DNA from: Flavobacterium fluviale
GTDB lineage: Bacteria > Bacteroidota > Bacteroidia > Flavobacteriales > Flavobacteriaceae
Length of the DNA stretch: 64,000 bases
Direction of reading: 5' to 3'
NCBI RefSeq assembly: GCF_003312915.1
Contig: NZ_CP030261.1
Span: 3,472,001 to 3,536,000 of the forward strand
Shown here: positions 1-64,000 of the stretch, piece by piece
Layout of the letters: the number at the start of each line of letters is the position of its first letter
Numbering within the stretch: the stretch's first letter is position 1
Program-made: the position numbers and the translations under genes
Notes under the pieces: generated by a model
The model's input: the letters and a program-made list of their open reading frames with translations, nothing else
Database searches by the model: none
Told to the model about the DNA's origin: nothing

Positions 1-1
1 A

Positions 2-298
2 CCTGACACATTAAGACCTTATTACGAATATTTTGAAGAAAAAATGTCTTATGATAAAATTCGTTTTGGATTGGCTTTTTTAGAAAGAAAACAAAATAAT
101 CAGATTAGAGATAAATCATATTCCGTTGATGAAATACGCTTAACTCATACTGAAGCTTATAAAAAATGGGATTCTGAAGAAGACTTAAAACTTACAAAAT
201 TTTTTAATGAAGGAAAAAAAGTTAGTGAAATAGCAGAGTTGCTAGGAAGAAATACTGGTGCAATTACTTCGAGATTAAAAAAATTAGAATTAAAATAA
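2..298 (+). CDS. C-terminal fragment of a protein with a Myb/HTH-like tail
   Basis: The 3' end of a gene that starts before the window; the frame is open from the first base, so the internal ATG at 44 need not be the start. About 98 residues are visible. The last 45 form a probable helix-turn-helix: a tryptophan/acidic opening (WDSEEDLKL) followed by IAELLGRNTGAITSRL, which resembles Myb/SANT-like DNA-binding tails seen on some bacterial helicases and nucleases. The main domain lies outside the window, so I cannot name the protein. The stop is followed 30 bp later by a hairpin terminator. Confidence 0.6.
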   Translation, partial: PDTLRPYYEYFEEKMSYDKIRFGLAFLERKQNNQIRDKSYSVDEIRLTHTEAYKKWDSEEDLKLTKFFNEGKKVSEIAELLGRNTGAITSRLKKLELK

Positions 299-327
299 TT
301 CTTAAAATCTCTAAAATTCAAAATAAT

Positions 328-360
328 AAACCCGACAGGTTTTAAAAACTTGTCGGGTTT
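328..360. terminator. Hairpin terminator with repeat-family sequence
   Basis: Perfect 10-bp arms AAACCCGACA/TGTCGGGTTT around a 13-nt loop, followed by a T-rich stretch. It lies between two convergent genes, so it may stop transcription from both sides. A close copy sits at 11664-11692. Confidence 0.65.
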
Positions 361-384
361 GCTTTTTAAAAATTATTTAAGGGT

Positions 385-900
385 TTACAAATACCTTTCT
401 TCAAAAACTTTTTGATGATGTTTTTGATGTCCTATCATTACAAAACCTAATGCACGAACTGAAATTTGATTTCCAGAAGCCGTACCAATTCTTTTAAGTT
501 GTTCTTCAGATAAACTTTTGTAAAACAATAAAGTTGAATGTCTTAGAGCAGAAAATTCTGTTAATAAATCTTGAATGCTTCTACTATTCGAATTGGTATT
601 ATTTGCATAATCATCCTCTTCAAAACTAGGCAGAGGCGTTTTATCATTTCTTGAAAATCGCAAAGCGCGATAAGCAAAAATGCGCTCAGTATCCATAACA
701 TGCTGAATAATATCTTTTATCGTCCATTTGCCTGGAGCGTAACGATAATCAAATTTATCCATCGGAATATTTTGAACAAATCTGATAAATTCGTGTAGAG
801 AAATTTCTAACTCTTCTATCAATATTCCATCGCCGGCTTGTTTGATATAAGTACCAAAATGTCCTGAATACTCATTTTCTAATATATCGCTTACTTTCAT
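385..900 (-). CDS. DinB-like metal-binding four-helix protein
   Basis: 171 residues with the DinB/DinB_2 layout: a histidine near residue 67 (DIIQHVMDTER) after the conserved PGKWTIKD segment, and a C-terminal HxxxH (H158, H162), together forming the usual three-histidine metal site. Members of this superfamily include thiol-dependent transferases (YfiT/BstA type); the substrate of this one is unknown. No signal peptide, so cytosolic. It follows ppc on the same strand after a 29-bp gap and may be co-transcribed with it. Confidence 0.8.
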   Translation of the reverse strand: MKVSDILENEYSGHFGTYIKQAGDGILIEELEISLHEFIRFVQNIPMDKFDYRYAPGKWTIKDIIQHVMDTERIFAYRALRFSRNDKTPLPSFEEDDYANNTNSNSRSIQDLLTEFSALRHSTLLFYKSLSEEQLKRIGTASGNQISVRALGFVMIGHQKHHQKVFEERYL

Positions 901-929
901 TTTTTTAAAATTATATAAGAAACTCAGTT

Positions 930-3515
930 TTAAGCTGAGTTTCTACTGGCATTAGTGTTTCCAAAAAGAGATCTTGTTACCACTTTTTCGTAAACTTTAA
1001 TTAACTCTTCATTTGGTGAATCTTCTTTGTTTAACTCATTGATTCTAAGTAAAGCATATTGTTGAATTGTCAATAATGGCAGTACAATACGCTCTCTTAT
1101 TTGAATTGAAGCAATACCGTCAGGATAATTTTCCATTAAAGTTTTATGATCAGCAATTTTCAATAAAAGTCTTTTCGTTTCCGAGAATTCATCGTAAATA
1201 ATCTGCCAGAATTCACCAAACTCAGGATCTTTTCTCATATAGGCTGTTAATGGTAAAAATGACTTTGCCAATGACATCATACTATTTTCAAGTAAAGTTT
1301 TGAAAAACAATGAATTGTGATACAAATCACTTACTTTATCCCACTGTCCGCTCTCTTCAAAATGTTTTAAAGCTGAACCTACTCCAAAAAATCCAGGAAC
1401 GTTTTGTTTCAATTGACTCCAAGATCCCACGAACGGAATTGCTCTTAAATCAGCAAAATCTAAAGATTCTGATTTGCTTCTTTTAGATGGACGACTTCCA
1501 ATATTAGTTTTAGAATAATATTTCAACGTACTCATTTTTTCCAAATATGGAATAAATTTTGGATGATTCTTAAAACTTAAATATTTATGATAACCTAAAT
1601 TAGCTAACTGCGTCAAAATTTCAGTTTCATCTGCAGTAAGTTCGTTTTTTCCTTTACTAAAAACCTGATTTGTAACACCGGCACTTAATAAGTTCTCAAT
1701 ATTATAACGGCAAGAATCAAGAGTTCCGAAATTAGAGCTAATTGTTTGACCTTGAACTGTAATTTGAATTTCGTTATTTTCAATTTTTGGTCCTAAAGAA
1801 GCGTAGAATTTATGCGTTTTTCCACCGCCACGCGCTGGAGGTCCGCCGCGTCCATCAAAGAAAATAACTTTAATACCGTATTTTCTAGAAATTTCAGTCA
1901 GCGAAATTTTAGCTTGGTAAATACTCCAGTTAGCCATTAAATAACCACCATCTTTAGTTCCGTCAGAGAAACCAAGCATAATAGTTTGTTTATTTCCTCT
2001 AGATTTTAAATGTTTAGAGTATTCAGGATTCGTATATAACTGCTCCATTATAGAATGCGCGTTCTGTAAATCATCAACAGACTCAAAAAGCGGAATAATA
2101 TCCACCGTTGGATTTTCCCAATTATTCAAACGAATCATTGCGAAAGTTTCCATTACGTTTAATGCGCTTTCGTTGTTACTAATAATGTAGCGATTTGCTC
2201 CTTCTTCACCATTTTTTGCTTGAATAGTTTTAATGGCTTGAACAGATTCTAAAGTAGATCTTGTAATTTCATCTTCAAAATCAGCAGGATTTAAATCTCC
2301 TTTGATTTTAGATAAAACATCAATTTTTTGCGCTTCTGTTAATTCAAAATAATCCTTAGGAAAAATAGCAGAACCCGAATTCAAATAGTAATTCACAACA
2401 TCTTTGAATACTACGTTATGAATTTTACTATTCTGACGAATGTCTAAAGTTGCAAAATGGAAACCAAATAAATTGATTTTAACCAAAAATGCTTCTAACT
2501 CATCTAAATATAAAGATTGATGATTTTCAATAATTATAGTTCTGATTGTATTTAACTGCGTCAATAATTCGTCTAAAGTAATAAAGATATCGCCTTTAGA
2601 ATAGAACACAGAACGGTAAAGTTTATCTTCAAGTTCAGCTACCAAAGTATCTACTCCTGAGAAAGTTAACTTGCGTTTTAGATTTCTCATTTCAACGTAA
2701 TAGCACTTTAGAATTGATGTACGTAAACGATCTGCAACCTTAAGTGTGATTTCTGTTGTGACAAAAGGATTTCCGTCACGATCACCTCCCGGCCAGAAAC
2801 CAAGTTTGATTAATTGATTGTGAATTGGCTCTCCTTCTTTAATGTTTTTTTGAAGATAGTGCACAATTTCACCAGCTGTAGCATAAAACACATTTTCTAA
2901 ATACCAGATCAAACTTACTGCTTCGTCATACGGATTTGGTTTTTCATTCTGGATAAAAGGAGTTTTACCTAATTGCGCCAACAATTGTTTAATTTGCAAC
3001 AAGTCGTTTTGACGAATAGCTTCAGTCAAATCATTTATAATTCCTAGAACCGGCCCTGGATAAAATTGCGTTGGATGCGCCGTTAAAACAGTTCGAACAT
3101 TAAAGCTTTCGAGAAACTCAATTAATTCATCATCCTTTTCTTTTGCATCTGATTTTTCTTTGATATCACGCAAAGACCCGCGTCCTTCCATATTATTAAC
3201 TTCTGGAAAAGCAGCGTCTTCAATAGCATCAAATAATACAATTTGGCGTTCGATATATTGAATAAATCGAAACATTAAATCGATTTTCTCAGTCTCTGAA
3301 GCATTGTTCAGAAATTTACTAGAGAAAAAGTCAAAGATTTCTTTTGGTGTTTCTTGTTTTTTAAATCCCGTTTCGCAAGTCTCTGTAAATAAAGGAAGTA
3401 AAACCCCTGTATTATCTATAGAATCAAATGGTAATGTTATAAAAACACTATTATAGATGTGGTATTTTGAGAGAACGTCTTGATTAAAACGTTCAATTTT
3501 TGGCAACGTATACAT
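930..3515 (-). CDS. ppc: Phosphoenolpyruvate carboxylase
   Basis: 861 residues, close to the usual 850-950 for the family. The enzyme carboxylates phosphoenolpyruvate with bicarbonate to oxaloacetate, refilling the TCA cycle. Visible motifs are TAHPTQ (145-150, catalytic His147), GGDRDGNP (243-250), GFSDGTKDGG near 515 and FDGRGGPPARGGGKTH near 552. The usual FHGRGG has Asp in place of His, and the family C-terminal QNTG is not recognisable (the protein ends NTNASRNSA). Both look like lineage features rather than damage, because the rest is intact. The ATG at 3515 is the only sensible start. A terminator separates it from the upstream Lrp gene. Confidence 0.95.
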   Translation of the reverse strand: MYTLPKIERFNQDVLSKYHIYNSVFITLPFDSIDNTGVLLPLFTETCETGFKKQETPKEIFDFFSSKFLNNASETEKIDLMFRFIQYIERQIVLFDAIEDAAFPEVNNMEGRGSLRDIKEKSDAKEKDDELIEFLESFNVRTVLTAHPTQFYPGPVLGIINDLTEAIRQNDLLQIKQLLAQLGKTPFIQNEKPNPYDEAVSLIWYLENVFYATAGEIVHYLQKNIKEGEPIHNQLIKLGFWPGGDRDGNPFVTTEITLKVADRLRTSILKCYYVEMRNLKRKLTFSGVDTLVAELEDKLYRSVFYSKGDIFITLDELLTQLNTIRTIIIENHQSLYLDELEAFLVKINLFGFHFATLDIRQNSKIHNVVFKDVVNYYLNSGSAIFPKDYFELTEAQKIDVLSKIKGDLNPADFEDEITRSTLESVQAIKTIQAKNGEEGANRYIISNNESALNVMETFAMIRLNNWENPTVDIIPLFESVDDLQNAHSIMEQLYTNPEYSKHLKSRGNKQTIMLGFSDGTKDGGYLMANWSIYQAKISLTEISRKYGIKVIFFDGRGGPPARGGGKTHKFYASLGPKIENNEIQITVQGQTISSNFGTLDSCRYNIENLLSAGVTNQVFSKGKNELTADETEILTQLANLGYHKYLSFKNHPKFIPYLEKMSTLKYYSKTNIGSRPSKRSKSESLDFADLRAIPFVGSWSQLKQNVPGFFGVGSALKHFEESGQWDKVSDLYHNSLFFKTLLENSMMSLAKSFLPLTAYMRKDPEFGEFWQIIYDEFSETKRLLLKIADHKTLMENYPDGIASIQIRERIVLPLLTIQQYALLRINELNKEDSPNEELIKVYEKVVTRSLFGNTNASRNSA

Positions 3516-3553
3516 AATCGTGTTATAGTTGGTTGGTTAATTAGTCATAAAAA

Positions 3554-3577
3554 AACCCCAAGAATAAACTTGAGGTT
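3554..3577 (-). terminator. Intrinsic terminator of the Lrp/AsnC gene
   Basis: Arms AACCCCAAG and CTTGAGGTT (one mismatch) with a 6-nt loop. Read on the minus strand it is followed by a run of eight or more T. It lies 30 bp after the stop of the Lrp-family gene and before ppc, so ppc probably has its own promoter. Confidence 0.75.
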
Positions 3578-3607
3578 ATATTTTAATATAGCATTCAAGA
3601 AAAGTTC

Positions 3608-4087
3608 TTACATATTTTTGAAAATAGTATGCATCAAACGCTTCTTATCGTTTATACTTTCTTCTAATGAAATCATTGTTTCTGTTCTGTAAACACCTTC
3701 AATATCGTCAATCATAAAGATAACTTCTTTTGCGTGCTTAGTATCTTTTGCTCTAATTTTGCAAAAAATATTAAATTTTCCAGTTGTTACAGAAGCTACG
3801 GTAACGAATGGAATTTGATTAATTCGCTCTAATACAAATTTTGTTTGAGACGTATTATTCAGAAATACACCAACATAAGCAATAAATGAATACCCTAATT
3901 TATCGTAATCTAAGGCTAAAGAAGACCCCATTATTATACCTGCGTCTTCCATCTTTTTTACTCTAACATGTACTGTTCCAGCAGATATCAATAATTTTTT
4001 TGCAATGTCAGTAAACGGAACTCTCGTATTGTCTATTAACATATCTAAAATCTGGTGATCTACTTCATCTAAACGAAATTTACTCAT
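3608..4087 (-). CDS. Lrp/AsnC-family transcriptional regulator
   Basis: 159 residues with the standard Lrp/AsnC build: an N-terminal winged HTH (about 5-60; DHQILDMLIDNTRVPFTDIA then SAGTVHVRVKKMEDAGII) and a C-terminal RAM/AsnC ligand-binding domain (about 70-150) of alternating strands and helices. Such proteins form octamers or dimers and respond to amino acids. Neighbours are a peptidase upstream and ppc downstream. A weak promoter, TTG then 19 nt then TACTTTG, lies upstream on the minus strand. The effector cannot be read from sequence. Confidence 0.9.
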   Translation of the reverse strand: MSKFRLDEVDHQILDMLIDNTRVPFTDIAKKLLISAGTVHVRVKKMEDAGIIMGSSLALDYDKLGYSFIAYVGVFLNNTSQTKFVLERINQIPFVTVASVTTGKFNIFCKIRAKDTKHAKEVIFMIDDIEGVYRTETMISLEESINDKKRLMHTIFKNM

Positions 4088-4164
4088 AATTGTTTAATTA
4101 ATATTACTAATTGCTATTACAAAGTATAAAATTATATATAAAAAACAACAAATTCACATAAAAA

Positions 4165-5319
4165 TTAACTTTTTATTAATCCGTTAACAAATTTAACATT
4201 TTTATTTAAATAAAAATTTGCTTCCTGACCCGTTTTTGGAAAATTTGTGAAATCATCCGAATATTCCTGCCCTTTTGCATCATATTCATAATGTCCATAA
4301 TAATTTTCCAATTCACCTACTTCAACTATGTAAGCGTTAAAATGAATCTTATTTTCGATTAATTCTTCTTTGTATTGTGCGACAAAATTCGTAATAATTT
4401 CGATACCATCATAATTTATTTTGACATTTTTATACATAAAATCATAAAAAACCACATTATTTTGTGAAATATTCAAATATTCACCAAATCGATTATCTAC
4501 TAAATCGTTTTCGGAAATCAACTTGAAGCTCAAAATTAACGAGAAAAATATGTATTTACGTGTAATTTCTCTTTCATAATCGCCCGGATAATGCCCTGCT
4601 TCAAATAAAATAGTTGGAACCCCTAAAAACTGAAAAGTGTCTCCAATACAATTAATATTAAACGAATCATCGAAGCGGCCGACTTGTCCCGGTATATATT
4701 TTTGAAGTTCTTTATTGATTCCTGCAATAATGTTTATTGCTTTAAGTCTATTCTCATTAACTTCTCTTTCTTCATTATATGATGGTGCCAAAAAAGAAAC
4801 CGTAGCTGGTTTTCCTGTAGTTCCTGCCCCAAAAATAGTTCGCTGGTCATGAAGGTTAAAGCAATAATGAGGTTTAAAGCTCTCAAAAAACTTTCTCAAA
4901 ACATTACTTTCCGGCTGTGTTAGGTTTTGAGAATCACGATTAAGGTCAATTTCATTAGCGTTTGCTCTTGTATATAATCTTGCACCGTCTGGATTCAAAA
5001 TAGGAATACAATAAAAAGTAAAAGTTTCAAGCATTCTTTTTGCAAAATCTGTTTCGTCGTTCAGTAGATTAATGAAATCAAATAATGCTTTTGTTGTAGT
5101 GCTTTCGTTTCCGTGCATTTGCGACCATAAATAAACACGAGTAGGTCCAGTACCAATTTGGTAACTATATATAAATTCACCTAAAACAGATTGGCCAATA
5201 ATTTGTACCTGATTGTTTGTATTTAATTTATCTAAAAGTGGTTTAATATGATCTAAAGTCAAATATCTTCCAGATATAGATTGTTCTTTGTATTGAGTAA
5301 AAAGTGCTTCTAAATTCAT
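4165..5319 (-). CDS. M14-family zinc carboxypeptidase-like protein
   Basis: 384 residues; the N-terminal 250 form an M14 carboxypeptidase fold. Zinc ligands appear as H69 and E72 (MHGNES) and H157 (NLHDQR); the catalytic glutamate is probably E240 (ILFEAGHY). The segment NEIDLNRDS with the substrate-side Asn-Arg is present. The last ~130 residues are a separate uncharacterised domain. No signal peptide is visible, so it probably acts in the cytosol on peptides or peptidoglycan fragments. It is divergent from an XRE regulator, and its -7 element lies inside a palindrome shared with that regulator's promoter, which suggests common control. Confidence 0.85.
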   Translation of the reverse strand: MNLEALFTQYKEQSISGRYLTLDHIKPLLDKLNTNNQVQIIGQSVLGEFIYSYQIGTGPTRVYLWSQMHGNESTTTKALFDFINLLNDETDFAKRMLETFTFYCIPILNPDGARLYTRANANEIDLNRDSQNLTQPESNVLRKFFESFKPHYCFNLHDQRTIFGAGTTGKPATVSFLAPSYNEEREVNENRLKAINIIAGINKELQKYIPGQVGRFDDSFNINCIGDTFQFLGVPTILFEAGHYPGDYEREITRKYIFFSLILSFKLISENDLVDNRFGEYLNISQNNVVFYDFMYKNVKINYDGIEIITNFVAQYKEELIENKIHFNAYIVEVGELENYYGHYEYDAKGQEYSDDFTNFPKTGQEANFYLNKNVKFVNGLIKS

Positions 5320-5332
5320 TGTGTTTTGATTA

Positions 5333-5372
5333 GTTTACAAAAGTAAACATCTTTATTTTTACAATTGTAAAC
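5333..5372. promoter_or_regulatory. Two palindromic operator candidates, peptidase side
   Basis: GTTTACAAAAGTAAAC (5333-5348) and TTTTACAATTGTAAAC (5357-5372), each 6+4+6, with centres 24 bp apart. A degenerate third copy, TTTATAAATGTAAAC, is at 5391-5405. The motif recurs before the XRE gene, which makes that regulator the likely ligand. Confidence 0.55.
5338..5364 (-). promoter_or_regulatory. Candidate promoter of the M14 peptidase gene
   Basis: Minus-strand -7 element TACTTTTG (5338-5345) matches TAnnTTTG. A TTG (5362-5364) lies 16 bp upstream, slightly short for a -33. The -7 box is inside the palindrome at 5333-5348 and the TTG is inside the one at 5357-5372. Confidence 0.5.
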
Positions 5373-5569
5373 TATTTAAATAGGCTAAAATTTATAAATG
5401 TAAACAGATTTTTGAACTATTTAACCAGCTCTTTTAGATAAAGCGCTGCTACATGCTACAATTCTAAATTTAAAATTGTAACTACTTATTAATTAATAAT
5501 TTAATTCTAATTATATGAAGTTTTATTTTAATACATTTACAACTAAATATAAGATTTATAGCTGTAAAA

Positions 5570-5600
5570 TTGTTATAGTTATTCTTTTTGTTTACATTTG
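5570..5600 (+). promoter_or_regulatory. Candidate promoter of the XRE regulator gene
   Basis: TTG (5570-5572), a 20-bp spacer, then TACATTTG (5593-5600), a match to TAnnTTTG. Transcription should start near 5607, giving a leader of about 25 nt. The -7 box is inside the palindrome at 5590-5605. Confidence 0.55.
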
Positions 5601-5640
5601 TAAATAAGCAATTTTAAAATAATAATTTACAATGGTAAAC
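5590..5640. promoter_or_regulatory. Two palindromic operator candidates, regulator side
   Basis: GTTTACATTTGTAAAT (5590-5605) covers the -7 element and ATTTACAATGGTAAAC (5625-5640) overlaps the start codon (5632). The arrangement fits negative autoregulation. Confidence 0.55.
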
Positions 5641-6078
5641 ATAGATGATTTCGTAAAAAGGCTTGAGATTGTATTAGATTATTATGGCTTGAATGCCTCT
5701 GCATTTGCAGATAAAATTGGTGTGCAGCGTTCCAGTATGTCGCATCTTTTATCTGGCAGAAATAAACCAAGTCTGGATTTTGTAATGAAAATTTTAGAAG
5801 TTTTTCCAGATGTTAATTTATATTGGATATTGATCGGGAGGGGAAGTTTTCCTAAAAATGATGAAGTAGTAATTTCTGAAACCAAAGTCCCCTCTCCTAT
5901 TTTAAATGAAAATTTGGCGCAAGATTTATTTTCAGAAATAAAATTTGACGAAAATGAAAAAGCTAAAACAAAAGTTATTGCAGAATCTAAAACTTCAAAT
6001 TTTAATTTGGAAGATAACGAAATTGAAAAAATCGTATTTTTTTATAAAAACGGAACTTTTAAAACCTATTCGGCTTAA
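5632..6078 (+). CDS. XRE-family transcriptional regulator, probably autoregulated
   Basis: 148 residues. The N-terminal half (about 5-70) is a phage-repressor-type HTH: ASAFADKIGVQRSSMSHLLS is the HTH core, followed by GRNKPSLDFVMKILEVFPDV and the NLYWILIGRG strand/helix found in many flavobacterial XRE proteins. The C-terminal half is acidic and linker-like, ending in a short conserved-looking EIEKIVFFYKNGTFKTY segment of unknown role. The start codon lies inside a palindrome repeated across the upstream region, so the protein likely represses itself and perhaps the divergent M14 peptidase gene. Confidence 0.85.
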   Translation: MVNIDDFVKRLEIVLDYYGLNASAFADKIGVQRSSMSHLLSGRNKPSLDFVMKILEVFPDVNLYWILIGRGSFPKNDEVVISETKVPSPILNENLAQDLFSEIKFDENEKAKTKVIAESKTSNFNLEDNEIEKIVFFYKNGTFKTYSA

Positions 6079-6164
6079 TTTAAAAATTAGCGCATATTTG
6101 AACATTGGCACAAATAATTTTCATTTACGCGATTCTCACGCGTTTGGGGAAATTATTTAAAATT

Positions 6165-6716
6165 TTAAAATTGAACGCCATTTTCAGGAATTTTTCCCAA
6201 AACACCTTTATAGTGTTTTTTCAAAATTTCAAAATCAGCTTCGTAATTCCCTGTCGGAAAAAACGGCTTGCCAAAACTCACTTCTTTTTTACCCCAATCA
6301 AAAGCTACAGGTACAATTGGCACATTCGCTTTAAGCGCGATATAATAAAAACCAGTTTTAATTTCGTTTACTCCTTTTCGTGTTCCTTCTGGTGCAACTG
6401 CCAAACGAAAGATTTCTTTTCTTTCAAAAATTGCAGCAATTGAATCAACTTTATTTAATCCGCCTGTGCGGTCTAAAGGTTCTCCTCCAACATTTCTAAA
6501 ATAATATCCAAACGGAAATTTAAATAATTCCTTCTTTCCTACCCAATTCATCTGCAGTCCAGATATGCCTCTGGTAAAAATTCCTATATAAAAATCATGA
6601 TTGCTAGTGTGAGGCATTACCATTAGTACACATTTTTTCACTTCAGCATTTTCCATTCCCACTATTTTCCAGCCCATTAGCTTAAAAAATATGAATTTGT
6701 ACAATAGTTTTTTCAT
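6165..6716 (-). CDS. 1-acylglycerol-3-phosphate acyltransferase-like protein (PlsC family)
   Basis: 183 residues, the short PlsC-like form common in Bacteroidota. Acyltransferase motif I is HTSNHD (H36, D41), motif III is APEGTRKG (108-115), and GGEPLDR matches the phosphate-binding region. The likely reaction is transfer of an acyl group to a glycerophosphate or a related lipid at the inner membrane; the exact acceptor is uncertain because this subfamily also includes ornithine-lipid enzymes. Convergent with the XRE gene; divergent from the methyltransferase. Confidence 0.85.
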   Translation of the reverse strand: MKKLLYKFIFFKLMGWKIVGMENAEVKKCVLMVMPHTSNHDFYIGIFTRGISGLQMNWVGKKELFKFPFGYYFRNVGGEPLDRTGGLNKVDSIAAIFERKEIFRLAVAPEGTRKGVNEIKTGFYYIALKANVPIVPVAFDWGKKEVSFGKPFFPTGNYEADFEILKKHYKGVLGKIPENGVQF

Positions 6717-6756
6717 TAATGACTTATTATTTAGTGCAAAATAAAAGATTTAATAC

Positions 6757-6764
6757 TAAATTTG
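6757..6764 (+). promoter_or_regulatory. -7 element before the methyltransferase gene
   Basis: TAAATTTG, a match to TAnnTTTG, 17 bp before the ATG at 6782. No clear -33 TTG at the expected distance. Confidence 0.4.
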
Positions 6765-6781
6765 AGTAAAAGCATTTAAAA

Positions 6782-7447
6782 ATGATTCGAAAAATTTTCA
6801 GTTATATAATTCCTATAAAAATCTTTAAAAAGAAATCTGCCAGAAGTAAAATTATTGAAGTTACTTGGGCAAATGGCGAATTAGTACTGGATTCTGAAAA
6901 CACCAATTATTCGTATGGAAGTCTGCAGCGCATATTACGATACGGACTTAGAAATATTGGCTACGATACGATTCTAAAAATGGATCACATTTTACTGCTT
7001 GGAGTTGCGGGCGGAAGTGTCGTAAAAACTTTGGTAGACGAAATTGAATATAAAGACCGAATAACTGGAGTTGAAATAGATCCAGATATGATTCAAGTTG
7101 CGAATGAATATTTTAACCTGAATCAAATCAAACAATTGGAACTGGTAATTGATGATGCTTTTGAATTTGTTTTAAAAACAAAAGACAAATATGATCTTAT
7201 AATTATAGACATTTTTGAAGATACTCACATGCCCAACTTTTTGTTTGAGAAGTTTTTTGTTGACAGAATTTGTACTCTTTTAAATGATGACGGTTATGTT
7301 TTGTTTAATACTATGATTCTTGATGAAGCGCACAATGTTCGAAACAGAAAATATATCTCAGAAGTAAATCCAAAATTGTTTATGACTAAAATGCTGCCCC
7401 GCATAGAAGTACACAATGAATTAATAATTATAAAAAAAGTTGCTTAA
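6782..7447 (+). CDS. Spermidine-synthase-like methyltransferase-fold protein
   Basis: 221 residues with a Rossmann methyltransferase/aminopropyltransferase core: glycine-rich LLLGVAGGS (71-79), acidic GVEIDPD (96-102) and IIIDIFED (near 137-146). It matches spermidine-synthase-like proteins but lacks the N-terminal beta-domain of true SpeE, so I would not assign polyamine synthesis. Probably cytosolic. Its end overlaps or nearly touches the start of the M23 peptidase gene, which implies co-translation. Confidence 0.75.
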   Translation: MIRKIFSYIIPIKIFKKKSARSKIIEVTWANGELVLDSENTNYSYGSLQRILRYGLRNIGYDTILKMDHILLLGVAGGSVVKTLVDEIEYKDRITGVEIDPDMIQVANEYFNLNQIKQLELVIDDAFEFVLKTKDKYDLIIIDIFEDTHMPNFLFEKFFVDRICTLLNDDGYVLFNTMILDEAHNVRNRKYISEVNPKLFMTKMLPRIEVHNELIIIKKVA

Positions 7448-7451
7448 TTTT

Positions 7452-8129
7452 ATGAAACCCCTTGCCTCCATTTTAAACGCTTTACCACCTACTAAAGTTA
7501 TTGACGAATCAATTAAGATTTCAGAGTACACGCCATTGAATTTATCGGTTTCTAATCAAGAATTAGCTGCCGAAAAACTGGATACATCTGAAGATTTTGA
7601 AAAATACATTTTAAATTATCTTAAAGAAAATAAAGCTAAAGTAGCATTTGGCGGTTATATTGAAGGACGCTTTTTATATCAGCGAAGCTCAATTTTTTTG
7701 AACGAATCTAAGCCGGAACGAAATATACATATCGGTCTGGATTTGTGGGCAGAAGCCGGAACCGCTGTTCTTGCTGCTTTGGACGGAAAAGTTCATAGTT
7801 TTAAAAATAATATTGGTTTAGGCGATTACGGACCTACAATCATTTTAGAGCATCAAATAGAAAATGAAAAATTTTATACTTTATATGGACATTTATCGTT
7901 AGAAAGTATAGAAAAATTAAATATCGGAGACCAATTTAAAAAAGGTCAAAAGATTGCAGCTTTAGGAAATGCCTCAGTAAATGGTGATTATGCACCACAT
8001 GTCCATTTTCAAATCATCCATAATATTGAAAATTACTGGGGAGATTATCCTGGTGTATGCAACACAAAAGACCTAAACTTTTATATAGAAAATTGTCCCG
8101 ATCCTAACTTATTATTAAAAATTACTTAA
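7452..8129 (+). CDS. M23-family peptidase without a signal peptide
   Basis: 225 residues from the ATG at 7452; a TTG at 7440 would add four residues and overlap the previous gene, and I prefer the ATG. All LytM/M23 metal and catalytic residues are visible: HIGLD (H93, D97), LYGHLS (H147) and HVHF (H183, H185). These enzymes cut peptidoglycan cross-bridges, but no signal peptide or lipobox is seen, so either export is atypical or the substrate is cytosolic. It follows the methyltransferase gene and precedes a lipoprotein gene by 6 bp, so the three form an operon. Confidence 0.85.
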   Translation: MKPLASILNALPPTKVIDESIKISEYTPLNLSVSNQELAAEKLDTSEDFEKYILNYLKENKAKVAFGGYIEGRFLYQRSSIFLNESKPERNIHIGLDLWAEAGTAVLAALDGKVHSFKNNIGLGDYGPTIILEHQIENEKFYTLYGHLSLESIEKLNIGDQFKKGQKIAALGNASVNGDYAPHVHFQIIHNIENYWGDYPGVCNTKDLNFYIENCPDPNLLLKIT

Positions 8130-8135
8130 ATAGTT

Positions 8136-8618
8136 ATGAAGAAAGCAGGATTGATTATATGTTTGTTATTATTAATTGGATGTAAATCTAAAACAGCAAC
8201 AGTTAGCAGGGATACAGAAGATTTAAAAATAAAAAAAGTTTCTGGAGCAGAAGTAAACGCCAATCAGCAGCAAAAAGCTTATGATTTAGGAAAAAGAGTT
8301 TTAGAAACTTGTAACACTTCAAAATTTAAACCCTTTAATGAAACCGAAGTAACTAAATCGGTTATGGAAAATACGACAGAAGATCGTTTAACCAAAACCT
8401 GTCAGAGATTTAGACAATATTACGGAAGCTTTATTGATTTAAAATTAGATGGAGTTTACAAAACTAAAAATGAAGTTATTTACCGCTACCATGCTTTGTA
8501 CAGCAAAAAAATTGCCAACAAGGAACTACGAGTTTTTGTAAATGACGAGAATCTTGTTTCAGCTATAAAATCAATGGATTGGGATGAAAAATTTGACGCC
8601 AAATTAGCCGATCAATAA
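8136..8618 (+). CDS. Small lipoprotein of unknown function
   Basis: 160 residues. It starts with a lipoprotein signal (MKKAGLIICLLLLIGC) with the acylated cysteine near residue 16. The mature part is charged, with one Cys pair (ETCNTSKF and TKTCQRF), and has no family I recognise; the alternating strands near the end (LDGVYKTKNEVIYRYHALY) resemble NTF2/SnoaL-like small domains. Six bp after the M23 peptidase gene and 11 bp before the next, so part of the same operon. Confidence 0.75.
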   Translation: MKKAGLIICLLLLIGCKSKTATVSRDTEDLKIKKVSGAEVNANQQQKAYDLGKRVLETCNTSKFKPFNETEVTKSVMENTTEDRLTKTCQRFRQYYGSFIDLKLDGVYKTKNEVIYRYHALYSKKIANKELRVFVNDENLVSAIKSMDWDEKFDAKLADQ

Positions 8619-8629
8619 ACACATAAATT

Positions 8630-9154
8630 ATGAATTTTAAATTACCGTTTTTTCTATTACTATTTGTTTCAACCTTTGCCATCGCACAGCAGAGTATTAG
8701 TGTAAAAGGCTCAGCTCCTTTTCCTGCCACACAGGATTATACTTTTATCTGCGAAAAATATGCTTACACGGGCGAAGTAAATATTCAAATAGCAAAAACA
8801 GACAAAGGAGGTGTTTTAAAAATTACAGTTGCGACGGCAAATGACAAAGCAAGAATTGCCGGCGGACTTTATGTCGATTTGGCAAACGCTGATGTCATAG
8901 CCTGCACAGACAAAAATGTAAAAGAATCTGCGGACGGTAAGACAACTTCGTATTATTATTTTACTCCTGCGGAATGGATAAAACTTAAAAAAAATGACAT
9001 TTATGCTGTAAGGTTTATTATTTCCGGCGGTCCAACGACTTTTGGAAATCAAACTGGATATTTTACGGCTTATAATAAAATGAATTATTTTTCGACGGCG
9101 TTTGACAAATCAAAAAAATCGTACGATACTGCGAAAGAAATTAGCGTTTTATAA
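8630..9154 (+). CDS. Secreted hypothetical protein
   Basis: 174 residues with a Sec signal peptide (MNFKLPFFLLLFVSTFAIAQ, cleavage near residue 20). The mature protein is rich in beta strands, with one Cys pair (FICEKY, VIACTDK). No family recognised. It follows the lipoprotein gene by 11 bp, so it is probably exported as part of the same operon. Confidence 0.7.
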   Translation: MNFKLPFFLLLFVSTFAIAQQSISVKGSAPFPATQDYTFICEKYAYTGEVNIQIAKTDKGGVLKITVATANDKARIAGGLYVDLANADVIACTDKNVKESADGKTTSYYYFTPAEWIKLKKNDIYAVRFIISGGPTTFGNQTGYFTAYNKMNYFSTAFDKSKKSYDTAKEISVL

Positions 9155-9202
9155 TGATTTTTTAATCGAATAAATCTTATATTTAACATTAAAAAATCTA
9201 TC

Positions 9203-9673
9203 ATGAATGCAAATGAAGCCTTAATCACAAAATTCTATACCGCTTTTGCAAATGCAGATGCTAAAACAATGAGTGAATGCTATCATCCAAAAGTACACTT
9301 TATTGATCCCGCATTTGGTTTATTAAAAGAAGAACAGGTTTCTAAGATGTGGGAAATGTTACTTTTAAAAAGCAAAGGGAATTTAAAAATTGAGTTCTCA
9401 AATGTAAAAGCAGATGATTCAACTGGTTCTGCCAACTGGACTGCAGCATACAATTTCAGTAAGACAAATAGAAAAGTAATTAATAAAATTACAGCCGAAT
9501 TTGTTTTTAAAGACGGGTTGATCATTAAGCATACCGATAATTTTGATGTCTGGAAATGGTCCAAACAAGCTTTTGGTCCAACAGGTTATTTATTAGGATG
9601 GACAGGTTTTTTTCAAAAGAAAATACAGCAGCAGGCTCTATTATCATTACAAAAATTTCAAGGCGTACAATAG
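9203..9673 (+). CDS. NTF2/SnoaL-like fold protein
   Basis: 156 residues with the NTF2-like pattern: an N-terminal helix (EALITKFYTAFANADAKTM), then YHPKVHFIDPAFG, and curved sheet strands around SANWTAAYNF and NKITAEFVFKDGLIIKHTD. Flavobacterial relatives are annotated as nuclear transport factor 2 family proteins; roles range from ketosteroid isomerase-like enzymes to non-catalytic binders. Cytosolic. Substrate unknown. Confidence 0.8.
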   Translation: MNANEALITKFYTAFANADAKTMSECYHPKVHFIDPAFGLLKEEQVSKMWEMLLLKSKGNLKIEFSNVKADDSTGSANWTAAYNFSKTNRKVINKITAEFVFKDGLIIKHTDNFDVWKWSKQAFGPTGYLLGWTGFFQKKIQQQALLSLQKFQGVQ

Positions 9674-9767
9674 TTATTGAAATCAAGAATTCAATCTTCG
9701 CTTACAACTGATTATAATTTATTTGTTACTAATTGCTTTGTATTAAAAGTGTTAATTCTAAATACTA

Positions 9768-11510
9768 ATGAAAGAAATCGTACACAAAAAATTAAATCAA
9801 TTACAGGCAACAGCAATCTGCGGCAATGATATTAGTTCTTCCTGTCTGTACGTTTCAGCTTTAACTATTTTATATGCGGGGCAATATGCATGGATTTCAC
9901 TTTTAATTGTTGGTGTTGTATTATTTCTATTCCGAAAAATTTACGGAGAAGTCGTTGGAGCAATTCCTTTAAACGGAGGAGCGTATAATGTTTTACTAAA
10001 CACTTCAACCAAACGTTTAGCATCATTGGCTGCTACTTTAACGGTTTTGTCATACATGGCAACCGCTGTAATTTCTGCATCTGAAGGAATGCACTACTTG
10101 CACGGAATCTTTGAAGGCTTGAATGTTACAATTGCAACTGTCATAGTTTTAGTTCTCTTTACGGGATTAGCCATTTTAGGAATTGGAGAATCTGCATTCG
10201 TAGCTGTTATCATTTTTATAACTCATATTGCTACTTTAACTTTATTGGTTTTAGCTTCTGTTTGGTTTGTACTAACAAACGGCCTAGAAACCTTTCATGT
10301 CAATTGGCAGGCTCCTATTGCATACGACAATATTAAAACAGCACTTTTTCTAGGTTTTTCGGCGGCCATGCTGGGAATTTCTGGTTTCGAAAGTTCTGCC
10401 AACTTTGTCGAAGAGCAAGAACACGGAGTTTTTCCAAAGACACTCCGAAACATGTGGGCAATTGTGACCTTCTTCAATCCAGTTATTGCCATATTACTCG
10501 TATGTGTAATTCCGTTAACTCAGGTTGGAGAAAATAAAGAATCCCTTTTGGCCCATTTAGGACAAACAACCGGCGGATCGTGGCTGGCATGGTTAATTTC
10601 AATCGATGCTGTTATGGTACTTTGCGGCGCTGTTCTAACTTCTTTTGTTGGTGTTTCAGGACTTTTAAACCGAATGACATTAGATAGAATTTTACCTAAC
10701 TATTTTCTAAAACAAAACAACAGAGGATCACATTACAGAATTGTTATCAGCTTTTTAATTCTTTGTATTTCAGTACTTTTTGCTACAAGTGGACATTTAG
10801 AATCACTGGCAGGAGTTTATACATTCTCATTTTTAGCCGTAATGGGTCTGTTCGGAATAGGAAATTTGCTTTTAAAATATAAAAGAAAAAAACTACCAAG
10901 ACCAGAACGCGCCCGCGGTATTGCAGTCGTCACGGCGGTAACTTTTATTATTGCTGCCTTTCTAGGAAATATGCGCCTCAATATTAATTCGTTTTACACA
11001 TTTCTGCAATATATGATTCCATCTCTCCTATTTATTGGAATCATGCTTAACCGTGTTAATTTAATTCGGTTATTGATCGAAGCGTTAGAATATTTTTATC
11101 AGCCGTTACGAAAAATGGTTGTAGTAAGTAATCGTTATTTACAAAATTTAAGCATAAAAATCAATTCTCAGGAGTTTGTATTTTTTACGAAAGGAGACGA
11201 TATTACGATTCTAAACAAAGTCCTGCAATATGTAGAAGACAATGAAACCACCAAAAAATTAAAAATCGTTTATGTCAAAAATGACATTTCTAATAACGAG
11301 GAATTAAAAAAAGACCTAGAAGTTTTAGACCGTGCCTACGACGGACTTGATATTGAATATATTGAAATTCAAGGCGTTTTCGGTCCCGAAATAATTGACG
11401 AGCTTTCTCAAAAATGGAAAATTCCTAAAAACTTTATGTTTATTGGTTCACCAGGTAATAAATTCTCCTACCGAGTTTCAGATCTAGGAGGCGTAAGACT
11501 GATTATGTAA
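9768..11510 (+). CDS. APC-superfamily amino acid permease with cytosolic tail
   Basis: 580 residues. The first ~430 hold about 12 membrane helices with the APC pattern: an early ATAICGNDISSS unwound-helix region, GGAYNVLLNTS, and FSAAMLGISGFESSANFVEE. The last ~150 residues are hydrophilic and form an alpha/beta domain (DDITILNKVLQYVEDNE, LKIVYVKND) like the tails of Bacteroidota APC permeases. Likely an inner-membrane amino acid transporter; the substrate cannot be read. It is a single gene followed by a repeat cluster and terminator. Confidence 0.88.
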   Translation: MKEIVHKKLNQLQATAICGNDISSSCLYVSALTILYAGQYAWISLLIVGVVLFLFRKIYGEVVGAIPLNGGAYNVLLNTSTKRLASLAATLTVLSYMATAVISASEGMHYLHGIFEGLNVTIATVIVLVLFTGLAILGIGESAFVAVIIFITHIATLTLLVLASVWFVLTNGLETFHVNWQAPIAYDNIKTALFLGFSAAMLGISGFESSANFVEEQEHGVFPKTLRNMWAIVTFFNPVIAILLVCVIPLTQVGENKESLLAHLGQTTGGSWLAWLISIDAVMVLCGAVLTSFVGVSGLLNRMTLDRILPNYFLKQNNRGSHYRIVISFLILCISVLFATSGHLESLAGVYTFSFLAVMGLFGIGNLLLKYKRKKLPRPERARGIAVVTAVTFIIAAFLGNMRLNINSFYTFLQYMIPSLLFIGIMLNRVNLIRLLIEALEYFYQPLRKMVVVSNRYLQNLSIKINSQEFVFFTKGDDITILNKVLQYVEDNETTKKLKIVYVKNDISNNEELKKDLEVLDRAYDGLDIEYIEIQGVFGPEIIDELSQKWKIPKNFMFIGSPGNKFSYRVSDLGGVRLIM

Positions 11511-11540
11511 TTTATTAGGAGCAGAAATATCATTTTTTTC

Positions 11541-11631
11541 AAGGCCTAAAGTCCCGCTATTCGTTTCAACCTTTTGTGCTTTCCGAAGCCTCGAAACAGC
11601 ACAAAAGGATTTCCACTTCTATCGGGGCTAA
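11541..11631. repeat. Dispersed intergenic repeat, family A
   Basis: Non-coding element with inverted arms CCTTTTGTGCT (11570-11580) and AGCACAAAAGG (11598-11608), flanked by GTCCCGCTATTCGTTTCAA and CCACTTCTATCGGGGCTAA. A diverged copy in the opposite orientation is at about 51161-51225. It looks like a REP-like family spread through Flavobacterium genomes. Confidence 0.6.
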
Positions 11632-11663
11632 CTCAGAAATATCATTTTCACAAGAAAAAATAA

Positions 11664-11692
11664 ACCCGACAAATTTTAAAAACTTGTCGGGT
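11664..11692. terminator. Hairpin terminator, same family as the one at 328
   Basis: Arms ACCCGACAA/TTGTCGGGT around an 11-nt loop. It sits between the convergent permease and aminotransferase genes, next to a dispersed repeat. The sequence is almost the same as the hairpin at 328-360. Confidence 0.6.
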
Positions 11693-11719
11693 AAAATTAT
11701 ATTAAATGTTTATCTAGAC

Positions 11720-13207
11720 TTAAGATTTAAACCAGCTTGCAACCAATTCATCTTCAAAAGAAGTGGCGTTTTTATGAATAAACTCATTTTTGTCTTTATC
11801 ATAAGAATAATCCAAAGCCCAAGTTTTATGATTTGCCGCCATTTCTTTTATACTTTGGCATACAAAAGCGATTTCTTCATCGGTAGTAGTTGGGTGAATA
11901 GACATTCTGATCCATCCTGGTTTTTTAATTAAATCACCAATTGTAATTTCGTTTACTAATTTGTTAGAAGTTTCCTGATCAACGTGCAGTAAATAGTGAC
12001 CGTAAGTTCCCGCACAGCTGCATCCGCCTCTAGTTTGAATTCCGAAACGATCATTAAGGATTTTTACTCCTAAATTAAAATGAAGATCATCTATAAAAAA
12101 TGAAACTACACCAAGACGTTCCTTATGCTGTCCCGCTAAAATTTTTATATTAGAAATTGGTTCCAATTCGCTAAAAACATAATCAACAATTTCATGTTCA
12201 CGCTGCATGATATTTTCAATACCCATTTCCTCTTTCAGCTCGATTGCAAGAGCTGTTTTTATAACTTGAAGAAAACCTGGAGTTCCACCATCTTCACGAT
12301 CTTCAATATTATCAATATATTTATGTTCTCCCCAAGGATTTGTCCAGCTTACCGTTCCTCCTCCCGGACAATCAGGAATCATGTTTTTGTATAATTTTTT
12401 ATTGAAAATTAAAACACCAGAAGTTCCAGGCCCGCCCAAAAATTTGTGAGGTGACATAAAAACAGCATCTAAATATGCTTCTGGATCAGCTGGATGCATA
12501 TCCACTTCAACATAAGGACCCGAACAAGCAAAATCAACAAAACAAACACCATTATACTGATGCATCAATTTTGCTGCTTCATGAAACGGAGTTCTCAAAC
12601 CTGTAACATTTGAACAAGCCGTGATAGAAGCAATTTTTATGGTTCTGTCGTTATATTTTTGCAATAAAATTTCTAGGTTCTCTAAATTGAAAAGTCCTTT
12701 TTCGCAAGAAGGAATAATCTCAACATCGGCAATAGTTTCCAGCCAAGAAGTTTGATTGGAATGGTGTTCCATATGCGAAATAAAAACTATAGGTTTCTGA
12801 TCTGCAGGAACGTTAGTGAAACTTTTCAAATTTTCAGGAATTTTCAACCCTAAAATACGTTGAAATTTATTGATAACTCCTGTCATTCCAGTTCCATCGG
12901 TTATTAAAACATCATCTGTACTGGCATTGGCATGACGTTTAATAATATGTCTTGCATGATGATATGCTTTTGTCATAGCCGTTCCAGATACAGTAGTTTC
13001 AGTATGAGTGTTGGCTACAAAAGGTCCAAAATCGTTTAATAATTTTTCCTCAATTGGGCGGTACAATCTTCCGCTGGCAGTCCAATCCGTATAAATGATC
13101 GATTTTCTGCCATAAGGTGACGTAAATTCTTGGTTGATACCGACAATATTTTTTCTAAAATCCTGAAAATAAGTTTCTAGAGTGATGGTACTATTTTTGC
13201 TATCCAT
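11720..13207 (-). CDS. Class V aminotransferase / cysteine-desulfurase-like PLP enzyme
   Basis: 495 residues, larger than IscS/SufS (about 400). The PLP lysine is in SPHKFLGGPGTSG near residue 254; an Asp (VDFACSG) and a His (SHMEHHSNQ) fit the cofactor site. A C-terminal loop RGGCSCAGTYGHYLL places a cysteine near 393, as in desulfurases, but the overall type also matches isopenicillin-epimerase-like enzymes, so the reaction is uncertain. Cytosolic. Divergent from msrA. A good -7 box (TATATTTG) lies upstream. Confidence 0.85.
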   Translation of the reverse strand: MDSKNSTITLETYFQDFRKNIVGINQEFTSPYGRKSIIYTDWTASGRLYRPIEEKLLNDFGPFVANTHTETTVSGTAMTKAYHHARHIIKRHANASTDDVLITDGTGMTGVINKFQRILGLKIPENLKSFTNVPADQKPIVFISHMEHHSNQTSWLETIADVEIIPSCEKGLFNLENLEILLQKYNDRTIKIASITACSNVTGLRTPFHEAAKLMHQYNGVCFVDFACSGPYVEVDMHPADPEAYLDAVFMSPHKFLGGPGTSGVLIFNKKLYKNMIPDCPGGGTVSWTNPWGEHKYIDNIEDREDGGTPGFLQVIKTALAIELKEEMGIENIMQREHEIVDYVFSELEPISNIKILAGQHKERLGVVSFFIDDLHFNLGVKILNDRFGIQTRGGCSCAGTYGHYLLHVDQETSNKLVNEITIGDLIKKPGWIRMSIHPTTTDEEIAFVCQSIKEMAANHKTWALDYSYDKDKNEFIHKNATSFEDELVASWFKS

Positions 13208-13230
13208 TAGTTGTGCCTTGTGTTTGACTG

Positions 13231-13238
13231 CAAATATA
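13231..13238 (-). promoter_or_regulatory. -7 element of the class V aminotransferase gene
   Basis: On the minus strand TATATTTG, a match to TAnnTTTG, 23 bp before the ATG. No -33 TTG at a standard distance. Confidence 0.4.
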
Positions 13239-13389
13239 TCGTTTTTTTACAAAATTGCGAATTTATCAATAGCAAACTTCAAACATTACATTCCTGTTGG
13301 ATATCTTTAGTCAAAAGATCTTTTTTTTAATAAATTATCACAATATCCTATCGAATTAATAGGCATTCAGCTAATAGAAAGTATTATTT

Positions 13390-13923
13390 ATGGAAAACAT
13401 ATCAATAGCTACCTTTGGAGGCGGTTGTTTTTGGTGTATCGAAGCAGTAATTCAGCGTTTAAAAGGTGTAGAATCAATAAAATCCGGTTTCTCAGGCGGC
13501 TTTATCAAAAATCCACCTTATCGAGAAGTTTGTACAGGAAGAACTGGGCATGCGGAAGTTATTCAAGTAACCTTTAATCCTGACATAATTTCATATCATG
13601 ACTTAATTTATATTTTTATGACAAGTCATGATCCAACAACTTTAAACCGTCAGGGCGGTGACAGCGGTACGCAATATCGATCGATCATCTTGTATCATGA
13701 TGACGAGCAGAAAGAAACGGCCGAAAAAATATTTAAAGAATTGCAGCCATCTTATCCTGATCCGATTGTTACGCAGTTGGAACCTTTTGAAGTTTTTTAT
13801 AAAGCGGAAGAGGAGCATCAAAACTATTATAATGAAAATCAAGACGCAAGATACTGTCAAGTAGTGATTGATCCGAAAATTCAAAGACTGCAAAAAATAT
13901 ATGCCAATAAATTAATTGGTTAA
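13390..13923 (+). CDS. msrA: Peptide-methionine (S)-S-oxide reductase
   Basis: 177 residues. MsrA reduces methionine-S-sulfoxide in proteins and free methionine. The catalytic motif GGCFWC (11-16, nucleophile Cys13) is near the N-terminus; YREVCTGRTGHAEV, DPTTLNRQGGDSGTQYRS and EEEHQNYYNENQDARYC are further signatures. Cytosolic, no signal peptide. Alone on its strand, divergent from the PLP enzyme. The Cys in ARYCQVVI may act as a resolving residue. Confidence 0.95.
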   Translation: MENISIATFGGGCFWCIEAVIQRLKGVESIKSGFSGGFIKNPPYREVCTGRTGHAEVIQVTFNPDIISYHDLIYIFMTSHDPTTLNRQGGDSGTQYRSIILYHDDEQKETAEKIFKELQPSYPDPIVTQLEPFEVFYKAEEEHQNYYNENQDARYCQVVIDPKIQRLQKIYANKLIG

Positions 13924-13924
13924 A

Positions 13925-14005
13925 TTTTAAAGTTTGCCACAGATTTAAACAAAAAATAAGTATATTAAAAAATCCTTATAATCTGTCTAATCTTTGGCAA
14001 AATAA
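13925..14005. repeat. Short degenerate repeat segment before selO
   Basis: Contains GTTTGCCACAGATTTAAAC and AATCTTTGGCAAA facing each other. The GCCACAGATTT word recurs at 21205-21230. Intergenic, non-coding. Confidence 0.35.
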
Positions 14006-14017
14006 ATAAGAAAGAAA

Positions 14018-15586
14018 ATGAAAAATCTAAAAATAAACAATCGATTTACTGCAGAACTGCCAGCAGATCCAGATTTGACAAATGAAATTCGTCAGGTAAA
14101 AAACACGCTGTTTTCTTATGTAAACCCGACAAAACCCTCAAATCCAAAATTAATCCACGCATCTGAAGAAGTTGCAGAATTAGTTGGAATTTCTAAGGAT
14201 GAAATCCAATCAGAAGAATTTTTAAACACTTTTTCTGGAAAAGATATTCTTCCTGGTACGCAGCCATACGCCATGTGTTATGCTGGACATCAATTTGGAA
14301 ATTGGGCTGGACAATTGGGCGACGGACGTGCAATTAATTTAACTGAAGTCGAAAACAACAATCAATTTTATACGCTGCAATTAAAAGGTGCAGGAAAAAC
14401 GCCTTATTCCAGAACCGCAGATGGACTAGCTGTGTTGCGTTCGTCCATAAGAGAATATTTATGTGCGGAAGCAATGCATTATTTAGGAGTTCCCTCTACC
14501 CGATCGCTTTCGTTGATTCTTTCAGGCGATCAGGTTTTACGAGATATTTTATACAACGGAAATCCTGCTTATGAAAAAGGCGCGGTGGTCTGCCGTGTTG
14601 CGCCGTCATTTATTCGTTTTGGAAGTTTTGAAATGCTTACGGCCAGAAATGAACTTAAAAATTTAAAACAGTTTGTTGAGTTTACCATCAAACATTATTT
14701 TCCAGAAATTACTGGAGAACCAAAAGAGCAATATTTAAAGTTCTTTAAAAAGGTAGCAGATACGACTCGAGAAATGATTCTGCACTGGCAGCGTGTCGGA
14801 TTTGTTCACGGTGTTATGAATACCGATAATATGTCTATTCACGGAATTACGATCGATTATGGACCATATGGGTGGTTAGAAAACTATGATCCTAATTGGA
14901 CTCCAAATACTACAGACAGTCAAAATAGAAGATATCGTTTTGGAAATCAGCCTCAAGTTGCACAGTGGAATTTATACCAATTGGCAAATGCGCTTTATCC
15001 GTTAATTAATGAAGCGGAGCCATTAGAAAAAATCCTTGATTCGTTTTTTACTGATTTTGAAAAGGATTATAAAAATATGTTTTTAAACAAATTAGGGGTA
15101 TTTACTTCAAGTGAAACTGATGATAAAATTATTCAAGGAATTGAAGAAATTTTACAATTGTCAGAAACTGATATGACAATCTTTTTTAGAAATTTAAGTC
15201 AAATTAAAAAAGATGATTCTGTAGAACTGGCATTTGAAAAAATTGAATATGCATTTTATCTTCCAGAAGAAATTAAGAGCGAAGTTCTTGATGCGTGGCA
15301 AAAATGGCTTTCGGTTTATCTTAAAAGATTAAAAATGGAAGATCTCGCTGACGAAGAGCGTGCTTCAAAAATGAATCTCATAAATCCAAAATATGTATTG
15401 CGTAATTATATGGCGCAACTCGCTATTGACGAAGCAGATAAGGGTGATTATTCATTGGTGAATGAATTATTTCAACTTCTAAAAAATCCGTACGACGAAC
15501 AGCCAGAATCTGAAAAATGGTTCGCAAAACGTCCAGATTGGGCAAGGTCAAAAGTAGGATGTTCAATGTTATCTTGTAGTTCTTAA
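14018..15586 (+). CDS. selO: Protein adenylyltransferase SelO (YdiU family)
   Basis: 522 residues. SelO is a pseudokinase-fold enzyme that transfers AMP to protein Ser/Thr/Tyr. Signatures seen are QLKGAGKTPYSRTADG (nucleotide-binding part), VLRSSIREYLCAEAMHYLG, GVMNTDNMSIHGITIDYGPY (catalytic/metal-binding segment) and DPNWTPNTTD. The protein ends SCSS, so Cys520 is third from the end, the place taken by selenocysteine in animal SelO. Single gene; a long hairpin follows the stop. Confidence 0.92.
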   Translation: MKNLKINNRFTAELPADPDLTNEIRQVKNTLFSYVNPTKPSNPKLIHASEEVAELVGISKDEIQSEEFLNTFSGKDILPGTQPYAMCYAGHQFGNWAGQLGDGRAINLTEVENNNQFYTLQLKGAGKTPYSRTADGLAVLRSSIREYLCAEAMHYLGVPSTRSLSLILSGDQVLRDILYNGNPAYEKGAVVCRVAPSFIRFGSFEMLTARNELKNLKQFVEFTIKHYFPEITGEPKEQYLKFFKKVADTTREMILHWQRVGFVHGVMNTDNMSIHGITIDYGPYGWLENYDPNWTPNTTDSQNRRYRFGNQPQVAQWNLYQLANALYPLINEAEPLEKILDSFFTDFEKDYKNMFLNKLGVFTSSETDDKIIQGIEEILQLSETDMTIFFRNLSQIKKDDSVELAFEKIEYAFYLPEEIKSEVLDAWQKWLSVYLKRLKMEDLADEERASKMNLINPKYVLRNYMAQLAIDEADKGDYSLVNELFQLLKNPYDEQPESEKWFAKRPDWARSKVGCSMLSCSS

Positions 15587-15590
15587 TTTA

Positions 15591-15645
15591 TTTGTGCCTC
15601 AGATTAAAAGATTAATACATAAAATCCTTTAATCTGAGGCACAAA
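15591..15645. terminator. Long hairpin between convergent genes
   Basis: Two 23-nt arms (15591-15613, 15623-15645) starting TTTGTGCCTCAGATTAAA, with one mismatch and a 9-nt loop. The right arm ends one base before the stop of the reductase gene. Likely a bidirectional terminator, and possibly a repeat-family member, since CAGATTAAA-type words recur in other gaps. Confidence 0.6.
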
Positions 15646-15646
15646 A

Positions 15647-16618
15647 TTATTTCGATGTTATATAATCCACAATCATTGTCGCATGTACTCTCGAGTTTTC
15701 TATAAACCATTTATGCGTCTGCATTCCGCCGCAAACAACGCCTGCTAGAAATAATCCTTCAACATTCGTTTCCATCGTTTCAGGATTATATACAGGAATT
15801 TTTAATTCATCATTAGAAAGCTGAATTCCCATTTTTTCTAAAAAATTAAGATCTGGTTTATATCCTGTTAAAGCCAGGACAAAATCGTTTTCAATTGTAA
15901 CCTTTCCATTTGGAGTTTCAATTTCAACTTCATTTTCTCTGATTTCTGTAATATTAGATTCGAAATAAGCTTTGATACTTCCCTCTTCAATTCGATTTTC
16001 AATATCGGGCTTGACCCAATATTTAACTCGATTATTGATTTCGTTTTTACGGATAACCATTGTAACTTCAGCACCTTTTCGCCAGCATTCTAGAGCGGCA
16101 TCTACAGAAGAATTATTGGCTCCAACGACCAAAATCTTTCTAAAAGCATATTCGTGCGCTTCTTTATAATAATGACGAACTTTTGGCAGATTTTCTCCAG
16201 AAATATTCATCTCGATCGGAATGTCATAAAAACCAGTTGCGATTACCACATTTCGTGCTTCATAGTTTTGTTTATCAGTATTAATTAAAAAAATCCCGCT
16301 GCTTTGTTTTTGAACTTCATTTACTCTTTCAAATAAATTAATATTGAATTTAAAGTAACGATGTATATTTCTGTAATATTCTAAAGCTTCCTGTCGTCCA
16401 GGTTTTGGCGCTAAGCAATTAAACGGAATATCTCCGATTTCTAATCTTTCTGCAGTAGAAAAAAAAGTCATATAAAGAGGATAATTGAAAATACTATTTA
16501 CAATTGCTCCTTTTTCTATAATCACATATTTTAGCTTTTTCTTTTCTGCTTCAATTGCACAGGCAAGACCAATTGGCCCTCCTCCTACTATTATAACGTC
16601 GTATATGGAATCTGTCAT
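15647..16618 (-). CDS. YpdA-type FAD/NAD(P) disulfide reductase
   Basis: 323 residues. FAD site at the N-terminus (VIIVGGGPIGLACAIEAE, 9-26), a second Rossmann glycine motif (VVGANNSSVDAALE, near 167) and a C-terminal LFLAGVVCGGMQTHKWFIE. This matches the YpdA family, which reduces bacillithiol disulfide with NADPH in Firmicutes; many flavobacteria are thought to make bacillithiol, so a redox role is plausible. It lacks a CxxC pair, as YpdA does. The gene begins one base after the CYTH gene's stop, implying translational coupling. Confidence 0.85.
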   Translation of the reverse strand: MTDSIYDVIIVGGGPIGLACAIEAEKKKLKYVIIEKGAIVNSIFNYPLYMTFFSTAERLEIGDIPFNCLAPKPGRQEALEYYRNIHRYFKFNINLFERVNEVQKQSSGIFLINTDKQNYEARNVVIATGFYDIPIEMNISGENLPKVRHYYKEAHEYAFRKILVVGANNSSVDAALECWRKGAEVTMVIRKNEINNRVKYWVKPDIENRIEEGSIKAYFESNITEIRENEVEIETPNGKVTIENDFVLALTGYKPDLNFLEKMGIQLSNDELKIPVYNPETMETNVEGLFLAGVVCGGMQTHKWFIENSRVHATMIVDYITSK

Positions 16619-16619
16619 T

Positions 16620-17093
16620 TTATTTTTGCCAGTCTTTAAAAGGATTTTTACTCAAATAGGCGTTATAGTATCTTTCGTCGTTTGTAACTTCTTCACCAAG
16701 CCAATCTGGTTTCTCAAAAACTTCCGTTTCAGAATTTAGTTCAATTTCTGCCATTACTAATCCTTCATTTTCTCCGTAAAACTCATCAACTTCATATATA
16801 TGAATACCAGATTTGATTTCAAACCGAGTCTTTTCGATTTTACCTTTCTCGCATAATTTTAAAAGTTCAATCGCTTCATCCAGCGGGATTTCATTTTCCC
16901 ATTCAAAACGAGACATACCACTGCTTTGACTTATTCCCTTTATCGTTATAAACCCTTTGTTTCCTTTAATCCTCACTCGGACAGTTCTTTCAGGAACAGA
17001 ACTTAAGTAACCTTGGGCAATTTTATTTTGAGTAAAAGCCTGTTTCTTGAAATCATCAGATTTTACAAGAAATTTTCTTTCTATTTCGATCAT
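16620..17093 (-). CDS. CYTH-domain phosphohydrolase-like protein
   Basis: 157 residues forming a single CYTH domain. The diagnostic EIERKFL (ExExK) opens the protein, followed by RVRIKGNKGFITIKG and RFEWENEIP, then acidic strands ending in AEIEL. Family members include triphosphate tunnel enzymes acting on tripolyphosphate or thiamine triphosphate and class IV adenylate cyclases; short bacterial versions like this one are usually triphosphatases. Cytosolic, Mg2+-dependent by family. Upstream partner of the YpdA-like reductase in a two-gene operon. Confidence 0.88.
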   Translation of the reverse strand: MIEIERKFLVKSDDFKKQAFTQNKIAQGYLSSVPERTVRVRIKGNKGFITIKGISQSSGMSRFEWENEIPLDEAIELLKLCEKGKIEKTRFEIKSGIHIYEVDEFYGENEGLVMAEIELNSETEVFEKPDWLGEEVTNDERYYNAYLSKNPFKDWQK

Positions 17094-17246
17094 TTTTAAT
17101 GTGCATTATTTTTAATGCAAGTTACTCATTTTAATTATGCTGTTGAAAATATAGAAAAGTAATAAAATGTTAATTCTATTTTCTTACGCAAAATTGAAAT
17201 GGCCAAAATATCTGATTATTAATACATTACGTGTTATTTTTTTCGT

Positions 17247-17254
17247 TAAATTTG
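17247..17254 (+). promoter_or_regulatory. -7 element of the OmpA-protein gene
   Basis: TAAATTTG, a match to TAnnTTTG, 22 bp before the ATG at 17277. No -33 TTG at a standard distance. Confidence 0.4.
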
Positions 17255-17276
17255 ATAGAATCTAAACTTATCATCT

Positions 17277-18194
17277 ATGTCTAAAAAAGCACTTTATCTA
17301 TTAGGCATTGCAATAACCATTATTTTAGGAACATATTTGTACCTGAAATTTTGCTGCAACTGCTCAGACAAAATACAAACGGATGATACTCCTAAAACCG
17401 CTGCAACTGCTGTTCAGGAGCCTAACATTGTTCCGTTCGTATTAAATGGTTCCGGAATTGAATATCGCACAAATGATAATTTCAAGTTCCTTAAAAACAG
17501 CGCAATTTTAATAATGCCTGTGAGTGATTCGCTTATAGCTGGAATTCAAAAATTGAAAACATTTTTGACATCAAATCCAAAGCAGCAAATAACGATTACT
17601 GGTTACGCTTTATCGGATGAAAAAAACACTACAACTTTTGAGAATCTTGGTCTGGCAAGAGCAAATGATGTAAAAAATTATTTTGTTTCGGAAGGATTAT
17701 CTGAAAAACAATTTATTACTAAAGGAGAAATAATTGAACAATGGAAAATGAGCGCAGATACGCTTTTAGGACCAGCAGATTATATTTTTAATGCTATTGA
17801 TTCAACTTCAACAGCAGTGCCAGATGATGAATGGAGCGCTTTAAAAGATAAAATAAACGCAGATCCATTGATCCTTCATTTTAATACAAATCAGTCAAGC
17901 CAAACTTTAAGCAGTCTTGAAAAACAAAAAATAACTGATATTATCAAATATCTCGAGCATGTAAAAGATGCCTCTGTATTAGCTGTTGGACATTCTGATA
18001 ACGTTGGAAATCGTGATTCTAATATTGCTTTAGGACAAAAAAGAGCAGACTTTTCTAAAAGCTATTTGTCTAAAAATGGAATCGATCAGGCTAGGATTGA
18101 AACGCAGTCTAAAGGCCCCGACGAACCCATTGGAGACAATAATACTTCAGAAGGAAAAGCTTCGAATAGAAGAACAGTAATTACAATTAAATAA
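17277..18194 (+). CDS. OmpA-family peptidoglycan-binding protein with two OmpA-like halves
   Basis: 305 residues. An N-terminal hydrophobic segment (about 5-25, ending in FCCNCSD) acts as an anchor or signal. Two OmpA-C-like regions follow, about 75-145 (ITGYALSDEKN, LGLARANDVKNYFVSEGLS) and 195-305 (LAVGHSDNVGNRDSN, LGQKRADFSKSYLSKNGID, ASNRRTVITI). The second has the full peptidoglycan-binding pattern including NRR. The protein probably links the envelope to peptidoglycan. The next gene, 13 bp downstream, is likely co-transcribed. Confidence 0.82.
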   Translation: MSKKALYLLGIAITIILGTYLYLKFCCNCSDKIQTDDTPKTAATAVQEPNIVPFVLNGSGIEYRTNDNFKFLKNSAILIMPVSDSLIAGIQKLKTFLTSNPKQQITITGYALSDEKNTTTFENLGLARANDVKNYFVSEGLSEKQFITKGEIIEQWKMSADTLLGPADYIFNAIDSTSTAVPDDEWSALKDKINADPLILHFNTNQSSQTLSSLEKQKITDIIKYLEHVKDASVLAVGHSDNVGNRDSNIALGQKRADFSKSYLSKNGIDQARIETQSKGPDEPIGDNNTSEGKASNRRTVITIK

Positions 18195-18207
18195 TTAATC
18201 AAAACAT

Positions 18208-18759
18208 ATGATCATGAATATACCTTGTATCTTAATACCTGTGCTAGTGGGATTAATCTGTGGGATTTTAGGTTACCTGCTTGGGAAAATGAACTCAAAA
18301 AATGATGATTCTCTAACTTCATCACTTCAAGCTGATTTGGATGCCTGCCAAGCTAATACTAAAAATTTGAATGCACGTATTGCAATACTAGAAGCTGATT
18401 TAGAGGCAAAATCTAAAATAACACCTCAGTCATTTACAACAACGGCTTCTTCTTCTATTGCTTTTGATAGTGCGGGAGCAGCAAATTTCCTTGGCAGGAA
18501 AATAAAAGAAAACGATTTAAAAATCGTCGAGGGAATTGGTCCTAAAATAGAGGCTTTGTTAAATAATTCCGGAATAAATTCTTGGTATGATTTATCTGAG
18601 GCATCAATAGAAAAATTAAAATCTATTTTAGATGCCGGAGGAGAAAATTATGCCATACACAATCCGAGCACTTGGCCAAAGCAGGCGTTATTGGCTTATC
18701 AAGGAAAATGGCAAGAATTGAAAGACTGGCAGCAGAATCTTTTAGGCGGGAAAGAGTGA
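18208..18759 (+). CDS. Membrane-anchored protein with helix-hairpin-helix-like tail
   Basis: 183 residues; the ATG at 18214 would be an equally good start. One N-terminal membrane helix (IPVLVGLICGILGYLLG), a coiled-coil stretch (about 35-70), then a compact C-terminal domain with LKIVEGIGPKIEALLNNSGI, a helix-hairpin-helix motif of the kind seen in DUF4332 and other membrane-linked flavobacterial proteins. No enzymatic residues visible. Pairs with the OmpA protein, so an envelope scaffold role is possible. Confidence 0.7.
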   Translation: MIMNIPCILIPVLVGLICGILGYLLGKMNSKNDDSLTSSLQADLDACQANTKNLNARIAILEADLEAKSKITPQSFTTTASSSIAFDSAGAANFLGRKIKENDLKIVEGIGPKIEALLNNSGINSWYDLSEASIEKLKSILDAGGENYAIHNPSTWPKQALLAYQGKWQELKDWQQNLLGGKE

Positions 18760-18917
18760 AATTAGGTTTAAAGGTTCAGAGTTACAAAGGTACAAAGGTT
18801 TATTTCTTTGTGCCTTTTAACTTTTTTCTATAAAGAAAGAGTGAAATTAGGCTCAAAGGAACAAAGTTGCAAAGGTACAGAGGATGAAAACTTTCCAACT
18901 TTGCCGCTTTGAACCTT
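18750..18917. repeat. Duplicated tail and AAAGGTTC-rich repeat tract
   Basis: The segment GAAAGAGTGAAATTAGG, which includes the last codons and stop of the preceding gene, recurs at 18835, 85 bp downstream. Each copy is followed by words such as GTTGCAAAGGTACAGAGG and GTTACAAAGGTACAAAGG. The AAAGGTTC words match the repeats near 38400 and 54480. Non-coding. Confidence 0.5.
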
Positions 18918-18918
18918 T

Positions 18919-19965
18919 CTAAAGATTTTCTAAAAAAGAAGATTGCCATTCTTTAGTGGTATTGTACCACAACTGACCGTTTTTAACTTCAAGCGGACAA
19001 TCTATATTATTAGTATATAATGCTCCTGTTCCTAAACCTTGCGGCATTTTTGAATTCTGAGTAAATGTCCATTGTGCAATGGCATTAAGTCCAATATTGC
19101 TTTCTAACGCCGAAGTAATCCACCAGCCGATATTATATTTATCTGCCAATGAAATCCATTCTTGCGTACCTTTAAATCCGCCGATAAAACTTGGTTTTAA
19201 AATAATGTACTGAGGTTTGATTTCTTGCAGTAATTTTTCTTTTTCTTCAAATGAAAATATACCAATAAGTTCCTCATCTAAAGCTATGGGAAACGGCGTT
19301 TCTTTGCAGAGCTTTTTCATTTCGACAATGTTACCTTTTTTAATTGGCTGCTCAATACTATGAAGCTGAAATTTTTTTAATTGATTGAGTTTATCTAAAG
19401 CTTCTATAGAACTAAAAGCTCCGTTAGCATCAACGCGAATTTCAATTTCTTCAGGAGAAAAATGACTTCTAATAAATTGCAATAATTCTAATTCTTTTTC
19501 AAAATCAATTGCTCCTATTTTTAATTTAATGCAATTAAAACCATCGGCTAATTTTTCTTCAATTTGCTGCTTCATAAAAGAAGATTCTCCCATCCAGACT
19601 AATCCGTTTATTGTAATAGAACTTTTGTTACGCGTAAAATCTGATGGAAATAAAATGTATGGATTTTCACTTTTTAAGGATTGAAATGCCATTTCTATTC
19701 CGAATTGGATAGATGGAAATTCTAGCAATGCTTCCCAAAGTTTATTCTCTCCTAAATGAATATTTTCGCATGCCCATTTCAGTTTTTCTTCATAATCATC
19801 ACGATCATCAGCACTCAAGCCTCGAAGAATTCCGCACTCACCTATTCCTTTTTTTCCATTTTCTTCCAAAATTATAAACCAGGTTTCTTTTTCGGTCATA
19901 ATACCTCTCGAAGTTCCTGAAGGTCTTTTAAAATCTAATAAATATTTGTGGTAAGAAGCTTTCAA
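18919..19965 (-). CDS. menC: o-Succinylbenzoate synthase
   Basis: 348 residues, enolase superfamily. It dehydrates SHCHC to o-succinylbenzoate in menaquinone synthesis. Seen in order: FNCIKLKIG (acid/base Lys pair), IRVDANGAF, SIEQPIK and ALDEELIG (the three metal-binding acids D, E, D), and IILKPSFIGG (second catalytic Lys). Cytosolic. It ends a minus-strand run behind the TPR protein (16-bp gap) and downstream of menA and menB. A C-terminal extension after ALYTNNID is short and typical. Confidence 0.92.
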   Translation of the reverse strand: MKASYHKYLLDFKRPSGTSRGIMTEKETWFIILEENGKKGIGECGILRGLSADDRDDYEEKLKWACENIHLGENKLWEALLEFPSIQFGIEMAFQSLKSENPYILFPSDFTRNKSSITINGLVWMGESSFMKQQIEEKLADGFNCIKLKIGAIDFEKELELLQFIRSHFSPEEIEIRVDANGAFSSIEALDKLNQLKKFQLHSIEQPIKKGNIVEMKKLCKETPFPIALDEELIGIFSFEEKEKLLQEIKPQYIILKPSFIGGFKGTQEWISLADKYNIGWWITSALESNIGLNAIAQWTFTQNSKMPQGLGTGALYTNNIDCPLEVKNGQLWYNTTKEWQSSFLENL

Positions 19966-19981
19966 ATGAATTGTATTTATC

Positions 19982-21217
19982 TTAATTATAAAGTTTTAGC
20001 ACTTTTTCAAAATCCTTAGACGGCAGTCCGGCTTTTTCAAAAGCAGCAAAATCGAGCTTAGTTTTGGCAACCCAGCTAAGGCTGTCAGTTACATTTTGAG
20101 TTTGGTATTTTTTATAAATAGCTTTTGCCTCACTATATTCATTTGTAATTAAGTAAGTGTGTGCCAAGTTTAATTTTACCAATAGTTCTGTGTCGTCCAG
20201 CTTTTCACCTTCCTGAAGTGCTTTTAAAGCTTTTGCATATTGTTTGGTCAAAATATAGCAGTAACCTAAAGAACTGTAATCTAATGCAGTTGCCTTTCCT
20301 TCGCTGATTATTGTATTTAATTTCGGAATTGCTTCATTATATTTTTGCAGTTTTATTAACGAAGACGCTTGTATTCTTAAATCGTTAAAGACATTTTTAG
20401 AAATATCTGCATCTTTATAACATGCACTTCCAAAATCTTTATAAACCTTTGTTTTTTCAACTGCCAATAACTTCTGAAATTCATCATAGCGATATTGTTT
20501 CATGATTTTATTCAAAATGCAAACACAAAAATCATCTGAGTTGGCCATTTTTTGCGCTATCGTAGAAGTTTTACACAAACTGATGATTTCGTTTTTATTG
20601 TCTTGATTCCAGCCGCGGTTTAATTTGGTATCAACCCAAGGCACAACTTCTAAAACCACTTTCTGACTTAAGATCCAATTTTTGCTTTCGAAACCAAAAA
20701 AAATTGCACCTGTATTTTGTTTTAAGCAAGAAGATTTATCTAAAGAAAGTCTTTTGGCATCTTTACTGACTGGCTCTGCTTGAGAATAACACGCTTTGTC
20801 TATTTTACCATCGGCAACATATTTTTTTGCGTTTTCATTTGAAGTGAAAATCGAATAAGTACATTCATCATCTCCTGAAATTTTCGACATCAAAAAAACT
20901 GCTCCTGCAGATCCTTGGCTTACACCTGTTGGATCTGGAATAGCTTTCAGTAATGAAACTAAGCTATTGGCCATTTCTTGATTTTTGTCTAAAAGTGTAA
21001 TTCGGTAAACGATTTCTGTGGTTCCAACTGGTAAATCTTCTGTCGCAATAGAAATTCTATCGCGCGCAGGAACCATAATTTCTTTTGTAGTTGCTCGCTC
21101 TTTGTCCCAATAGCCTTCTTTCTGAGCGAAAGAATTAAAGGAAACTAGAATGAAAAGCGATAGAATTATTTTTTTGAAAGTTGTATTGCATGATGCTTTA
21201 ATTGCCACAGATTTCAC
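19982..21217 (-). CDS. Exported TPR-containing protein
   Basis: 411 residues. A hydrophobic signal (KKIILSLFILVSFNSFAQ) starts about residue 15; the leading MKSVAIKASCNTTF is probably read through repeat DNA at 21205-21230, and the true start may be further in. The N-terminal half is unknown. Near 215-240 is a CKTSTIAQKMANSDDFCVCI stretch, and the C-terminal third has TPR-like helices (LDYSSLGYCYILTKQYAKAL, LVKLNLAHTYLITNEYSEAK). Probably periplasmic. Its place within the menaquinone block is not explained by its sequence. Confidence 0.75.
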   Translation of the reverse strand: MKSVAIKASCNTTFKKIILSLFILVSFNSFAQKEGYWDKERATTKEIMVPARDRISIATEDLPVGTTEIVYRITLLDKNQEMANSLVSLLKAIPDPTGVSQGSAGAVFLMSKISGDDECTYSIFTSNENAKKYVADGKIDKACYSQAEPVSKDAKRLSLDKSSCLKQNTGAIFFGFESKNWILSQKVVLEVVPWVDTKLNRGWNQDNKNEIISLCKTSTIAQKMANSDDFCVCILNKIMKQYRYDEFQKLLAVEKTKVYKDFGSACYKDADISKNVFNDLRIQASSLIKLQKYNEAIPKLNTIISEGKATALDYSSLGYCYILTKQYAKALKALQEGEKLDDTELLVKLNLAHTYLITNEYSEAKAIYKKYQTQNVTDSLSWVAKTKLDFAAFEKAGLPSKDFEKVLKLYN

Positions 21218-21235
21218 AGATTAAAATGATTTTTA
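21205..21235. repeat. GCCACAGATTT repeat at a gene start
   Basis: GCCACAGATTTCACAGATTA overlaps the first codons of the TPR gene. Words of this type recur at 13935. It makes the annotated start uncertain. Confidence 0.35.
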
Positions 21236-21326
21236 CTTTAAAAAACTTCTCAATATAAATAACATAGATTATGCCAAATAACTTTTTTATGGAAATGAGT
21301 GACTTAGCCCTGATATAAGAACTATT

Positions 21327-21362
21327 TTTTGAGGGTTCCAATTAGTATTAGAACCCTCAAAA
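21327..21362. terminator. Perfect 12-bp hairpin after the metallo-hydrolase gene
   Basis: Arms TTTTGAGGGTTC and GAACCCTCAAAA with a 12-nt loop, 15 bp past the stop. There is no U-tract on either strand, so termination is possible but not certain. Confidence 0.5.
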
Positions 21363-21376
21363 GATATAGTGAATTA

Positions 21377-22054
21377 TTATAATTCTATAGATTCACCAAT
21401 TTGTAAAAGCATTAAATCCTTGCCTTTATCAAAAAACTTGCGAATAGATTCTTCGTGATTGATTTCGATATAACCAAAAGTATCAAAATGATAACCTAAA
21501 ATTTTATCGCATTCTACAAAATCTGAAGCAATAATCGCATCTTCTACGTCCATTGTAAAGTTGTTTCCGATTGGAAGAATTGCCAAATCTAATTTTGTGC
21601 GAAGCGGAATTAATTTCATATCGTAAGTTAATGCAGTATCTCCAGCGATATAAATGTTTTTATGTTCGCCTTCGATAACAAATCCTCCAGGATTTCCTCC
21701 GTAAGACCCGTCAGGAAAACTGCTGGAGTGAATAGCGTTTACATATTTCACTTTACCAAAATCGAATTTCCAGTTTCCGCCATGATTCATTGGGTGCGAA
21801 TTAAAGCCTTTTTTGGCATAATAGCTGGTAATTTCAGCATTTGAAACAATTACTGCATTTGTATTTTTTGCAATAGCTTCTACGTCTAAAACGTGGTCGC
21901 CGTGTGCGTGTGTCAGCAAGATATAATCTGCTTTAAGCGTTTTGATATCAATTGCTGCTGCCTGCGGATTTCCTGTAATAAACGGATCCACAATAATATG
22001 TTTTCCACCCACTTCTATACCTAAAGAAGCGTGTCCGTAAAATGTAATTTTCAT
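21377..22054 (-). CDS. UPF0173-type metallo-beta-lactamase-fold hydrolase
   Basis: 225 residues, the size of the UPF0173/YtkL group. Metal motif THAHGDHVLD near 49-58, a leading Asp/His (HIIVDPFITG), then H114 (AIHSSSFP), D139 (AGDTALTYD) and H204 (LGYHFDTFG). Cytosolic, probably dinuclear zinc. No substrate is known for this family. It lies 31 bp after menA on the same strand, so it is co-transcribed with menaquinone genes, which is common in flavobacteria. Confidence 0.88.
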   Translation of the reverse strand: MKITFYGHASLGIEVGGKHIIVDPFITGNPQAAAIDIKTLKADYILLTHAHGDHVLDVEAIAKNTNAVIVSNAEITSYYAKKGFNSHPMNHGGNWKFDFGKVKYVNAIHSSSFPDGSYGGNPGGFVIEGEHKNIYIAGDTALTYDMKLIPLRTKLDLAILPIGNNFTMDVEDAIIASDFVECDKILGYHFDTFGYIEINHEESIRKFFDKGKDLMLLQIGESIEL

Positions 22055-22085
22055 TTTGTTAAGTTTTAAGTTTAACGATTGTTTT

Positions 22086-23048
22086 TTATCTACCTCCTAG
22101 AAACAAGTTTACAATAATGTCTGAGATCAACGAAATCATACAAACTGTAAGCAAAATAGAAAGTAAAAATGTACTTAATGCCAGTTTTTTCAATTCTGGA
22201 TCTAATAACTTAGGATCTTGATTTTTATAAACTGTAATTAAATGTTTAGTTAATGGAATATATGCCAATAGAAATAAATATTGATCAAAATTGTAACTAC
22301 TCAAAACAGCAAAAATAACTACTGCAAGCATGGCTGTAATAATCAAAGTATAATGGTAAACTTTTGCCTTTGCAGGTCCCATTTGTACTACAATTGTATT
22401 TTTACCAACTTTTTTGTCTGATTCTTGATCACGCATATTATTAAGGTTTAAAACCCCTACGCTCAATAAACCAATTGCTACGGCAGGAAGAATTAAAAGT
22501 GGATCGACTTCTTTTGCATACAAAAAGTTTACGCCTAAAGTACTTACCAATCCGAAGAAAATAAATACAAATAGATCTCCAAAACCTCTATATCCGTAAG
22601 CAGAATTACCCACAGTGTAGCGAATTGCAGAAGCTATCGCAGCAATACCTAATAATAGAAAGAAAATCGAATATCCAAAATTATCACTTCCGAAAGCGAA
22701 ATAAATCAATATCACTGCTGATAATAAAGTCAGTAATGATGTAATAATAATGGCTTTTTTCATCGCTTGAGGGGTAATTACACCACTCTGAATAGCGCGC
22801 TTCGGTCCAATTCGATCCTCATTATCAGTGCCTTTTACTCCATCACCATAATCATTTGCAAAATTTGATAAAACCTGCAATCCTAGAGTTGTCAAAAGAG
22901 CAAAACCGAATACTTTCCAGCTAAAAACTTCTGTTGGAGTATTAATAGTTTCTGTTGGATTTGATAAAGCATAAATACTTCCAACTATTATTCCGGAAAC
23001 TGATAAAGGTAAGGTGCGCAGTCTTGCGGCTTCAATCCAATGTTTCAT
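22086..23048 (-). CDS. menA: 1,4-dihydroxy-2-naphthoate prenyltransferase
   Basis: 320 residues, about nine membrane helices. UbiA family: the first Asp-rich motif is NDYGDGVKGTDNEDRIGPKR (residues 67-86), the second NNMRDQESDKKVGKNT (near 203-218). It attaches the polyprenyl chain to DHNA at the inner membrane to give demethylmenaquinone. Close to menB (96-bp gap, same strand) with a hairpin-like repeat between. Start MKHWIEAARLRTLPLS is typical. Confidence 0.93.
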   Translation of the reverse strand: MKHWIEAARLRTLPLSVSGIIVGSIYALSNPTETINTPTEVFSWKVFGFALLTTLGLQVLSNFANDYGDGVKGTDNEDRIGPKRAIQSGVITPQAMKKAIIITSLLTLLSAVILIYFAFGSDNFGYSIFFLLLGIAAIASAIRYTVGNSAYGYRGFGDLFVFIFFGLVSTLGVNFLYAKEVDPLLILPAVAIGLLSVGVLNLNNMRDQESDKKVGKNTIVVQMGPAKAKVYHYTLIITAMLAVVIFAVLSSYNFDQYLFLLAYIPLTKHLITVYKNQDPKLLDPELKKLALSTFLLSILLTVCMISLISDIIVNLFLGGR

Positions 23049-23060
23049 TTATTCTTTTAG

Positions 23061-23125
23061 TTTTATTTTGTTTCACGTTTGAAGTTTCAAGTTATCCACA
23101 GAACGTGCATCATGAAACTTGAAAC
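23061..23125. repeat. GTTTCAAGTT inverted repeat between menB and menA
   Basis: GTTTCAAGTT (23084-23093) faces AACTTGAAAC (23116-23125), with a second weaker pair (GTTTCACGTT/AACGTG). It begins TTTTATTTTGTTTCA, as does the GTTTCAG tract at 55283-55341. Likely a repeat remnant inside an operon. Confidence 0.4.
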
Positions 23126-23144
23126 CTTAAACTATTTATTAATT

Positions 23145-23978
23145 TTATGGTAACCACTTATTTTCACCAAAATTTGGTTTTCTTTTTTCTAAGAATGCAT
23201 TTCTTCCTTCTTTGGCCTCTTCTGTCATATATGCTAAACGAGTTGCTTCTCCTGCAAAGACTTGCTGTCCGACCATTCCGTCATCAGTTAAGTTCATTGC
23301 AAATTTCAGCATTTTAATAGAAGTTGGTGATTTTTGAAGAATTTCCTGAGCCCATTCGTATGCAGTAGCTTCAAGTTCGTCATGCGGAATTACGGCATTA
23401 ACCATTCCCATTTCAAAAGCTTCTTGAGCAGAGTAATTTCTACCTAAAAAGAAAATTTCACGCGCTTTTTTCTGACCAACCATTTTAGCCAGATATGCTG
23501 ATCCGTAACCTCCGTCAAAGCTCGTTACGTCTGCATCTGTTTGTTTAAAAATGGCATGTTCTTTACTCGCAAGAGTCATATCGCACACTACGTGCAAACT
23601 ATGTCCGCCGCCTACAGCCCATCCTGGAACAACAGCAATAACAACTTTTGGCATAAAACGAATTAAACGCTGTACTTCAAGAATATTTAAACGATGCTGG
23701 CCGTCTTCTCCCACATATCCTTGGTGTCCGCGCGCATTTTGGTCACCTCCGCTGCAGAAAGAATAAATTCCGTCTTTTGTAGATGGTCCTTCAGCAGAAA
23801 GTAAAACAACTCCAATTGAAGTATCTTCCTGTGCATCATAAAAAGCTTGGTATAATTCTGAAGTAGTTTTAGGACGGAAAGCATTTCGAACATTTGGTCT
23901 GTTAAAAGCAATCCTCGCTACTCCATTACATTTTTTATAGGTTATATCTTCAAATTCTCTGGCTGTAATCCAATCCAT
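23145..23978 (-). CDS. menB: 1,4-dihydroxy-2-naphthoyl-CoA synthase
   Basis: 277 residues, crotonase fold. It closes the ring of o-succinylbenzoyl-CoA to DHNA-CoA. Seen: FNRPNVRNAFRPKT, the oxyanion segment SFCSGGDQNARGHQGYVG, VPGWAVGGGHSL (family GW-GGG motif), TDADVTSFDGGYGSAYLA and the C-terminal AFLEKRKPNF. Cytosolic. Upstream of menA on the minus strand. The 780-bp gap before it probably holds its promoter. Confidence 0.95.
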   Translation of the reverse strand: MDWITAREFEDITYKKCNGVARIAFNRPNVRNAFRPKTTSELYQAFYDAQEDTSIGVVLLSAEGPSTKDGIYSFCSGGDQNARGHQGYVGEDGQHRLNILEVQRLIRFMPKVVIAVVPGWAVGGGHSLHVVCDMTLASKEHAIFKQTDADVTSFDGGYGSAYLAKMVGQKKAREIFFLGRNYSAQEAFEMGMVNAVIPHDELEATAYEWAQEILQKSPTSIKMLKFAMNLTDDGMVGQQVFAGEATRLAYMTEEAKEGRNAFLEKRKPNFGENKWLP

Positions 23979-24233
23979 TTTGATTTATTTTATTTAAACA
24001 ATTATAGGGTAAAAATAAGGCATTTTTACATTTTTACCTACTCAATTCTCTTTAAGTCTTTAACGAAAAACTACTCGGAATGTTAACAATTAGCCTGAGC
24101 TTCCAAAAAATAACATTTTTTAACATTAGTTTAGAAAAATAATAATTAATTTTACACCCTAGAAATCAACGAGATACATTTTCTTTCATTGATTTCAGAT
24201 TGATTTTCTTTCACTGATTTATTAACCTAAAAA

Positions 24234-24356
24234 ATGATTTTTTTGAGAAAATTTAAAAAATTTGTCGCTCATTTTTTTACGGTTTTTAGTAACAGATCCC
24301 GAATTAATGAGCAAATGATTTATGTGTTTGTCGAAACTTCAAAAAGAAAAAAGTAA
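24234..24356 (+). CDS. Candidate 40-aa basic microprotein
   Basis: 40 codons from ATG to TAA. The peptide is basic, with a hydrophobic/aromatic middle (FVAHFFTVFSN) and Lys/Arg at both ends (MIFLRKFKKF, TSKRKK). No family recognised, and in AT-rich DNA an ORF of this length can arise by chance. No promoter match directly upstream. Confidence 0.25.
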   Translation: MIFLRKFKKFVAHFFTVFSNRSRINEQMIYVFVETSKRKK

Positions 24357-24397
24357 CACCTAAGGTTAAATGTTAGAATTGTATCTATAATTAGTAT

Positions 24398-24472
24398 ATG
24401 AATGATAACGAAAAAGAAGAAAAAAGTACTAATTCACACTTTCTAAAAGTTATTTATAAACCAATGGACTAA
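24398..24472 (+). CDS. Candidate 24-aa microprotein
   Basis: 24 codons, an acidic then neutral peptide beginning MNDNEKEEKSTNSHF. It is 41 bp after the previous small ORF on the same strand. It may be chance. Confidence 0.18.
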   Translation: MNDNEKEEKSTNSHFLKVIYKPMD

Positions 24473-24642
24473 GCCGTGAAATTATCTTTTTGCTTTTAAG
24501 ATTTTTGCATTGATTGTTTAAAAGACATACCATCAATGGGGTAATTTCTAAAATTTTTAAAGCTATTATTCTGAGATGGATTCGAATTATTTTATTTCTG
24601 TTTTTTTTTAATTACAATTTTTTTTAAAACGAGAATAAAAAG

Positions 24643-24673
24643 CGAAAGGCTGCTTGTAATGAGCAGCCTTTCG
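24643..24673 (-). terminator. Second terminator downstream of the CvfB-like gene
   Basis: Perfect 12-bp arms CGAAAGGCTGCT/AGCAGCCTTTCG with a 7-nt loop. On the minus strand a T-rich tract (CTTTTTATTC) follows. It backs up the hairpin at 24711-24757. Confidence 0.65.
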
Positions 24674-24710
24674 TGTTATAATAACATTACTTCGTAAATT
24701 CCAAAAATAA

Positions 24711-24757
24711 AAAATTCCAAATTCCAATCTAGTAGATAGATTGGAATTTGGAATTTT
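24711..24757. terminator. Perfect 21-bp hairpin, AAATTCC family
   Basis: Arms at 24711-24731 and 24737-24757, loop of 5. Core AAATTCCAAATTCC. Followed on the minus strand by TTTTTTATTTTT, so it terminates the CvfB-like gene. Related hairpins occur at 52810 and 63603. Confidence 0.7.
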
Positions 24758-24783
24758 AAAATATTGTTTTTTTTTAATAAATT

Positions 24784-25635
24784 TTAGTTTATCAAGTATA
24801 TACCGTCTTCTTTAATTTCTATTAATTTCTCTTTGTATAAAGATCCAATGGCTTTTTTAAATGACTTTTTACTCATTTTCAAAACCGTTTTAATGTCTTC
24901 TGGGTGAGAATTATCATTTAAGCGAAGGAAACCTCTGCTGGCTCTTAATTCACTTAAAACCTTCTCTGCATTAGGTTCAATACTCTCAACTCCTTGTACT
25001 TGAAGCGCCACATCAATTTTATTATCAGGACGAATATTTTTGATATAACCGCGCATTCTATCGCCGGTTCTAATTGAGTCGTCATAAACTTCGTCTTTGT
25101 ACAAAAGACCTTTATGCTGTTCGTTAATGATTACATTAATTCCCATATCTGTTATGTGAGAAACAATTAAATCAACCTCTTCTCCTTTTTCAACCGTTAA
25201 TTGGTCATTATTTAAGAATTGATTGGTTTTACTAGATGCCACCAAACGATTGGTTTGTTTGTCCATATATAAATAAACCAAATAACGTTTTCCTTTTTCC
25301 ATAGGACGGGCTTGTTCTTTAAACGGAACAAGAATATCTTTTTCCATTCCCCAATCCATAAATGCGCCCACATTATTGATATAATTTACTCTCAAAAGCG
25401 CAAATTCATTCAATAAAATATAAGGAACTAAAGTTGTTGCGACAGGTCGCTGTTCGTGATCCAAGTAAACAAAAACGATTAATTCTTCCCCAATTTCAAA
25501 CTCTTTGGGAACATATTTATTTGGAAGTAAAACATCGTGAATTCCTTCTGGATCATTTTCAGGATCACCTAAAAACAAACCAACTTTGGTATCACGTAAT
25601 ATAGTAAGTGTATTGTATTTTCCTATTTCAAGCAT
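24784..25635 (-). CDS. CvfB/YitL-like S1 RNA-binding protein
   Basis: 283 residues in tandem S1-type OB folds plus a C-terminal winged helix: the first repeat is GLFLGDPENDPEG and ILLPNKYVP, the second MDWGMEKDILVPFKEQARPM, the third DMGINVIINEQHKGLLYKDEVY, and the wHTH is VLKMSKKSFKKAIGSLYKEKLI. This is the layout of CvfB, an RNA-binding regulator described in staphylococci. Cytosolic. Its -7 box TACCTTTG is clear, and two terminators follow. Confidence 0.88.
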   Translation of the reverse strand: MLEIGKYNTLTILRDTKVGLFLGDPENDPEGIHDVLLPNKYVPKEFEIGEELIVFVYLDHEQRPVATTLVPYILLNEFALLRVNYINNVGAFMDWGMEKDILVPFKEQARPMEKGKRYLVYLYMDKQTNRLVASSKTNQFLNNDQLTVEKGEEVDLIVSHITDMGINVIINEQHKGLLYKDEVYDDSIRTGDRMRGYIKNIRPDNKIDVALQVQGVESIEPNAEKVLSELRASRGFLRLNDNSHPEDIKTVLKMSKKSFKKAIGSLYKEKLIEIKEDGIYLIN

Positions 25636-25679
25636 TTTTTTAACGTTCTAAGTTGATAAGCAACTAAGTTTATGAGCTG

Positions 25680-25687
25680 CAAAGGTA
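25680..25687 (-). promoter_or_regulatory. -7 element of the CvfB-like gene
   Basis: On the minus strand TACCTTTG, a match to TAnnTTTG, 44 bp before the ATG. No -33 TTG. Confidence 0.4.
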
Positions 25688-25780
25688 CGAAGTTTGAAAA
25701 TGGTAAATAGAAAAATGTTTTGGTTAAGTAGTAAAAACAAAAAGCGCCATATTAATGACGCTTTAATTTATTCCAGAATA

Positions 25781-26122
25781 CTATTTATAAACACTTTCTT
25801 TTTTGAAGTGCACCGTTAATAGATAGTAAACAACTGCTCTGTATTTGTGTTTGTTAGACTTACCGTATTTTTCTAATACAGCTTGAATTGCTTCCATTAA
25901 TTCTGGCCCGTCTTTTAAACCTAATTTTTTAATTAAAAAGTTGTTTTTAACTGTGTCCAATTCAGATTGCTGACTTGCGGCTACTGTTGATGAATCACTA
26001 TTATAAATAGATGGTCCACATCCAATAGTAACTTTTGTTAGTAAATCCATATTTGGAGTTACGCCGCATTTTTCTTTTAAATCTGAAGCATACTTCACAA
26101 TTAGTTCTTCTCTTTTGCTCAT
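25781..26122 (-). CDS. DUF2853-family protein
   Basis: 113 residues, helical. The pattern (KREELIVKYASDLKEKCGV, then CGPSIYNSDS, DTVKNNFLIKKLGL, KYRAVVYYLLTVHF) matches the small DUF2853 proteins of Bacteroidota and Proteobacteria. Two Cys near residues 19 and 35. Function unknown; the fold is likely a helical bundle. Cytosolic. A -7 box TAGTTTTG lies upstream (26154-26161, minus strand). Confidence 0.85.
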   Translation of the reverse strand: MSKREELIVKYASDLKEKCGVTPNMDLLTKVTIGCGPSIYNSDSSTVAASQQSELDTVKNNFLIKKLGLKDGPELMEAIQAVLEKYGKSNKHKYRAVVYYLLTVHFKKESVYK

Positions 26123-26213
26123 AATATTATGTATTGGTTATTATTTCTAAAGCCAAAACTAAAAATTATCACCAATAAAAACTAATTTTTAACAAAAATT
26201 AACTTACAAAAAA

Positions 26214-27875
26214 TTAGATTAGATTTTTGAAATATTGTTTAAGAATAATATCATTTGCTGTTGTCGGCGTAAAAATCTCTAAAATTGCAGGCGCATCACT
26301 TGCCTCATAGAACAACTTTAAACTACTATTCAATGATGTTAAATCACTAGCTGTAAAGTAATTACATTGATACATCTTAGCTAAATGTTCTGCTGTTAAT
26401 TGATGAGAAGTTTCAAAATAAGTATTAAAAACAGGTTTTTCTTGGTGTCCTGGCAGAATTCTGAAAATTCCTCCTCCTCCATTGTTTACTAGTATTATTT
26501 TAAAGTTTTTTGGTATGTAAGAATTCCACAGTGCATTGCTGTCGTATAGAAAACTAATATCTCCAGTAATAAATACTGTTTGCTTAGAATTTCCTACTGA
26601 TGCTCCAACCGCAGTTGATGTACTGCCGTCGATTCCGCTGGTTCCTCGATTGCAGAAAACTTCTATAGAATCATCAATATCAACTAATTGGGCATAACGA
26701 ATTGCCGAACTATTACTAATTTGAAGAATACTATTTTTAGGAAGTGTTTCAACAACCTTCTCAAAAACTTTGAAATCTGAAAAATCAATTTGGTTAAGAT
26801 ACTCTTTTCTTTTAACTAGCCGCGTTTTATAAACATCCTCAATATTTTTAAAATAATCACTTTCTACAAAAGATGTTTTTGAAAGTAAATCTTTAAAAAA
26901 ATCATTTGGCAGCATTTCAAAATGTTTGGTCAATGCACCAAATGTATCGTAAGCACGCAAAGTATCAATGTGCCAGTGATGCTCAGGTTTGTATTTTCGC
27001 AAAAATCCTTTGATTCTTTTGGAAACCACCATTCCGCCAAAAGTAACTAAAACTTCCGGGTTAAATTCTTTAAAATCAGAATCATCAAAAGGTGTAATTA
27101 AAGTATCAATGCTATTAATAAAACTTGGATCGTGAAGATTCGAAGTTGTTTCTGTTAAAACAACAATCGAAGGATCTGAAGCTAAATTTTCTATTATTTC
27201 CTTATCAATAACATTCGCTTCATTTACTCCGACTAAGATTAATTTTCGTTTTGCATTATTCCAAATAGAAACAAATTCATCACTATTTTTTATCGTTTTT
27301 GAAGAATTGTCAGACTCAAGATTTGTAATTTTTGGCTGCACTAAAAGTTCTTCAGTAGTTTCATATAAAGGTTCTTCAAAAGGCGCATTGATGTGAACTG
27401 GTCCTTTTTGCTGAATTGCCGTTTCTACTGCCAGATTGATTTTTAAATCATTTTCTTCTGATGCGTCTTCGGTCAAATTTGCATTGAAAACAGAATGATT
27501 TAGAAACACATTTTCTTGTCGAATAGTTTGTCCGTCTCCAATATCAATTTTATTCTGAGGACGATCTGCAGATATTACAATTAACGGAATCTGGCTGTAG
27601 AACGCTTCCGCGAAAGCCGGATAATAGTTTAATAAAGCCGATCCAGAAGTGCAGACCACTGCAGTTGGCTGTTTGGTCTGCTGCGCAATTCCTAAAGCAA
27701 AAAAAGCAGCGCAGCGCTCGTCTGCAATACTATAACATTTAAAATTAGGGTTTTGAGCAAATCCAATGGTTAATGGTGCGTTTCTAGATCCTGGAGAAAT
27801 AATAATATTAATGATGCCTTTGGCAGATAAAATTTCGATAATGCTTTGTGCAAGCGCTATTTTGGGGTAAATCAT
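26214..27875 (-). CDS. menD: 2-succinyl-5-enolpyruvyl-6-hydroxy-3-cyclohexene-1-carboxylate synthase
   Basis: 553 residues, ThDP-dependent. It joins 2-oxoglutarate and isochorismate. Seen: an N-terminal PYR domain with SPGSRNAPLTIGF (25-37) and TAVVCTSGSALLNYYPAFAE, a PP domain with CNRGTSGIDGSTSTAVGA and ITGDISFLYDSNALWN (GD...N ThDP/Mg2+ motif), and NNGGGGIFRILPG. Cytosolic. First menaquinone gene of the minus-strand block; menF does not precede it here. Confidence 0.94.
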   Translation of the reverse strand: MIYPKIALAQSIIEILSAKGIINIIISPGSRNAPLTIGFAQNPNFKCYSIADERCAAFFALGIAQQTKQPTAVVCTSGSALLNYYPAFAEAFYSQIPLIVISADRPQNKIDIGDGQTIRQENVFLNHSVFNANLTEDASEENDLKINLAVETAIQQKGPVHINAPFEEPLYETTEELLVQPKITNLESDNSSKTIKNSDEFVSIWNNAKRKLILVGVNEANVIDKEIIENLASDPSIVVLTETTSNLHDPSFINSIDTLITPFDDSDFKEFNPEVLVTFGGMVVSKRIKGFLRKYKPEHHWHIDTLRAYDTFGALTKHFEMLPNDFFKDLLSKTSFVESDYFKNIEDVYKTRLVKRKEYLNQIDFSDFKVFEKVVETLPKNSILQISNSSAIRYAQLVDIDDSIEVFCNRGTSGIDGSTSTAVGASVGNSKQTVFITGDISFLYDSNALWNSYIPKNFKIILVNNGGGGIFRILPGHQEKPVFNTYFETSHQLTAEHLAKMYQCNYFTASDLTSLNSSLKLFYEASDAPAILEIFTPTTANDIILKQYFKNLI

Positions 27876-27900
27876 TCTGATCGCGTATTACTTTTTTTTA

Positions 27901-27926
27901 AAGAAAATCCTCGATTTGATTTTCTT
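27901..27926. other. Small hairpin in the menD leader
   Basis: Arms AAGAAAATC/GATTTTCTT, loop 8, between the ATG and a possible -7 box TAACTTTG (minus strand, 27938-27945). It could affect translation; no further evidence. Confidence 0.3.
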
Positions 27927-28010
27927 AATCTTGTTTACAAAGTTACAAACTTCGCACTTGATTTAAATTATAATTAGGAATATATTAAGTCTCTTTCTCG
28001 AAAAAGGAAA

Positions 28011-28018
28011 TATATTTG
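28011..28018 (+). promoter_or_regulatory. -7 element before the thioredoxin-like gene
   Basis: TATATTTG, a match to TAnnTTTG, 34 bp before the ATG at 28053. No -33 TTG at a standard distance. Confidence 0.4.
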
Positions 28019-28052
28019 TAAAATCGAATTATTAATATAAGCCAGACCATCT

Positions 28053-29228
28053 ATGCGTTTTCTATATGTACTATTTTTAGCTGTAACTTTTCAAACCGCA
28101 ATTTCTCAAAATAAATTTGTTCCTGTTGATACTCCTTATAAAACAGCACTGGAAAATGCTAAAAAAGAAGGAAAACCTCTTTTTGTAATGCTTTATGCAG
28201 ATTGGTGTCCGCACTGTAATTTAATGAAAAGTGAAGTTTTAAGCGATCCGGCAGTTATGGATTTTTTGAATAAAAATTTTGTATGTACGTATAAAAACAT
28301 TGAAAAAGAAGAAGGAATTGCTTTAAAAAATAAATTCAATACAAAATCTCTTCCTACTTTTTTATTTTTGAATGCTAATGAAACATTGACCTATGCTTTA
28401 AAAGGTGAAATGAAAAAGGCGGAATTTCTCAACGAATTGCATTACGCTTTAAATCCGAAAATGCTATTGCCTTATTTAGAAAAGGAATTTCTGGCAGATC
28501 CGAGTAATTCAGATAAATATTTTACTTATTTAAATACTTTAAAAAAAGGAAAAGACAGAACTGAGTTATCTCCCGCAACGCATAAATACCTAAGCACACA
28601 GTCTGATGCACAATTAATTAGTGAATTGAATTGGAGAGTTATTGCAAACGGCGTTACAGATATCAAATCAAGAGAATTTCAATACGTTTTAAATCATCAA
28701 AAAGAATTTGCTGCTGTGGCTTCGCAAAATAGAATTGATCGCAAAATTGAAAGTATTGTAAACGAATTGCTTCGTCCATTAGTAGATAATTTAGACACTA
28801 TAAACTATCATAAACAGAGAGAAGTTGCCAAATCGATTCGATTACAAAAAACAGATTCTCTGGTTTTTAAATATGATTTAACTTTGGCCGAAAGAACTGA
28901 AAAATGGGATTTTTATAAAAACGTTACAATTGAAGACACTCAAAAATTAGTTTGGAATGATGCCAGTTTTTTAAAAGAAATTGGAAATACTTATCTGAAA
29001 CATATTGATGATGCTGAAAGCTTGAAAAAGGCAATTTTCTGGGTAAATCATTCTTTAGAATTAAATGATTCTTATGATGGTAACTTGCTTCAAGCCAGAC
29101 TTTATAATAAAATAAAAGATAAAAAGAAAGCTTTAGAATATGCTAAAGAAGCTAAATCTATTTCAAAAGAAATGGGCTGGGATTCTAAGGATACAGACGC
29201 TTTGCTAGCAGAACTAAACAAAAAATAA
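28053..29228 (+). CDS. Exported thioredoxin-like protein with helical tail
   Basis: 391 residues. A signal peptide (MRFLYVLFLAVTFQTAIS) leads into a thioredoxin fold with the CPHC active site (C52, C55, after YAD-W) and the cis-proline loop KSLPTFLFLN. The remaining ~250 residues are helical, with lysine-rich TPR-like ends (SLELNDSYDGNLLQARLYN). Likely periplasmic, perhaps reducing disulfides in envelope proteins. Followed by a GNAT gene after 7 bp, so co-transcribed. Confidence 0.82.
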   Translation: MRFLYVLFLAVTFQTAISQNKFVPVDTPYKTALENAKKEGKPLFVMLYADWCPHCNLMKSEVLSDPAVMDFLNKNFVCTYKNIEKEEGIALKNKFNTKSLPTFLFLNANETLTYALKGEMKKAEFLNELHYALNPKMLLPYLEKEFLADPSNSDKYFTYLNTLKKGKDRTELSPATHKYLSTQSDAQLISELNWRVIANGVTDIKSREFQYVLNHQKEFAAVASQNRIDRKIESIVNELLRPLVDNLDTINYHKQREVAKSIRLQKTDSLVFKYDLTLAERTEKWDFYKNVTIEDTQKLVWNDASFLKEIGNTYLKHIDDAESLKKAIFWVNHSLELNDSYDGNLLQARLYNKIKDKKKALEYAKEAKSISKEMGWDSKDTDALLAELNKK

Positions 29229-29235
29229 AATAAAC

Positions 29236-29733
29236 ATGAACATCGTTTTAAGACCAGCAGCTACAGATGATTTACAAAAGATATTAGAAATTGTAAATCA
29301 TTCTATTTTACATACAACGGCCAATTACAGCTATGAAATTCAAACTTTAGAAGCTCAAAAGAAATGGTTTGACGATAAAACGGCTAAAAATCTTCCGGTT
29401 ATTGTAGCCGATTTAGATGGTGAAGTGGTTGGTTTTGGAAGCTACGGACAGTTTCGTGAAAAAATTGGATATCAATTTACCGTCGAGCATTCTGTTTACG
29501 TAGTAGATAATGTAATTGGAAAAGGAATTGGTTCTAAACTTTTGACAGAATTAATTCGCTTGGCAAAAGAACAAGGTTATCACGTTATGATTGGCGCAAT
29601 CGATGCTGATAATGCCGGAAGTATTGCCTTTCATGAAAGATTCGGTTTTGTTGCAACAGGTACAATTCGCGAAGTGGGTTACAAATTTGATCACTGGCTG
29701 GATTTGGTTTTTATGCAGTTAATTTTAAAATAA
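29236..29733 (+). CDS. GNAT N-acetyltransferase, phosphinothricin-acetyltransferase-like
   Basis: 165 residues, one GNAT domain. Acetyl-CoA loop VIGKGIGSKLLTELIRLAKE (R/QxxGxG/A near 95-110), then IGAIDADNAGSIAFHERFGF (conserved ending) and VGYKFDHWLDLVFMQ. This subtype is commonly annotated as PAT/Bar-like; the natural substrate may be a methionine derivative or an unrelated amine. Cytosolic. Confidence 0.88.
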   Translation: MNIVLRPAATDDLQKILEIVNHSILHTTANYSYEIQTLEAQKKWFDDKTAKNLPVIVADLDGEVVGFGSYGQFREKIGYQFTVEHSVYVVDNVIGKGIGSKLLTELIRLAKEQGYHVMIGAIDADNAGSIAFHERFGFVATGTIREVGYKFDHWLDLVFMQLILK

Positions 29734-29740
29734 TACTATT

Positions 29741-29820
29741 TGTTGTCAGAACTGAGCGAAGTCGAAGTACAGAAAAGTGATTCAGCAAAGAGGACTTCGA
29801 CTTCGCTCATTCTGACAAAC
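29741..29820. repeat. Inverted-repeat intergenic element, family B
   Basis: Left arm 29741-29769 (TGTTGTCAGAACTGAGCGAA then GTCGAAGTA) and right arm 29793-29820 (ACTTCGACTTCGCTCA then TTCTGACAAACA) with a 23-nt loop. Half of it, CTGTCAGGCTGAGCGAAG, recurs at 55343-55366. Looks like a REP/BIME-type repeat. Confidence 0.6.
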
Positions 29821-29824
29821 AAAC

Positions 29825-29865
29825 AAAAATCCGTAAATCTTAAAATTTAAGATTTACGGATTTTT
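29825..29865. terminator. Bidirectional terminator, nearly full palindrome
   Basis: 20-bp perfect arms (29825-29844, 29846-29865) with one central base. AAAAATCCGTAAATCTT opens it, and T8 follows on the plus strand. It sits between the GNAT (+) and glutathione peroxidase (-) genes. Confidence 0.8.
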
Positions 29866-29881
29866 TTTATCACTTTATTTA

Positions 29882-30460
29882 TTAACCTTTTATCCAATTA
29901 ATAACTTCTGGATCAGTTGGTAAAGTTCTTGGTTTAATTACTTTAACCAATTCTCCTTTTTCATTAATTAAGTATTTTTGGAAATTCCATTCTACTTCAG
30001 AATCCTGTAAACCATTTTTAGATTTCTGAGTCAGAAATTTATAAATATCAGCCATATCATTTCCTTTTACTGAAATTTTGTTCATCATTGGGAAAGTTAC
30101 GCCATAATTCTGCTGGCAGAAAGACTCAATTTCTTTTGCTGTTCCAGGTTCCTGCGAAGCGAAGTTATTTGCTGGAAAACCTACAATTACAAAACCTTTA
30201 TCTTTATATTCTTTGTAAATTGCCTCTAAATCTTTGTATTGAGGAGTCAAACCGCATTTTGATGCTGTATTGACAATCATGATTTTTTTACCTTTTAAAG
30301 ATGCAAAGTCAAAAGTATCTCCTGATAAATCTTCAACTTTAAATTGATAAATGTTTTCTTTTGCCATAATTTCTGTTTTAGGTTTATGGCTCGTTTGAGC
30401 CTGAACTTGCGATGCAATCATAAATAGTGCACTGCAAACTAAAATTGCTATATTTTTCAT
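29882..30460 (-). CDS. Exported glutathione-peroxidase-family protein
   Basis: 192 residues. Signal peptide to about residue 21 (SQVQA-Q). The GPx fold follows: peroxidatic Cys69 in NTASKCGLTPQ, GFPANNFASQEPG, resolving-type Cys115 in ESFCQQNYGVTFP, and Trp in VEWNFQKYLI. The usual FPCNQF is FPANNF, so the catalytic Gln position is Asn99. Likely a thioredoxin-coupled peroxidase in the periplasm. Convergent with the GNAT gene across a bidirectional terminator. Confidence 0.85.
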   Translation of the reverse strand: MKNIAILVCSALFMIASQVQAQTSHKPKTEIMAKENIYQFKVEDLSGDTFDFASLKGKKIMIVNTASKCGLTPQYKDLEAIYKEYKDKGFVIVGFPANNFASQEPGTAKEIESFCQQNYGVTFPMMNKISVKGNDMADIYKFLTQKSKNGLQDSEVEWNFQKYLINEKGELVKVIKPRTLPTDPEVINWIKG

Positions 30461-30552
30461 CGTATAATTTTTTATAAAATTAGCTAAAATCCGCTTTACT
30501 AAAACCCTTTTGTTACATTAAATTGTATTAATCAAAAGTTAAATAAAAAAAT

Positions 30553-30583
30553 GAAGCCTAACGTTAATCAGACGTTAGGCTTC
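30553..30583 (-). terminator. 12-bp terminator of a minus-strand small-transcript region
   Basis: Perfect arms GAAGCCTAACGT/ACGTTAGGCTTC, loop 7, followed on the minus strand by ATTTTTTTATTT. It points at a transcript coming from 30600-31100. Confidence 0.7.
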
Positions 30584-30874
30584 CCCCCATACAAACAAAT
30601 CAAACCATGAATTAATTATTATGCAATCTTTTATATCGAATATCTTTTATTAAAATTATAGTTGATGACTCGGTTATAGTGAAAATCTTCTTAACCCCCA
30701 CTGTCAAAACAATCTTTCAAATTTTTAATGGCTTGTATGTTTTAAAACTTAACTTCTTATATAATTTATTTTGACAATTAAAAAAATCTTCGGTTTGGAA
30801 GTCCGAGTGCATCAACTATACTATATTTTTAGTTTCTTATTTTTTAGGAATTTAAAAGAACGTCATTCACTTTC
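30584..30874. other. Gene-poor gap
   Basis: About 290 bp with no convincing gene. A minus-strand frame (30612-30812) is open except for one TGA and is described under rejected items. AT-rich. Confidence 0.35.
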
Positions 30875-30943
30875 CTATTCTTTATAAAGCTTTACAAACA
30901 CGCAAATAAAAACTACCAGAATAACTATTTTTATAAAATTCAT
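30875..30943 (-). CDS. Candidate 22-aa membrane microprotein
   Basis: 22 codons, essentially one hydrophobic helix: NFIKIVILVVFICVFVKLYK. It lies 5 bp after the next small ORF on the same strand. Supported only by composition and arrangement. Confidence 0.3.
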   Translation of the reverse strand: MNFIKIVILVVFICVFVKLYKE

Positions 30944-30948
30944 ATTCG

Positions 30949-31071
30949 TTAGTTTTTTAATTTATAATATTGAACAGCTTGTTTTCTAAAATCACTCTTA
31001 TTAATAACAGTCAATGCTAAAACAGTTGTCAATCCTACTATTAGTATATTTATCATATTTCTGGTTTTCAT
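30949..31071 (-). CDS. Candidate 40-aa membrane-anchored microprotein
   Basis: 40 codons, starting with a hydrophobic helix (INILIVGLTTVLALTVI) and a basic tail (NKSDFRKQAVQYYKLKN). Shortly upstream a nine-codon reading frame (MKEILKLRV) ends in a TGA overlapping this ATG. Similar tiny membrane proteins are common in flavobacteria. Promoter not clear (a near match TAACTTTA at 31123-31130, minus strand). Confidence 0.38.
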   Translation of the reverse strand: MKTRNMINILIVGLTTVLALTVINKSDFRKQAVQYYKLKN

Positions 31072-31320
31072 ACTCTAAGTTTTAGAATCTCTTTCATTTT
31101 AATATGATCTTTTTCCTACTTCTAAAGTTATTTACGTAAGCAGATTGTTTTTGGTTTTAAAAAAAAGTAAAAAAAATCACTTTTTTTTCTAAACCCTTTA
31201 TTTTCCTAGGGATCGGAGTACAAAAAAAAATAAAAAAAATCACAAAAAAATAAATTATCTTTATAACTGGTTACCATCAGCTGTCTAACTTTTTATGTTT
31301 AAACTTAAAAATCCAAATCT
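31072..31320. other. AT-rich gap before the ECF sigma gene
   Basis: About 250 bp with A- and T-runs (31155-31250), no gene. The sigma-factor promoter should be here; TAACTTTT near 31287 is a loose -7 match only. Confidence 0.35.
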
Positions 31321-31851
31321 ATGAGTCAAGAAGAATTGTTAGTTTTAATTTACAAAAAGGACGAAAAAGCTTTTACACATTTATACGATATGTATTCTAA
31401 AAGTTTATTTTCTGTCATTCATGTCCTAATCAAAAATCGCGAAGAAGCAGAAGATGTTTTGCAAGACGTCTTTGTCAAAATCTGGAAGAACATCGATTCT
31501 TATAATGAAAGCAAAGGACGATTTTATACTTGGATTCTTAATATTGCCCGCAATACTTCGATCGACAAGCTTCGTTCTAAAAATTATAATAACAGCCAAA
31601 AAAACCTTTCTTCAGATAATTTCGTAAATCTGTTAGATGACAGTAATAAATTAGCTAATAAACTTGATGCAATTGGAATTCAGGAGTTCGTAAAGAAGCT
31701 TAAACCAAAATGTATCGAAATCATCAATTTGTTGTTCTTTAAAGGATACACGCAGCAAGAAGCTTCGGAAGAATTAGCATTGCCGCTTGGTACCATAAAA
31801 ACACAAAACAGAAACTGTATTAACGATTTACGTAATTACCTAAAAATATAA
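31321..31851 (+). CDS. ECF-type RNA polymerase sigma factor
   Basis: 176 residues. Region 2 (about 20-85: DMYSKSLFSVIHVLIKNREE, EDVLQDVFVKIWKNI, FYTWILNIARNTSIDKLR) and region 4 (about 120-172: LKPKCIEIINLLFFKGYTQQ, EASEELALPLGTIKTQ). No region 3. Typical of Bacteroidota ECFs paired with a membrane anti-sigma. Its stop overlaps the start of the next gene (TAATG), so translation is coupled. Confidence 0.93.
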   Translation: MSQEELLVLIYKKDEKAFTHLYDMYSKSLFSVIHVLIKNREEAEDVLQDVFVKIWKNIDSYNESKGRFYTWILNIARNTSIDKLRSKNYNNSQKNLSSDNFVNLLDDSNKLANKLDAIGIQEFVKKLKPKCIEIINLLFFKGYTQQEASEELALPLGTIKTQNRNCINDLRNYLKI

Positions 31852-32639
31852 TGGAAGCACAAGAATATATAGAATCAGGAATTCTAGAGTTGTACGTATA
31901 TGGCTTATTAAGCGAAAAGGAAAACCTAGAAATAGCTGAACTGGCAAAAAAAAATCCTGAAGTTGATCAGGAAATTATTTCGATAGAAAAGGCAATAATT
32001 GCTTTGTCGTCGAGCTTCTCACCTTTCCATTCTGTAGAGAATTTTGAGAAAATAAAAGCCCGTTTAGAGCTTAAACACGGCAAAGTAGTCGACATGAAAC
32101 CGGCGTCAAACTGGTCGCAGTATGTTGGCTGGGCGGCTGCAGTCTTGTTACTACTCGGGTTAGGGTATCAAACCTTAGAATTAACAAAAACTCAGGAAGC
32201 TATTTCAACTGTTGGAAATGAGAAAAATAAGATCCAAAGAGAATATGCTTACTTAAATCAGCAGAATAAAGAGACGGAGAAAAACTTGAGTATTGTTAGA
32301 GATATTAAAAATACGGGTGTTACTCTTGGAGGTCAAGCCGTTTCTCCTACATCTTTTGCAAAAGTATATTGGAACAAAGAAACAAAAACAACTTATATTG
32401 ATGCTGCTGGTCTGCCAGATCCTCCAAAAGGAATGGTTTACCAAGTTTGGTCTTTAAAATTAAGTCCGGTTCTTACGCCTACAAGTATTGGTTTACTGGA
32501 TAATTTTGAAGGAAATTCACAAAAAATATTTGCTGTAAGCCAAACCGATTCGGCAGAAGCTTTCGGAATTACATTGGAACCTGCGGGCGGAAGTTTAACT
32601 CCAACAATGGAACAACTGTATACTTTAGGAAAAGTTTAA
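31851..32639 (+). CDS. Anti-sigma factor, RskA-type C-terminus
   Basis: 262 residues. A cytoplasmic N-terminal zinc-less anti-sigma region (YIESGILELYVYGLLSEKE), a single membrane helix (WAAAVLLLLGLGYQTLEL, about 98-116), a coiled-coil stretch, and a periplasmic RskA-like domain (SFAKVYWNKETKTTYIDAAG, GMVYQVWSLKLSPVLTPTSI, SAEAFGITLEPAGGS). It should hold the ECF factor at the membrane until a stress signal triggers release. Partner of the preceding gene. Confidence 0.9.
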   Translation: MEAQEYIESGILELYVYGLLSEKENLEIAELAKKNPEVDQEIISIEKAIIALSSSFSPFHSVENFEKIKARLELKHGKVVDMKPASNWSQYVGWAAAVLLLLGLGYQTLELTKTQEAISTVGNEKNKIQREYAYLNQQNKETEKNLSIVRDIKNTGVTLGGQAVSPTSFAKVYWNKETKTTYIDAAGLPDPPKGMVYQVWSLKLSPVLTPTSIGLLDNFEGNSQKIFAVSQTDSAEAFGITLEPAGGSLTPTMEQLYTLGKV

Positions 32640-32660
32640 AGCTTAGGACTTCATCAAACG

Positions 32661-32690
32661 AAAAACGCATATTCATTAATATGCGTTTTT
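32661..32690 (+). terminator. Terminator of the sigma/anti-sigma operon
   Basis: Arms AAAAACGCATAT/ATATGCGTTTTT with a 6-nt loop, followed by more T to 32693. 21 bp past the stop. Confidence 0.8.
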
Positions 32691-32744
32691 TTTGTATTTT
32701 TAATCAGATGTAAAACAGTAATTTATAAATATAAATCGCAGTAA

Positions 32745-33473
32745 ATGGAAATTGTATGTAAAAACTGCCATCAGGTTTTTAGTGGTAATTACTGTAATAA
32801 TTGCGGACAATCTGCAGAAACACATAAAATAAACGGCCATTTTTTATGGCATGATATACAGCATGGGTTATTGCATTTTGACGAAGGAATTCTTTTTTCT
32901 TTAAGAGAACTTTTTACAAGACCAGGGCATTCTGTGCGTGAATTTATTGAGGGAAAACGAGTAAGACATTTCAAACCTTTATCATTACTTGTTCTTCTTG
33001 CAACTTTTTATGGTTTTCTCTATCATTACTTTAACATTCATTACTTTACCGGCAAATCTTCAGATAATATTGATTACGAAAGTTTAACAGAATGGATTAC
33101 AACACATTTTTCTTGGGTAACAATTGCGACAATACCTTTTTATACAATTGGAACTTTTATTGTTTTTAGAAATCAAGGTTATAATTTTGTTGAATTTTTT
33201 GTACTGAATACTTTTAAAGCTTCACAAAGAATTTCTGTTCAAATTTTGACATTTCCTATCTTGTTTTATTTTAACCAAAAACATGATTTACAGCAGTTTT
33301 CACTTGCAACTTACTTAATTGGAACTCTGCTCATTTTTTGGACGAATATTCAGTTTTTTAATAAAATTTCAAAAACGAAAGCATTCTTTTTATCCATTTT
33401 AAGTCATCTCATTTTTTTATTCACCTTTTTAATTGCGGTGAGTATAGTCCTCTTGGTTACAGGAAATTTTTAA
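32745..33473 (+). CDS. DUF3667-type membrane protein with zinc ribbon
   Basis: 242 residues. An N-terminal zinc ribbon (CKNCHQVF then YCNNCGQS, Cys near 4, 7, 16, 19), an amphipathic segment (HDIQHGLLHFDEGILFSLRE), then RPGHSVREFIEGKRVRHFKP, the DUF3667 core, and four or so membrane helices. Function unknown; common in Bacteroidota. Convergent with the cytochrome c assembly gene. Confidence 0.85.
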   Translation: MEIVCKNCHQVFSGNYCNNCGQSAETHKINGHFLWHDIQHGLLHFDEGILFSLRELFTRPGHSVREFIEGKRVRHFKPLSLLVLLATFYGFLYHYFNIHYFTGKSSDNIDYESLTEWITTHFSWVTIATIPFYTIGTFIVFRNQGYNFVEFFVLNTFKASQRISVQILTFPILFYFNQKHDLQQFSLATYLIGTLLIFWTNIQFFNKISKTKAFFLSILSHLIFLFTFLIAVSIVLLVTGNF

Positions 33474-33489
33474 ATAGTTTACAAAATAA

Positions 33490-33515
33490 AAAAGCTCAGT
33501 ATAAACTGAGCTTTT
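33490..33515. terminator. Bidirectional terminator
   Basis: Arms AAAAGCTCAGT/ACTGAGCTTTT with a 4-nt loop. T-runs on both sides. Between convergent DUF3667 and ResB-CcsA genes. Confidence 0.8.
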
Positions 33516-33544
33516 CTAAATGAATCAATAATTAATGTAATTAT

Positions 33545-36500
33545 CTATTTTTTTACTTTTTTGCTTTTATAGTATTTTCTATATTTTGGATAAGTAACAG
33601 CTCCAATAACACTAATAGAAATCAAAGTGTAATAAACCCAGCTTAATGAATGCGCTTCTCCGCTTGCGTAAGAATGCAAACCAACTAAGTGGAAATTTAC
33701 TCCGTAATAAGTAAATAGAATTGAAACAAATGCAAACATACTCATTAAGTTGAAAAACCATTTTCCTCTTAAAGCAGGAACAAAACGGGCGTGAATTACA
33801 AATGCATAAATCATAATCGAGATTAAAGCCCAAGTTTCTTTTGGATCCCAGCCCCAGTAACGTCCCCAGCTTTCGTTTGCCCATTGTCCGCCTAAGAAGT
33901 TTCCAATAGTCAGCATGATCAAACCAATTGTTAAAGCCATTTCGTTGATATATGTAATCTCTTTTAAATTAAGTTCCATTTTGGCTTTATTTTTCTCCGT
34001 TGTAAAGAAAATTAACAGTAGTGCAACAAAACCTAGAATAAATCCTAATGCAGTTGGACCATAACTACCTACAATAACTGCAACGTGAATCATTAACCAA
34101 TACGAGTTTAAAACTGGCTGTAAGTTTGCAATTTCAGGGTCGATCCAGTTCATGTAAGCCGCCATTAAAATCATAGCAGTAACAAAAGCAGATGACGCCA
34201 CTGTTAATTTTGATTTTCTGTCAAAAGCCAATCCGAAGAACATTGTCGACCAAGCTACGTAAACGATTGATTCGTAAGCATTACTCCACGGTGCGTGGCC
34301 AGAAATATACCAGCGTGCAATTAATCCTAATGTATGAATTGCAAATAATAATCCAACTAAAACATGAAAACCATTTATGGTAATACGAAGCCATTTTTTC
34401 TCAAAGAAAATGTTCACAATAATAAAAATGAACATAAAACTTGCTACTGTAATATACCAATACGGTAATTTTTGAAAAACGTCGTATTTATTGTAAGCTA
34501 TCTCAGCGTCAATTTTCTCTTCACTTGGTCTTACTTTAGCGCCAAACTTCTTTTGAAAACCATTAATACTTTCAACTAAATTATCTGCAGTATCAAAGTT
34601 TTTGGCAATAGATCCATTGTTTAACGCACTAAAATACAATGGCAGAATTTGATTTACATAAGTAGAATCCATTCCTTTAAAGCCATTATTATTGCGTTCT
34701 AAATAAGAAACCCATTTATGATTTGGATCGTTCGGAACTGGAAATATTCTCAATATACTACCGCTTAAAGCAGATTCCATTAAGTTTACTTTTTTATCTG
34801 TTTCGATATAATCTTTCTCAAACTGGTTTGGATTTGCAGCTTTGTATGCAGCATCTAAATAAGGAGATAATTTATAATTTCCCTGCTCATCAAAGAATTT
34901 TACAAATGGCGCATATTTATCTTTAGAATCAATTCCAATAATTTTTCGGATACTATCATTTCCAGATTTAATATAAATCAAAGGAATTTGAATCCAAACC
35001 TGAGCATACTGTGTCATAGACAAGAAAACTTGATCAGAATTCATTCCATTGTATTTGTCATCGTGGCTTACTTTACGAAGTAATTCAGAAGAAAATGTAT
35101 TGATCGGTTTCATTCTACCGCCGGCATCTTGAATAATCAAACGGCCAAATTTTGCTGCATGTGCTTCTGGAGCTTTATAGATATTTAATAAAGAATCCAA
35201 TTGTTTTTTGCTTGGCGGTGCAGTAACGTGATTCGCGTGATCATTTGGATCTGCAGTATGTGCGTGATCGTGATCATGAGAATGAACATGCGGAGACTGC
35301 TGCGCAAAACCGCTCAAACTCAACATTAAAACTAAAATTGTAATTAGCTTTTCTTTTTTCTTTTTAACCGATTCTAGTTTACGTTTCAAATCACCAAAAC
35401 GAGAATGTTTTGTAAACATAATTGCCATAAGTCCTATATAAAGTAAAAAATACCCCAAATAAGTAATGTTAGTTCCCCAAAAATCATGGTTTACAGATAA
35501 AACAGTTCCTTTTTCATCTGGATCAAATGAAGACTGGAAGAAACGGTATCCTTTGTAATCTAAAACGTGATTCATAAAAATGTCATAATTGAAAGTTTCT
35601 GTAGAATCTTGAACAGTAACTTTACTTTTATAAGAAGAATAACTTTTTTCGGTACCAGGATATTTTTCTGCTATAAAATCATTCAATTTTATTTTAAAAG
35701 GTAAAATGTAGGCTTTACTTCCATAAAATAAAGAATATTCAATATTACCAATTTTAACCGTTTTAGCTTCACCAATCTGGCCTTTAGAGCCCATCAGCAT
35801 TACTTCTTTTTCTTGTCCTTCGGCTTTAACTTTTACTACCAAAGCATCTGTATGAGATTTAGCTTTAAAATCATTATTAGATTCATAATCGACTTTTCCT
35901 TTCATTGGCGGATCTGGGAACACAATACGAATATCACCGATACTATATAATGAACGCATCATTAAAGGCTGTACATTATCTTTAGTAACTTTTCCTTTAA
36001 ACTGATCTGCCATTCGCATAAATTCCCCTTCAAAAGGCGTTTGAATGGTGTATTCTTTACCAGTCGTATTAATATTAATTGCTCCGTCAGTTGGTTTATT
36101 TAAAGCAAATAAAACATTATGAATGTTCTGAACTTCACCTTCTTTAAGATAATGTTCTTCACGCCCTCCAGAACCAGCTTCGACTAATTTAAGATATAAA
36201 GTACCACTTGGATCCGGTTTAACCACTTCCTTGGCTCCCATTATATAATTAGAGTAAGTAACTTCAAACGGAGTTTCATCAAATTTCCCAGAAACACTGA
36301 AATCATTATTGGTAACAGGAGATAATAAAAGATTCTTTTCAAAAACCCTTCTTTTCATTTCTCCTTTATATTCACCATCCACAAAAATGGTCAAGAAAGT
36401 TTTATCAGAGTAAATTTGATTTTCTGCAGCGCCTTCGCGAATAGGCATCATTCCTTCATAACTAATGTAACGTGTAATAAAAGCTCCTAAAATGATGAAA

Positions 36501-36760
36501 ATAAAAGAAATATGCAGTAAGAAGGTTGCCCACTTTTCTTTTTTAAGCAGTTGATAACGTTTAATGTTTCCGAAGAAATTGATCACAAAAACCAGCATTA
36601 TCGCCTCAAACCACCAAGTATTGTAAATAAGTATTCTGGCTGTATCGGTATTGTATTTACTTTCGATAAAAGTTCCAACACCCATTGCAATTGCGAATGT
36701 TAAAAAAAGAACAGCCATTAATCGTGTAGAAAACAAAAAAGAGAATATTTTTTTATCCAT
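33545..36760 (-). CDS. ResB-CcsA fusion, cytochrome c assembly (system II)
   Basis: About 1071 residues from ATG 36760; an upstream ATG at 36871 would add 37 residues but would run through the -7 box at 36792, so I reject it. The N-terminal ~440 residues are ResB-like, with paired membrane helices at about 5-70 (FLFSTRLMAVLFLTFAIAMG). A second helix pair follows near 430-490 and leads into a His/Asp-rich segment (near 490-512). The C-terminal ~270 are CcsA-like with WWD motif WGRYWGWDPKETWALI near 965 and several helices. It should carry heme across the membrane to apocytochromes. Confidence 0.9.
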   Translation of the reverse strand: MDKKIFSFLFSTRLMAVLFLTFAIAMGVGTFIESKYNTDTARILIYNTWWFEAIMLVFVINFFGNIKRYQLLKKEKWATFLLHISFIFIILGAFITRYISYEGMMPIREGAAENQIYSDKTFLTIFVDGEYKGEMKRRVFEKNLLLSPVTNNDFSVSGKFDETPFEVTYSNYIMGAKEVVKPDPSGTLYLKLVEAGSGGREEHYLKEGEVQNIHNVLFALNKPTDGAININTTGKEYTIQTPFEGEFMRMADQFKGKVTKDNVQPLMMRSLYSIGDIRIVFPDPPMKGKVDYESNNDFKAKSHTDALVVKVKAEGQEKEVMLMGSKGQIGEAKTVKIGNIEYSLFYGSKAYILPFKIKLNDFIAEKYPGTEKSYSSYKSKVTVQDSTETFNYDIFMNHVLDYKGYRFFQSSFDPDEKGTVLSVNHDFWGTNITYLGYFLLYIGLMAIMFTKHSRFGDLKRKLESVKKKKEKLITILVLMLSLSGFAQQSPHVHSHDHDHAHTADPNDHANHVTAPPSKKQLDSLLNIYKAPEAHAAKFGRLIIQDAGGRMKPINTFSSELLRKVSHDDKYNGMNSDQVFLSMTQYAQVWIQIPLIYIKSGNDSIRKIIGIDSKDKYAPFVKFFDEQGNYKLSPYLDAAYKAANPNQFEKDYIETDKKVNLMESALSGSILRIFPVPNDPNHKWVSYLERNNNGFKGMDSTYVNQILPLYFSALNNGSIAKNFDTADNLVESINGFQKKFGAKVRPSEEKIDAEIAYNKYDVFQKLPYWYITVASFMFIFIIVNIFFEKKWLRITINGFHVLVGLLFAIHTLGLIARWYISGHAPWSNAYESIVYVAWSTMFFGLAFDRKSKLTVASSAFVTAMILMAAYMNWIDPEIANLQPVLNSYWLMIHVAVIVGSYGPTALGFILGFVALLLIFFTTEKNKAKMELNLKEITYINEMALTIGLIMLTIGNFLGGQWANESWGRYWGWDPKETWALISIMIYAFVIHARFVPALRGKWFFNLMSMFAFVSILFTYYGVNFHLVGLHSYASGEAHSLSWVYYTLISISVIGAVTYPKYRKYYKSKKVKK

Positions 36761-36791
36761 TTTTAAGGAATTACATTGTATAAAAGTGGCA

Positions 36792-36799
36792 CAAAAGTA
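36792..36799 (-). promoter_or_regulatory. -7 element of the ResB-CcsA gene
   Basis: On the minus strand TACTTTTG, a match to TAnnTTTG, 31 bp before ATG 36760. It supports that start. No TTG at a standard -33 distance. Confidence 0.45.
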
Positions 36800-37079
36800 C
36801 TTAAAAATGTTGATTTGCAGTATGTGATATTTGTTAATAAAAACCAAATATATGTAATGAAAATTAATCAAATTCTCAATTTTGTACGTTTATTTCTACA
36901 ATGATAAGCATTAGATTCTCATTGTTTTTTTAAATTTTCATCGGATAGAAATCTTAATTGTAATACTATCAGACTTTAGCTTTGGCTTTTAGAAAATAAA
37001 ACTATAGTAAAAATGATTTTATTAGATATAATCTAGCGCAAAACTTTTCGTTACAAATTATCTTTATAAAAAATAATAC
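36800..37079. other. Divergent promoter gap without a gene
   Basis: About 280 bp. AT-rich, with a small palindrome TAGATATAATCTA near 37023. No ORF of note and no repeats seen. Confidence 0.4.
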
Positions 37080-37087
37080 TAATTTTG
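37080..37087 (+). promoter_or_regulatory. -7 element very close to a start codon
   Basis: TAATTTTG, a match to TAnnTTTG, only 5 bp before ATG 37093. With +1 about 7 nt downstream, the transcript would be leaderless or nearly so. Confidence 0.4.
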
Positions 37088-37092
37088 CTCTT

Positions 37093-37854
37093 ATGATTCA
37101 GATAACAATTATTGGTTCGGGAAATGTTGCGCAACATTTGATAAAAGCTTTTGATGCTAGCAAAACTGTAGAAATTAAACAGGTTTTTTCAAGAAATAAA
37201 GAAGCTTTAAGTCATTTGGTGGCTTATGAAAAGATTGTTTCTGATTACAGTGAATTACAGACTGCTGACCTGCACATAATTGCAGTTTCAGACAATGCTA
37301 TTTCTGAAGTCTCAGAACAGCTTCCTTTTAACAATCAATTTGTTGTACATACTTCTGGAACATCTCCAATTGATGTTTTGGATGAAAAAAATCGTCGTGG
37401 TGTTTTTTATCCGCTTCAGACTTTTTCTAAAAGTAAAAACGTAGATTATTCTGTTATTCCTTTTTGTCTGGAAGCAGAAAATACAGTCGATTTTAAGCTT
37501 TTGGAATCTGTCGCTAAAAGTATTTCCACAGCTGTTTACTTGATAAACTCTGAACAGCGAAAAGCACTTCATGTGGCAGCTGTTTTTGTAAATAATTTTA
37601 CGAATCATCTTTATCAGATTGGTCAGGAAATTTGCGAAGAAAATCAAGTTCCTTTTGCAATTTTGAGGCCTTTGATTCAGGAAACAGCTGATAAAATTAA
37701 TACACTAGATCCTAATGAAGCCCAGACAGGTCCTGCAAAACGCGAAGATTCGAATACAATCAATGCGCATTTGGCTTTTTTAGAAGATGAAAACAAAAAA
37801 AATATCTATAAAATTCTAACACAATCTATACAAGATAATGGCAAAAAGTTATAA
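37093..37854 (+). CDS. DUF2520 Rossmann-fold oxidoreductase-like protein
   Basis: 253 residues. N-terminal NAD(P)-binding glycine motif (ITIIGSGNVAQHLIKAFD, 4-21), ADLHIIAVSDNAISEVSEQL, HTSGTSPIDVL, then the helical C-terminal domain (ALHVAAVFVNNFTNHLYQIG, about 155-180). This is the DUF2520 / ProC-like dehydrogenase pattern. Substrate unknown. It overlaps the KdsC gene by 17 bp, so both share a transcript. Confidence 0.88.
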   Translation: MIQITIIGSGNVAQHLIKAFDASKTVEIKQVFSRNKEALSHLVAYEKIVSDYSELQTADLHIIAVSDNAISEVSEQLPFNNQFVVHTSGTSPIDVLDEKNRRGVFYPLQTFSKSKNVDYSVIPFCLEAENTVDFKLLESVAKSISTAVYLINSEQRKALHVAAVFVNNFTNHLYQIGQEICEENQVPFAILRPLIQETADKINTLDPNEAQTGPAKREDSNTINAHLAFLEDENKKNIYKILTQSIQDNGKKL

Positions 37855-38365
37855 AGAAATAATGAATGACATCACAACTTTTGTTTTTGATGTTGACGGC
37901 GTACTTACAGACAGTTCAGTATTTGTAACCAACGAAGGTGAAATGCTGAGAACAATGAATATTCGTGATGGTTTTGCTATGAAAGCAGCAATCGAAAGCG
38001 GTTTCAAAGTATGCGTTATTTCTGGCGGAAGCAATGAAGGTGTCCGTATTCGTCTTCAAAATTTAGGTATTACTGATATCCATTTAGGATCTCCTGATAA
38101 AGTAAAAACTTTTCAAGAATACACTGAGGCTTATAATATTAAACAGGAAAATGTGTTGTATATGGGAGATGATATTCCTGACTTTCATGTTATGAAATTA
38201 GTTGGGCTTCCTACCTGTCCCCAAGATGCAGCTCCAGAAATTAAAAATATCAGCCGTTATATTTCACACGTAAAAGGCGGACGCGGCGCTGTAAGAGATG
38301 TTATCGAACAGGTTATGAAAGTGCAGGGAAAATGGATGGAATATTTTAATGGAAAACACGATTAG
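37838..38365 (+). CDS. kdsC: 3-deoxy-D-manno-octulosonate 8-phosphate phosphatase, HAD type
   Basis: 175 residues, standard KdsC length. HAD motif I is FDVDGVLTD (D18, D20), motif II ISGGSNEG, then KVKTFQEYTEAYNIKQ and motif IV MGDDIPDFHVM. It removes phosphate from KDO 8-P in LPS inner-core synthesis, which fits a Gram-negative envelope. Cytosolic tetramer by family. Starts inside the DUF2520 gene (17-bp overlap). Confidence 0.93.
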   Translation: MAKSYKEIMNDITTFVFDVDGVLTDSSVFVTNEGEMLRTMNIRDGFAMKAAIESGFKVCVISGGSNEGVRIRLQNLGITDIHLGSPDKVKTFQEYTEAYNIKQENVLYMGDDIPDFHVMKLVGLPTCPQDAAPEIKNISRYISHVKGGRGAVRDVIEQVMKVQGKWMEYFNGKHD

Positions 38366-38442
38366 TTCACAGTCACAGTCGCAGTTTTCAGTTAAAAAAA
38401 CCTTTGAACCTTTGTTCCTCAGAACCTTTGCAACTTAAAAAA
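38366..38442. repeat. Composite intergenic repeat (copy 1)
   Basis: Begins with GTCGCAGTTTTCAGT, then AACCTTTGAACCTTTG and CCTTTGCAACTT, ending a few A before the next ATG. A second copy in the same relation to its downstream gene is at 54455-54536. Confidence 0.55.
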
Positions 38443-39369
38443 ATGAAATACCTAAAACTTATTCGTTATCAAAACTTATTAATGCTTGCTTTTATGCAGC
38501 TTATATTTCGTTATGCCTTTTTAAAACAGCAGAATATTCCATTAGCTTTATCAGACTGGCAATACGGATTATTGGTTTTGAGTACTGTTTTACTGGCAGC
38601 AGCGGGTTATGTCATTAACAATATTTATGATGTTGGAACAGACAGTATCAATAAACCTAATAATGTTGTGGTTGGCAGAGGAATAACAGAAACAGCTGCT
38701 TATAATATTTACATTGGTTTAAATATTTCTGGTGTTGCCATTGGTTTTCTGTTATCGAATATTATTTTGAGGCCGACATTTGCGTCGCTTTTTATACTAA
38801 TTGCTTCTCTGTTGTATTTTTACGCAACAACTTTAAAACAAATCATGATTCTGGGCAATTTTGTAGTTGCGCTGCTTCTTGCTGTAAGTGTTTTAATGAT
38901 TGGTGTTTTCGATCTTTTTCCAGCGACTACCAGCGAAAATCAAGCTCAAATGGCGAGTCTTTTTTCCATTTTGACGGATTATGCCCTATTTGCTTTTATG
39001 GTTAATTTTATTCGTGAAATTGTTAAAGATATTGAAGATGTAAATGGCGATTACAATCAAGGATTGAATACATTACCTATTGCTATTGGAATTAACAGGG
39101 CTGCAAAAATTGCTTTAGGGTTTGCAGTTATTACCTTTATATTGTCAGCACTTTATTGCAATACCTATTTTATGGAAAACAAGCTTTATATTGCTGTTTT
39201 GTATTGGTTTGCTGCCGTTTTGGCTCCTTTATTATATTTCATTGTAAAAATATTTACGGCCAAATCTCAAAAAGATTTTCACCATTTGAGTACCATTCTA
39301 AAACTTATCTTATTCTTCGGAATTTTATCTATATTGGTTATTGCCTTAAACATCAAATACAATGCTTAG
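38443..39369 (+). CDS. UbiA-family prenyltransferase (geranylgeranylglycerol-phosphate type)
   Basis: 308 residues from ATG 38443; the upstream TTG at 38404 lies inside repeat DNA and would give an unlikely N-terminus. About nine membrane helices. First Asp motif NNIYDVGTDSINKPNN (near 59-74), second FIREIVKDIEDVNGDYNQG (near 188-206). Family members attach isoprenyl groups to acceptors; the flavobacterial type is often annotated as geranylgeranylglycerol-phosphate geranylgeranyltransferase. The acceptor is not proved. It overlaps maf by 8 bp (ATGCTTAG), so both are co-translated. Confidence 0.82.
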   Translation: MKYLKLIRYQNLLMLAFMQLIFRYAFLKQQNIPLALSDWQYGLLVLSTVLLAAAGYVINNIYDVGTDSINKPNNVVVGRGITETAAYNIYIGLNISGVAIGFLLSNIILRPTFASLFILIASLLYFYATTLKQIMILGNFVVALLLAVSVLMIGVFDLFPATTSENQAQMASLFSILTDYALFAFMVNFIREIVKDIEDVNGDYNQGLNTLPIAIGINRAAKIALGFAVITFILSALYCNTYFMENKLYIAVLYWFAAVLAPLLYFIVKIFTAKSQKDFHHLSTILKLILFFGILSILVIALNIKYNA

Positions 39370-39946
39370 AGAAAAACTAAAAAAATATAAAATCATTTTA
39401 GCATCTGGTTCTCCACGTAGACAGCAGTTTTTTAAAGATTTAGATCTTGACTTTGAAATTCGCTTAAAAGATGTTGAAGAAATTTATCCGCCCGAATTAA
39501 AAGCTGTTGAAATAACCGATTATCTGGCTGAACTAAAAGCCAAAGCTTTTGAAGGTGAATTGAAAGAAAATGAAATTCTAGTAACCAGCGATACGATTGT
39601 CTGGCATCAGAATAAAGCATTAGGGAAACCAAAAAATGCAGAGGAAGCTTTTGCTATGATCAAATCGATGTCAAATACAACGCATGATGTGATTACTTCT
39701 GTTTGTTTTAAAACAACTGAATCTTCTACCCTATTACATGATGTTACAAAAGTTACTTTTAATGATTTATCAGATGAAGCAATTTTATATTACATCGAAA
39801 ATTATAAACCTTACGATAAAGCTGGAGCTTATGGAATTCAGGAATGGTTTGGTTTTATGGCAGTTGCAAAAGTTGAAGGTTCTTACACCAATGTTATGGG
39901 ACTTCCAACAGCAAAAGTTTACGAATTTTTGACTACATTAGTTTAA
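39362..39946 (+). CDS. Maf-family nucleotide pyrophosphatase
   Basis: 194 residues. ILASGSPRRQQFF (14-26) is the Maf signature, DTIVWHQNKALGKPKN follows near 77-92 and FNDLSDEAILYYIEN near 135. Maf proteins hydrolyse dTTP/UTP or modified nucleotides to monophosphates, acting as house-cleaning enzymes and influencing division. Cytosolic. It overlaps the prenyltransferase gene by 8 bp and is followed by the MscS gene after 11 bp. Confidence 0.93.
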   Translation: MLREKLKKYKIILASGSPRRQQFFKDLDLDFEIRLKDVEEIYPPELKAVEITDYLAELKAKAFEGELKENEILVTSDTIVWHQNKALGKPKNAEEAFAMIKSMSNTTHDVITSVCFKTTESSTLLHDVTKVTFNDLSDEAILYYIENYKPYDKAGAYGIQEWFGFMAVAKVEGSYTNVMGLPTAKVYEFLTTLV

Positions 39947-39957
39947 AAAAATTATTT

Positions 39958-40488
39958 ATGTTTTCCTTTAAAGAGTATAGCCGCGAAATATTTGTTACCA
40001 TAATTCTTGTTTTAGTACTAATTGTACTTCGAGTTTTAATTGCCAATTTAATAAGACGTTTTGCTGCTACAAGTCATTTGTTTGAAAACCGCACCAACTT
40101 AGTTATTAAGTATATCAATATCTTGATGAATATCTTAATTACAACTAGTTTGATTGTTGTCTGGGGTGTAGAAACGCAGGATATTTTTATTACCATTTCA
40201 TCAATTGCCACTGTAATTGGAGTTGCCATGTTTGCCCAATGGTCTATTTTAAGCAATGTAACTTCTGGAATGATTTTATTTTTCTCTTTTCCTTTTAGAA
40301 TTGGAGACACCATAAAAATCCATGATAAAGATTTTCCCATCGAAGCAGAAATCGAAGATATTAATACTTTTCACGTTAGTTTAAAAACCAAGGAAGGAGA
40401 AAAGATTATCTTTCCAAATAATTTATTGCTGCAAAAGGGAATTTCAATAATTCCTGCAAAATACGAAGAAAGAGAATTCTTTGATTAA
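39958..40488 (+). CDS. Small MscS-type mechanosensitive channel
   Basis: 176 residues. Two membrane helices (TIILVLVLIVLRVLIANLI, and IVVWGVETQDIFITISSIA with the pore helix VAMFAQWSILSNVTSGMILF), then a beta-domain (FPFRIGDTIKIHDKDFPIEA, IIFPNNLLLQKG) as in MscS. Shorter than E. coli MscS (286), lacking the C-terminal cage domain. Inner membrane. Last gene of the run starting at DUF2520. Confidence 0.88.
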   Translation: MFSFKEYSREIFVTIILVLVLIVLRVLIANLIRRFAATSHLFENRTNLVIKYINILMNILITTSLIVVWGVETQDIFITISSIATVIGVAMFAQWSILSNVTSGMILFFSFPFRIGDTIKIHDKDFPIEAEIEDINTFHVSLKTKEGEKIIFPNNLLLQKGISIIPAKYEEREFFD

Positions 40489-40591
40489 AAGTTCTAATGG
40501 GAATTGTATAACGCCGAGAAGAAAAGCTAGAACAGAATAGAGCAAATAAAGTGTAATATTTGTTTTATAAATTCAGCAAAATCTTCAAAAA

Positions 40592-41692
40592 ATGAATCGG
40601 CCAATTACTTTACCTTTTTATGCAAAACTTTCCTTTATACTTGTTATTTTAATCTGTTTTGCGTTTATCTTTTGTACCGGAAAAGATATAATTACTCCAG
40701 TTTTAATGGCATTTTTATTTGCCGTTTTACTGCTTCCCATTTTTACATTTTTAAATACAAAATTTAAATTTCCAAGACACCTTGCGGCCATAGTCTGCCT
40801 TTTGATTTTTTTATCTTTTATTGTCGGAATTTTGGTTTTCATTTCCTATCAGGTCACTTATATGGCCAATGATTTTGGAACAATCAAGAAAAATGCTAAT
40901 TCTTTTATCATTGAAATTCATAAGTTTATTAGAGAAAATTTTCAAGTAAGTATTGGCGAGCAAAAAAAATATTTGGACACCGTTACCAAAGATTCTGTTA
41001 AAAATGGCCAGGCTACGATAATCTCTTCGATAATATCTATCAGCGATGTTCTTTTGGATAGTACTATTATCGTAATTTATACGTTTCTGTTTCTAATATA
41101 TAAAGAACATTTTAAATTGTTTTTAGCAAAGTTGATAAGTCCGCAGAATCATACTGTTTTAAAAGATATTCTTTCGCAGATAAAAGTTTCTGTAAACAAC
41201 TATATTGTTAGTTTGATTATTGAAATGCTTGTTGTTTCTGTACTTACAGGTCTAGGTTTATGGATTATAGGCATTAAATATTTTATACTGCTTGGACTGA
41301 TAACGGGTATTTTAAATCTAATTCCCTACATAGGGATTTTAATTGCCGGAGTTATTACCGTTTTAGCTTCTTTAACCGGTTCAGCAGATACGTCTGTGAT
41401 TTTAGGAATTCTAATCGTGAATATAATTGTTCAGTTTATTGACAATAACTTACTTGTGCCGTTAATTATTAATTCTAAAGTAGAAATCAATGCATTTGTT
41501 TCTATTATGGGAATTATTGTTGGAGGCGCTGCAGCTGGAATCGCGGGCATGTTTTTAGCCATTCCGCTTTTAGCTATTTTAAAAATTATATTTGATCGAA
41601 TTGAATCCCTTTCGCCTTGGGGTTATTTAATGGGAAATCATGTACCGCGGAAATTTAGATGGAGAACCAGAAAAGCAGCAGTTAATAATTAA
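40592..41692 (+). CDS. AI-2E/PerM-family transporter
   Basis: 366 residues, about eight membrane helices: paired N-terminal helices, a hydrophilic loop (about 95-150, FGTIKKNANSFIIEIHKFIR), then the family's hydrophobic half (LGLITGILNLIPYIGILIAG, NIIVQFIDNNLLVPLIINSK, GGAAAGIAGMFLAIPLLAIL). The family includes TqsA and Na+/H+ antiporters; substrate not assignable. Separate from the preceding MscS gene by a 103-bp gap. Confidence 0.88.
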   Translation: MNRPITLPFYAKLSFILVILICFAFIFCTGKDIITPVLMAFLFAVLLLPIFTFLNTKFKFPRHLAAIVCLLIFLSFIVGILVFISYQVTYMANDFGTIKKNANSFIIEIHKFIRENFQVSIGEQKKYLDTVTKDSVKNGQATIISSIISISDVLLDSTIIVIYTFLFLIYKEHFKLFLAKLISPQNHTVLKDILSQIKVSVNNYIVSLIIEMLVVSVLTGLGLWIIGIKYFILLGLITGILNLIPYIGILIAGVITVLASLTGSADTSVILGILIVNIIVQFIDNNLLVPLIINSKVEINAFVSIMGIIVGGAAAGIAGMFLAIPLLAILKIIFDRIESLSPWGYLMGNHVPRKFRWRTRKAAVNN

Positions 41693-41754
41693 ATAGAAAA
41701 TCTATTTATTCCTTATATTCTTAAACACTCAAACTATTAGACGAAAATTACCGA

Positions 41755-43587
41755 ATGTCTTTAAATAAAAAAATACTATTTTTTCTTTTGTTATGCTTTT
41801 GCTTGCAAGGCGTAAACGCGCAAGTAGACAATACTCAGAAAGAGAAAAAAAAGGATAAAGACAGCACGGAAATTTATACCAAAATCCGAAATTATTCTAA
41901 GAAAAATAAGTTTACGCAGACTATGCATAAAATATTTTTTAGGTCTAAAAAATCAAAGAAAAAGGAAGAACTTTTGGTAAAAATAGATTCAACAAATTAT
42001 GAGGGAAAAATTATTCGCAGAATAAATATCATCACATTAGATCCTTTTGGATATTCTGTTGCTGACACAGCCCAAATGCCAAAAAACTGGGGAGAAAGAA
42101 CCGGAAATAGACTTCATTTAAAAACAAAAAAAATAGCAATTTACAACTTATTGCTTTTTAAAAGAAACACACCTTATAATACCTACAAAGTCCTAGAATC
42201 TGAGCGTTTGATCCGTGCGCAGCGATATGTAACCGCGGTTCGTATCTCTAATCAAACTGTAGGACAAGCATCAGATTCTGTCGATGTAACTATTCGTGTT
42301 TTGGATTCTTGGAGTACTATTCCCCGATTTTCTATTTCGAGTAACCAAGTTTCGCTCGGGTTTAAGGAGAAAGACTTTTTTGGCTCTGGACAACAGCTGG
42401 AATATCGTTTTTCCAATCGTTTTGACGATGGACGAAATGGTAATGAGGCAACTTATACAGTTCCAAATATCAAAAACACTTACATCAGCACTATTCTTCA
42501 TTATAAAATGGATTTAGATAACAATTACATCAAGAGTATTGATGTAGAGCGTGATTTCTATTCTCCTTTGACAAAATGGGCTGGAGGTATTTATGTTGAC
42601 GAATATTACCGAAGGGATACATTACAAGCTCCTGATCTTTCTTTTGCCTATCAGCCCGTGAAATATAAATCTCAAGATCTTTGGGCTGGACGCGCTTTTA
42701 AACTATTTAAAGATAACCACGACGCAGTAACCAACCTTATTACAACAGCAAGATTCCTTAATGTCAATTATACTGAATCTCCAACAGAAGTTTATGATCC
42801 TGATAATTTTTATTCGAGTGAAAAATTCATTCTCAGTGGTATTGGTATGAATACGCGAAAATTTATTCAGGACCGCTATATTTTGAGGAATGGACAAACA
42901 GAAGACGTCGCTACGGGGAGAATTTATGGCTTAACATTTGGTTATCAATACAAAAATGCCATGTGGAGGCCCTATGTCGGAGCACAATTCTCTTTTGGTA
43001 ATTATTATCGGTTAGGTTTTTTGAGTATGAATTTTGAAGCGGGAACTTTTTTTCATGATTCTAAAACCTATCGCACTGCTTTCTTATTTGAATCGAATTA
43101 TTTTACAAAATTGTACAGTATTGGAAACTGGAAATTAAGACAGTTCGTAAATCCGAAATTGGTAATTGGAATAAATCGTGATGATGTTATTGGTGATCAG
43201 CTTAATATTAATGAACAAAATGGTGTAGCAGGATTTAATACTGCATTATACGGAACAAGTAAAGCTATATTATCACTGCAGACACAAACATATTCACCGC
43301 ATGCTTTATGGGGATTTCGTTTAAATCCATTCTTTAATTATTCCATTGCTGTTTTAGGCAGTCCTGAAGTTGCGATGACTAAAAGTAAGGCATATTCAAA
43401 AGTTACCTTAGGCTTATTAATAAGTAACGATTATTTGGTTTTTAGTTCATTTCAGCTTTCCCTCTCCTATTATCCAAGTATTCCGCCGCAGGGAGAAAAC
43501 ATAATTAAAACCAATACATTCGAAACTACAGATTATAGAATGCAGAATTTTGAACTGGCAAAACCAAGAGTCGTCGACTATAGATAA
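41755..43587 (+). CDS. Outer-membrane beta-barrel protein
   Basis: 610 residues. Signal peptide to about residue 22 (GVNAQ). A Lys-rich stretch (25-75) is followed by a POTRA-like region (RRINIITLDPFGYS, YNTYKVLESERLIRAQRYVT, VDVTIRVLDSWSTIP) and then many beta strands (GSGQQLEYRFSNRFDDGRNG, TATYTVPN-type) up to the C-terminus. This is the layout of Omp85-like or flavobacterial surface barrels, but a BamA assignment cannot be made: there is one POTRA-like part and no clear C-terminal signature. Outer membrane. Confidence 0.75.
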   Translation: MSLNKKILFFLLLCFCLQGVNAQVDNTQKEKKKDKDSTEIYTKIRNYSKKNKFTQTMHKIFFRSKKSKKKEELLVKIDSTNYEGKIIRRINIITLDPFGYSVADTAQMPKNWGERTGNRLHLKTKKIAIYNLLLFKRNTPYNTYKVLESERLIRAQRYVTAVRISNQTVGQASDSVDVTIRVLDSWSTIPRFSISSNQVSLGFKEKDFFGSGQQLEYRFSNRFDDGRNGNEATYTVPNIKNTYISTILHYKMDLDNNYIKSIDVERDFYSPLTKWAGGIYVDEYYRRDTLQAPDLSFAYQPVKYKSQDLWAGRAFKLFKDNHDAVTNLITTARFLNVNYTESPTEVYDPDNFYSSEKFILSGIGMNTRKFIQDRYILRNGQTEDVATGRIYGLTFGYQYKNAMWRPYVGAQFSFGNYYRLGFLSMNFEAGTFFHDSKTYRTAFLFESNYFTKLYSIGNWKLRQFVNPKLVIGINRDDVIGDQLNINEQNGVAGFNTALYGTSKAILSLQTQTYSPHALWGFRLNPFFNYSIAVLGSPEVAMTKSKAYSKVTLGLLISNDYLVFSSFQLSLSYYPSIPPQGENIIKTNTFETTDYRMQNFELAKPRVVDYR

Positions 43588-43721
43588 TTTTTTTTTTACT
43601 TTTTTACAAAATTTTAAAAGCACCCAAAATAATTAATTATCAATATTTTAAGCGTGAAAAGCTTGCAGAATCATTCGTTGAAATGCATTTTTATCCGACA
43701 AAATACATCCGCTTTATTTTT

Positions 43722-43738
43722 TTGGCACAATATGTGAA
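43722..43738 (+). promoter_or_regulatory. Degenerate sigma-54-like element
   Basis: TTGGCAC (43722-43728), five bp, GTGAA (43734-43738): the -24 part matches TGGCAC and the spacing is right, but the -12 part has GA instead of GC. 39 bp before the His/Asp-rich secreted protein gene. Weak. Confidence 0.25.
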
Positions 43739-43777
43739 TATCCGTAAACAAGATTAACATTTTAAAAATAAAACAAG

Positions 43778-44305
43778 ATGAAAACGATAAAATTAGCAAT
43801 CGCCGGATTATTTCTACTGGTTGCAAACGCCACGCAAGCCCAAGTTTCAATAAACGTTAATATCGGAAATCCACCAGCTTGGGGACCTGCAGGATACAGC
43901 GAAATGGAATATTATTATCTTCCAGACATTGAAGCTTATTATGATGTACGTGCTGCACAATTTATCTATTTCGGAAGAGGTAAATGGGTAAGAACAACTT
44001 ATTTACCAAGACAATATAGAAACTATGATTTGTACGGAGGTTACAAAGTAGTTCTAACAGATTACCATGGTAGAACACCTTACACTTACTTTGACCGCCA
44101 TAAAGTAAAATATTACAGAGGATATCACGGAGCGCCTCAAAGACCTTACAAACCAAGACCAGTATACGGTTACAATGATCGTCGCAATGATCGTAGAGAT
44201 TACAAACATTATGACAAACACGACAAACATCACAATAAACATGACAGACACGATAGACACGATGATCGTCATGATGACCGTGATCACGGACGTGGAAGAA
44301 GATAA
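43778..44305 (+). CDS. Secreted protein with His/Asp/Lys/Arg-rich tail
   Basis: 175 residues. Signal peptide to about 22 (MKTIKLAIAGLFLLVANATQ). A compact middle (NIGNPPAWGPAGYSEMEYYY, DVRAAQFIYFGRGKWVRTTY) recurs in flavobacterial secreted hypothetical proteins. The last ~45 residues are charged: YKHYDKHDKHHNK then HDRHDRHDDRHDDRDHGRGR, which could bind metals or polyanions. The opposite strand is open by mirror composition only. A terminator follows. Confidence 0.8.
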   Translation: MKTIKLAIAGLFLLVANATQAQVSINVNIGNPPAWGPAGYSEMEYYYLPDIEAYYDVRAAQFIYFGRGKWVRTTYLPRQYRNYDLYGGYKVVLTDYHGRTPYTYFDRHKVKYYRGYHGAPQRPYKPRPVYGYNDRRNDRRDYKHYDKHDKHHNKHDRHDRHDDRHDDRDHGRGRR

Positions 44306-44330
44306 ATGCCAAATATCTAATTTTCAGCAC

Positions 44331-44361
44331 AAGAGAGTATCAAATAATATGATACTCTCTT
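44331..44361 (+). terminator. Terminator after the His/Asp-rich protein gene
   Basis: Arms AAGAGAGTATC/GATACTCTCTT with a 9-nt loop, followed by a T-run to 44367. Confidence 0.85.
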
Positions 44362-44451
44362 TTTTTTGCTAATTTAACTTGTATCTTTTGTTAAAATATT
44401 GTAATTTGAATATAAATCACTGAAAAACAATAAGTTTTAAAAAATTAACGC

Positions 44452-44480
44452 TTGTTTAATGTGAATCTGATATATATTTG
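44452..44480 (+). promoter_or_regulatory. Two-element promoter of the LVIVD lipoprotein gene
   Basis: TTG (44452-44454), 18-bp spacer, TATATTTG (44473-44480). The best Bacteroidota-type promoter in the window. The leader would be about 25 nt. Confidence 0.6.
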
Positions 44481-44512
44481 CAGCGAATTTTAAAAATCCA
44501 AAAAGAAATTTT

Positions 44513-46132
44513 ATGAAAAAGAATGTTTATTTGCTTTCATTTTTAGCAATATCTCTATTTATTGCTTGTGACAATAATGATGATAACAAAAACGACAACC
44601 AATCGTTGAATAACATTACTATTAATTCGGATCAAAACTCTTTAAGTCAAAGACTTGATTACACCAATTCTGGAGTTATTTCAGTTGAGAATAGTTCGGT
44701 AACAGGGAAATCTGCAGAAAGCACTATTACAACTTTTCCTTTAGTTCAAATTGCTGAAGTAAAACCACCAGTAGATGCCAACGGAAGAACTCTTCAAGCA
44801 AGTCACGTGAGTGTGAACGGAAATTATGCTTATGTTTCTTATATCACAAGAGGAGATGTGTATTCTGGAGCAATTGATGTGATTGATGTTTCTGACCCTT
44901 ATAAACCAAAATTGGTAACTTCTGCTTTAATTCCAAATACAGACATTACTTCTATTACTTATGCTAACGGAAACTTGATTATTGGAGCAGCAAAAGATAT
45001 CGATAAAGATCCTTTACTTGCTAATAATCCTGCGGTAGTTTTTAATATGCCTTTAAGTTCAGGGCTTCTTACTGATAAAGTGACGACTAATTATTTAGAA
45101 AGCAGAGTTACAACAGACGTAGCGGCTAATTCTTCTAATTATTTTGCTGTAACTGGTGATAACGGAAGCTTGTTTAAAATGAGCACATCTACAAAAGCAA
45201 TTACTGGAAAAGCTGCTATGGCAGATTTACGTTCTATTGCTTTAACTTCTGATAAAGTTGTGACTTTGAGCGGCAGCAAAGGTGTAAACATTTACAACCA
45301 GTCTACTCTAGCATTACAAAAATCTTTTACAACATCTACAGATATAAGCGGTGCTAAAAGAACAATGGATATCGACGGAACAAAACTTTTGGTTTCTGAA
45401 GGTCCAAATGGTCTTGGAGTATATGACATCAACAGCGGTTCTAAATTACAAACTATTGGAATCACTGCAGTTGGTGAAGATAATGTTACCAACGCTGTTT
45501 CTGTAAACGACGGCTATGCATTTCTTGCAAATGGCGCTTTAGGACTTAATGTTTATCAATCTGGAACTCAATTAAGTTTATTAGGTTCTGTAGGAATTGC
45601 AGGTTCTTCGAACTACGTAAAATCAAGCGGAAACTATATTTATGTTGCCAGCGGAACAGGAGGTTTGAAAATCATTAAAATGGAAAAACCAAATACAACA
45701 TTTGCAAGTTGTTTATCTTATGGTTTATACAATCAAGGAAGAGATTTAATTTTAAATTCAAATGAAATTAAATCATACCAAGGAGCAACAGCAATTAATT
45801 CGGCAATTGTAAATTCTGGTGCTGTACTAACACATTGCGGTGCAATATCTGTTTTAAGTAACTTAACGTTAAATAGCAACGGTACTTTTAATATGAGAGG
45901 AAGTTTATCTCAAGGTAAATTTTTACAGTCAACAGAACTTATTATAAATAATAATGCTTTATTACAAATTGAAGGTTCGGTTGTGATCTGGGGAGATTTA
46001 AGATTAAACAGCGGTGCTAAAATTAATTTCATCGGAAACGATTCTTCTATTACAATCTACGGAAAAGTTACAAAAGGAAGTAATGTTACCATTACAGGAA
46101 CTTACAAAGACACAGAAAACAAGTTGAAATAA
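44513..46132 (+). CDS. LVIVD-repeat beta-propeller lipoprotein
   Basis: 539 residues. Lipoprotein signal with Cys near 19 (LFIACDNNDD). Then repeats of the propeller type: SGAIDVIDVSDPYKPKLVTS, DTDITSITYANGN, YLESRVTTDVAANSSNYFAV, NYIYVASGTGGLKIIK, typical of LVIVD proteins. The last ~140 residues (after TTFASCLSYGLYNQG) are repetitive strands resembling a beta-helix. Probably on the cell surface or outer-membrane face. Single gene between its own promoter and terminator. Confidence 0.85.
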   Translation: MKKNVYLLSFLAISLFIACDNNDDNKNDNQSLNNITINSDQNSLSQRLDYTNSGVISVENSSVTGKSAESTITTFPLVQIAEVKPPVDANGRTLQASHVSVNGNYAYVSYITRGDVYSGAIDVIDVSDPYKPKLVTSALIPNTDITSITYANGNLIIGAAKDIDKDPLLANNPAVVFNMPLSSGLLTDKVTTNYLESRVTTDVAANSSNYFAVTGDNGSLFKMSTSTKAITGKAAMADLRSIALTSDKVVTLSGSKGVNIYNQSTLALQKSFTTSTDISGAKRTMDIDGTKLLVSEGPNGLGVYDINSGSKLQTIGITAVGEDNVTNAVSVNDGYAFLANGALGLNVYQSGTQLSLLGSVGIAGSSNYVKSSGNYIYVASGTGGLKIIKMEKPNTTFASCLSYGLYNQGRDLILNSNEIKSYQGATAINSAIVNSGAVLTHCGAISVLSNLTLNSNGTFNMRGSLSQGKFLQSTELIINNNALLQIEGSVVIWGDLRLNSGAKINFIGNDSSITIYGKVTKGSNVTITGTYKDTENKLK

Positions 46133-46165
46133 ACAATAGTTAAATTTCAAAACCTAAATATTTAG

Positions 46166-46194
46166 AAAGCTGTCAGAACTAATCTGGCAGCTTT
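46166..46194 (+). terminator. Terminator of the LVIVD lipoprotein gene
   Basis: Arms AAAGCTGTCAGA/TCTGGCAGCTTT (one G-U pair), loop 5, T-run to 46198. Confidence 0.8.
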
Positions 46195-46274
46195 TTTTGT
46201 TTTAACTGCTTTAATTAAGGTACAATTATTGTGCGTTAACATTTCATTTAAATAATCTTCCATAAAATAATTAG

Positions 46275-46282
46275 TATTTTTG
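46275..46282 (+). promoter_or_regulatory. -7 element of the PIG-L operon
   Basis: TATTTTTG, a match to TAnnTTTG, 33 bp before ATG 46316. No -33 TTG. Confidence 0.4.
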
Positions 46283-46315
46283 GGACAATTTCAGAAAAAC
46301 AACTAACTCCGTACC

Positions 46316-48847
46316 ATGCGAAAAATACAGATTCAAGTCTTTCTTCTATTTTTTATAGGTTTTCAAACTTCATTTGCACAACAGCCTCAAAAACCAAATT
46401 CGGTTGAAATTTACAATCAAATTAAAAAATTAAACTTTTTAGGTTCTGTTTTATATGTTGCTGCACATCCTGATGACGAAAATACCCGAATGATTTCGTA
46501 TTTAGCGAATGATATGAATGCCAGAACTGGTTATTTGTCTTTAACCCGCGGTGATGGAGGACAAAACTTAATTGGACCACAATTACGTGAATTATTAGGT
46601 GTTATAAGAACCCAAGAATTAATTGAAGCCAGAAAAATAGATGGCGGAGAACAGTTTTTTTCCCGTGCAAATGACTTTGGATTTTCTAAAAATCCAGACG
46701 AAACTTTGGATATCTGGGATAAAAACAAAGTACTCGCCGATGTAGTTTGGACAATCAGAAAATTTCAGCCGGATATTATTATCAATAGATTCGATCATCG
46801 CTCACCTGGTACGACGCACGGGCATCATACATCTTCAGCAATGTTGAGCGCTGAAAGTTTTAAATTAACGAATGATCCAAAAGTATATCCAGAACAAATG
46901 CAATATGTAAAACCTTGGCAGGTTAAAAGACAATTTTTTAATCCGTCCTGGTGGTTTTACGGAAGTCAGGAAAAATTTGACGCCGCTAATAAGTCTAAAT
47001 TTACCAAATTAGAAACTGGGGTTTATTACACTGGTATTGGAAAATCAAATCAAGAAATTGCAGCTTTAAGCAGAAGCCGCCACCAATCTCAAGGTTTTGG
47101 AAGCACAGGAGTTCGTGGTGAAGAAACTGAATATTTGGAACTTATTAATGGTGAAAATCCAAAAGACAGAGATAATTTGTTTGATGGAATTGATACAACT
47201 TGGAACCGAGTTAAAAACGGAAAACCAATTGGTGATTTAATTACTTCAATTATTTCGAAATATGATTTTAGTAATCCATCTGCAAGTATACCAGATTTAG
47301 TAAAAGCCTATTCTATGATAGAGGCTCTGGAAGATACACATTGGAAAACTATTAAATCTGCTGCTGTAAAAAATATCATTGCATCTTGTTCAGGTTTATA
47401 TCTTGAAGCGGTTTCAAATGAGCAGGAAGCAACTCCAGGAAGCACAATTAGATTGAGTCTTGAAGCTATTAACAGATGTAGTGTTGATATGCAATTGGCA
47501 AGCGTAACAACATTGCCAGACAATAAAACTACAGTTCAAAACAGTATTTTAAAAAACAATAACGATCAGAGAATCAATCTTCAATTACAACTTCCAAAGG
47601 CTATTGAATATACACAGCCTTATTGGCTAAAAGAAAAAGCAACAGTTGGAATGTACACAGTTTCTAATCAAGAAAATATTGGAATTCCGGATATTATCAG
47701 AAATGTAAAGGTTGTTTTTAATGTAAAAATAAACGGCGTAGAAATTCCGTTTGAACGAACTGTTGTTTACAAATATAATGATGGTGTAAAAGGAGAAATG
47801 TATAACTTCCTTGATATAGTGCCAGACGTTACGACATCAGTTTTAGAAAAAGTTTTGATTTTTAGAGACACTAAAAGCAAAATGATTCCTGTAAAAGTGC
47901 GTTCAGGAAAAGACGATGTAAAAGGAAATTTACAATTAGAATTGCCAAAAAGCTGGAATGTTTCTCCAAAAGAAATTCCATTTGTACTAGATAAAAAAGG
48001 AACGGAACAAATATTTTATTTTGAAGTAACTCCTCCCGTTAATCCAGAAGAAGTTATAGTAAAAAGTATTGCAGTTGTAGACAATAGGCGCTTTGACAAA
48101 GATCAAACGATTATAGATTTCAGCCATATTACGAAACAAATGGTTTTAAAGCCAGCCGAATCAAAATGCATTCGAATCGATTTAAAAACTTCTGGAGATG
48201 CAATTGCTTACATTATGGGGGCAGGCGACGAAGTTCCAGAAAGTTTAACTCAAATGGGATATAAAGTTTCGATCTTAAAACCAGAAGAAATTACACCAGA
48301 AAAGTTAGATTCATTTAGCACCGTTATTACAGGAATTCGCGCTTATAATACAGTAAGTGCATTGGCTAACAAACAAAATATCCTTTTTAATTTTGTAAAA
48401 AGCGGTAAAAACATGATTGTTCAATATAATACTAATGGAAAATTAGTAACCGATAAAATCTCTCCTTATCCGTTAAAATTATCAAATGACCGCGTGACTG
48501 AAGAAAATGCAAAAATTACTTTTCTTGCACCGAATCATCCTGTTTTAAATACGCCAAATAAAATATCATCAAAAGATTTTGAAGGCTGGACACAAGAGCA
48601 GGGTTTATATTATCCAAATGAATATGATGAAGCCTTCACTCCTATTATTTCCTCGCATGACAAAGGCGAATCTGCTAAAAATGGTGCCTTATTAGTCGCT
48701 CCCTACGGAAAAGGATATTATATTTACACTGGTTTGAGTTTCTTTAGGGAATTACCAGAAGGTGTTTCTGGAGCTTATCGTTTATTATCGAATATTATTT
48801 CTCTAAAACAGCCAATTGAAGCTCCTAAACAAGACATAAAACAATAA
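46316..48847 (+). CDS. Large PIG-L-family deacetylase
   Basis: 843 residues, far larger than the single PIG-L domain (about 230). Signal peptide to about 21 (TSFAQ). Metal motif AHPDDE (H51, D53, D54) and THGHH near 167 mark the deacetylase domain, about 40-280. The remainder is beta-rich, possibly Ig-like modules and a C-terminal class-I-glutamine-amidotransferase-like fold (TVITGIRAYNTVSALAN, SGKNMIVQYNTNG, LVAPYGKGYYIYTGLSFFRE). Exported, probably acting on N-acetyl sugars. Operon with a 35-aa protein and a Na+ symporter. Confidence 0.88.
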   Translation: MRKIQIQVFLLFFIGFQTSFAQQPQKPNSVEIYNQIKKLNFLGSVLYVAAHPDDENTRMISYLANDMNARTGYLSLTRGDGGQNLIGPQLRELLGVIRTQELIEARKIDGGEQFFSRANDFGFSKNPDETLDIWDKNKVLADVVWTIRKFQPDIIINRFDHRSPGTTHGHHTSSAMLSAESFKLTNDPKVYPEQMQYVKPWQVKRQFFNPSWWFYGSQEKFDAANKSKFTKLETGVYYTGIGKSNQEIAALSRSRHQSQGFGSTGVRGEETEYLELINGENPKDRDNLFDGIDTTWNRVKNGKPIGDLITSIISKYDFSNPSASIPDLVKAYSMIEALEDTHWKTIKSAAVKNIIASCSGLYLEAVSNEQEATPGSTIRLSLEAINRCSVDMQLASVTTLPDNKTTVQNSILKNNNDQRINLQLQLPKAIEYTQPYWLKEKATVGMYTVSNQENIGIPDIIRNVKVVFNVKINGVEIPFERTVVYKYNDGVKGEMYNFLDIVPDVTTSVLEKVLIFRDTKSKMIPVKVRSGKDDVKGNLQLELPKSWNVSPKEIPFVLDKKGTEQIFYFEVTPPVNPEEVIVKSIAVVDNRRFDKDQTIIDFSHITKQMVLKPAESKCIRIDLKTSGDAIAYIMGAGDEVPESLTQMGYKVSILKPEEITPEKLDSFSTVITGIRAYNTVSALANKQNILFNFVKSGKNMIVQYNTNGKLVTDKISPYPLKLSNDRVTEENAKITFLAPNHPVLNTPNKISSKDFEGWTQEQGLYYPNEYDEAFTPIISSHDKGESAKNGALLVAPYGKGYYIYTGLSFFRELPEGVSGAYRLLSNIISLKQPIEAPKQDIKQ

Positions 48848-48849
48848 TT

Positions 48850-48957
48850 ATGGAAGCGAAGAAAACAAAAAAATGGAAAAAAAGCTACACCTATGTTTTG
48901 GTCGCTAATGCAATTTATATTGCTATTTTTTTCTTAATCATGCAATTATACTCATAA
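48850..48957 (+). CDS. 35-aa single-helix membrane microprotein
   Basis: 35 codons: a basic N-terminus (MEAKKTKKWKKSYTYV) and one membrane helix (VANAIYIAIFFLIMQLYS). It starts 2 bp after the deacetylase stop and ends 3 bp before the symporter ATG, which is strong evidence that it is a real gene, as chance ORFs seldom fit so closely. It may be a small subunit or regulator of the symporter, as small proteins accompany other transporters, but this is inference. Confidence 0.72.
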   Translation: MEAKKTKKWKKSYTYVLVANAIYIAIFFLIMQLYS

Positions 48958-48960
48958 CCT

Positions 48961-50679
48961 ATGCAGCTATTTGACTGGATCGTACTTATTGTAACCTTAT
49001 TATTTATTGTTGGATATGGTTCGTGGAAAACCAAAGGCAGTAAAAATGTCGAGGATTTCATTTTAGGAAATAACGAAACACCTTGGTATACTGTCGGACT
49101 TTCTGTTATGGCAACACAGGCAAGTGCCATTACGTTTTTATCTACTCCGGGACAAGCGTATCACGACGGAATGGGTTTTGTGCAGTTTTATTTTGGTCTG
49201 CCAATTGCTATGATTGTCATTTGTTTGACTTTTATTCCCCTTTATCATAAAAGCAAAGTTTACACTGCTTACGAATTTTTAGAAAGAAGATTTGATGTAA
49301 AAACCCGTTCACTTGCTGCTATATTATTTTTAGTTCAAAGAGGTCTAGGAACTGGTTTAACAATATACGCACCCGCAATTATTTTATCAGCACTTTTAGG
49401 ATGGAACTTAACCGTAATGAACATCATTATTGGAGTTCTAGTAATAATATATACATTTTCGGGTGGTACAAAAGCGGTAAACGTTACGCAAAAACAACAG
49501 ATGTTTGTAATCATGTCTGGAATGTTTATTACATTTTTCTTGATTCTGCATTATCTTCCAAACGATATGACTTTTACCAGCGCGCTTCACATTGCGGGCG
49601 CAAATGATAAAATGAATATTGTTGATTTTTCTTTTAATCCAGAAGAAAAATATACTTTTTGGAGCGGTATTACCGGCGGTTTCTTTTTAGCACTCGCCTA
49701 TTTTGGTACAGATCAATCTCAGGTTGGACGTTATTTATCGGGAAAATCAGTTCGTGAAAGTCAGATGGGATTAATTATGAACGGACTTTTAAAAGTTCCT
49801 ATGCAGTTTTTTATTCTTTTAACTGGAGTAATGGTTTTTGTGTTTTTTCAGTTCAATCCAGTGCCATTAAACTTTAATCCAAATAACAAAATTGCTATCG
49901 AAAAGTCGGCATTTAAAGGAGAATATCAGGCTTTAGAAAAAAAACTAGAAAAACTTTCTGAAGATAAAAAGGTAATCAACTTATTGTATATCGATCAGTT
50001 AAACCAAGATTATGACAATCCGATCTTGCGCAAAGAATTAGTCGCTTTATCTAATAAAGAAAAAGATCTTCGCGATAAAGCAAAAGAAATTATTTCGAGA
50101 GCCGACAGCAATTCTGAAACCAACGATAAGGATTATGTGTTCTTTCACTTCATCCTGCATTATTTACCAAAAGGACTTATCGGATTGTTATTGGCCGTTA
50201 TTCTTTCGGCAGCAATGTCGTCTACGGCTTCTGGACTAACAGCATTGGCCTCTACAACAGCAATTGATATCTATAAGCGAAACGTCAGTGAGAAATCGGA
50301 AAAACATTATCTGAATGCTACAAAGTTTTTTACACTTTTCTGGGGAGTTGTTGCCATACTTTTCGCCTGTGTTGGAACTTTGTTTGAAAATTTAATTCAG
50401 CTCGTAAATATTATCGGATCCATTTTTTACGGAACGGTTTTAGGTATATTCTTAGTCGGTTTCTATTTACGAAAAGTTCAAGCAAAACCAATGTTTATCA
50501 GTGCGATTATCAGCCAGCTTACGATTTTTGTAATTTATTATTTTATGATTTACAGTCAGGAAAAACTAGGTTATTTATGGCTTAACTTTATAGGAGCAAT
50601 TTTGACAATTGTATTAGCATTATTATTGCAGTTTTTGTTTTTTAAAGGGAAAATAGATTCAGAAATATTAGAAAGTTAA
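48961..50679 (+). CDS. Sodium:solute symporter (SSS) family protein
   Basis: 572 residues, about 13 membrane helices. First helix MQLFDWIVLIVTLLFIVGYG; Na+ and substrate motifs of the SSS type include GNNETPWYTVGLSVMATQAS, TFSGGTKAVNVTQKQQMFVI and SAAMSSTASGLTALASTTAI. A hydrophilic Lys/Glu-rich insertion near 315-385 (YQALEKKLEKLSEDKK) extends a loop between helices. The deacetylase upstream suggests uptake of a released sugar, but the substrate is unknown. Inner membrane. Confidence 0.9.
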   Translation: MQLFDWIVLIVTLLFIVGYGSWKTKGSKNVEDFILGNNETPWYTVGLSVMATQASAITFLSTPGQAYHDGMGFVQFYFGLPIAMIVICLTFIPLYHKSKVYTAYEFLERRFDVKTRSLAAILFLVQRGLGTGLTIYAPAIILSALLGWNLTVMNIIIGVLVIIYTFSGGTKAVNVTQKQQMFVIMSGMFITFFLILHYLPNDMTFTSALHIAGANDKMNIVDFSFNPEEKYTFWSGITGGFFLALAYFGTDQSQVGRYLSGKSVRESQMGLIMNGLLKVPMQFFILLTGVMVFVFFQFNPVPLNFNPNNKIAIEKSAFKGEYQALEKKLEKLSEDKKVINLLYIDQLNQDYDNPILRKELVALSNKEKDLRDKAKEIISRADSNSETNDKDYVFFHFILHYLPKGLIGLLLAVILSAAMSSTASGLTALASTTAIDIYKRNVSEKSEKHYLNATKFFTLFWGVVAILFACVGTLFENLIQLVNIIGSIFYGTVLGIFLVGFYLRKVQAKPMFISAIISQLTIFVIYYFMIYSQEKLGYLWLNFIGAILTIVLALLLQFLFFKGKIDSEILES

Positions 50680-50697
50680 TTTTTTAATTTATTTTTT

Positions 50698-51126
50698 ATG
50701 ACAAAGCACGAATTTTTATTTCATTTAAATGGAGCTAGTTTTGTTGCTTTTAAATTTGCTGAAAAGTTTGTCAAAAATAAATTAGTAACTGATTTTAAGT
50801 ATAATTTAATACTTACAGTGGCAAGTAACATTGATGGCTCAAATAAATTCGACATATTTCCTGAAGATAATGACATAATAAAGTTAGATTTAACTGATAA
50901 TGAGGTTGTCGATATATTATATAGAAACAACAAAATTCCAGTTTGGATTGACATTAGTGTTTTAAAATCTAGTAGAAAAACCACAACTTTTAATTTATTA
51001 TGTTCAGGCAAATACACTGATGACAAGAATGAATACTATTATAATGATAATGGCTCTGGTCCATTTGGAGTTAAAGGTCCTAAATTTCCAATAAATTATA
51101 AAGAAGGAAAAAAATTTAGATTGTAA
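50698..51126 (+). CDS. Hypothetical cytosolic protein
   Basis: 142 residues. Mixed alpha/beta, acidic-basic alternating, no signal or membrane segment. Strands around KYNLILTVASNIDG and KIPVWIDISVLKSS, and an aromatic/Gly end (GSGPFGVKGPKFPINYKEGK). No family recognised; its size and isolation resemble immunity-type proteins, but nothing supports that here. 18 bp after the symporter, perhaps co-transcribed. Confidence 0.6.
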   Translation: MTKHEFLFHLNGASFVAFKFAEKFVKNKLVTDFKYNLILTVASNIDGSNKFDIFPEDNDIIKLDLTDNEVVDILYRNNKIPVWIDISVLKSSRKTTTFNLLCSGKYTDDKNEYYYNDNGSGPFGVKGPKFPINYKEGKKFRL

Positions 51127-51160
51127 AAATTAATCAATCTGCCTAAAAATAATCCTACTG

Positions 51161-51225
51161 CCTTAACCCTGATGGAAGCGGCATCCTTTTGTGCCGGTCC
51201 CTAAGCTTCGGGAAGCAGGAAACAG
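51161..51225. repeat. Diverged copy of repeat family A
   Basis: CCTGATGGAAGCGGCATCC, then TTTTGTGC and CTTCGGGAAGCAGG. It matches the reverse complement of the 11541-11631 element in order and spacing. No gene in the gap 51127-51368. Confidence 0.5.
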
Positions 51226-51368
51226 TTTCTAAATGTTATACTTCACATTCCGTAAATTAGAAAAAACAATTCTTCTATTTTGTAAGTAAAAAGTACTATT
51301 TTAGTCCTTTAAAAAATAATCTAATCAAGATTAACCAAAAACGATCTTAAACCAAACCAAAGTTGTAA

Positions 51369-51971
51369 ATGAAAATTTCAGACGATTTAGAAAAGCTATT
51401 ACCATTTGGTTATCTTTTCCTCATTTTAATGGGAATACTAAAAGATAGTATTTATTATTATCAATTTGGAATTAATATTTTAAGATACTCCACGATTATG
51501 GATGTTTTAATTAGTCCGATAGCTGAGTTTACTTCAAATCCAATTATTTTAAGCGCAATTATAATATTATTTATTCTGCATTTTTATCTGCCGTCATTCT
51601 TAGCAAAAAATAAAAACGTACCATCTGTAAAAAAGGCTTTTGAATTGAAGTCAACAGATGAATTATCTCCAGAGGAAACTAAAAACTATTACAATGGAAT
51701 TGCCATAAAATCTCTGGTAATCTTTTTGTTATCATTTTTTGTAGGCTACGGATTTGCCGGAGGTTTTTTCACTAAGAAAAGACTACATGACAACAAGTTA
51801 GAATATAAGTACAAGTTAGATTTTAATGAAGATGAATCTAAAGAAATATATTTATTAGGAAATAATAGTCTATACTACTTTTATTTCATTAAAGGAGATA
51901 AGAAAGTAAAAATCACACCACTAGCGTCAATAAAAAACTTAGAATTAACTGAAAACAAAATGATTCCTTAA
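51369..51971 (+). CDS. Hypothetical membrane protein
   Basis: 200 residues. Three likely membrane helices: GYLFLILMGILKDSIYYY (weak), SNPIILSAIIILFILHFYLP and AIKSLVIFLLSFFVGYGFAG. Cytosolic Lys/Glu-rich parts between, then a small C-terminal domain (YKLDFNEDESKEIYLLGNNS, YFYFIKGDKKVKITPL). No family recognised. Next gene starts 26 bp on. Confidence 0.55.
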   Translation: MKISDDLEKLLPFGYLFLILMGILKDSIYYYQFGINILRYSTIMDVLISPIAEFTSNPIILSAIIILFILHFYLPSFLAKNKNVPSVKKAFELKSTDELSPEETKNYYNGIAIKSLVIFLLSFFVGYGFAGGFFTKKRLHDNKLEYKYKLDFNEDESKEIYLLGNNSLYYFYFIKGDKKVKITPLASIKNLELTENKMIP

Positions 51972-51997
51972 GTACTTAATTTTCAAATAACATCATT

Positions 51998-52624
51998 ATG
52001 AAAGACTTAAAAAAATACAGCAATAAAACCAAAGCTGCTTTTGTTCTATTAATAGTGATGCTGATCATTTTATTAGGAAACTTTAATACGCTACGAAATT
52101 CTAAAAACGTAAACGATAATATCAATGCGATTTACAAAGACCGACTGGTTGTGGCGCATTATATTTTTCAGTATTCTAAACAGCTTCATTTTATAAAAGC
52201 AGAAGCTGAAAAACTAGATCTGAGCGATAATACTAAAAAAAATGAAATCATACATACTTTAGACATCGTACATAACATCGATGATTTGTATGCCAAAACG
52301 GTTTTAACCAATAAGGAAAAACAACACTTTGATGCTTTTTTAAGTTCTTGTAAGGAAATTAATAATCAGGTTGAGAATAAAAACTGGGGGAAAATTGCCA
52401 ATTCTTGTTCCGAAGCATTAAAAACTTTAGAATCTTTATCTCAAATTCAAATTGAAGAAGGAAAATCTAAACTCGCAGCTGCTAATGCGATGTATGGTAA
52501 AAATAATAGTTTGGGACAATTACAAATTGCTCTTCTTATCATTTTGGGCGGTATTACTTTTTATCTTCTAATCAAGAAAATAAAGAAAACCATTAAAATT
52601 CCAGAACCGCCGAGTATGAATTAA
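51998..52624 (+). CDS. Membrane protein with MCP-type four-helix-bundle sensor
   Basis: 208 residues. TM1 at 12-29 (AAFVLLIVMLIILLGNFN), an extracytoplasmic helical region of about 140 residues, and TM2 near 176-194 (ALLIILGGITFYLLIKK). The outside region resembles the four-helix-bundle ligand-binding domain of methyl-accepting chemotaxis proteins, but no HAMP or signalling domain follows, so output must go elsewhere. Single Cys pair (LSSCKE, ANSCSE). Confidence 0.6.
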   Translation: MKDLKKYSNKTKAAFVLLIVMLIILLGNFNTLRNSKNVNDNINAIYKDRLVVAHYIFQYSKQLHFIKAEAEKLDLSDNTKKNEIIHTLDIVHNIDDLYAKTVLTNKEKQHFDAFLSSCKEINNQVENKNWGKIANSCSEALKTLESLSQIQIEEGKSKLAAANAMYGKNNSLGQLQIALLIILGGITFYLLIKKIKKTIKIPEPPSMN

Positions 52625-52809
52625 TTTAAATTCCTTTTTTTATCCCGAAACTTCGGAACCAATTCCAAAAAAACTGTCTTTTAATGCAATCTTCATAATT
52701 AACCGGAAATTTTGCAAGGTTTTGGGCAGACAAAGTTTTAAAAAAAAGAAGCTGTGAATAAACTTTGCGTAAATCTATGTGTGCTTTGCGGCTAAAAACA
52801 AAGCAAAAA
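52625..52809. other. Gap with low-complexity repeat words
   Basis: Contains ACTTTGCGTAAATC and GCTTTGCGGCTAAAAAC, words typical of flavobacterial intergenic repeats. No gene. Confidence 0.35.
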
Positions 52810-52839
52810 AAATTCCAAAACCCGAAAGCTTTGGAATTT
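52810..52839. terminator. Hairpin of the AAATTCC family after the DUF2911 gene
   Basis: Arms AAATTCCAAA (52810-52819) and TTTGGAATTT (52830-52839), loop 10. On the minus strand T-runs follow. Confidence 0.5.
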
Positions 52840-52877
52840 AGAATTTTATAATTGAGATTTATAATTTGTGAAAATTA

Positions 52878-53720
52878 TTATCTGCTCCACTCAGCGATAC
52901 TGTCTTTATTTAATTTTACGTAATCGGCATTGTTTGCTGCTTCTGCAGATGCCAAAGAAGCTTTTGCTGTTTCGATAGCTCCTTTTTTATCACCTTGTTT
53001 TGCTTGAATCTGCGATTTTAATCTCGTTACATAATATGGTTTTTCTGTACTCAAATCAAGCGCCTTGTCTACATAAGTTCTTGCTGTTTCGACATTTCCG
53101 TTTGATTGAAACAAATATTGCGCTGCACCATAATAATCGTTCCAGCTTGGGCCTGCTAAAGTTTTTTCTATACTTGCGATAGCTGTTTTAGCGGTTGGAA
53201 CTTCAAATTTTAAAGCTACATGAGAATTTTCCCAAGCCATTTCTAAATAACCAAAATTAGGGTCCAATCCATTAATTCCAATTGTAAATGTCTCAACAGG
53301 AGTTGGTAAAGCATCTTCTTTTACAGTAGTTTTTAAAGCGACATAAGCCTCACTCCAGCTTTCTGGTAATCCCCAATTATCTGTAGAGAGATAAAAAATA
53401 ACGTCCCAGCTTTCAATTCTTGGAACTGTATAAATTGCATATTTTCCTTTCTTAAGCGTTTTTCCATCGATAATTACATCGTCGCTGAAGTTAATGATCG
53501 TATTTTCGTTTGCACCAGTTCTCCATAGTTTTCCAAATGGAACCAAATTCCCGAAAACTGCTCTCCCTCTTGCCCCTGGTCTTGAATACGTCACTTCAAC
53601 ATCTGTCAAACCAACAGTTTGTTTGATATATCCTTTTGGACTTGCTTGCGGCGTTTTTACTTGTGCTTCTGATGCTAACGGCGCTAAGATCAGGGCTAAT
53701 GCAATAAGTAGTTTTTTCAT
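52878..53720 (-). CDS. Exported DUF2911-family protein
   Basis: 280 residues from ATG 53720 (an upstream ATG at 53747 overlaps the promoter). Signal peptide (MKKLLIALALILAPLASEAQ). DUF2911 core: SPKGYIKQTVGLTDVEVTYS, RPGARGRAVFGNLVPFGKLW, RTGANENTIINFSDDVIIDG, then SWDVIFYLSTDNWG. The last ~80 residues are TPR-like (AAQYLFQSNGNVETARTYVD). Function unknown; abundant in Bacteroidota. Good promoter upstream. Confidence 0.88.
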   Translation of the reverse strand: MKKLLIALALILAPLASEAQVKTPQASPKGYIKQTVGLTDVEVTYSRPGARGRAVFGNLVPFGKLWRTGANENTIINFSDDVIIDGKTLKKGKYAIYTVPRIESWDVIFYLSTDNWGLPESWSEAYVALKTTVKEDALPTPVETFTIGINGLDPNFGYLEMAWENSHVALKFEVPTAKTAIASIEKTLAGPSWNDYYGAAQYLFQSNGNVETARTYVDKALDLSTEKPYYVTRLKSQIQAKQGDKKGAIETAKASLASAEAANNADYVKLNKDSIAEWSR

Positions 53721-53744
53721 TCTTGTGATTTTTTTTGTTTTGTT

Positions 53745-53773
53745 CAAATTTACAAATTCAATAAGCGAACAAA
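53745..53773 (-). promoter_or_regulatory. Two-element promoter of the DUF2911 gene
   Basis: On the minus strand TTTG (53770-53773), 17-bp spacer, TAAATTTG (53745-53752). Supports ATG 53720 as the start. Confidence 0.55.
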
Positions 53774-53791
53774 TGTTAAATTTTATATAAT

Positions 53792-54454
53792 TCAGGGTTT
53801 TAGCTGTGATATTTTTTCAGAATTTAATTCGTTAAAATGATCTATGACCAAATCTGCTTCTTTTAAATCCTGCAGCTTAGAATGCTCGCTTTTGAATCCT
53901 ACACAAAATATTCCAGCCGCTTTAGCAGCTTTTACGCCGTTTGTGCTGTCTTCAATTATAATACATTCTTCTTTTGGTGCAATCGAAAGTGAAGCAGCAT
54001 GAATAAATATCGCTGGATTCGGTTTTGACTGCGGAAAATCTTCACCGCTCACAAGATGTGTAAAATACTGATGCAGGTTGAATCTCGTAAAAACACGATC
54101 GATAGTAACTTTTGAAGCCGAAGAAGCTAAAATTAATTGCATTCCGTTATTGTACAAATCTTTAATTAGATCTTCAACTCCATCCAAAAGGTAAAGATCT
54201 TCTTTAGTATCAAAAGCATCATTAAAAATATTGCGTTTTCTCTGAATCAAATCTTCCACTTCCTGCTCTACAGATGGAAAATAACTTTTTAAAGTTTGAA
54301 ATGTATTTCTTGTCGAAAATCCTGTAAATGATGTGTACATCTCCTCAGGCACTTCGATATTTAACTCCGAAAATTGTAGATAATATGCGTAACGGTGAAC
54401 TGGCTCTGTATCTACAATTACGCCATCCATATCAAAAATTACTGTTTTAATCAT
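53792..54454 (-). CDS. HAD-superfamily hydrolase, beta-phosphoglucomutase-like
   Basis: 220 residues. Motif I FDMDGVIVDTEP (7-18), cap domain 19-85, motif II ILASSASK near 113, motif III KPNPAIF near 145, motif IV IIEDSTNGVKAAKAAG near 170. Typical of DUF-less PGM-like phosphatases acting on sugar phosphates. Cytosolic. Preceded on its strand by a composite repeat that separates it from the TcdA-like gene. Confidence 0.9.
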   Translation of the reverse strand: MIKTVIFDMDGVIVDTEPVHRYAYYLQFSELNIEVPEEMYTSFTGFSTRNTFQTLKSYFPSVEQEVEDLIQRKRNIFNDAFDTKEDLYLLDGVEDLIKDLYNNGMQLILASSASKVTIDRVFTRFNLHQYFTHLVSGEDFPQSKPNPAIFIHAASLSIAPKEECIIIEDSTNGVKAAKAAGIFCVGFKSEHSKLQDLKEADLVIDHFNELNSEKISQLKP

Positions 54455-54536
54455 TTTTTTTTAAGGTACTAAGGTTCTAAGGAACAAAAGGTTCAAAGGT
54501 TTTTGCTTTCATACTGAAAACTGCGACTGCGACTGA
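54455..54536. repeat. Composite intergenic repeat (copy 2)
   Basis: On the minus strand, CAGTCGCAGTTTTCAGT, then AACCTTTGAACCTTTTG and CCTTAGTACCTT, ending in A just before the HAD ATG. It matches copy 1 (38366-38442) in order, length and position. Confidence 0.55.
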
Positions 54537-55250
54537 TTACTTCTTAAGCAAATGTCTAATCACTGTCTCAGCAGCATGTAAACCAAATAACCCTGGCATA
54601 TAGCTGTTTGTTCCGTAAAAAGACTTTTTAAAGTTTTTTCCGTCGGTTAATTTTAAGCTTCTTTCGTCTTGAATTTCCGAAGAGAAAACTACTTTCAATT
54701 TATTGATTTTTGCTTCTTTCAAACGCTTACGAATTGTTTTAGAAAAGTAGCAGTTTATAGTTTTAGAAATATCAGTTACTTTAACCTTAGAAGCCAGCAT
54801 TTTACCGCCAGCACCCATACTGCTGATGATTTTTACTCTTTTTCTTTTAGCAGCAATAATCAAATTTAATTTTGGAGTAATACTGTCAATGCAGTCCAAA
54901 ACATAATCAAATTCTGGAGAAACAATTTCAAAAGCACGTTCTGGAGAAAGAAATTCCTGTACACGCGTCAAATTTAGTTCTGGGTTGATATCCATCAATC
55001 GATCGCCGACAATTTTAATCTTTGGCTGCCCAACTGTTGAATGCAAAGCCGGTAACTGACGATTGATATTTGTAATATCCACAACATCACCATCTACAAT
55101 AGTCATGTTTCCTACGCCCGCTCTTGCTAAAAACTCAGCTGCAAAGGATCCAACACCGCCTAATCCTACTACTAATACATTTGAATTCTGTAAATTATTT
55201 AATCCTTCTTTTGTAAATAAAAGCTCAGCTCTTTCTGTCCACTCTGCCAT
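54537..55250 (-). CDS. tRNA threonylcarbamoyladenosine dehydratase (TcdA/CsdL-like)
   Basis: 237 residues, ThiF/E1-like. ATP-binding VLVVGLGGVGSFAAEFLARA (25-44), DGDVVDITNINRQ (53-65), CIDSITPKLNLIIAAK and AGGKMLASKVKVTDISKTIN. It is the size and type of TcdA, which converts t6A37 to ct6A37 in tRNA; it lacks the C-terminal membrane anchor of E. coli TcdA, as many relatives do. Cytosolic. Confidence 0.88.
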   Translation of the reverse strand: MAEWTERAELLFTKEGLNNLQNSNVLVVGLGGVGSFAAEFLARAGVGNMTIVDGDVVDITNINRQLPALHSTVGQPKIKIVGDRLMDINPELNLTRVQEFLSPERAFEIVSPEFDYVLDCIDSITPKLNLIIAAKRKRVKIISSMGAGGKMLASKVKVTDISKTINCYFSKTIRKRLKEAKINKLKVVFSSEIQDERSLKLTDGKNFKKSFYGTNSYMPGLFGLHAAETVIRHLLKK

Positions 55251-55282
55251 ATACTCTATTATTGTTATTTTTATGATGTTTG

Positions 55283-55341
55283 TTTTATTTTGTTTCAGGT
55301 TTCAGGTTTCAGGTTTCAGGTTTCAGGTTTCGTGTTTCAAG
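55283..55341. repeat. GTTTCAG heptamer tandem repeat
   Basis: Five perfect GTTTCAG copies (55292-55326) and partial ones, ending GTTTCGTGTTTCAAG. Preceded by TTTTATTTTGTTTCAG. It sits in the gap upstream of the TcdA-like gene and next to a half copy of repeat B (55343-55366). Confidence 0.6.
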
Positions 55342-55342
55342 T

Positions 55343-55366
55343 CTGTCAGGCTGAGCGAAGTCGAGG
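55343..55366. repeat. Half copy of repeat family B
   Basis: CTGTCAGGCTGAGCGAAG then TCGAGG, one arm of the element at 29741-29820. Intergenic. Confidence 0.5.
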
Positions 55367-55457
55367 CCCAATTTCTTATTGGTATGAACTTAAACTTTTC
55401 TCACGGTGAAAAATCACATTTAACTTTTCACATTAACTTTTTACCACTTAGAATTCC

Positions 55458-56102
55458 CTATCCAAAAACACTTTTATAATTACTTGAAATAATACTTTGT
55501 AATTCTTTTAAATTTAAACTTTTATACTCAGAAGCCAATTCATAAACCATTTGAATCGATTCTTCCATTGTATCTGTTTCTAAAAAGAAACGCTCATTTG
55601 GAACATTTTGAAAAACAGTTTTTAAATCTGGATTTTTCAATAAATATTTTCCAAAAGAAAGATAAAATCCTGCAGCAATCAATTGGTCAGCAACCTGTTT
55701 ATTTTTCGAAAATCCGTGAATAATCATTGGAACCGTGATTTTCAACCTTTTCTTAATTTCAACTACTTCCTGAAAAGCTGCGACGCAATGTATTACAACT
55801 GGTTTTCTGAATTTTTCTGCTAATTTTAATTGTTTTTCAAAAACTGAAATTTGTAAATCGAGCGGAATATCAATCTTCTTATCTAAGCCGCACTCTCCTA
55901 CTGCCAGACAATTTTCAGTTTGCAATTTTTCTTCTATAATTGTCAAATCAAAATCTATACGATTTTCTTCAATATACCAAGGATGAATTCCGATAGAATA
56001 AAATGCAATTGAAGCATCAAACTCTTTCGGATATTGATTAACCAATTCTAAAACATTGGATTGATTGGTAAATTGATGGGTATGACAATTAAAATATTCC
56101 AT
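55458..56102 (-). CDS. Short TatD-family metal-dependent hydrolase
   Basis: 214 residues; TatD proteins usually have about 260. HTH motif NCHTHQF (5-11), GIHPWYIEE, GECGLDKK (metal Glu), VVIHCVAAF (metal His near 105), IIHGFSKN (second His) and FLETDTMEE (Asp). All metal positions appear present. Likely a nuclease- or aminoacyl-type hydrolase; role not assignable. It overlaps the DUF1684 gene by 1 bp on the same strand. Confidence 0.85.
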   Translation of the reverse strand: MEYFNCHTHQFTNQSNVLELVNQYPKEFDASIAFYSIGIHPWYIEENRIDFDLTIIEEKLQTENCLAVGECGLDKKIDIPLDLQISVFEKQLKLAEKFRKPVVIHCVAAFQEVVEIKKRLKITVPMIIHGFSKNKQVADQLIAAGFYLSFGKYLLKNPDLKTVFQNVPNERFFLETDTMEESIQMVYELASEYKSLNLKELQSIISSNYKSVFG

Positions 56103-56701
56103 TAATGAAAGGCTTTCACACCAGCTTTAATTTCAATTTTTAAATCATTTTCTAAAGGTACAAGCGGGCAGGAATATTTGTAATTATATGCGCAATACGG
56201 ATTATACGCCTGATTAAAATCTATTGCAATTGTGTTTCCTTTTGGAATTTCTAAATCGATGTAACGACCGCCAATGTAGCTTTGCTTACCACTTGTTAAA
56301 TCCGAAAAAGGTAAAAAAAGATGGTTTTTATATTTTTCCTGTACTATAAGCTCTAAACTTTGATAAACAGCAAGCTGAAAGGCTTTGCCATTTATTTTAA
56401 AATGTAAAGTGCCGTATTTAGTATATTTTGGGGTACGAGTTCCAGAGGTTTTCATTTCAAAAACTTTTCCTCCCTTAGCTTTTACTAAAGTCGCATTGAC
56501 AAAGTAAGTTTCAGAAATTGGAAAAAAATCTAATCTTTTAAATGTTTTTAAATCTTCTGGCAGTAACGGACTTGTCTTAGGATCAGCATATTCTGAATTA
56601 ATTTTCTTTTGAAATTTTTCAGCATCACTTTTACTAAACTTTTTTTGACCAAAGCCAAAATTAAATACCAACAATAAAGCTAGGACGTTTATAGTTTTCA
56701 T
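56102..56701 (-). CDS. DUF1684-family exported protein
   Basis: 199 residues from ATG 56701; an ATG at 56719 would add six residues before the signal. Signal peptide (MKTINVLALLLVFNFGFGQ). DUF1684 motifs: SPLLPEDLKTFKRLDFFP, TGTRTPKYTKYGTLHFKING, GRYIDLEIPKGNTIAIDFNQ, AYNPYCAYNYKYSCPLVP. Cys pair in the last motif. Function unknown. Co-transcribed with the TatD-like gene (1-bp overlap). Confidence 0.86.
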   Translation of the reverse strand: MKTINVLALLLVFNFGFGQKKFSKSDAEKFQKKINSEYADPKTSPLLPEDLKTFKRLDFFPISETYFVNATLVKAKGGKVFEMKTSGTRTPKYTKYGTLHFKINGKAFQLAVYQSLELIVQEKYKNHLFLPFSDLTSGKQSYIGGRYIDLEIPKGNTIAIDFNQAYNPYCAYNYKYSCPLVPLENDLKIEIKAGVKAFH

Positions 56702-56770
56702 CTTTGAAATTTTATGCAAAAATAGTTCAAAAGTAACAAAACAACAACCACTTAAAGAGACAAAGTTTCC

Positions 56771-56778
56771 TAACTTTG
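56771..56778 (+). promoter_or_regulatory. -7 element of the MFS gene
   Basis: TAACTTTG, a match to TAnnTTTG, 22 bp before ATG 56801. No -33 TTG. Confidence 0.4.
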
Positions 56779-56800
56779 TGACGATAATTTATCACACAAA

Positions 56801-58018
56801 ATGCTTAAAACCGCTTTTACCCATTACATCAATAATTTTAGAGGATTTACTAGAGAAATTTGGATTCTTGCCATTATCACTTTTATCAATCGTGCTGGAA
56901 CAATGGTACTTCCTTTTTTATCTAAATATTTAAAAGAAGATCTTCAATTTACCTACAATCAAGTCGGGTGGATTATGGTGGCGTTTGGTTTTGGTTCCAT
57001 GCTGGGTTCTTGGCTTGGAGGTAAACTTTCGGATAAAATAGGCTTTTATAAAATCATGATTTTCAGTTTATTTACGAGCGGTGTTTCCCTTTTCTTTGTT
57101 CAATATATCACTACTTTTTGGGCGCTCTGCGTTGCCATGTTTTTATTAATGACCATTGCCGATATGTTTAGACCAGCGATGTTTGTTTCTTTAGGAGCTT
57201 ATGCAAAACCAGAAAATAGAACACGTGCATTAACCTTGGTTCGTCTTGCCGTTAATTTAGGATTTGCTGCGGGACCTGCTCTTGGTGGCTTAATTATTAT
57301 GGGAATGGGCTATTCTGGCCTTTTTTGGGTCGACGGTGCTTCTTGTATTATTTCGATTTCGATTTTCGCTTTATTAGTTAAAGAAAAGAAAAAAGCCGTT
57401 CACGATGATAAAACCGAAAGTGCTTCTGACGTAAAATCTGTTTTTCATGATAAAATTTTCTGGGTTTTCTTGTTTGTAAGTTTCATTACTGCAATGATCT
57501 TTTTTCAGCTTTTTACCACTTTACCTTTATATCATAATGAAAAATTTGGACTAAGCGAATTACAAACTGGATTATTAATGACGCTCAACGGACTTTTAAT
57601 TTTCTCTTTAGAAATGCCTACAGTTGGATTTTTAGAACGAAAAGCTTTTCCTAAAATCAGAATTATCATTGTTGGTTCTTTTATAATGGCTTTGAGTTTC
57701 TTCATACTTCTTATTAATTTCTGGGCGGGGATATTGGTCGTGAGTATGGTTTGTATTTCTATAGGAGAAGTTTTGACATTTCCTTTTTCGAATGCCTTCG
57801 CTTTGAGCAGGGCACCACGCGGACAAGAAGGACGTTATATGGCACTTTATACCATGAGTTTTAGTCTAGCTCATATCATCAGTTCGAAAGTTGGCTTTGA
57901 AATTATCACAAGACTGGGTTATCAAATCAACTGGCTGTTTATGGCTTGTATAGGCGTAATCGCAACTGGATGTTGCATTTGGATTAAAAATGCTTTAATT
58001 ACCGAGAAAACTTCTTAA
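56801..58018 (+). CDS. MFS transporter
   Basis: 405 residues, about 12 membrane helices. Loop 2-3 motif GGKLSDKIGFYKIM (G..D..GRR-like), GFAAGPALGGLI, a central loop with KEKKKAVHDDKTESA, then the second half with SRAPRGQEGRYMALYTMSF. The 6+6 layout is typical of DHA1-type drug or small-metabolite exporters; substrate unknown. Inner membrane. No partner gene close by. Confidence 0.88.
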   Translation: MLKTAFTHYINNFRGFTREIWILAIITFINRAGTMVLPFLSKYLKEDLQFTYNQVGWIMVAFGFGSMLGSWLGGKLSDKIGFYKIMIFSLFTSGVSLFFVQYITTFWALCVAMFLLMTIADMFRPAMFVSLGAYAKPENRTRALTLVRLAVNLGFAAGPALGGLIIMGMGYSGLFWVDGASCIISISIFALLVKEKKKAVHDDKTESASDVKSVFHDKIFWVFLFVSFITAMIFFQLFTTLPLYHNEKFGLSELQTGLLMTLNGLLIFSLEMPTVGFLERKAFPKIRIIIVGSFIMALSFFILLINFWAGILVVSMVCISIGEVLTFPFSNAFALSRAPRGQEGRYMALYTMSFSLAHIISSKVGFEIITRLGYQINWLFMACIGVIATGCCIWIKNALITEKTS

Positions 58019-58121
58019 AAAATTTAAACACCTTAATTTACTATAATTCAATTAATTAACATTAAATTTGAATTACATTTCTGCGCTCAAAACTCAATTC
58101 AAACGTGATTTTTAGTTAAAT

Positions 58122-58166
58122 AACTATTTTTATAGTTGCGTAACTAGAAAAATAGTTGTAAGTTTG
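58122..58166 (+). promoter_or_regulatory. Promoter and double BlaI-type operator
   Basis: Operators AACTATTTTTATAGTT (58122-58137) and AACTAGAAAAATAGTT (58142-58157), centres 20 bp apart. The promoter TTG (58136-58138), 20-bp spacer, TAAGTTTG (58159-58166) lies across them. Start of transcription near 58173, close to the ATG. No similar sites precede the second blaI. Confidence 0.6.
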
Positions 58167-58180
58167 AATTAAAATTAGAG

Positions 58181-58552
58181 ATGATGCAGAAGTTAACAAA
58201 CAAAGAAGAAGAAATTATGATGATTTTATGGAAGCTTAAAAAAGCTTTTGTAAAAGAAATTCAAGCAGAAATTACTGAGGACCAGCCCCACTATAATACT
58301 TTATCTACAATTGTTCGCAATCTAGAAGAGAAAGGATATGTTGGGCACAATGCCTTTGGAAATACGCATCAATACTTTCCTGTCGTTGCAATAGAAGATT
58401 ATAGAAAAGGATTTATGAAAACGGCGATTGATAATTACTTTAATAGCTCTTATAAAAGTATGGTTTCCTTTTTTGCTAAAGAAGAAAAAATTTCAGCAGA
58501 TGAATTGCGTGAAATTTTATCGATGATTGAAAATAAAAACGAAGAAAAATAA
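58181..58552 (+). CDS. BlaI/MecI/CopY-family repressor (first copy)
   Basis: 123 residues from 58181 (the ATG at 58184 is equally possible). Winged HTH: LTNKEEEIMMILWKLKKAF, VKEIQAEI, then HYNTLSTIVRNLEEKGYV (recognition helix and wing), dimerisation tail with SSYKSMVSFFAKEEKISADE. The FFAKEEK part lies where the staphylococcal repressors are cut by their partner protease (an Asn-Phe bond there), though Asn is replaced here. It likely binds the palindromes at 58122-58157. The M56 gene begins 8 bp later. Confidence 0.9.
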   Translation: MMQKLTNKEEEIMMILWKLKKAFVKEIQAEITEDQPHYNTLSTIVRNLEEKGYVGHNAFGNTHQYFPVVAIEDYRKGFMKTAIDNYFNSSYKSMVSFFAKEEKISADELREILSMIENKNEEK

Positions 58553-58560
58553 TCTTGCTT

Positions 58561-60213
58561 ATGGAAGCTCTTCTTATCTATATAGCCAAATCATGCAGCT
58601 TAATGTTGTTCTTTTATTGCGTTTATTATTTTTTATTGCGTAAAGAGACATTCTTCAATAATAATAGATGGTTTTTACTATTCGGTTTAATTGTCTCAGC
58701 TGTTTTGCCTTTGTTAAATTATACAAGAGTTATATGGATAGATGCGCCAGCTTTAGGAAATTCTATTCAGTCGTCATTAATGGAAATTCCAGAAAAAGAA
58801 GTCTCAACTTTTAATTGGAGTCATACGATACTCCTTTTATATGGAATCGGTTTTTTGGCTTTTATCATAAAATTTGCGATAGATTTTTATAGCCTGAATT
58901 CTATTATTAAAGGAAAAAAAATACAACAGCAGGCCGATTTTAAATTTATAGATGTCAGCGAAAATATAGCACCCTTCTCCTACTTCGAATATATTGTTTA
59001 CAACTCATCATTGTATACCAGTTCTGAATTGGAGAACATTATAGAGCATGAAAAAGTACACAGTGACCAAAATCATACTGTAGATGTATTGATTTCTAGA
59101 TTATTCAGTATTATTTTCTGGTTTAATCCAATTATCTGGCTGTATAAAAAGGCAATCACGCAAAACCTTGAATTTATTGCAGACAGCGAGGCGGCTAAAA
59201 AATTACAAGACAAAAAATCCTATCAATACACACTTTTAAAAATAACAACACACGAAAATTGTGTTGCAATCACCAATCATTTTTATCAATCATTAATCAA
59301 AAAACGAATTGTCATGTTAAACAAAAATCAATCAAAAAAGAAAAATTCTTGGAAGTATTACACTGTAATACCAGCTCTTGCAGCATTTGTTTTATTATTT
59401 CAAATTGAAGTAATTGCAAAAGAAAAACCTCAGACAATAAAAGAAACTACTGGAGAAACAAAAGCTGTAGATATCTACAAAATCCACAAAGGCTCTACAG
59501 ATGCAGAATTATCAGAAATTAAAAATAAATTAAAAGAAATTCACAGTGTTAATTTCGAGGTTAGCGATATAAAAAGAGACGCTAAAAACAACCTAACTTC
59601 AATAAAAGTTGACGTTACAAGAGGTAAACAGCAAGCTCAATCTATTCAAACTGGAGATCAAACTATAAAAGATTTTGGAGTACTTATTATAACAGATCAA
59701 AAAGGAAACAAAACAATTGGGATTCAAACTTTTGAAGATTCAAAAAGTTCTAAAGCAAAAACTGGAGTAAGTAATAACATAACAACTCTAACTTCTGACG
59801 ATGACTCTAAAAAATCAACAGATTCAAAAATCATAATAACCAACAACAACCAAAACACTAAAATAGAAACCAATGTTAACAGTAATTCTAATACTAGTAC
59901 AAAAACTAACAGTAATACTAATTCAACTATTAGCACTATTGTAACCACAGACGACAATGACGCAGTTACTAAAATAACTACTTCTAACGGAAAAACAAAT
60001 GTTGCTTTCTCAAACGGTTCTTCAAAGTTTAGTAACACACAAGAATCTCCGCTTATAATTGTTGACGGTAAAGAAATGCCAAGCACTTTTGACCTTGAAG
60101 ACTTGAAAGCTCAAGATATTAAATCTATGTCAGTATTTAAAGGAATAAACGCCGTTTCAAAATATGGCGAAAAAGGATCAAACGGTGTAATTGAAATCGA
60201 AACCCGCAAATAA
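58561..60213 (+). CDS. BlaR1-like M56 peptidase with TonB-plug-like tail (first copy)
   Basis: 550 residues from ATG 58561; a TTG at 58555 would add two. Four membrane helices (about 5-25, 38-57, 87-106, 278-295). Zinc motif HEKVH (163-167) with NLEFIAD near 209 as third ligand, in the cytosol. The tail after 295 is outside. It has two halves: a Lys/Asn/Thr/Ser-rich linker, then SPLIIVDGKEMPSTFDLEDL, followed near the end by VSKYGEKGSNGVIEIETRK, a TonB-receptor plug motif. No penicillin-binding sensor, so the signal differs from beta-lactams. Confidence 0.85.
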   Translation: MEALLIYIAKSCSLMLFFYCVYYFLLRKETFFNNNRWFLLFGLIVSAVLPLLNYTRVIWIDAPALGNSIQSSLMEIPEKEVSTFNWSHTILLLYGIGFLAFIIKFAIDFYSLNSIIKGKKIQQQADFKFIDVSENIAPFSYFEYIVYNSSLYTSSELENIIEHEKVHSDQNHTVDVLISRLFSIIFWFNPIIWLYKKAITQNLEFIADSEAAKKLQDKKSYQYTLLKITTHENCVAITNHFYQSLIKKRIVMLNKNQSKKKNSWKYYTVIPALAAFVLLFQIEVIAKEKPQTIKETTGETKAVDIYKIHKGSTDAELSEIKNKLKEIHSVNFEVSDIKRDAKNNLTSIKVDVTRGKQQAQSIQTGDQTIKDFGVLIITDQKGNKTIGIQTFEDSKSSKAKTGVSNNITTLTSDDDSKKSTDSKIIITNNNQNTKIETNVNSNSNTSTKTNSNTNSTISTIVTTDDNDAVTKITTSNGKTNVAFSNGSSKFSNTQESPLIIVDGKEMPSTFDLEDLKAQDIKSMSVFKGINAVSKYGEKGSNGVIEIETRK

Positions 60214-60221
60214 ACTTTGTA

Positions 60222-60590
60222 ATGCAAAAACTAACCAATAAAGAAGAAGAAATCATGCATATTTTATGGAAGCTGAAAAAAGCTTTTGTAAAAGAAATCC
60301 AAGCAGAGATTTTAGAAGATCAGCCGCATTACAACACTTTATCTACCATTGTTCGTAATCTGGAAGAGAAAGGTTATGTTGCACACAATGCTTTTGGAAA
60401 TACGCATCAATATTACCCAATTGTAAGTATCGAAGATTATCGAAAGGGTTTTATGAGTACTGCAATAGACAATTATTTCAACAGTTCATATAAAAGCATG
60501 GTTTCTTTTTTTGCTAAAGAAGAAAAAATTTCTGCAGATGAATTACGAGAAATATTAGACATGATCGAAAATCCAAAAGGAGGTAAATAA
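60222..60590 (+). CDS. BlaI/MecI/CopY-family repressor (second copy)
   Basis: 122 residues, differing from the first copy at about a dozen positions. Same winged HTH and dimerisation tail, including SFFAKEEKISADELREIL. The recognition part (HYNTLSTIVRNLEEKGYV) is identical, so both likely bind the same operators and may form heterodimers. Starts 8 bp after the first M56 gene, and the second M56 gene begins 9 bp after its stop. Confidence 0.9.
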   Translation: MQKLTNKEEEIMHILWKLKKAFVKEIQAEILEDQPHYNTLSTIVRNLEEKGYVAHNAFGNTHQYYPIVSIEDYRKGFMSTAIDNYFNSSYKSMVSFFAKEEKISADELREILDMIENPKGGK

Positions 60591-60599
60591 TCAAATACT

Positions 60600-62438
60600 A
60601 TGGAAGCACTTTTCATTTTTATCCTAAAATCGAGCGGGTTACTGGCAATGTTTTATTTTGCTTACATTTTATTACTTCGCAAAGAAACTTTTTTTAACAG
60701 CAGCCGCTTTTTTCTAATCGCGGGATTAATAACTTCTGTAATTCTGCCTTTTGTAGTTTACACTAAAGTCATCTGGGTTGAAAAACCGGCAGCCCCGATA
60801 GTTTCAGAAAAAGTTATTGAGCATCTTTCTCCTGCTGAGAATAATTACACTGCTGTTTCTTACGAGCCTCAATATACTCCCGCAGCCAAGGCTGAATCAG
60901 AGCCGATCGAAGTTAATTGGGATTTAGTTTTAATTGCGGTTTACAGTATCGGATTTGCCATTTTTATAATCAAATTTGGACTTGATTTTTACAGCCTGAA
61001 CACAGTTTTGAAAGGAAAAGAAATTCAACAGCAGGAAGATTTTAAATTTGTTGATATAAATGAAAATATCGCTCCCTTTTCTTACTTCGATTATATTGTG
61101 TATAACTCATCACTATACACTCCAACAGAATTAGAAAGTATTTTAGAACATGAAAAAGTACACAGTGATCAAAATCATACCGTAGATGTTTTGATTTCGA
61201 GAATCTTCTGTATTCTATTCTGGTTCAACCCAATAGTGTGGCTCTACAAAAAAGCTATTTTGCAAAATCTTGAATTTATTGCTGACCGCGAAGCTTCAAA
61301 AAAAATAAGCGACAAAAAAGCGTATCAATACACACTTTTAAAAATCACAACGCATGAAAACTGTGTTGCAATCACCAATCATTTTTATCAATCATTAATC
61401 AAAAAACGAATTGTCATGTTAAACAAAAATCAATCAAACAAAACCAATTATTGGAAGTATTACGCAGTAATTCCTGCTCTTGGTGCTTTTGTTCTTTTAT
61501 TTCAAATAGAAACAATTGCACAGGAAAAGCAGCAAAATGGAGCTCCAGCCATTGCAAAGGATTCAGTAAGAACAACTGAGGAAACATTTAAAATTACTAA
61601 AAATACCAGCGATCAAGAATTAAAAGAATTGCCAGGAAAATTAAAAGCGAGTCATAATCTTGATATTGAAATTTCTAACGTAAAGAGAAATTCTCAAAAA
61701 GAATTAACTTCGATACAAATCAAAGTAAAATCAGAATCTGGTAAAAAACAAGCTATTGTTATTGACGGGGATGAAGCAATAAAGGACTGTGAATTTGCAA
61801 TTGGAGCTGATGAAAACGGACAAAAATCAATTAATATTATTACAGATGGAAGTTTTTCTGTGCCTGTCATGATTAAAAATGAAAAAGTTATCGTTCGCCA
61901 CAACGGTGACTCAGACATCATTCCTCCTACACCACCTGTACCGCCAGTTTTCCCATCTGGAGCCATGCCACCAGCACCAGCGTTTGATATGTCAAAAATG
62001 CCAAAACCTCCTGTTGCTCCAAAAAACATGAACGATAAAGCAGCTGTAAGTAAGTTCGAAAAAGAAATGGAAGCTTTTGAAAAGCAAATGGAAGTTATTC
62101 AACCACAATTAGAAGCTTACCAAAGACAAATTGAAATGGTAATGTCTCAAAGAGAAGCCGTTTATGAGAAAGAAATGGCTAAGTATGAAATAGCAATGGA
62201 AAAATTCAGCGCTGATATGGAAAAATTTAATTACAACTTTAAGTTTAAATTTGGAAATGATGCAGATTATGGCAATAGTAAAGAATATGAGCAAGACATG
62301 AAACAGCTGGAGCTTGATATGAAGCAGCATGAAAAAGATATGAAACAACATGCAAAAGATATGAAGCAACATGAAAAAGATATGAAGCAGCATGAAAGAG
62401 ATATGAAAGCTTGGGAAAAAGAAAATAAAAAAGCTTAA
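60600..62438 (+). CDS. BlaR1-like M56 peptidase with proline and KDMKQH tail (second copy)
   Basis: 612 residues. Same membrane layout as the first copy: HEKVH (184-188), NLEFIAD near 230, and the last helix near 299-315 (YAVIPALGAFVLLFQIE). A 77-bp block (61362-61438) is identical in DNA to the first copy (59260-59336). The tail differs: a Pro-rich stretch (about 437-480, IIPPTPPVPPVFP), a Met/Glu-rich coiled coil, and a final run of KDMKQHE-type heptads (about 563-605). No plug domain. Outside the cytosol by topology. Confidence 0.85.
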   Translation: MEALFIFILKSSGLLAMFYFAYILLLRKETFFNSSRFFLIAGLITSVILPFVVYTKVIWVEKPAAPIVSEKVIEHLSPAENNYTAVSYEPQYTPAAKAESEPIEVNWDLVLIAVYSIGFAIFIIKFGLDFYSLNTVLKGKEIQQQEDFKFVDINENIAPFSYFDYIVYNSSLYTPTELESILEHEKVHSDQNHTVDVLISRIFCILFWFNPIVWLYKKAILQNLEFIADREASKKISDKKAYQYTLLKITTHENCVAITNHFYQSLIKKRIVMLNKNQSNKTNYWKYYAVIPALGAFVLLFQIETIAQEKQQNGAPAIAKDSVRTTEETFKITKNTSDQELKELPGKLKASHNLDIEISNVKRNSQKELTSIQIKVKSESGKKQAIVIDGDEAIKDCEFAIGADENGQKSINIITDGSFSVPVMIKNEKVIVRHNGDSDIIPPTPPVPPVFPSGAMPPAPAFDMSKMPKPPVAPKNMNDKAAVSKFEKEMEAFEKQMEVIQPQLEAYQRQIEMVMSQREAVYEKEMAKYEIAMEKFSADMEKFNYNFKFKFGNDADYGNSKEYEQDMKQLELDMKQHEKDMKQHAKDMKQHEKDMKQHERDMKAWEKENKKA

Positions 62439-62474
62439 TTAATAAAATTTACAGATTTACATAATTTACACCTC

Positions 62475-62505
62475 AAAAGACTTTGCTTCAAACCCAAAGT
62501 CTTTT
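62475..62505 (+). terminator. Terminator of the blaI/M56 operon
   Basis: Arms AAAAGACTTTG/CAAAGTCTTTT with a 9-nt loop, followed by T to 62508. 37 bp past the stop. Confidence 0.8.
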
Positions 62506-62509
62506 TTTA

Positions 62510-62517
62510 TATCTTTG
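62510..62517 (+). promoter_or_regulatory. -7 element of the 47-aa protein gene
   Basis: TATCTTTG, a match to TAnnTTTG, 16 bp before ATG 62534. Confidence 0.4.
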
Positions 62518-62533
62518 AAAAAACAAATCTACT

Positions 62534-62677
62534 ATGTATAAATTCTTAGCCAAACTCAATAAGATATTACTGCCAAGTTTTACCAAACAAGGCTTAGATA
62601 TTGCAAAAGCAAAAAAATGGCAAATGGCTATTATTGGTTATCGTGCATATGTAACAAAACGTGCATTGGAGAATTAA
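62534..62677 (+). CDS. 47-aa basic small protein
   Basis: 47 codons, Lys-rich, with pattern MYKFLAKLNKILLPSFTKQG then AKKWQMAIIGYRAYVTKRAL. Near-identical small proteins recur in Flavobacterium and I recall some being labelled SsrA-binding-like, but the sequence does not show an SmpB fold. A -7 box is 16 bp upstream and the terminator of the bla operon lies before that, so it has its own promoter. Confidence 0.65.
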   Translation: MYKFLAKLNKILLPSFTKQGLDIAKAKKWQMAIIGYRAYVTKRALEN

Positions 62678-62734
62678 TATTAGACACCCCTTGTCTATAA
62701 CACAGAAAAAATACTTTTTTCTGCCTTATCATTT

Positions 62735-63580
62735 ATGAAAAATAAAGAAATAAACCTTCCTCCTGTCCCGGCAGTATTACTAGCAATTATTAGTGTGCAG
62801 TGCGGAGCAGCAATTGCAAAAACACTCTTTCCTGCAATTGGCGCGGCAGGTACCGCATCTATACGTATTGGTGTTTCGGCATTAATTTTATTATTAGCCT
62901 ATCGGCCAAATTTAAGAGCAATTACCTCAGATCAATGGAAAATTGTGGTTCCTTATGGTTTATCTCTAGGAGCCATGAATTTAATCTTTTATTTCGCCAT
63001 TGAAAGAATTCCCATCGGACTAGCCGTAACTTTAGAATTTGTTGGACCGCTTTTGCTTGCGATAGCAGGCTCAAAACGCTGGGTAGATTATTGCTGGGTC
63101 CTGCTTGCTGCAATCGGAATTTTACTGATTGCACCTTGGACAAATGACCGCCTTGACCCTATTGGTATTTTATGCGCACTTTTGGCTGGAGCATTTTGGA
63201 CAGCATATATTGTATTAGGAGGAAAAATTTCAAAAATAATGAACGGAGGCCAAGCCGTTTCAACAGGAATGCTGTTTGCGGCAATTTTAATTTTACCATT
63301 CGGTTTTATAGAAAACGGATTAGCAAATCTAACCCCAAAACTTTTCGGAATGGGGATTGCTCTTGCTCTTTTATCGAGTGCAATTCCGTTTACATTAGAA
63401 ATGAAAGCTTTGGGTCAGCTTCCTCCGCGTACATTCAGTATTTTAATGAGTTTAGAACCAGCAGCAGCTTCTATTTGTGCTTTTATATTTTTACAGGAAA
63501 ATTTAAGTTTTTATGAAATTCTTGCAGTGGTTTGTGTTGTAATCGCTTCTGCTGGAAGTACTTTGACTGCTAAAAAATAA
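62735..63580 (+). CDS. EamA-family (RhtA-type) exporter
   Basis: 281 residues, ten membrane helices in two EamA repeats: IRIGVSALILLLAYRPNLRA, IERIPIGLAVTLEFVGPLLL (first repeat), then LLSSAIPFTLEMKALGQLPP and FSILMSLEPAAASICAFIFL (second). The EFVGP and LEPAAA motifs fit RhtA/YdcZ-like threonine/homoserine exporters. Inner membrane. Followed by a hairpin of the AAATTCC family. Confidence 0.9.
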   Translation: MKNKEINLPPVPAVLLAIISVQCGAAIAKTLFPAIGAAGTASIRIGVSALILLLAYRPNLRAITSDQWKIVVPYGLSLGAMNLIFYFAIERIPIGLAVTLEFVGPLLLAIAGSKRWVDYCWVLLAAIGILLIAPWTNDRLDPIGILCALLAGAFWTAYIVLGGKISKIMNGGQAVSTGMLFAAILILPFGFIENGLANLTPKLFGMGIALALLSSAIPFTLEMKALGQLPPRTFSILMSLEPAAASICAFIFLQENLSFYEILAVVCVVIASAGSTLTAKK

Positions 63581-63602
63581 TTTCAAAAAATCTCAAAAAT
63601 TA

Positions 63603-63643
63603 AAAATTCCAAATCCCATTTAAAACTTGGAATTTGGAATTTT
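63603..63643. terminator. AAATTCC-family hairpin
   Basis: Arms AAAATTCCAAAT and ATTTGGAATTTT, with the inner part loosely paired. Between convergent exporter and fasciclin genes. Confidence 0.45.
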
Positions 63644-63666
63644 AGCAATTAAGAATTTAAATTATA

Positions 63667-63999
63667 TTATTTCTTCGGCAATAATACTGCATCAACTACG
63701 TGAATAACACCATTCGACTGATTAACATCAGCAATTGTAACTTTCGACTTATTACCATTCTCATCTGTAATATATAAATCTTTACCTTTCATCCAAGCAG
63801 TAAGTGAACCACCGCTAACTGTTTTTAAAGTTGCTTTTCCTTTACCAGCTTTAATTGCTTCCGCAATATCAGATGAATTCATTTTTCCAGATACAACATG
63901 ATAGGTCAAGATCGTTTGGAGCATTTTTTTATTTTCCGGTTTCAACAATGACTCTACAGTACCTTTTGGCAATTTATCAAAAGCAGCATTTGTTGGGGC
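63667..63999 (-). CDS. Fasciclin-domain protein, N-terminus cut by the window edge
   Basis: The frame is open to the window end, giving about 110 residues of the C-terminal half. Fasciclin/FAS1 motifs: APTNAAFDKLPKGTVESLL, LTYHVVSGKMNSSDIAEAI, ADVNQSNGVIHVVDAVLLPK. FAS1 proteins bind surfaces or other proteins and are usually exported. The signal and first strands lie outside the window. Confidence 0.85.
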   Translation of the reverse strand, partial: APTNAAFDKLPKGTVESLLKPENKKMLQTILTYHVVSGKMNSSDIAEAIKAGKGKATLKTVSGGSLTAWMKGKDLYITDENGNKSKVTIADVNQSNGVIHVVDAVLLPKK

Positions 64000-64000
64000 A

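Follow-up and report, generated by a model that had tools for sequence, protein, structure and literature searches.

The window, i.e., the whole stretch of 64 kb that was analyzed, contains a divergent gene pair separated by an intergenic gap of 312 bp (Table 1). One of the two genes encodes an XRE-type regulator and is present in a single copy in the source genome (4.84 Mb, one contig). The other encodes an M14 zinc carboxypeptidase-like protein and is directly followed by the gene of an Lrp/AsnC-family regulator, which probably belongs to the same operon. The XRE protein scores 28 bits for PF01381 (cut-off 23) and is thus a member of the HTH_3 family. Its AlphaFold2 model consists of a five-helix HTH domain (residues 4-68, pLDDT >90), a long linker of low confidence (residues ~80-130) and a confidently predicted, conserved C-terminal beta-hairpin (residues 133-147) with the consensus IERIVIFYKDGTFK. 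In a structure search, this model matched HTH domains alone, including those of SinR, C-proteins and the 434 repressor, and the C-terminal tail gave no recognizable relative. Two other identities were discarded. For a CI/LexA-type phage repressor, an S24 Pfam match is missing and the HTH domain is followed merely by the low-confidence linker and the beta-hairpin. For a type II antitoxin, the scores against the HigA and HipB NCBIfam equivalogs are 19 and 16 bits vs. cut-offs of 47.7 and 71.7, respectively, and the neighbors of the XRE gene encode the M14 protein and an acyltransferase, with no toxin adjacent.

The M14 protein scores above the cut-off of PF00246 and its HxxE motif, His and Glu are invariant, in accordance with membership of the M14 zinc carboxypeptidases. 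Across 38 relatives, residues H69, E72, R118, N127, R128, H157 and E240 do not vary; they are those expected to coordinate zinc, to carry out catalysis and to bind the C-terminal carboxylate. In the AlphaFold2 model (pLDDT 94) the catalytic domain begins near residue 38 and a beta-rich domain is located C-terminally (residues ~286-384); the top fold matches are bacterial and animal M14 carboxypeptidases with a TM score of ~0.5. An earlier note on this DNA had named the protein a cytosolic carboxypeptidase. The M14 assignment stands, with intact active-site residues and no signal peptide apparent by eye, but the CCP (M14D) label was dropped, since the N-terminal beta-sandwich domain that defines this group is absent from the predicted structure.

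The intergenic gap is occupied by copies of a 16-bp palindrome, the operator motif GTTTACAWWTGTAAAC, which was learnt from 252 sites. At least five copies within 312 bp had been claimed beforehand, and these are indeed found (at 5333, 5357, 5390, 5590 and 5625) along with a weak sixth one at 5554; four of the proposed positions were exact, and the copy placed at 5391 actually starts at 5390. When up to three mismatches are allowed, the gap has 6 matches vs. 0.21 expected from dinucleotide shuffles (43.6 per 64 kb). The earlier note also had a single palindrome embedding both promoters. Each −7 box, recognized by the flavobacterial −7 consensus TAnnTTTG (PMC9723704), does lie inside a copy, but two separate copies, A and E, are involved. 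The suggested overlap of a further copy with the start codon of the regulator is confirmed by operator F, which spans the XRE ATG. Genome-wide, exact RTTTACNNNNGTAAAY occurs at 9 sites, 3 of them within the XRE/M14 gap, and with one mismatch it shows no enrichment over the reversed control (133 vs. 130). The motif TTTACAWWTGTAAA occurs 52 times vs. 25 for its control, 5 of the 52 being in the XRE/M14 locus. No wider regulon is claimed from TTTACAWWTGTAAA: the motif overlaps the −7 consensus, and the two other exact matches are inside reading frames.

Table 1. Features of the XRE/M14 locus, in positions of the window.
Feature	Position	Strand	Description and basis
Lrp/AsnC-family regulator	3608..4087	-	Directly downstream of M14; Pfam and NCBIfam comparison, conservation
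M14 zinc carboxypeptidase-like protein, 384 aa	4165..5319	-	Divergent from XRE; Pfam Peptidase_M14
Operator A	5333..5348		GTTTACAAAAGTAAAC, perfect; covers M14 −7 box
−7 box of M14 promoter, TACTTTTG	5345-5338	-	Inside operator A; sequence
Operator B	5357..5372		TTTTACAATTGTAAAC, 1 mismatch; 24 bp from A, over M14 −33 region
Operator C	5390..5405		ATTTATAAATGTAAAC, 2 mismatches; 33-35 bp from B
Spacer (putative looped DNA)	5406..5553		Hypervariable sequence, near-constant length; alignment of 30 Flavobacterium species
Operator D	5554..5569		3 mismatches; weak in the window, with stronger counterparts in relatives; 35-36 bp from E
Candidate −33 TTG of XRE promoter	5570-5572	+	
Operator E	5590..5605		GTTTACATTTGTAAAT, 1 mismatch; covers XRE −7 box
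−7 box of XRE promoter, TACATTTG	5593-5600	+	Inside operator E; sequence
Operator F	5625..5640		ATTTACAATGGTAAAC, 1 mismatch; overlaps XRE ATG (5632), 35 bp from E
XRE (HTH_3) regulator, 148 aa	5632..6078	+	Pfam HTH_3, conservation, AlphaFold2 model

Both the gene pair and the layout of its sites are conserved throughout the family, where "family" and "genus" are the groups as defined by the genome collection searched and the taxon names were assigned from gene content and promoter type. In a protein search, 283 of 299 Flavobacteriaceae genomes proved to have the XRE gene, nearly always as a single copy. The loci that were compared (219) represent mostly one per genus in the family, together with many species of the genus of the window; poor relatives are under-sampled because the loci were ranked by XRE similarity. 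The divergent M14 gene is retained in 218 of the 219 XRE loci with a median gap of 302 bp, and the Lrp gene is present in all 60 loci that have enough flank. Sites were scored with a position weight matrix trained on 90 of the loci, and the spacing result also holds outside that set. The mean number of strong sites is 3.3 in real gaps vs. 0.0 in shuffled gaps. The −7 consensus stands in register within E in 176 of 184 loci, and on the M14 strand within A in 168 loci. The commonest spacing between the two best M14-side sites is exactly 24 bp (A-B; 142 loci), while B-C (33-35 bp), D-E (35-36 bp) and E-F (34-36 bp) are likewise narrowly confined across species. In a few lineages F is located at −17 rather than at −6; E is then mostly found at −52 and the 35 bp are preserved; the position of F is therefore set by E rather than by the start codon. 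When 30 Flavobacterium species are aligned, the sites appear as invariant islands in a scrambled spacer, the length of which is near-constant with one clear change of 11 bp.

Some loci deviate from this general picture. In a single case (L185) the fetched stretch has no M14 match, and two rearranged loci, L164 and L044, have gaps of 111 and 681 bp, respectively. Nine loci carry another palindrome, GTTRACAAWTGTTA, halfway along the spacer, near −187, with little variation in position; it might be the site of another protein within the proposed loop. A second, longer M14 paralogue (~490-500 aa) was observed in some genomes (four loci), and its upstream region is without palindromes.

The distance between the two clusters of sites is quantized in helical turns. 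B-to-E distances peak at 201.6, 213.3, 223.1 and 233.2 bp (classes 202, 213, 223 and 233) with a standard deviation near 1 bp, and none falls at 216-218, 226-230 or 236-242 bp. The best-fitting period is 10.2 bp (R=0.80, n=174; bootstrap 10.06-10.41). The same phasing is seen outside Flavobacterium (R=0.82, n=100 loci), and jittered nulls never exceed R=0.35. Start codons, those of M14 being nominal, are blunter rulers (R=0.47 from ATG to ATG, R=0.62 from B to the M14 ATG), indicating that the constrained length is that between sites. To account for shared ancestry, a tree was built from the M14 and XRE proteins; on it the B-to-E class changed at least 36 times, and from it 87 pairs on non-overlapping paths were drawn. 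The B-to-E distance differs by at most 2 bp in 62 of these pairs and by more in 25 (3, 3, 8, 9, 9, 9, 10 in four pairs, 11 in four pairs, 12 in three pairs, 19, 19, 22, 24, 31, 32, 35 and 47 bp). These larger differences peak near 10 and 20 bp, with none at 4-7 or 13-18 bp, and tested against uniform differences their periodicity has P values from 2e-5 to 1e-4 for periods of 10-10.5 bp (summary P ~5e-5). The first 119 loci had yielded 8 informative independent pairs (P=0.08) and were underpowered, hence the addition of 100 loci. In a clade that has no E and carries sites near −250, −228, −185 and −6, the C'-to-F distances of 159-160, 168-171, 178-181 and 191 bp again follow steps of ~10 bp. 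Two loci are off the grid (208 and 219 bp), and a few rearranged loci such as L044 and L164 also misfit. The distance between operators is thus limited to one helical phase, as for a loop-forming regulator, which points to a DNA loop. From the phasing it follows that the clusters must face each other, but not which factor joins them; the bridge could also be a nucleoid protein or a filament.

Loci that have lost the regulator provide a second line of evidence. The search used found no XRE gene in 16 family genomes, 12 of which retain M14. Most of the readable M14 upstream regions of the XRE-less family genomes have no palindrome, and most of those outside the genus are likewise devoid of it; in four loci that were checked, the Lrp gene is still downstream of M14. 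All 12 Flavobacterium genomes without a strong XRE match have M14, and a profile search recovers XRE in 1 of the 12. In the 11 XRE-less genomes, M14 (up to 91% identical) and Lrp are still present, and the palindromes are either mutated (L318, L319, L320) or gone; e.g., L318, with an M14 protein of 91% identity, shows the decayed forms GTTGACAAAAGTAAAG and TTTTACAATTATAAAA. An intact or similar M14 −7 box persists in most of these Flavobacterium genomes. The operators are lost once the regulator is lost, as for the sites of a loop-forming regulator; this favors XRE over Lrp as the protein that binds them. The retention of the palindromes with the gene pair and their decay in the absence of XRE, even where the peptidase is kept, link the sites to the regulator and support the shared self-regulatory operator that the earlier note had put forward. 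An alignment of relatives had been set beforehand as a test that could refute that proposal, and it found the palindromes retained together with the XRE/M14 pair in 218 loci.

In locus L319, positions ~1255-1392 near M14 match the last 42 residues of XRE and no intact XRE gene is present; the match is likely a recent pseudogene remnant of the regulator. As a separate observation, loss of XRE leaves the M14 and Lrp/AsnC genes side by side (four loci), which suggests an old operon joining a peptidase to a regulator of the amino-acid type.

Based on these comparisons, we propose that XRE acts as a local autorepressor and would repress M14 as well, joining the two promoters by a loop of ~21 turns. 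We consider this reading probable as a whole. Its firmest component is autoregulation combined with control of the M14 gene, which is very probable from the sequence comparison, followed by the loop between the two promoters, which is quite likely. The 148-aa protein would bind the operator motif as a dimer, and dimers would occupy cluster A-B-C at the M14 promoter as well as cluster (D)-E-F, which spans promoter and start codon of XRE. Dimers of both clusters would touch each other, probably via the C-terminal beta-hairpins; a conserved second module on a flexible linker, as predicted by the model, would suit such a bridge. Through this contact, the DNA would be folded into a loop of ~20-22 helical turns (213-233 bp), which would silence XRE and M14, the latter probably together with Lrp downstream of it. 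In this way, XRE would hold down both its own expression and that of the peptidase operon until some signal loosens the loop. That binding would repress rather than activate is suggested by the sites covering the −7 boxes and the start codon. In its most extended form, the model would comprise a new short loop-forming XRE family (HTH, linker and hairpin bridge), a family-wide Flavobacteriaceae loop of ~21 turns evolving by whole turns, and a peptidase/Lrp operon set by a peptide or amino-acid signal. This extension is tentative, and we rate its chance as slightly short of even.

Beyond the family, 20 loci were sampled from sister families in the wider order. Of these, 17 keep the XRE/M14 pair, and 8 have more than 1 kb between the two genes; not all members of the order would therefore have a short loop. 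Separations of 1.4-1.6 kb were observed in eight loci from two sister families; additional DNA, or a gene, has been inserted between the divergent genes there. In genomes from other orders, the XRE homologues stand alone (0 of 20 adjoin M14). Six of these solitary homologues are preceded by the same palindromes, which would fit regulators that control only themselves. The regulator and its own operator thus probably came first, and M14 would have been brought under control later.

The arrangement could also be explained without any loop, if XRE acted at each promoter separately, combining autorepression with local repression of M14, and if the spacing reflected descent or promoter packing. Every operator indeed covers a promoter element or the start codon, so that local occlusion would be enough to repress, and the upstream sites of homologues outside the order occur without an adjoining M14. 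This reading, however, is difficult to reconcile with a spacer whose sequence has fully turned over while its length changes almost only by ~10-11 bp. Such steps recur in independent lineages and in two site arrangements, and independent promoters would not need them; we therefore regard separate action as improbable.

Far less probable still is that the palindromes bind another protein, e.g., the Lrp/AsnC regulator behind M14 or a nucleoid protein, and that XRE is a bystander. Lrp-family proteins can wrap DNA, and every locus examined has retained Lrp next to M14. Yet, XRE-less species that retain M14 and Lrp (up to 100% identical) lose the palindromes, and some solitary XRE homologues in other orders are preceded by the same sites. 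In the case of operator F, an RNA hairpin might be considered, as the sequence would give a 6-bp stem with the AUG in the loop, and F and its relatives would then control translation. A, B, C and E share the motif without being at start codons, though, and where F has shifted 11 bp upstream E has shifted too. The hairpin was rejected because F moves with E, and we give it hardly any credence. The bridging of both promoters by XRE thus remains our preferred reading.

No description of the XRE/M14 pair, or of XRE looping in this phylum, turned up among the open-licence PMC papers searched. DNA looping is usually demonstrated for one promoter at a time by means of half-turn insertions. Here, evolution has in effect run the insertion experiment in well over 100 species and kept almost only whole-turn changes, and the loop geometry can therefore be read from genomes. 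The evolutionary evidence for this geometry is unusually strong. The locus offers a testable set of regulator, operator and target in a family with little mapped transcriptional control, as well as an easy system to study the evolution of loop length and sequence, and it would assign a regulator to the conserved, uncharacterized M14/Lrp gene pair.

The closest functional analogues of the proposed XRE loop would be AraC and GlpR. AraC regulates its own expression and is encoded divergently from its target. At the araC/araBAD locus of E. coli, repression relies on a loop of ~210 bp that requires sites on matching helix faces (PMC7408454). In contrast to XRE, which has an HTH domain with linker and hairpin and in which no ligand domain is seen, AraC is unrelated in fold, carries a domain for sugar binding, recognizes direct repeats and acts as an activator, too. 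GlpR belongs to the DeoR family. As cited in PMC2946308, E. coli GlpR forms a repression loop by means of four operators between divergent glp operons; unlike XRE, it acts with CRP and is, by the same account, not encoded in the divergent pair.

The repressors of phages lambda and 434 resemble XRE in the HTH fold, which is close to that of the 434 repressor and SinR, in the palindromic operators over promoters and in the proposed autoregulation. The operators of lambda are ~24 bp apart. CI also loops DNA (PMC7408454). XRE differs from these repressors in that it is without an S24 domain, is a cellular gene outside a prophage and would have a peptidase gene as its target. Conserved spacing is known from the CytR-CRP cassettes, where site spacing is maintained across species and larger spacers tend to whole helical turns (PMC3454398). 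There, at most three turns separate half-operators and CRP sites, whereas the loop proposed here would extend over ~21 turns between two promoters.
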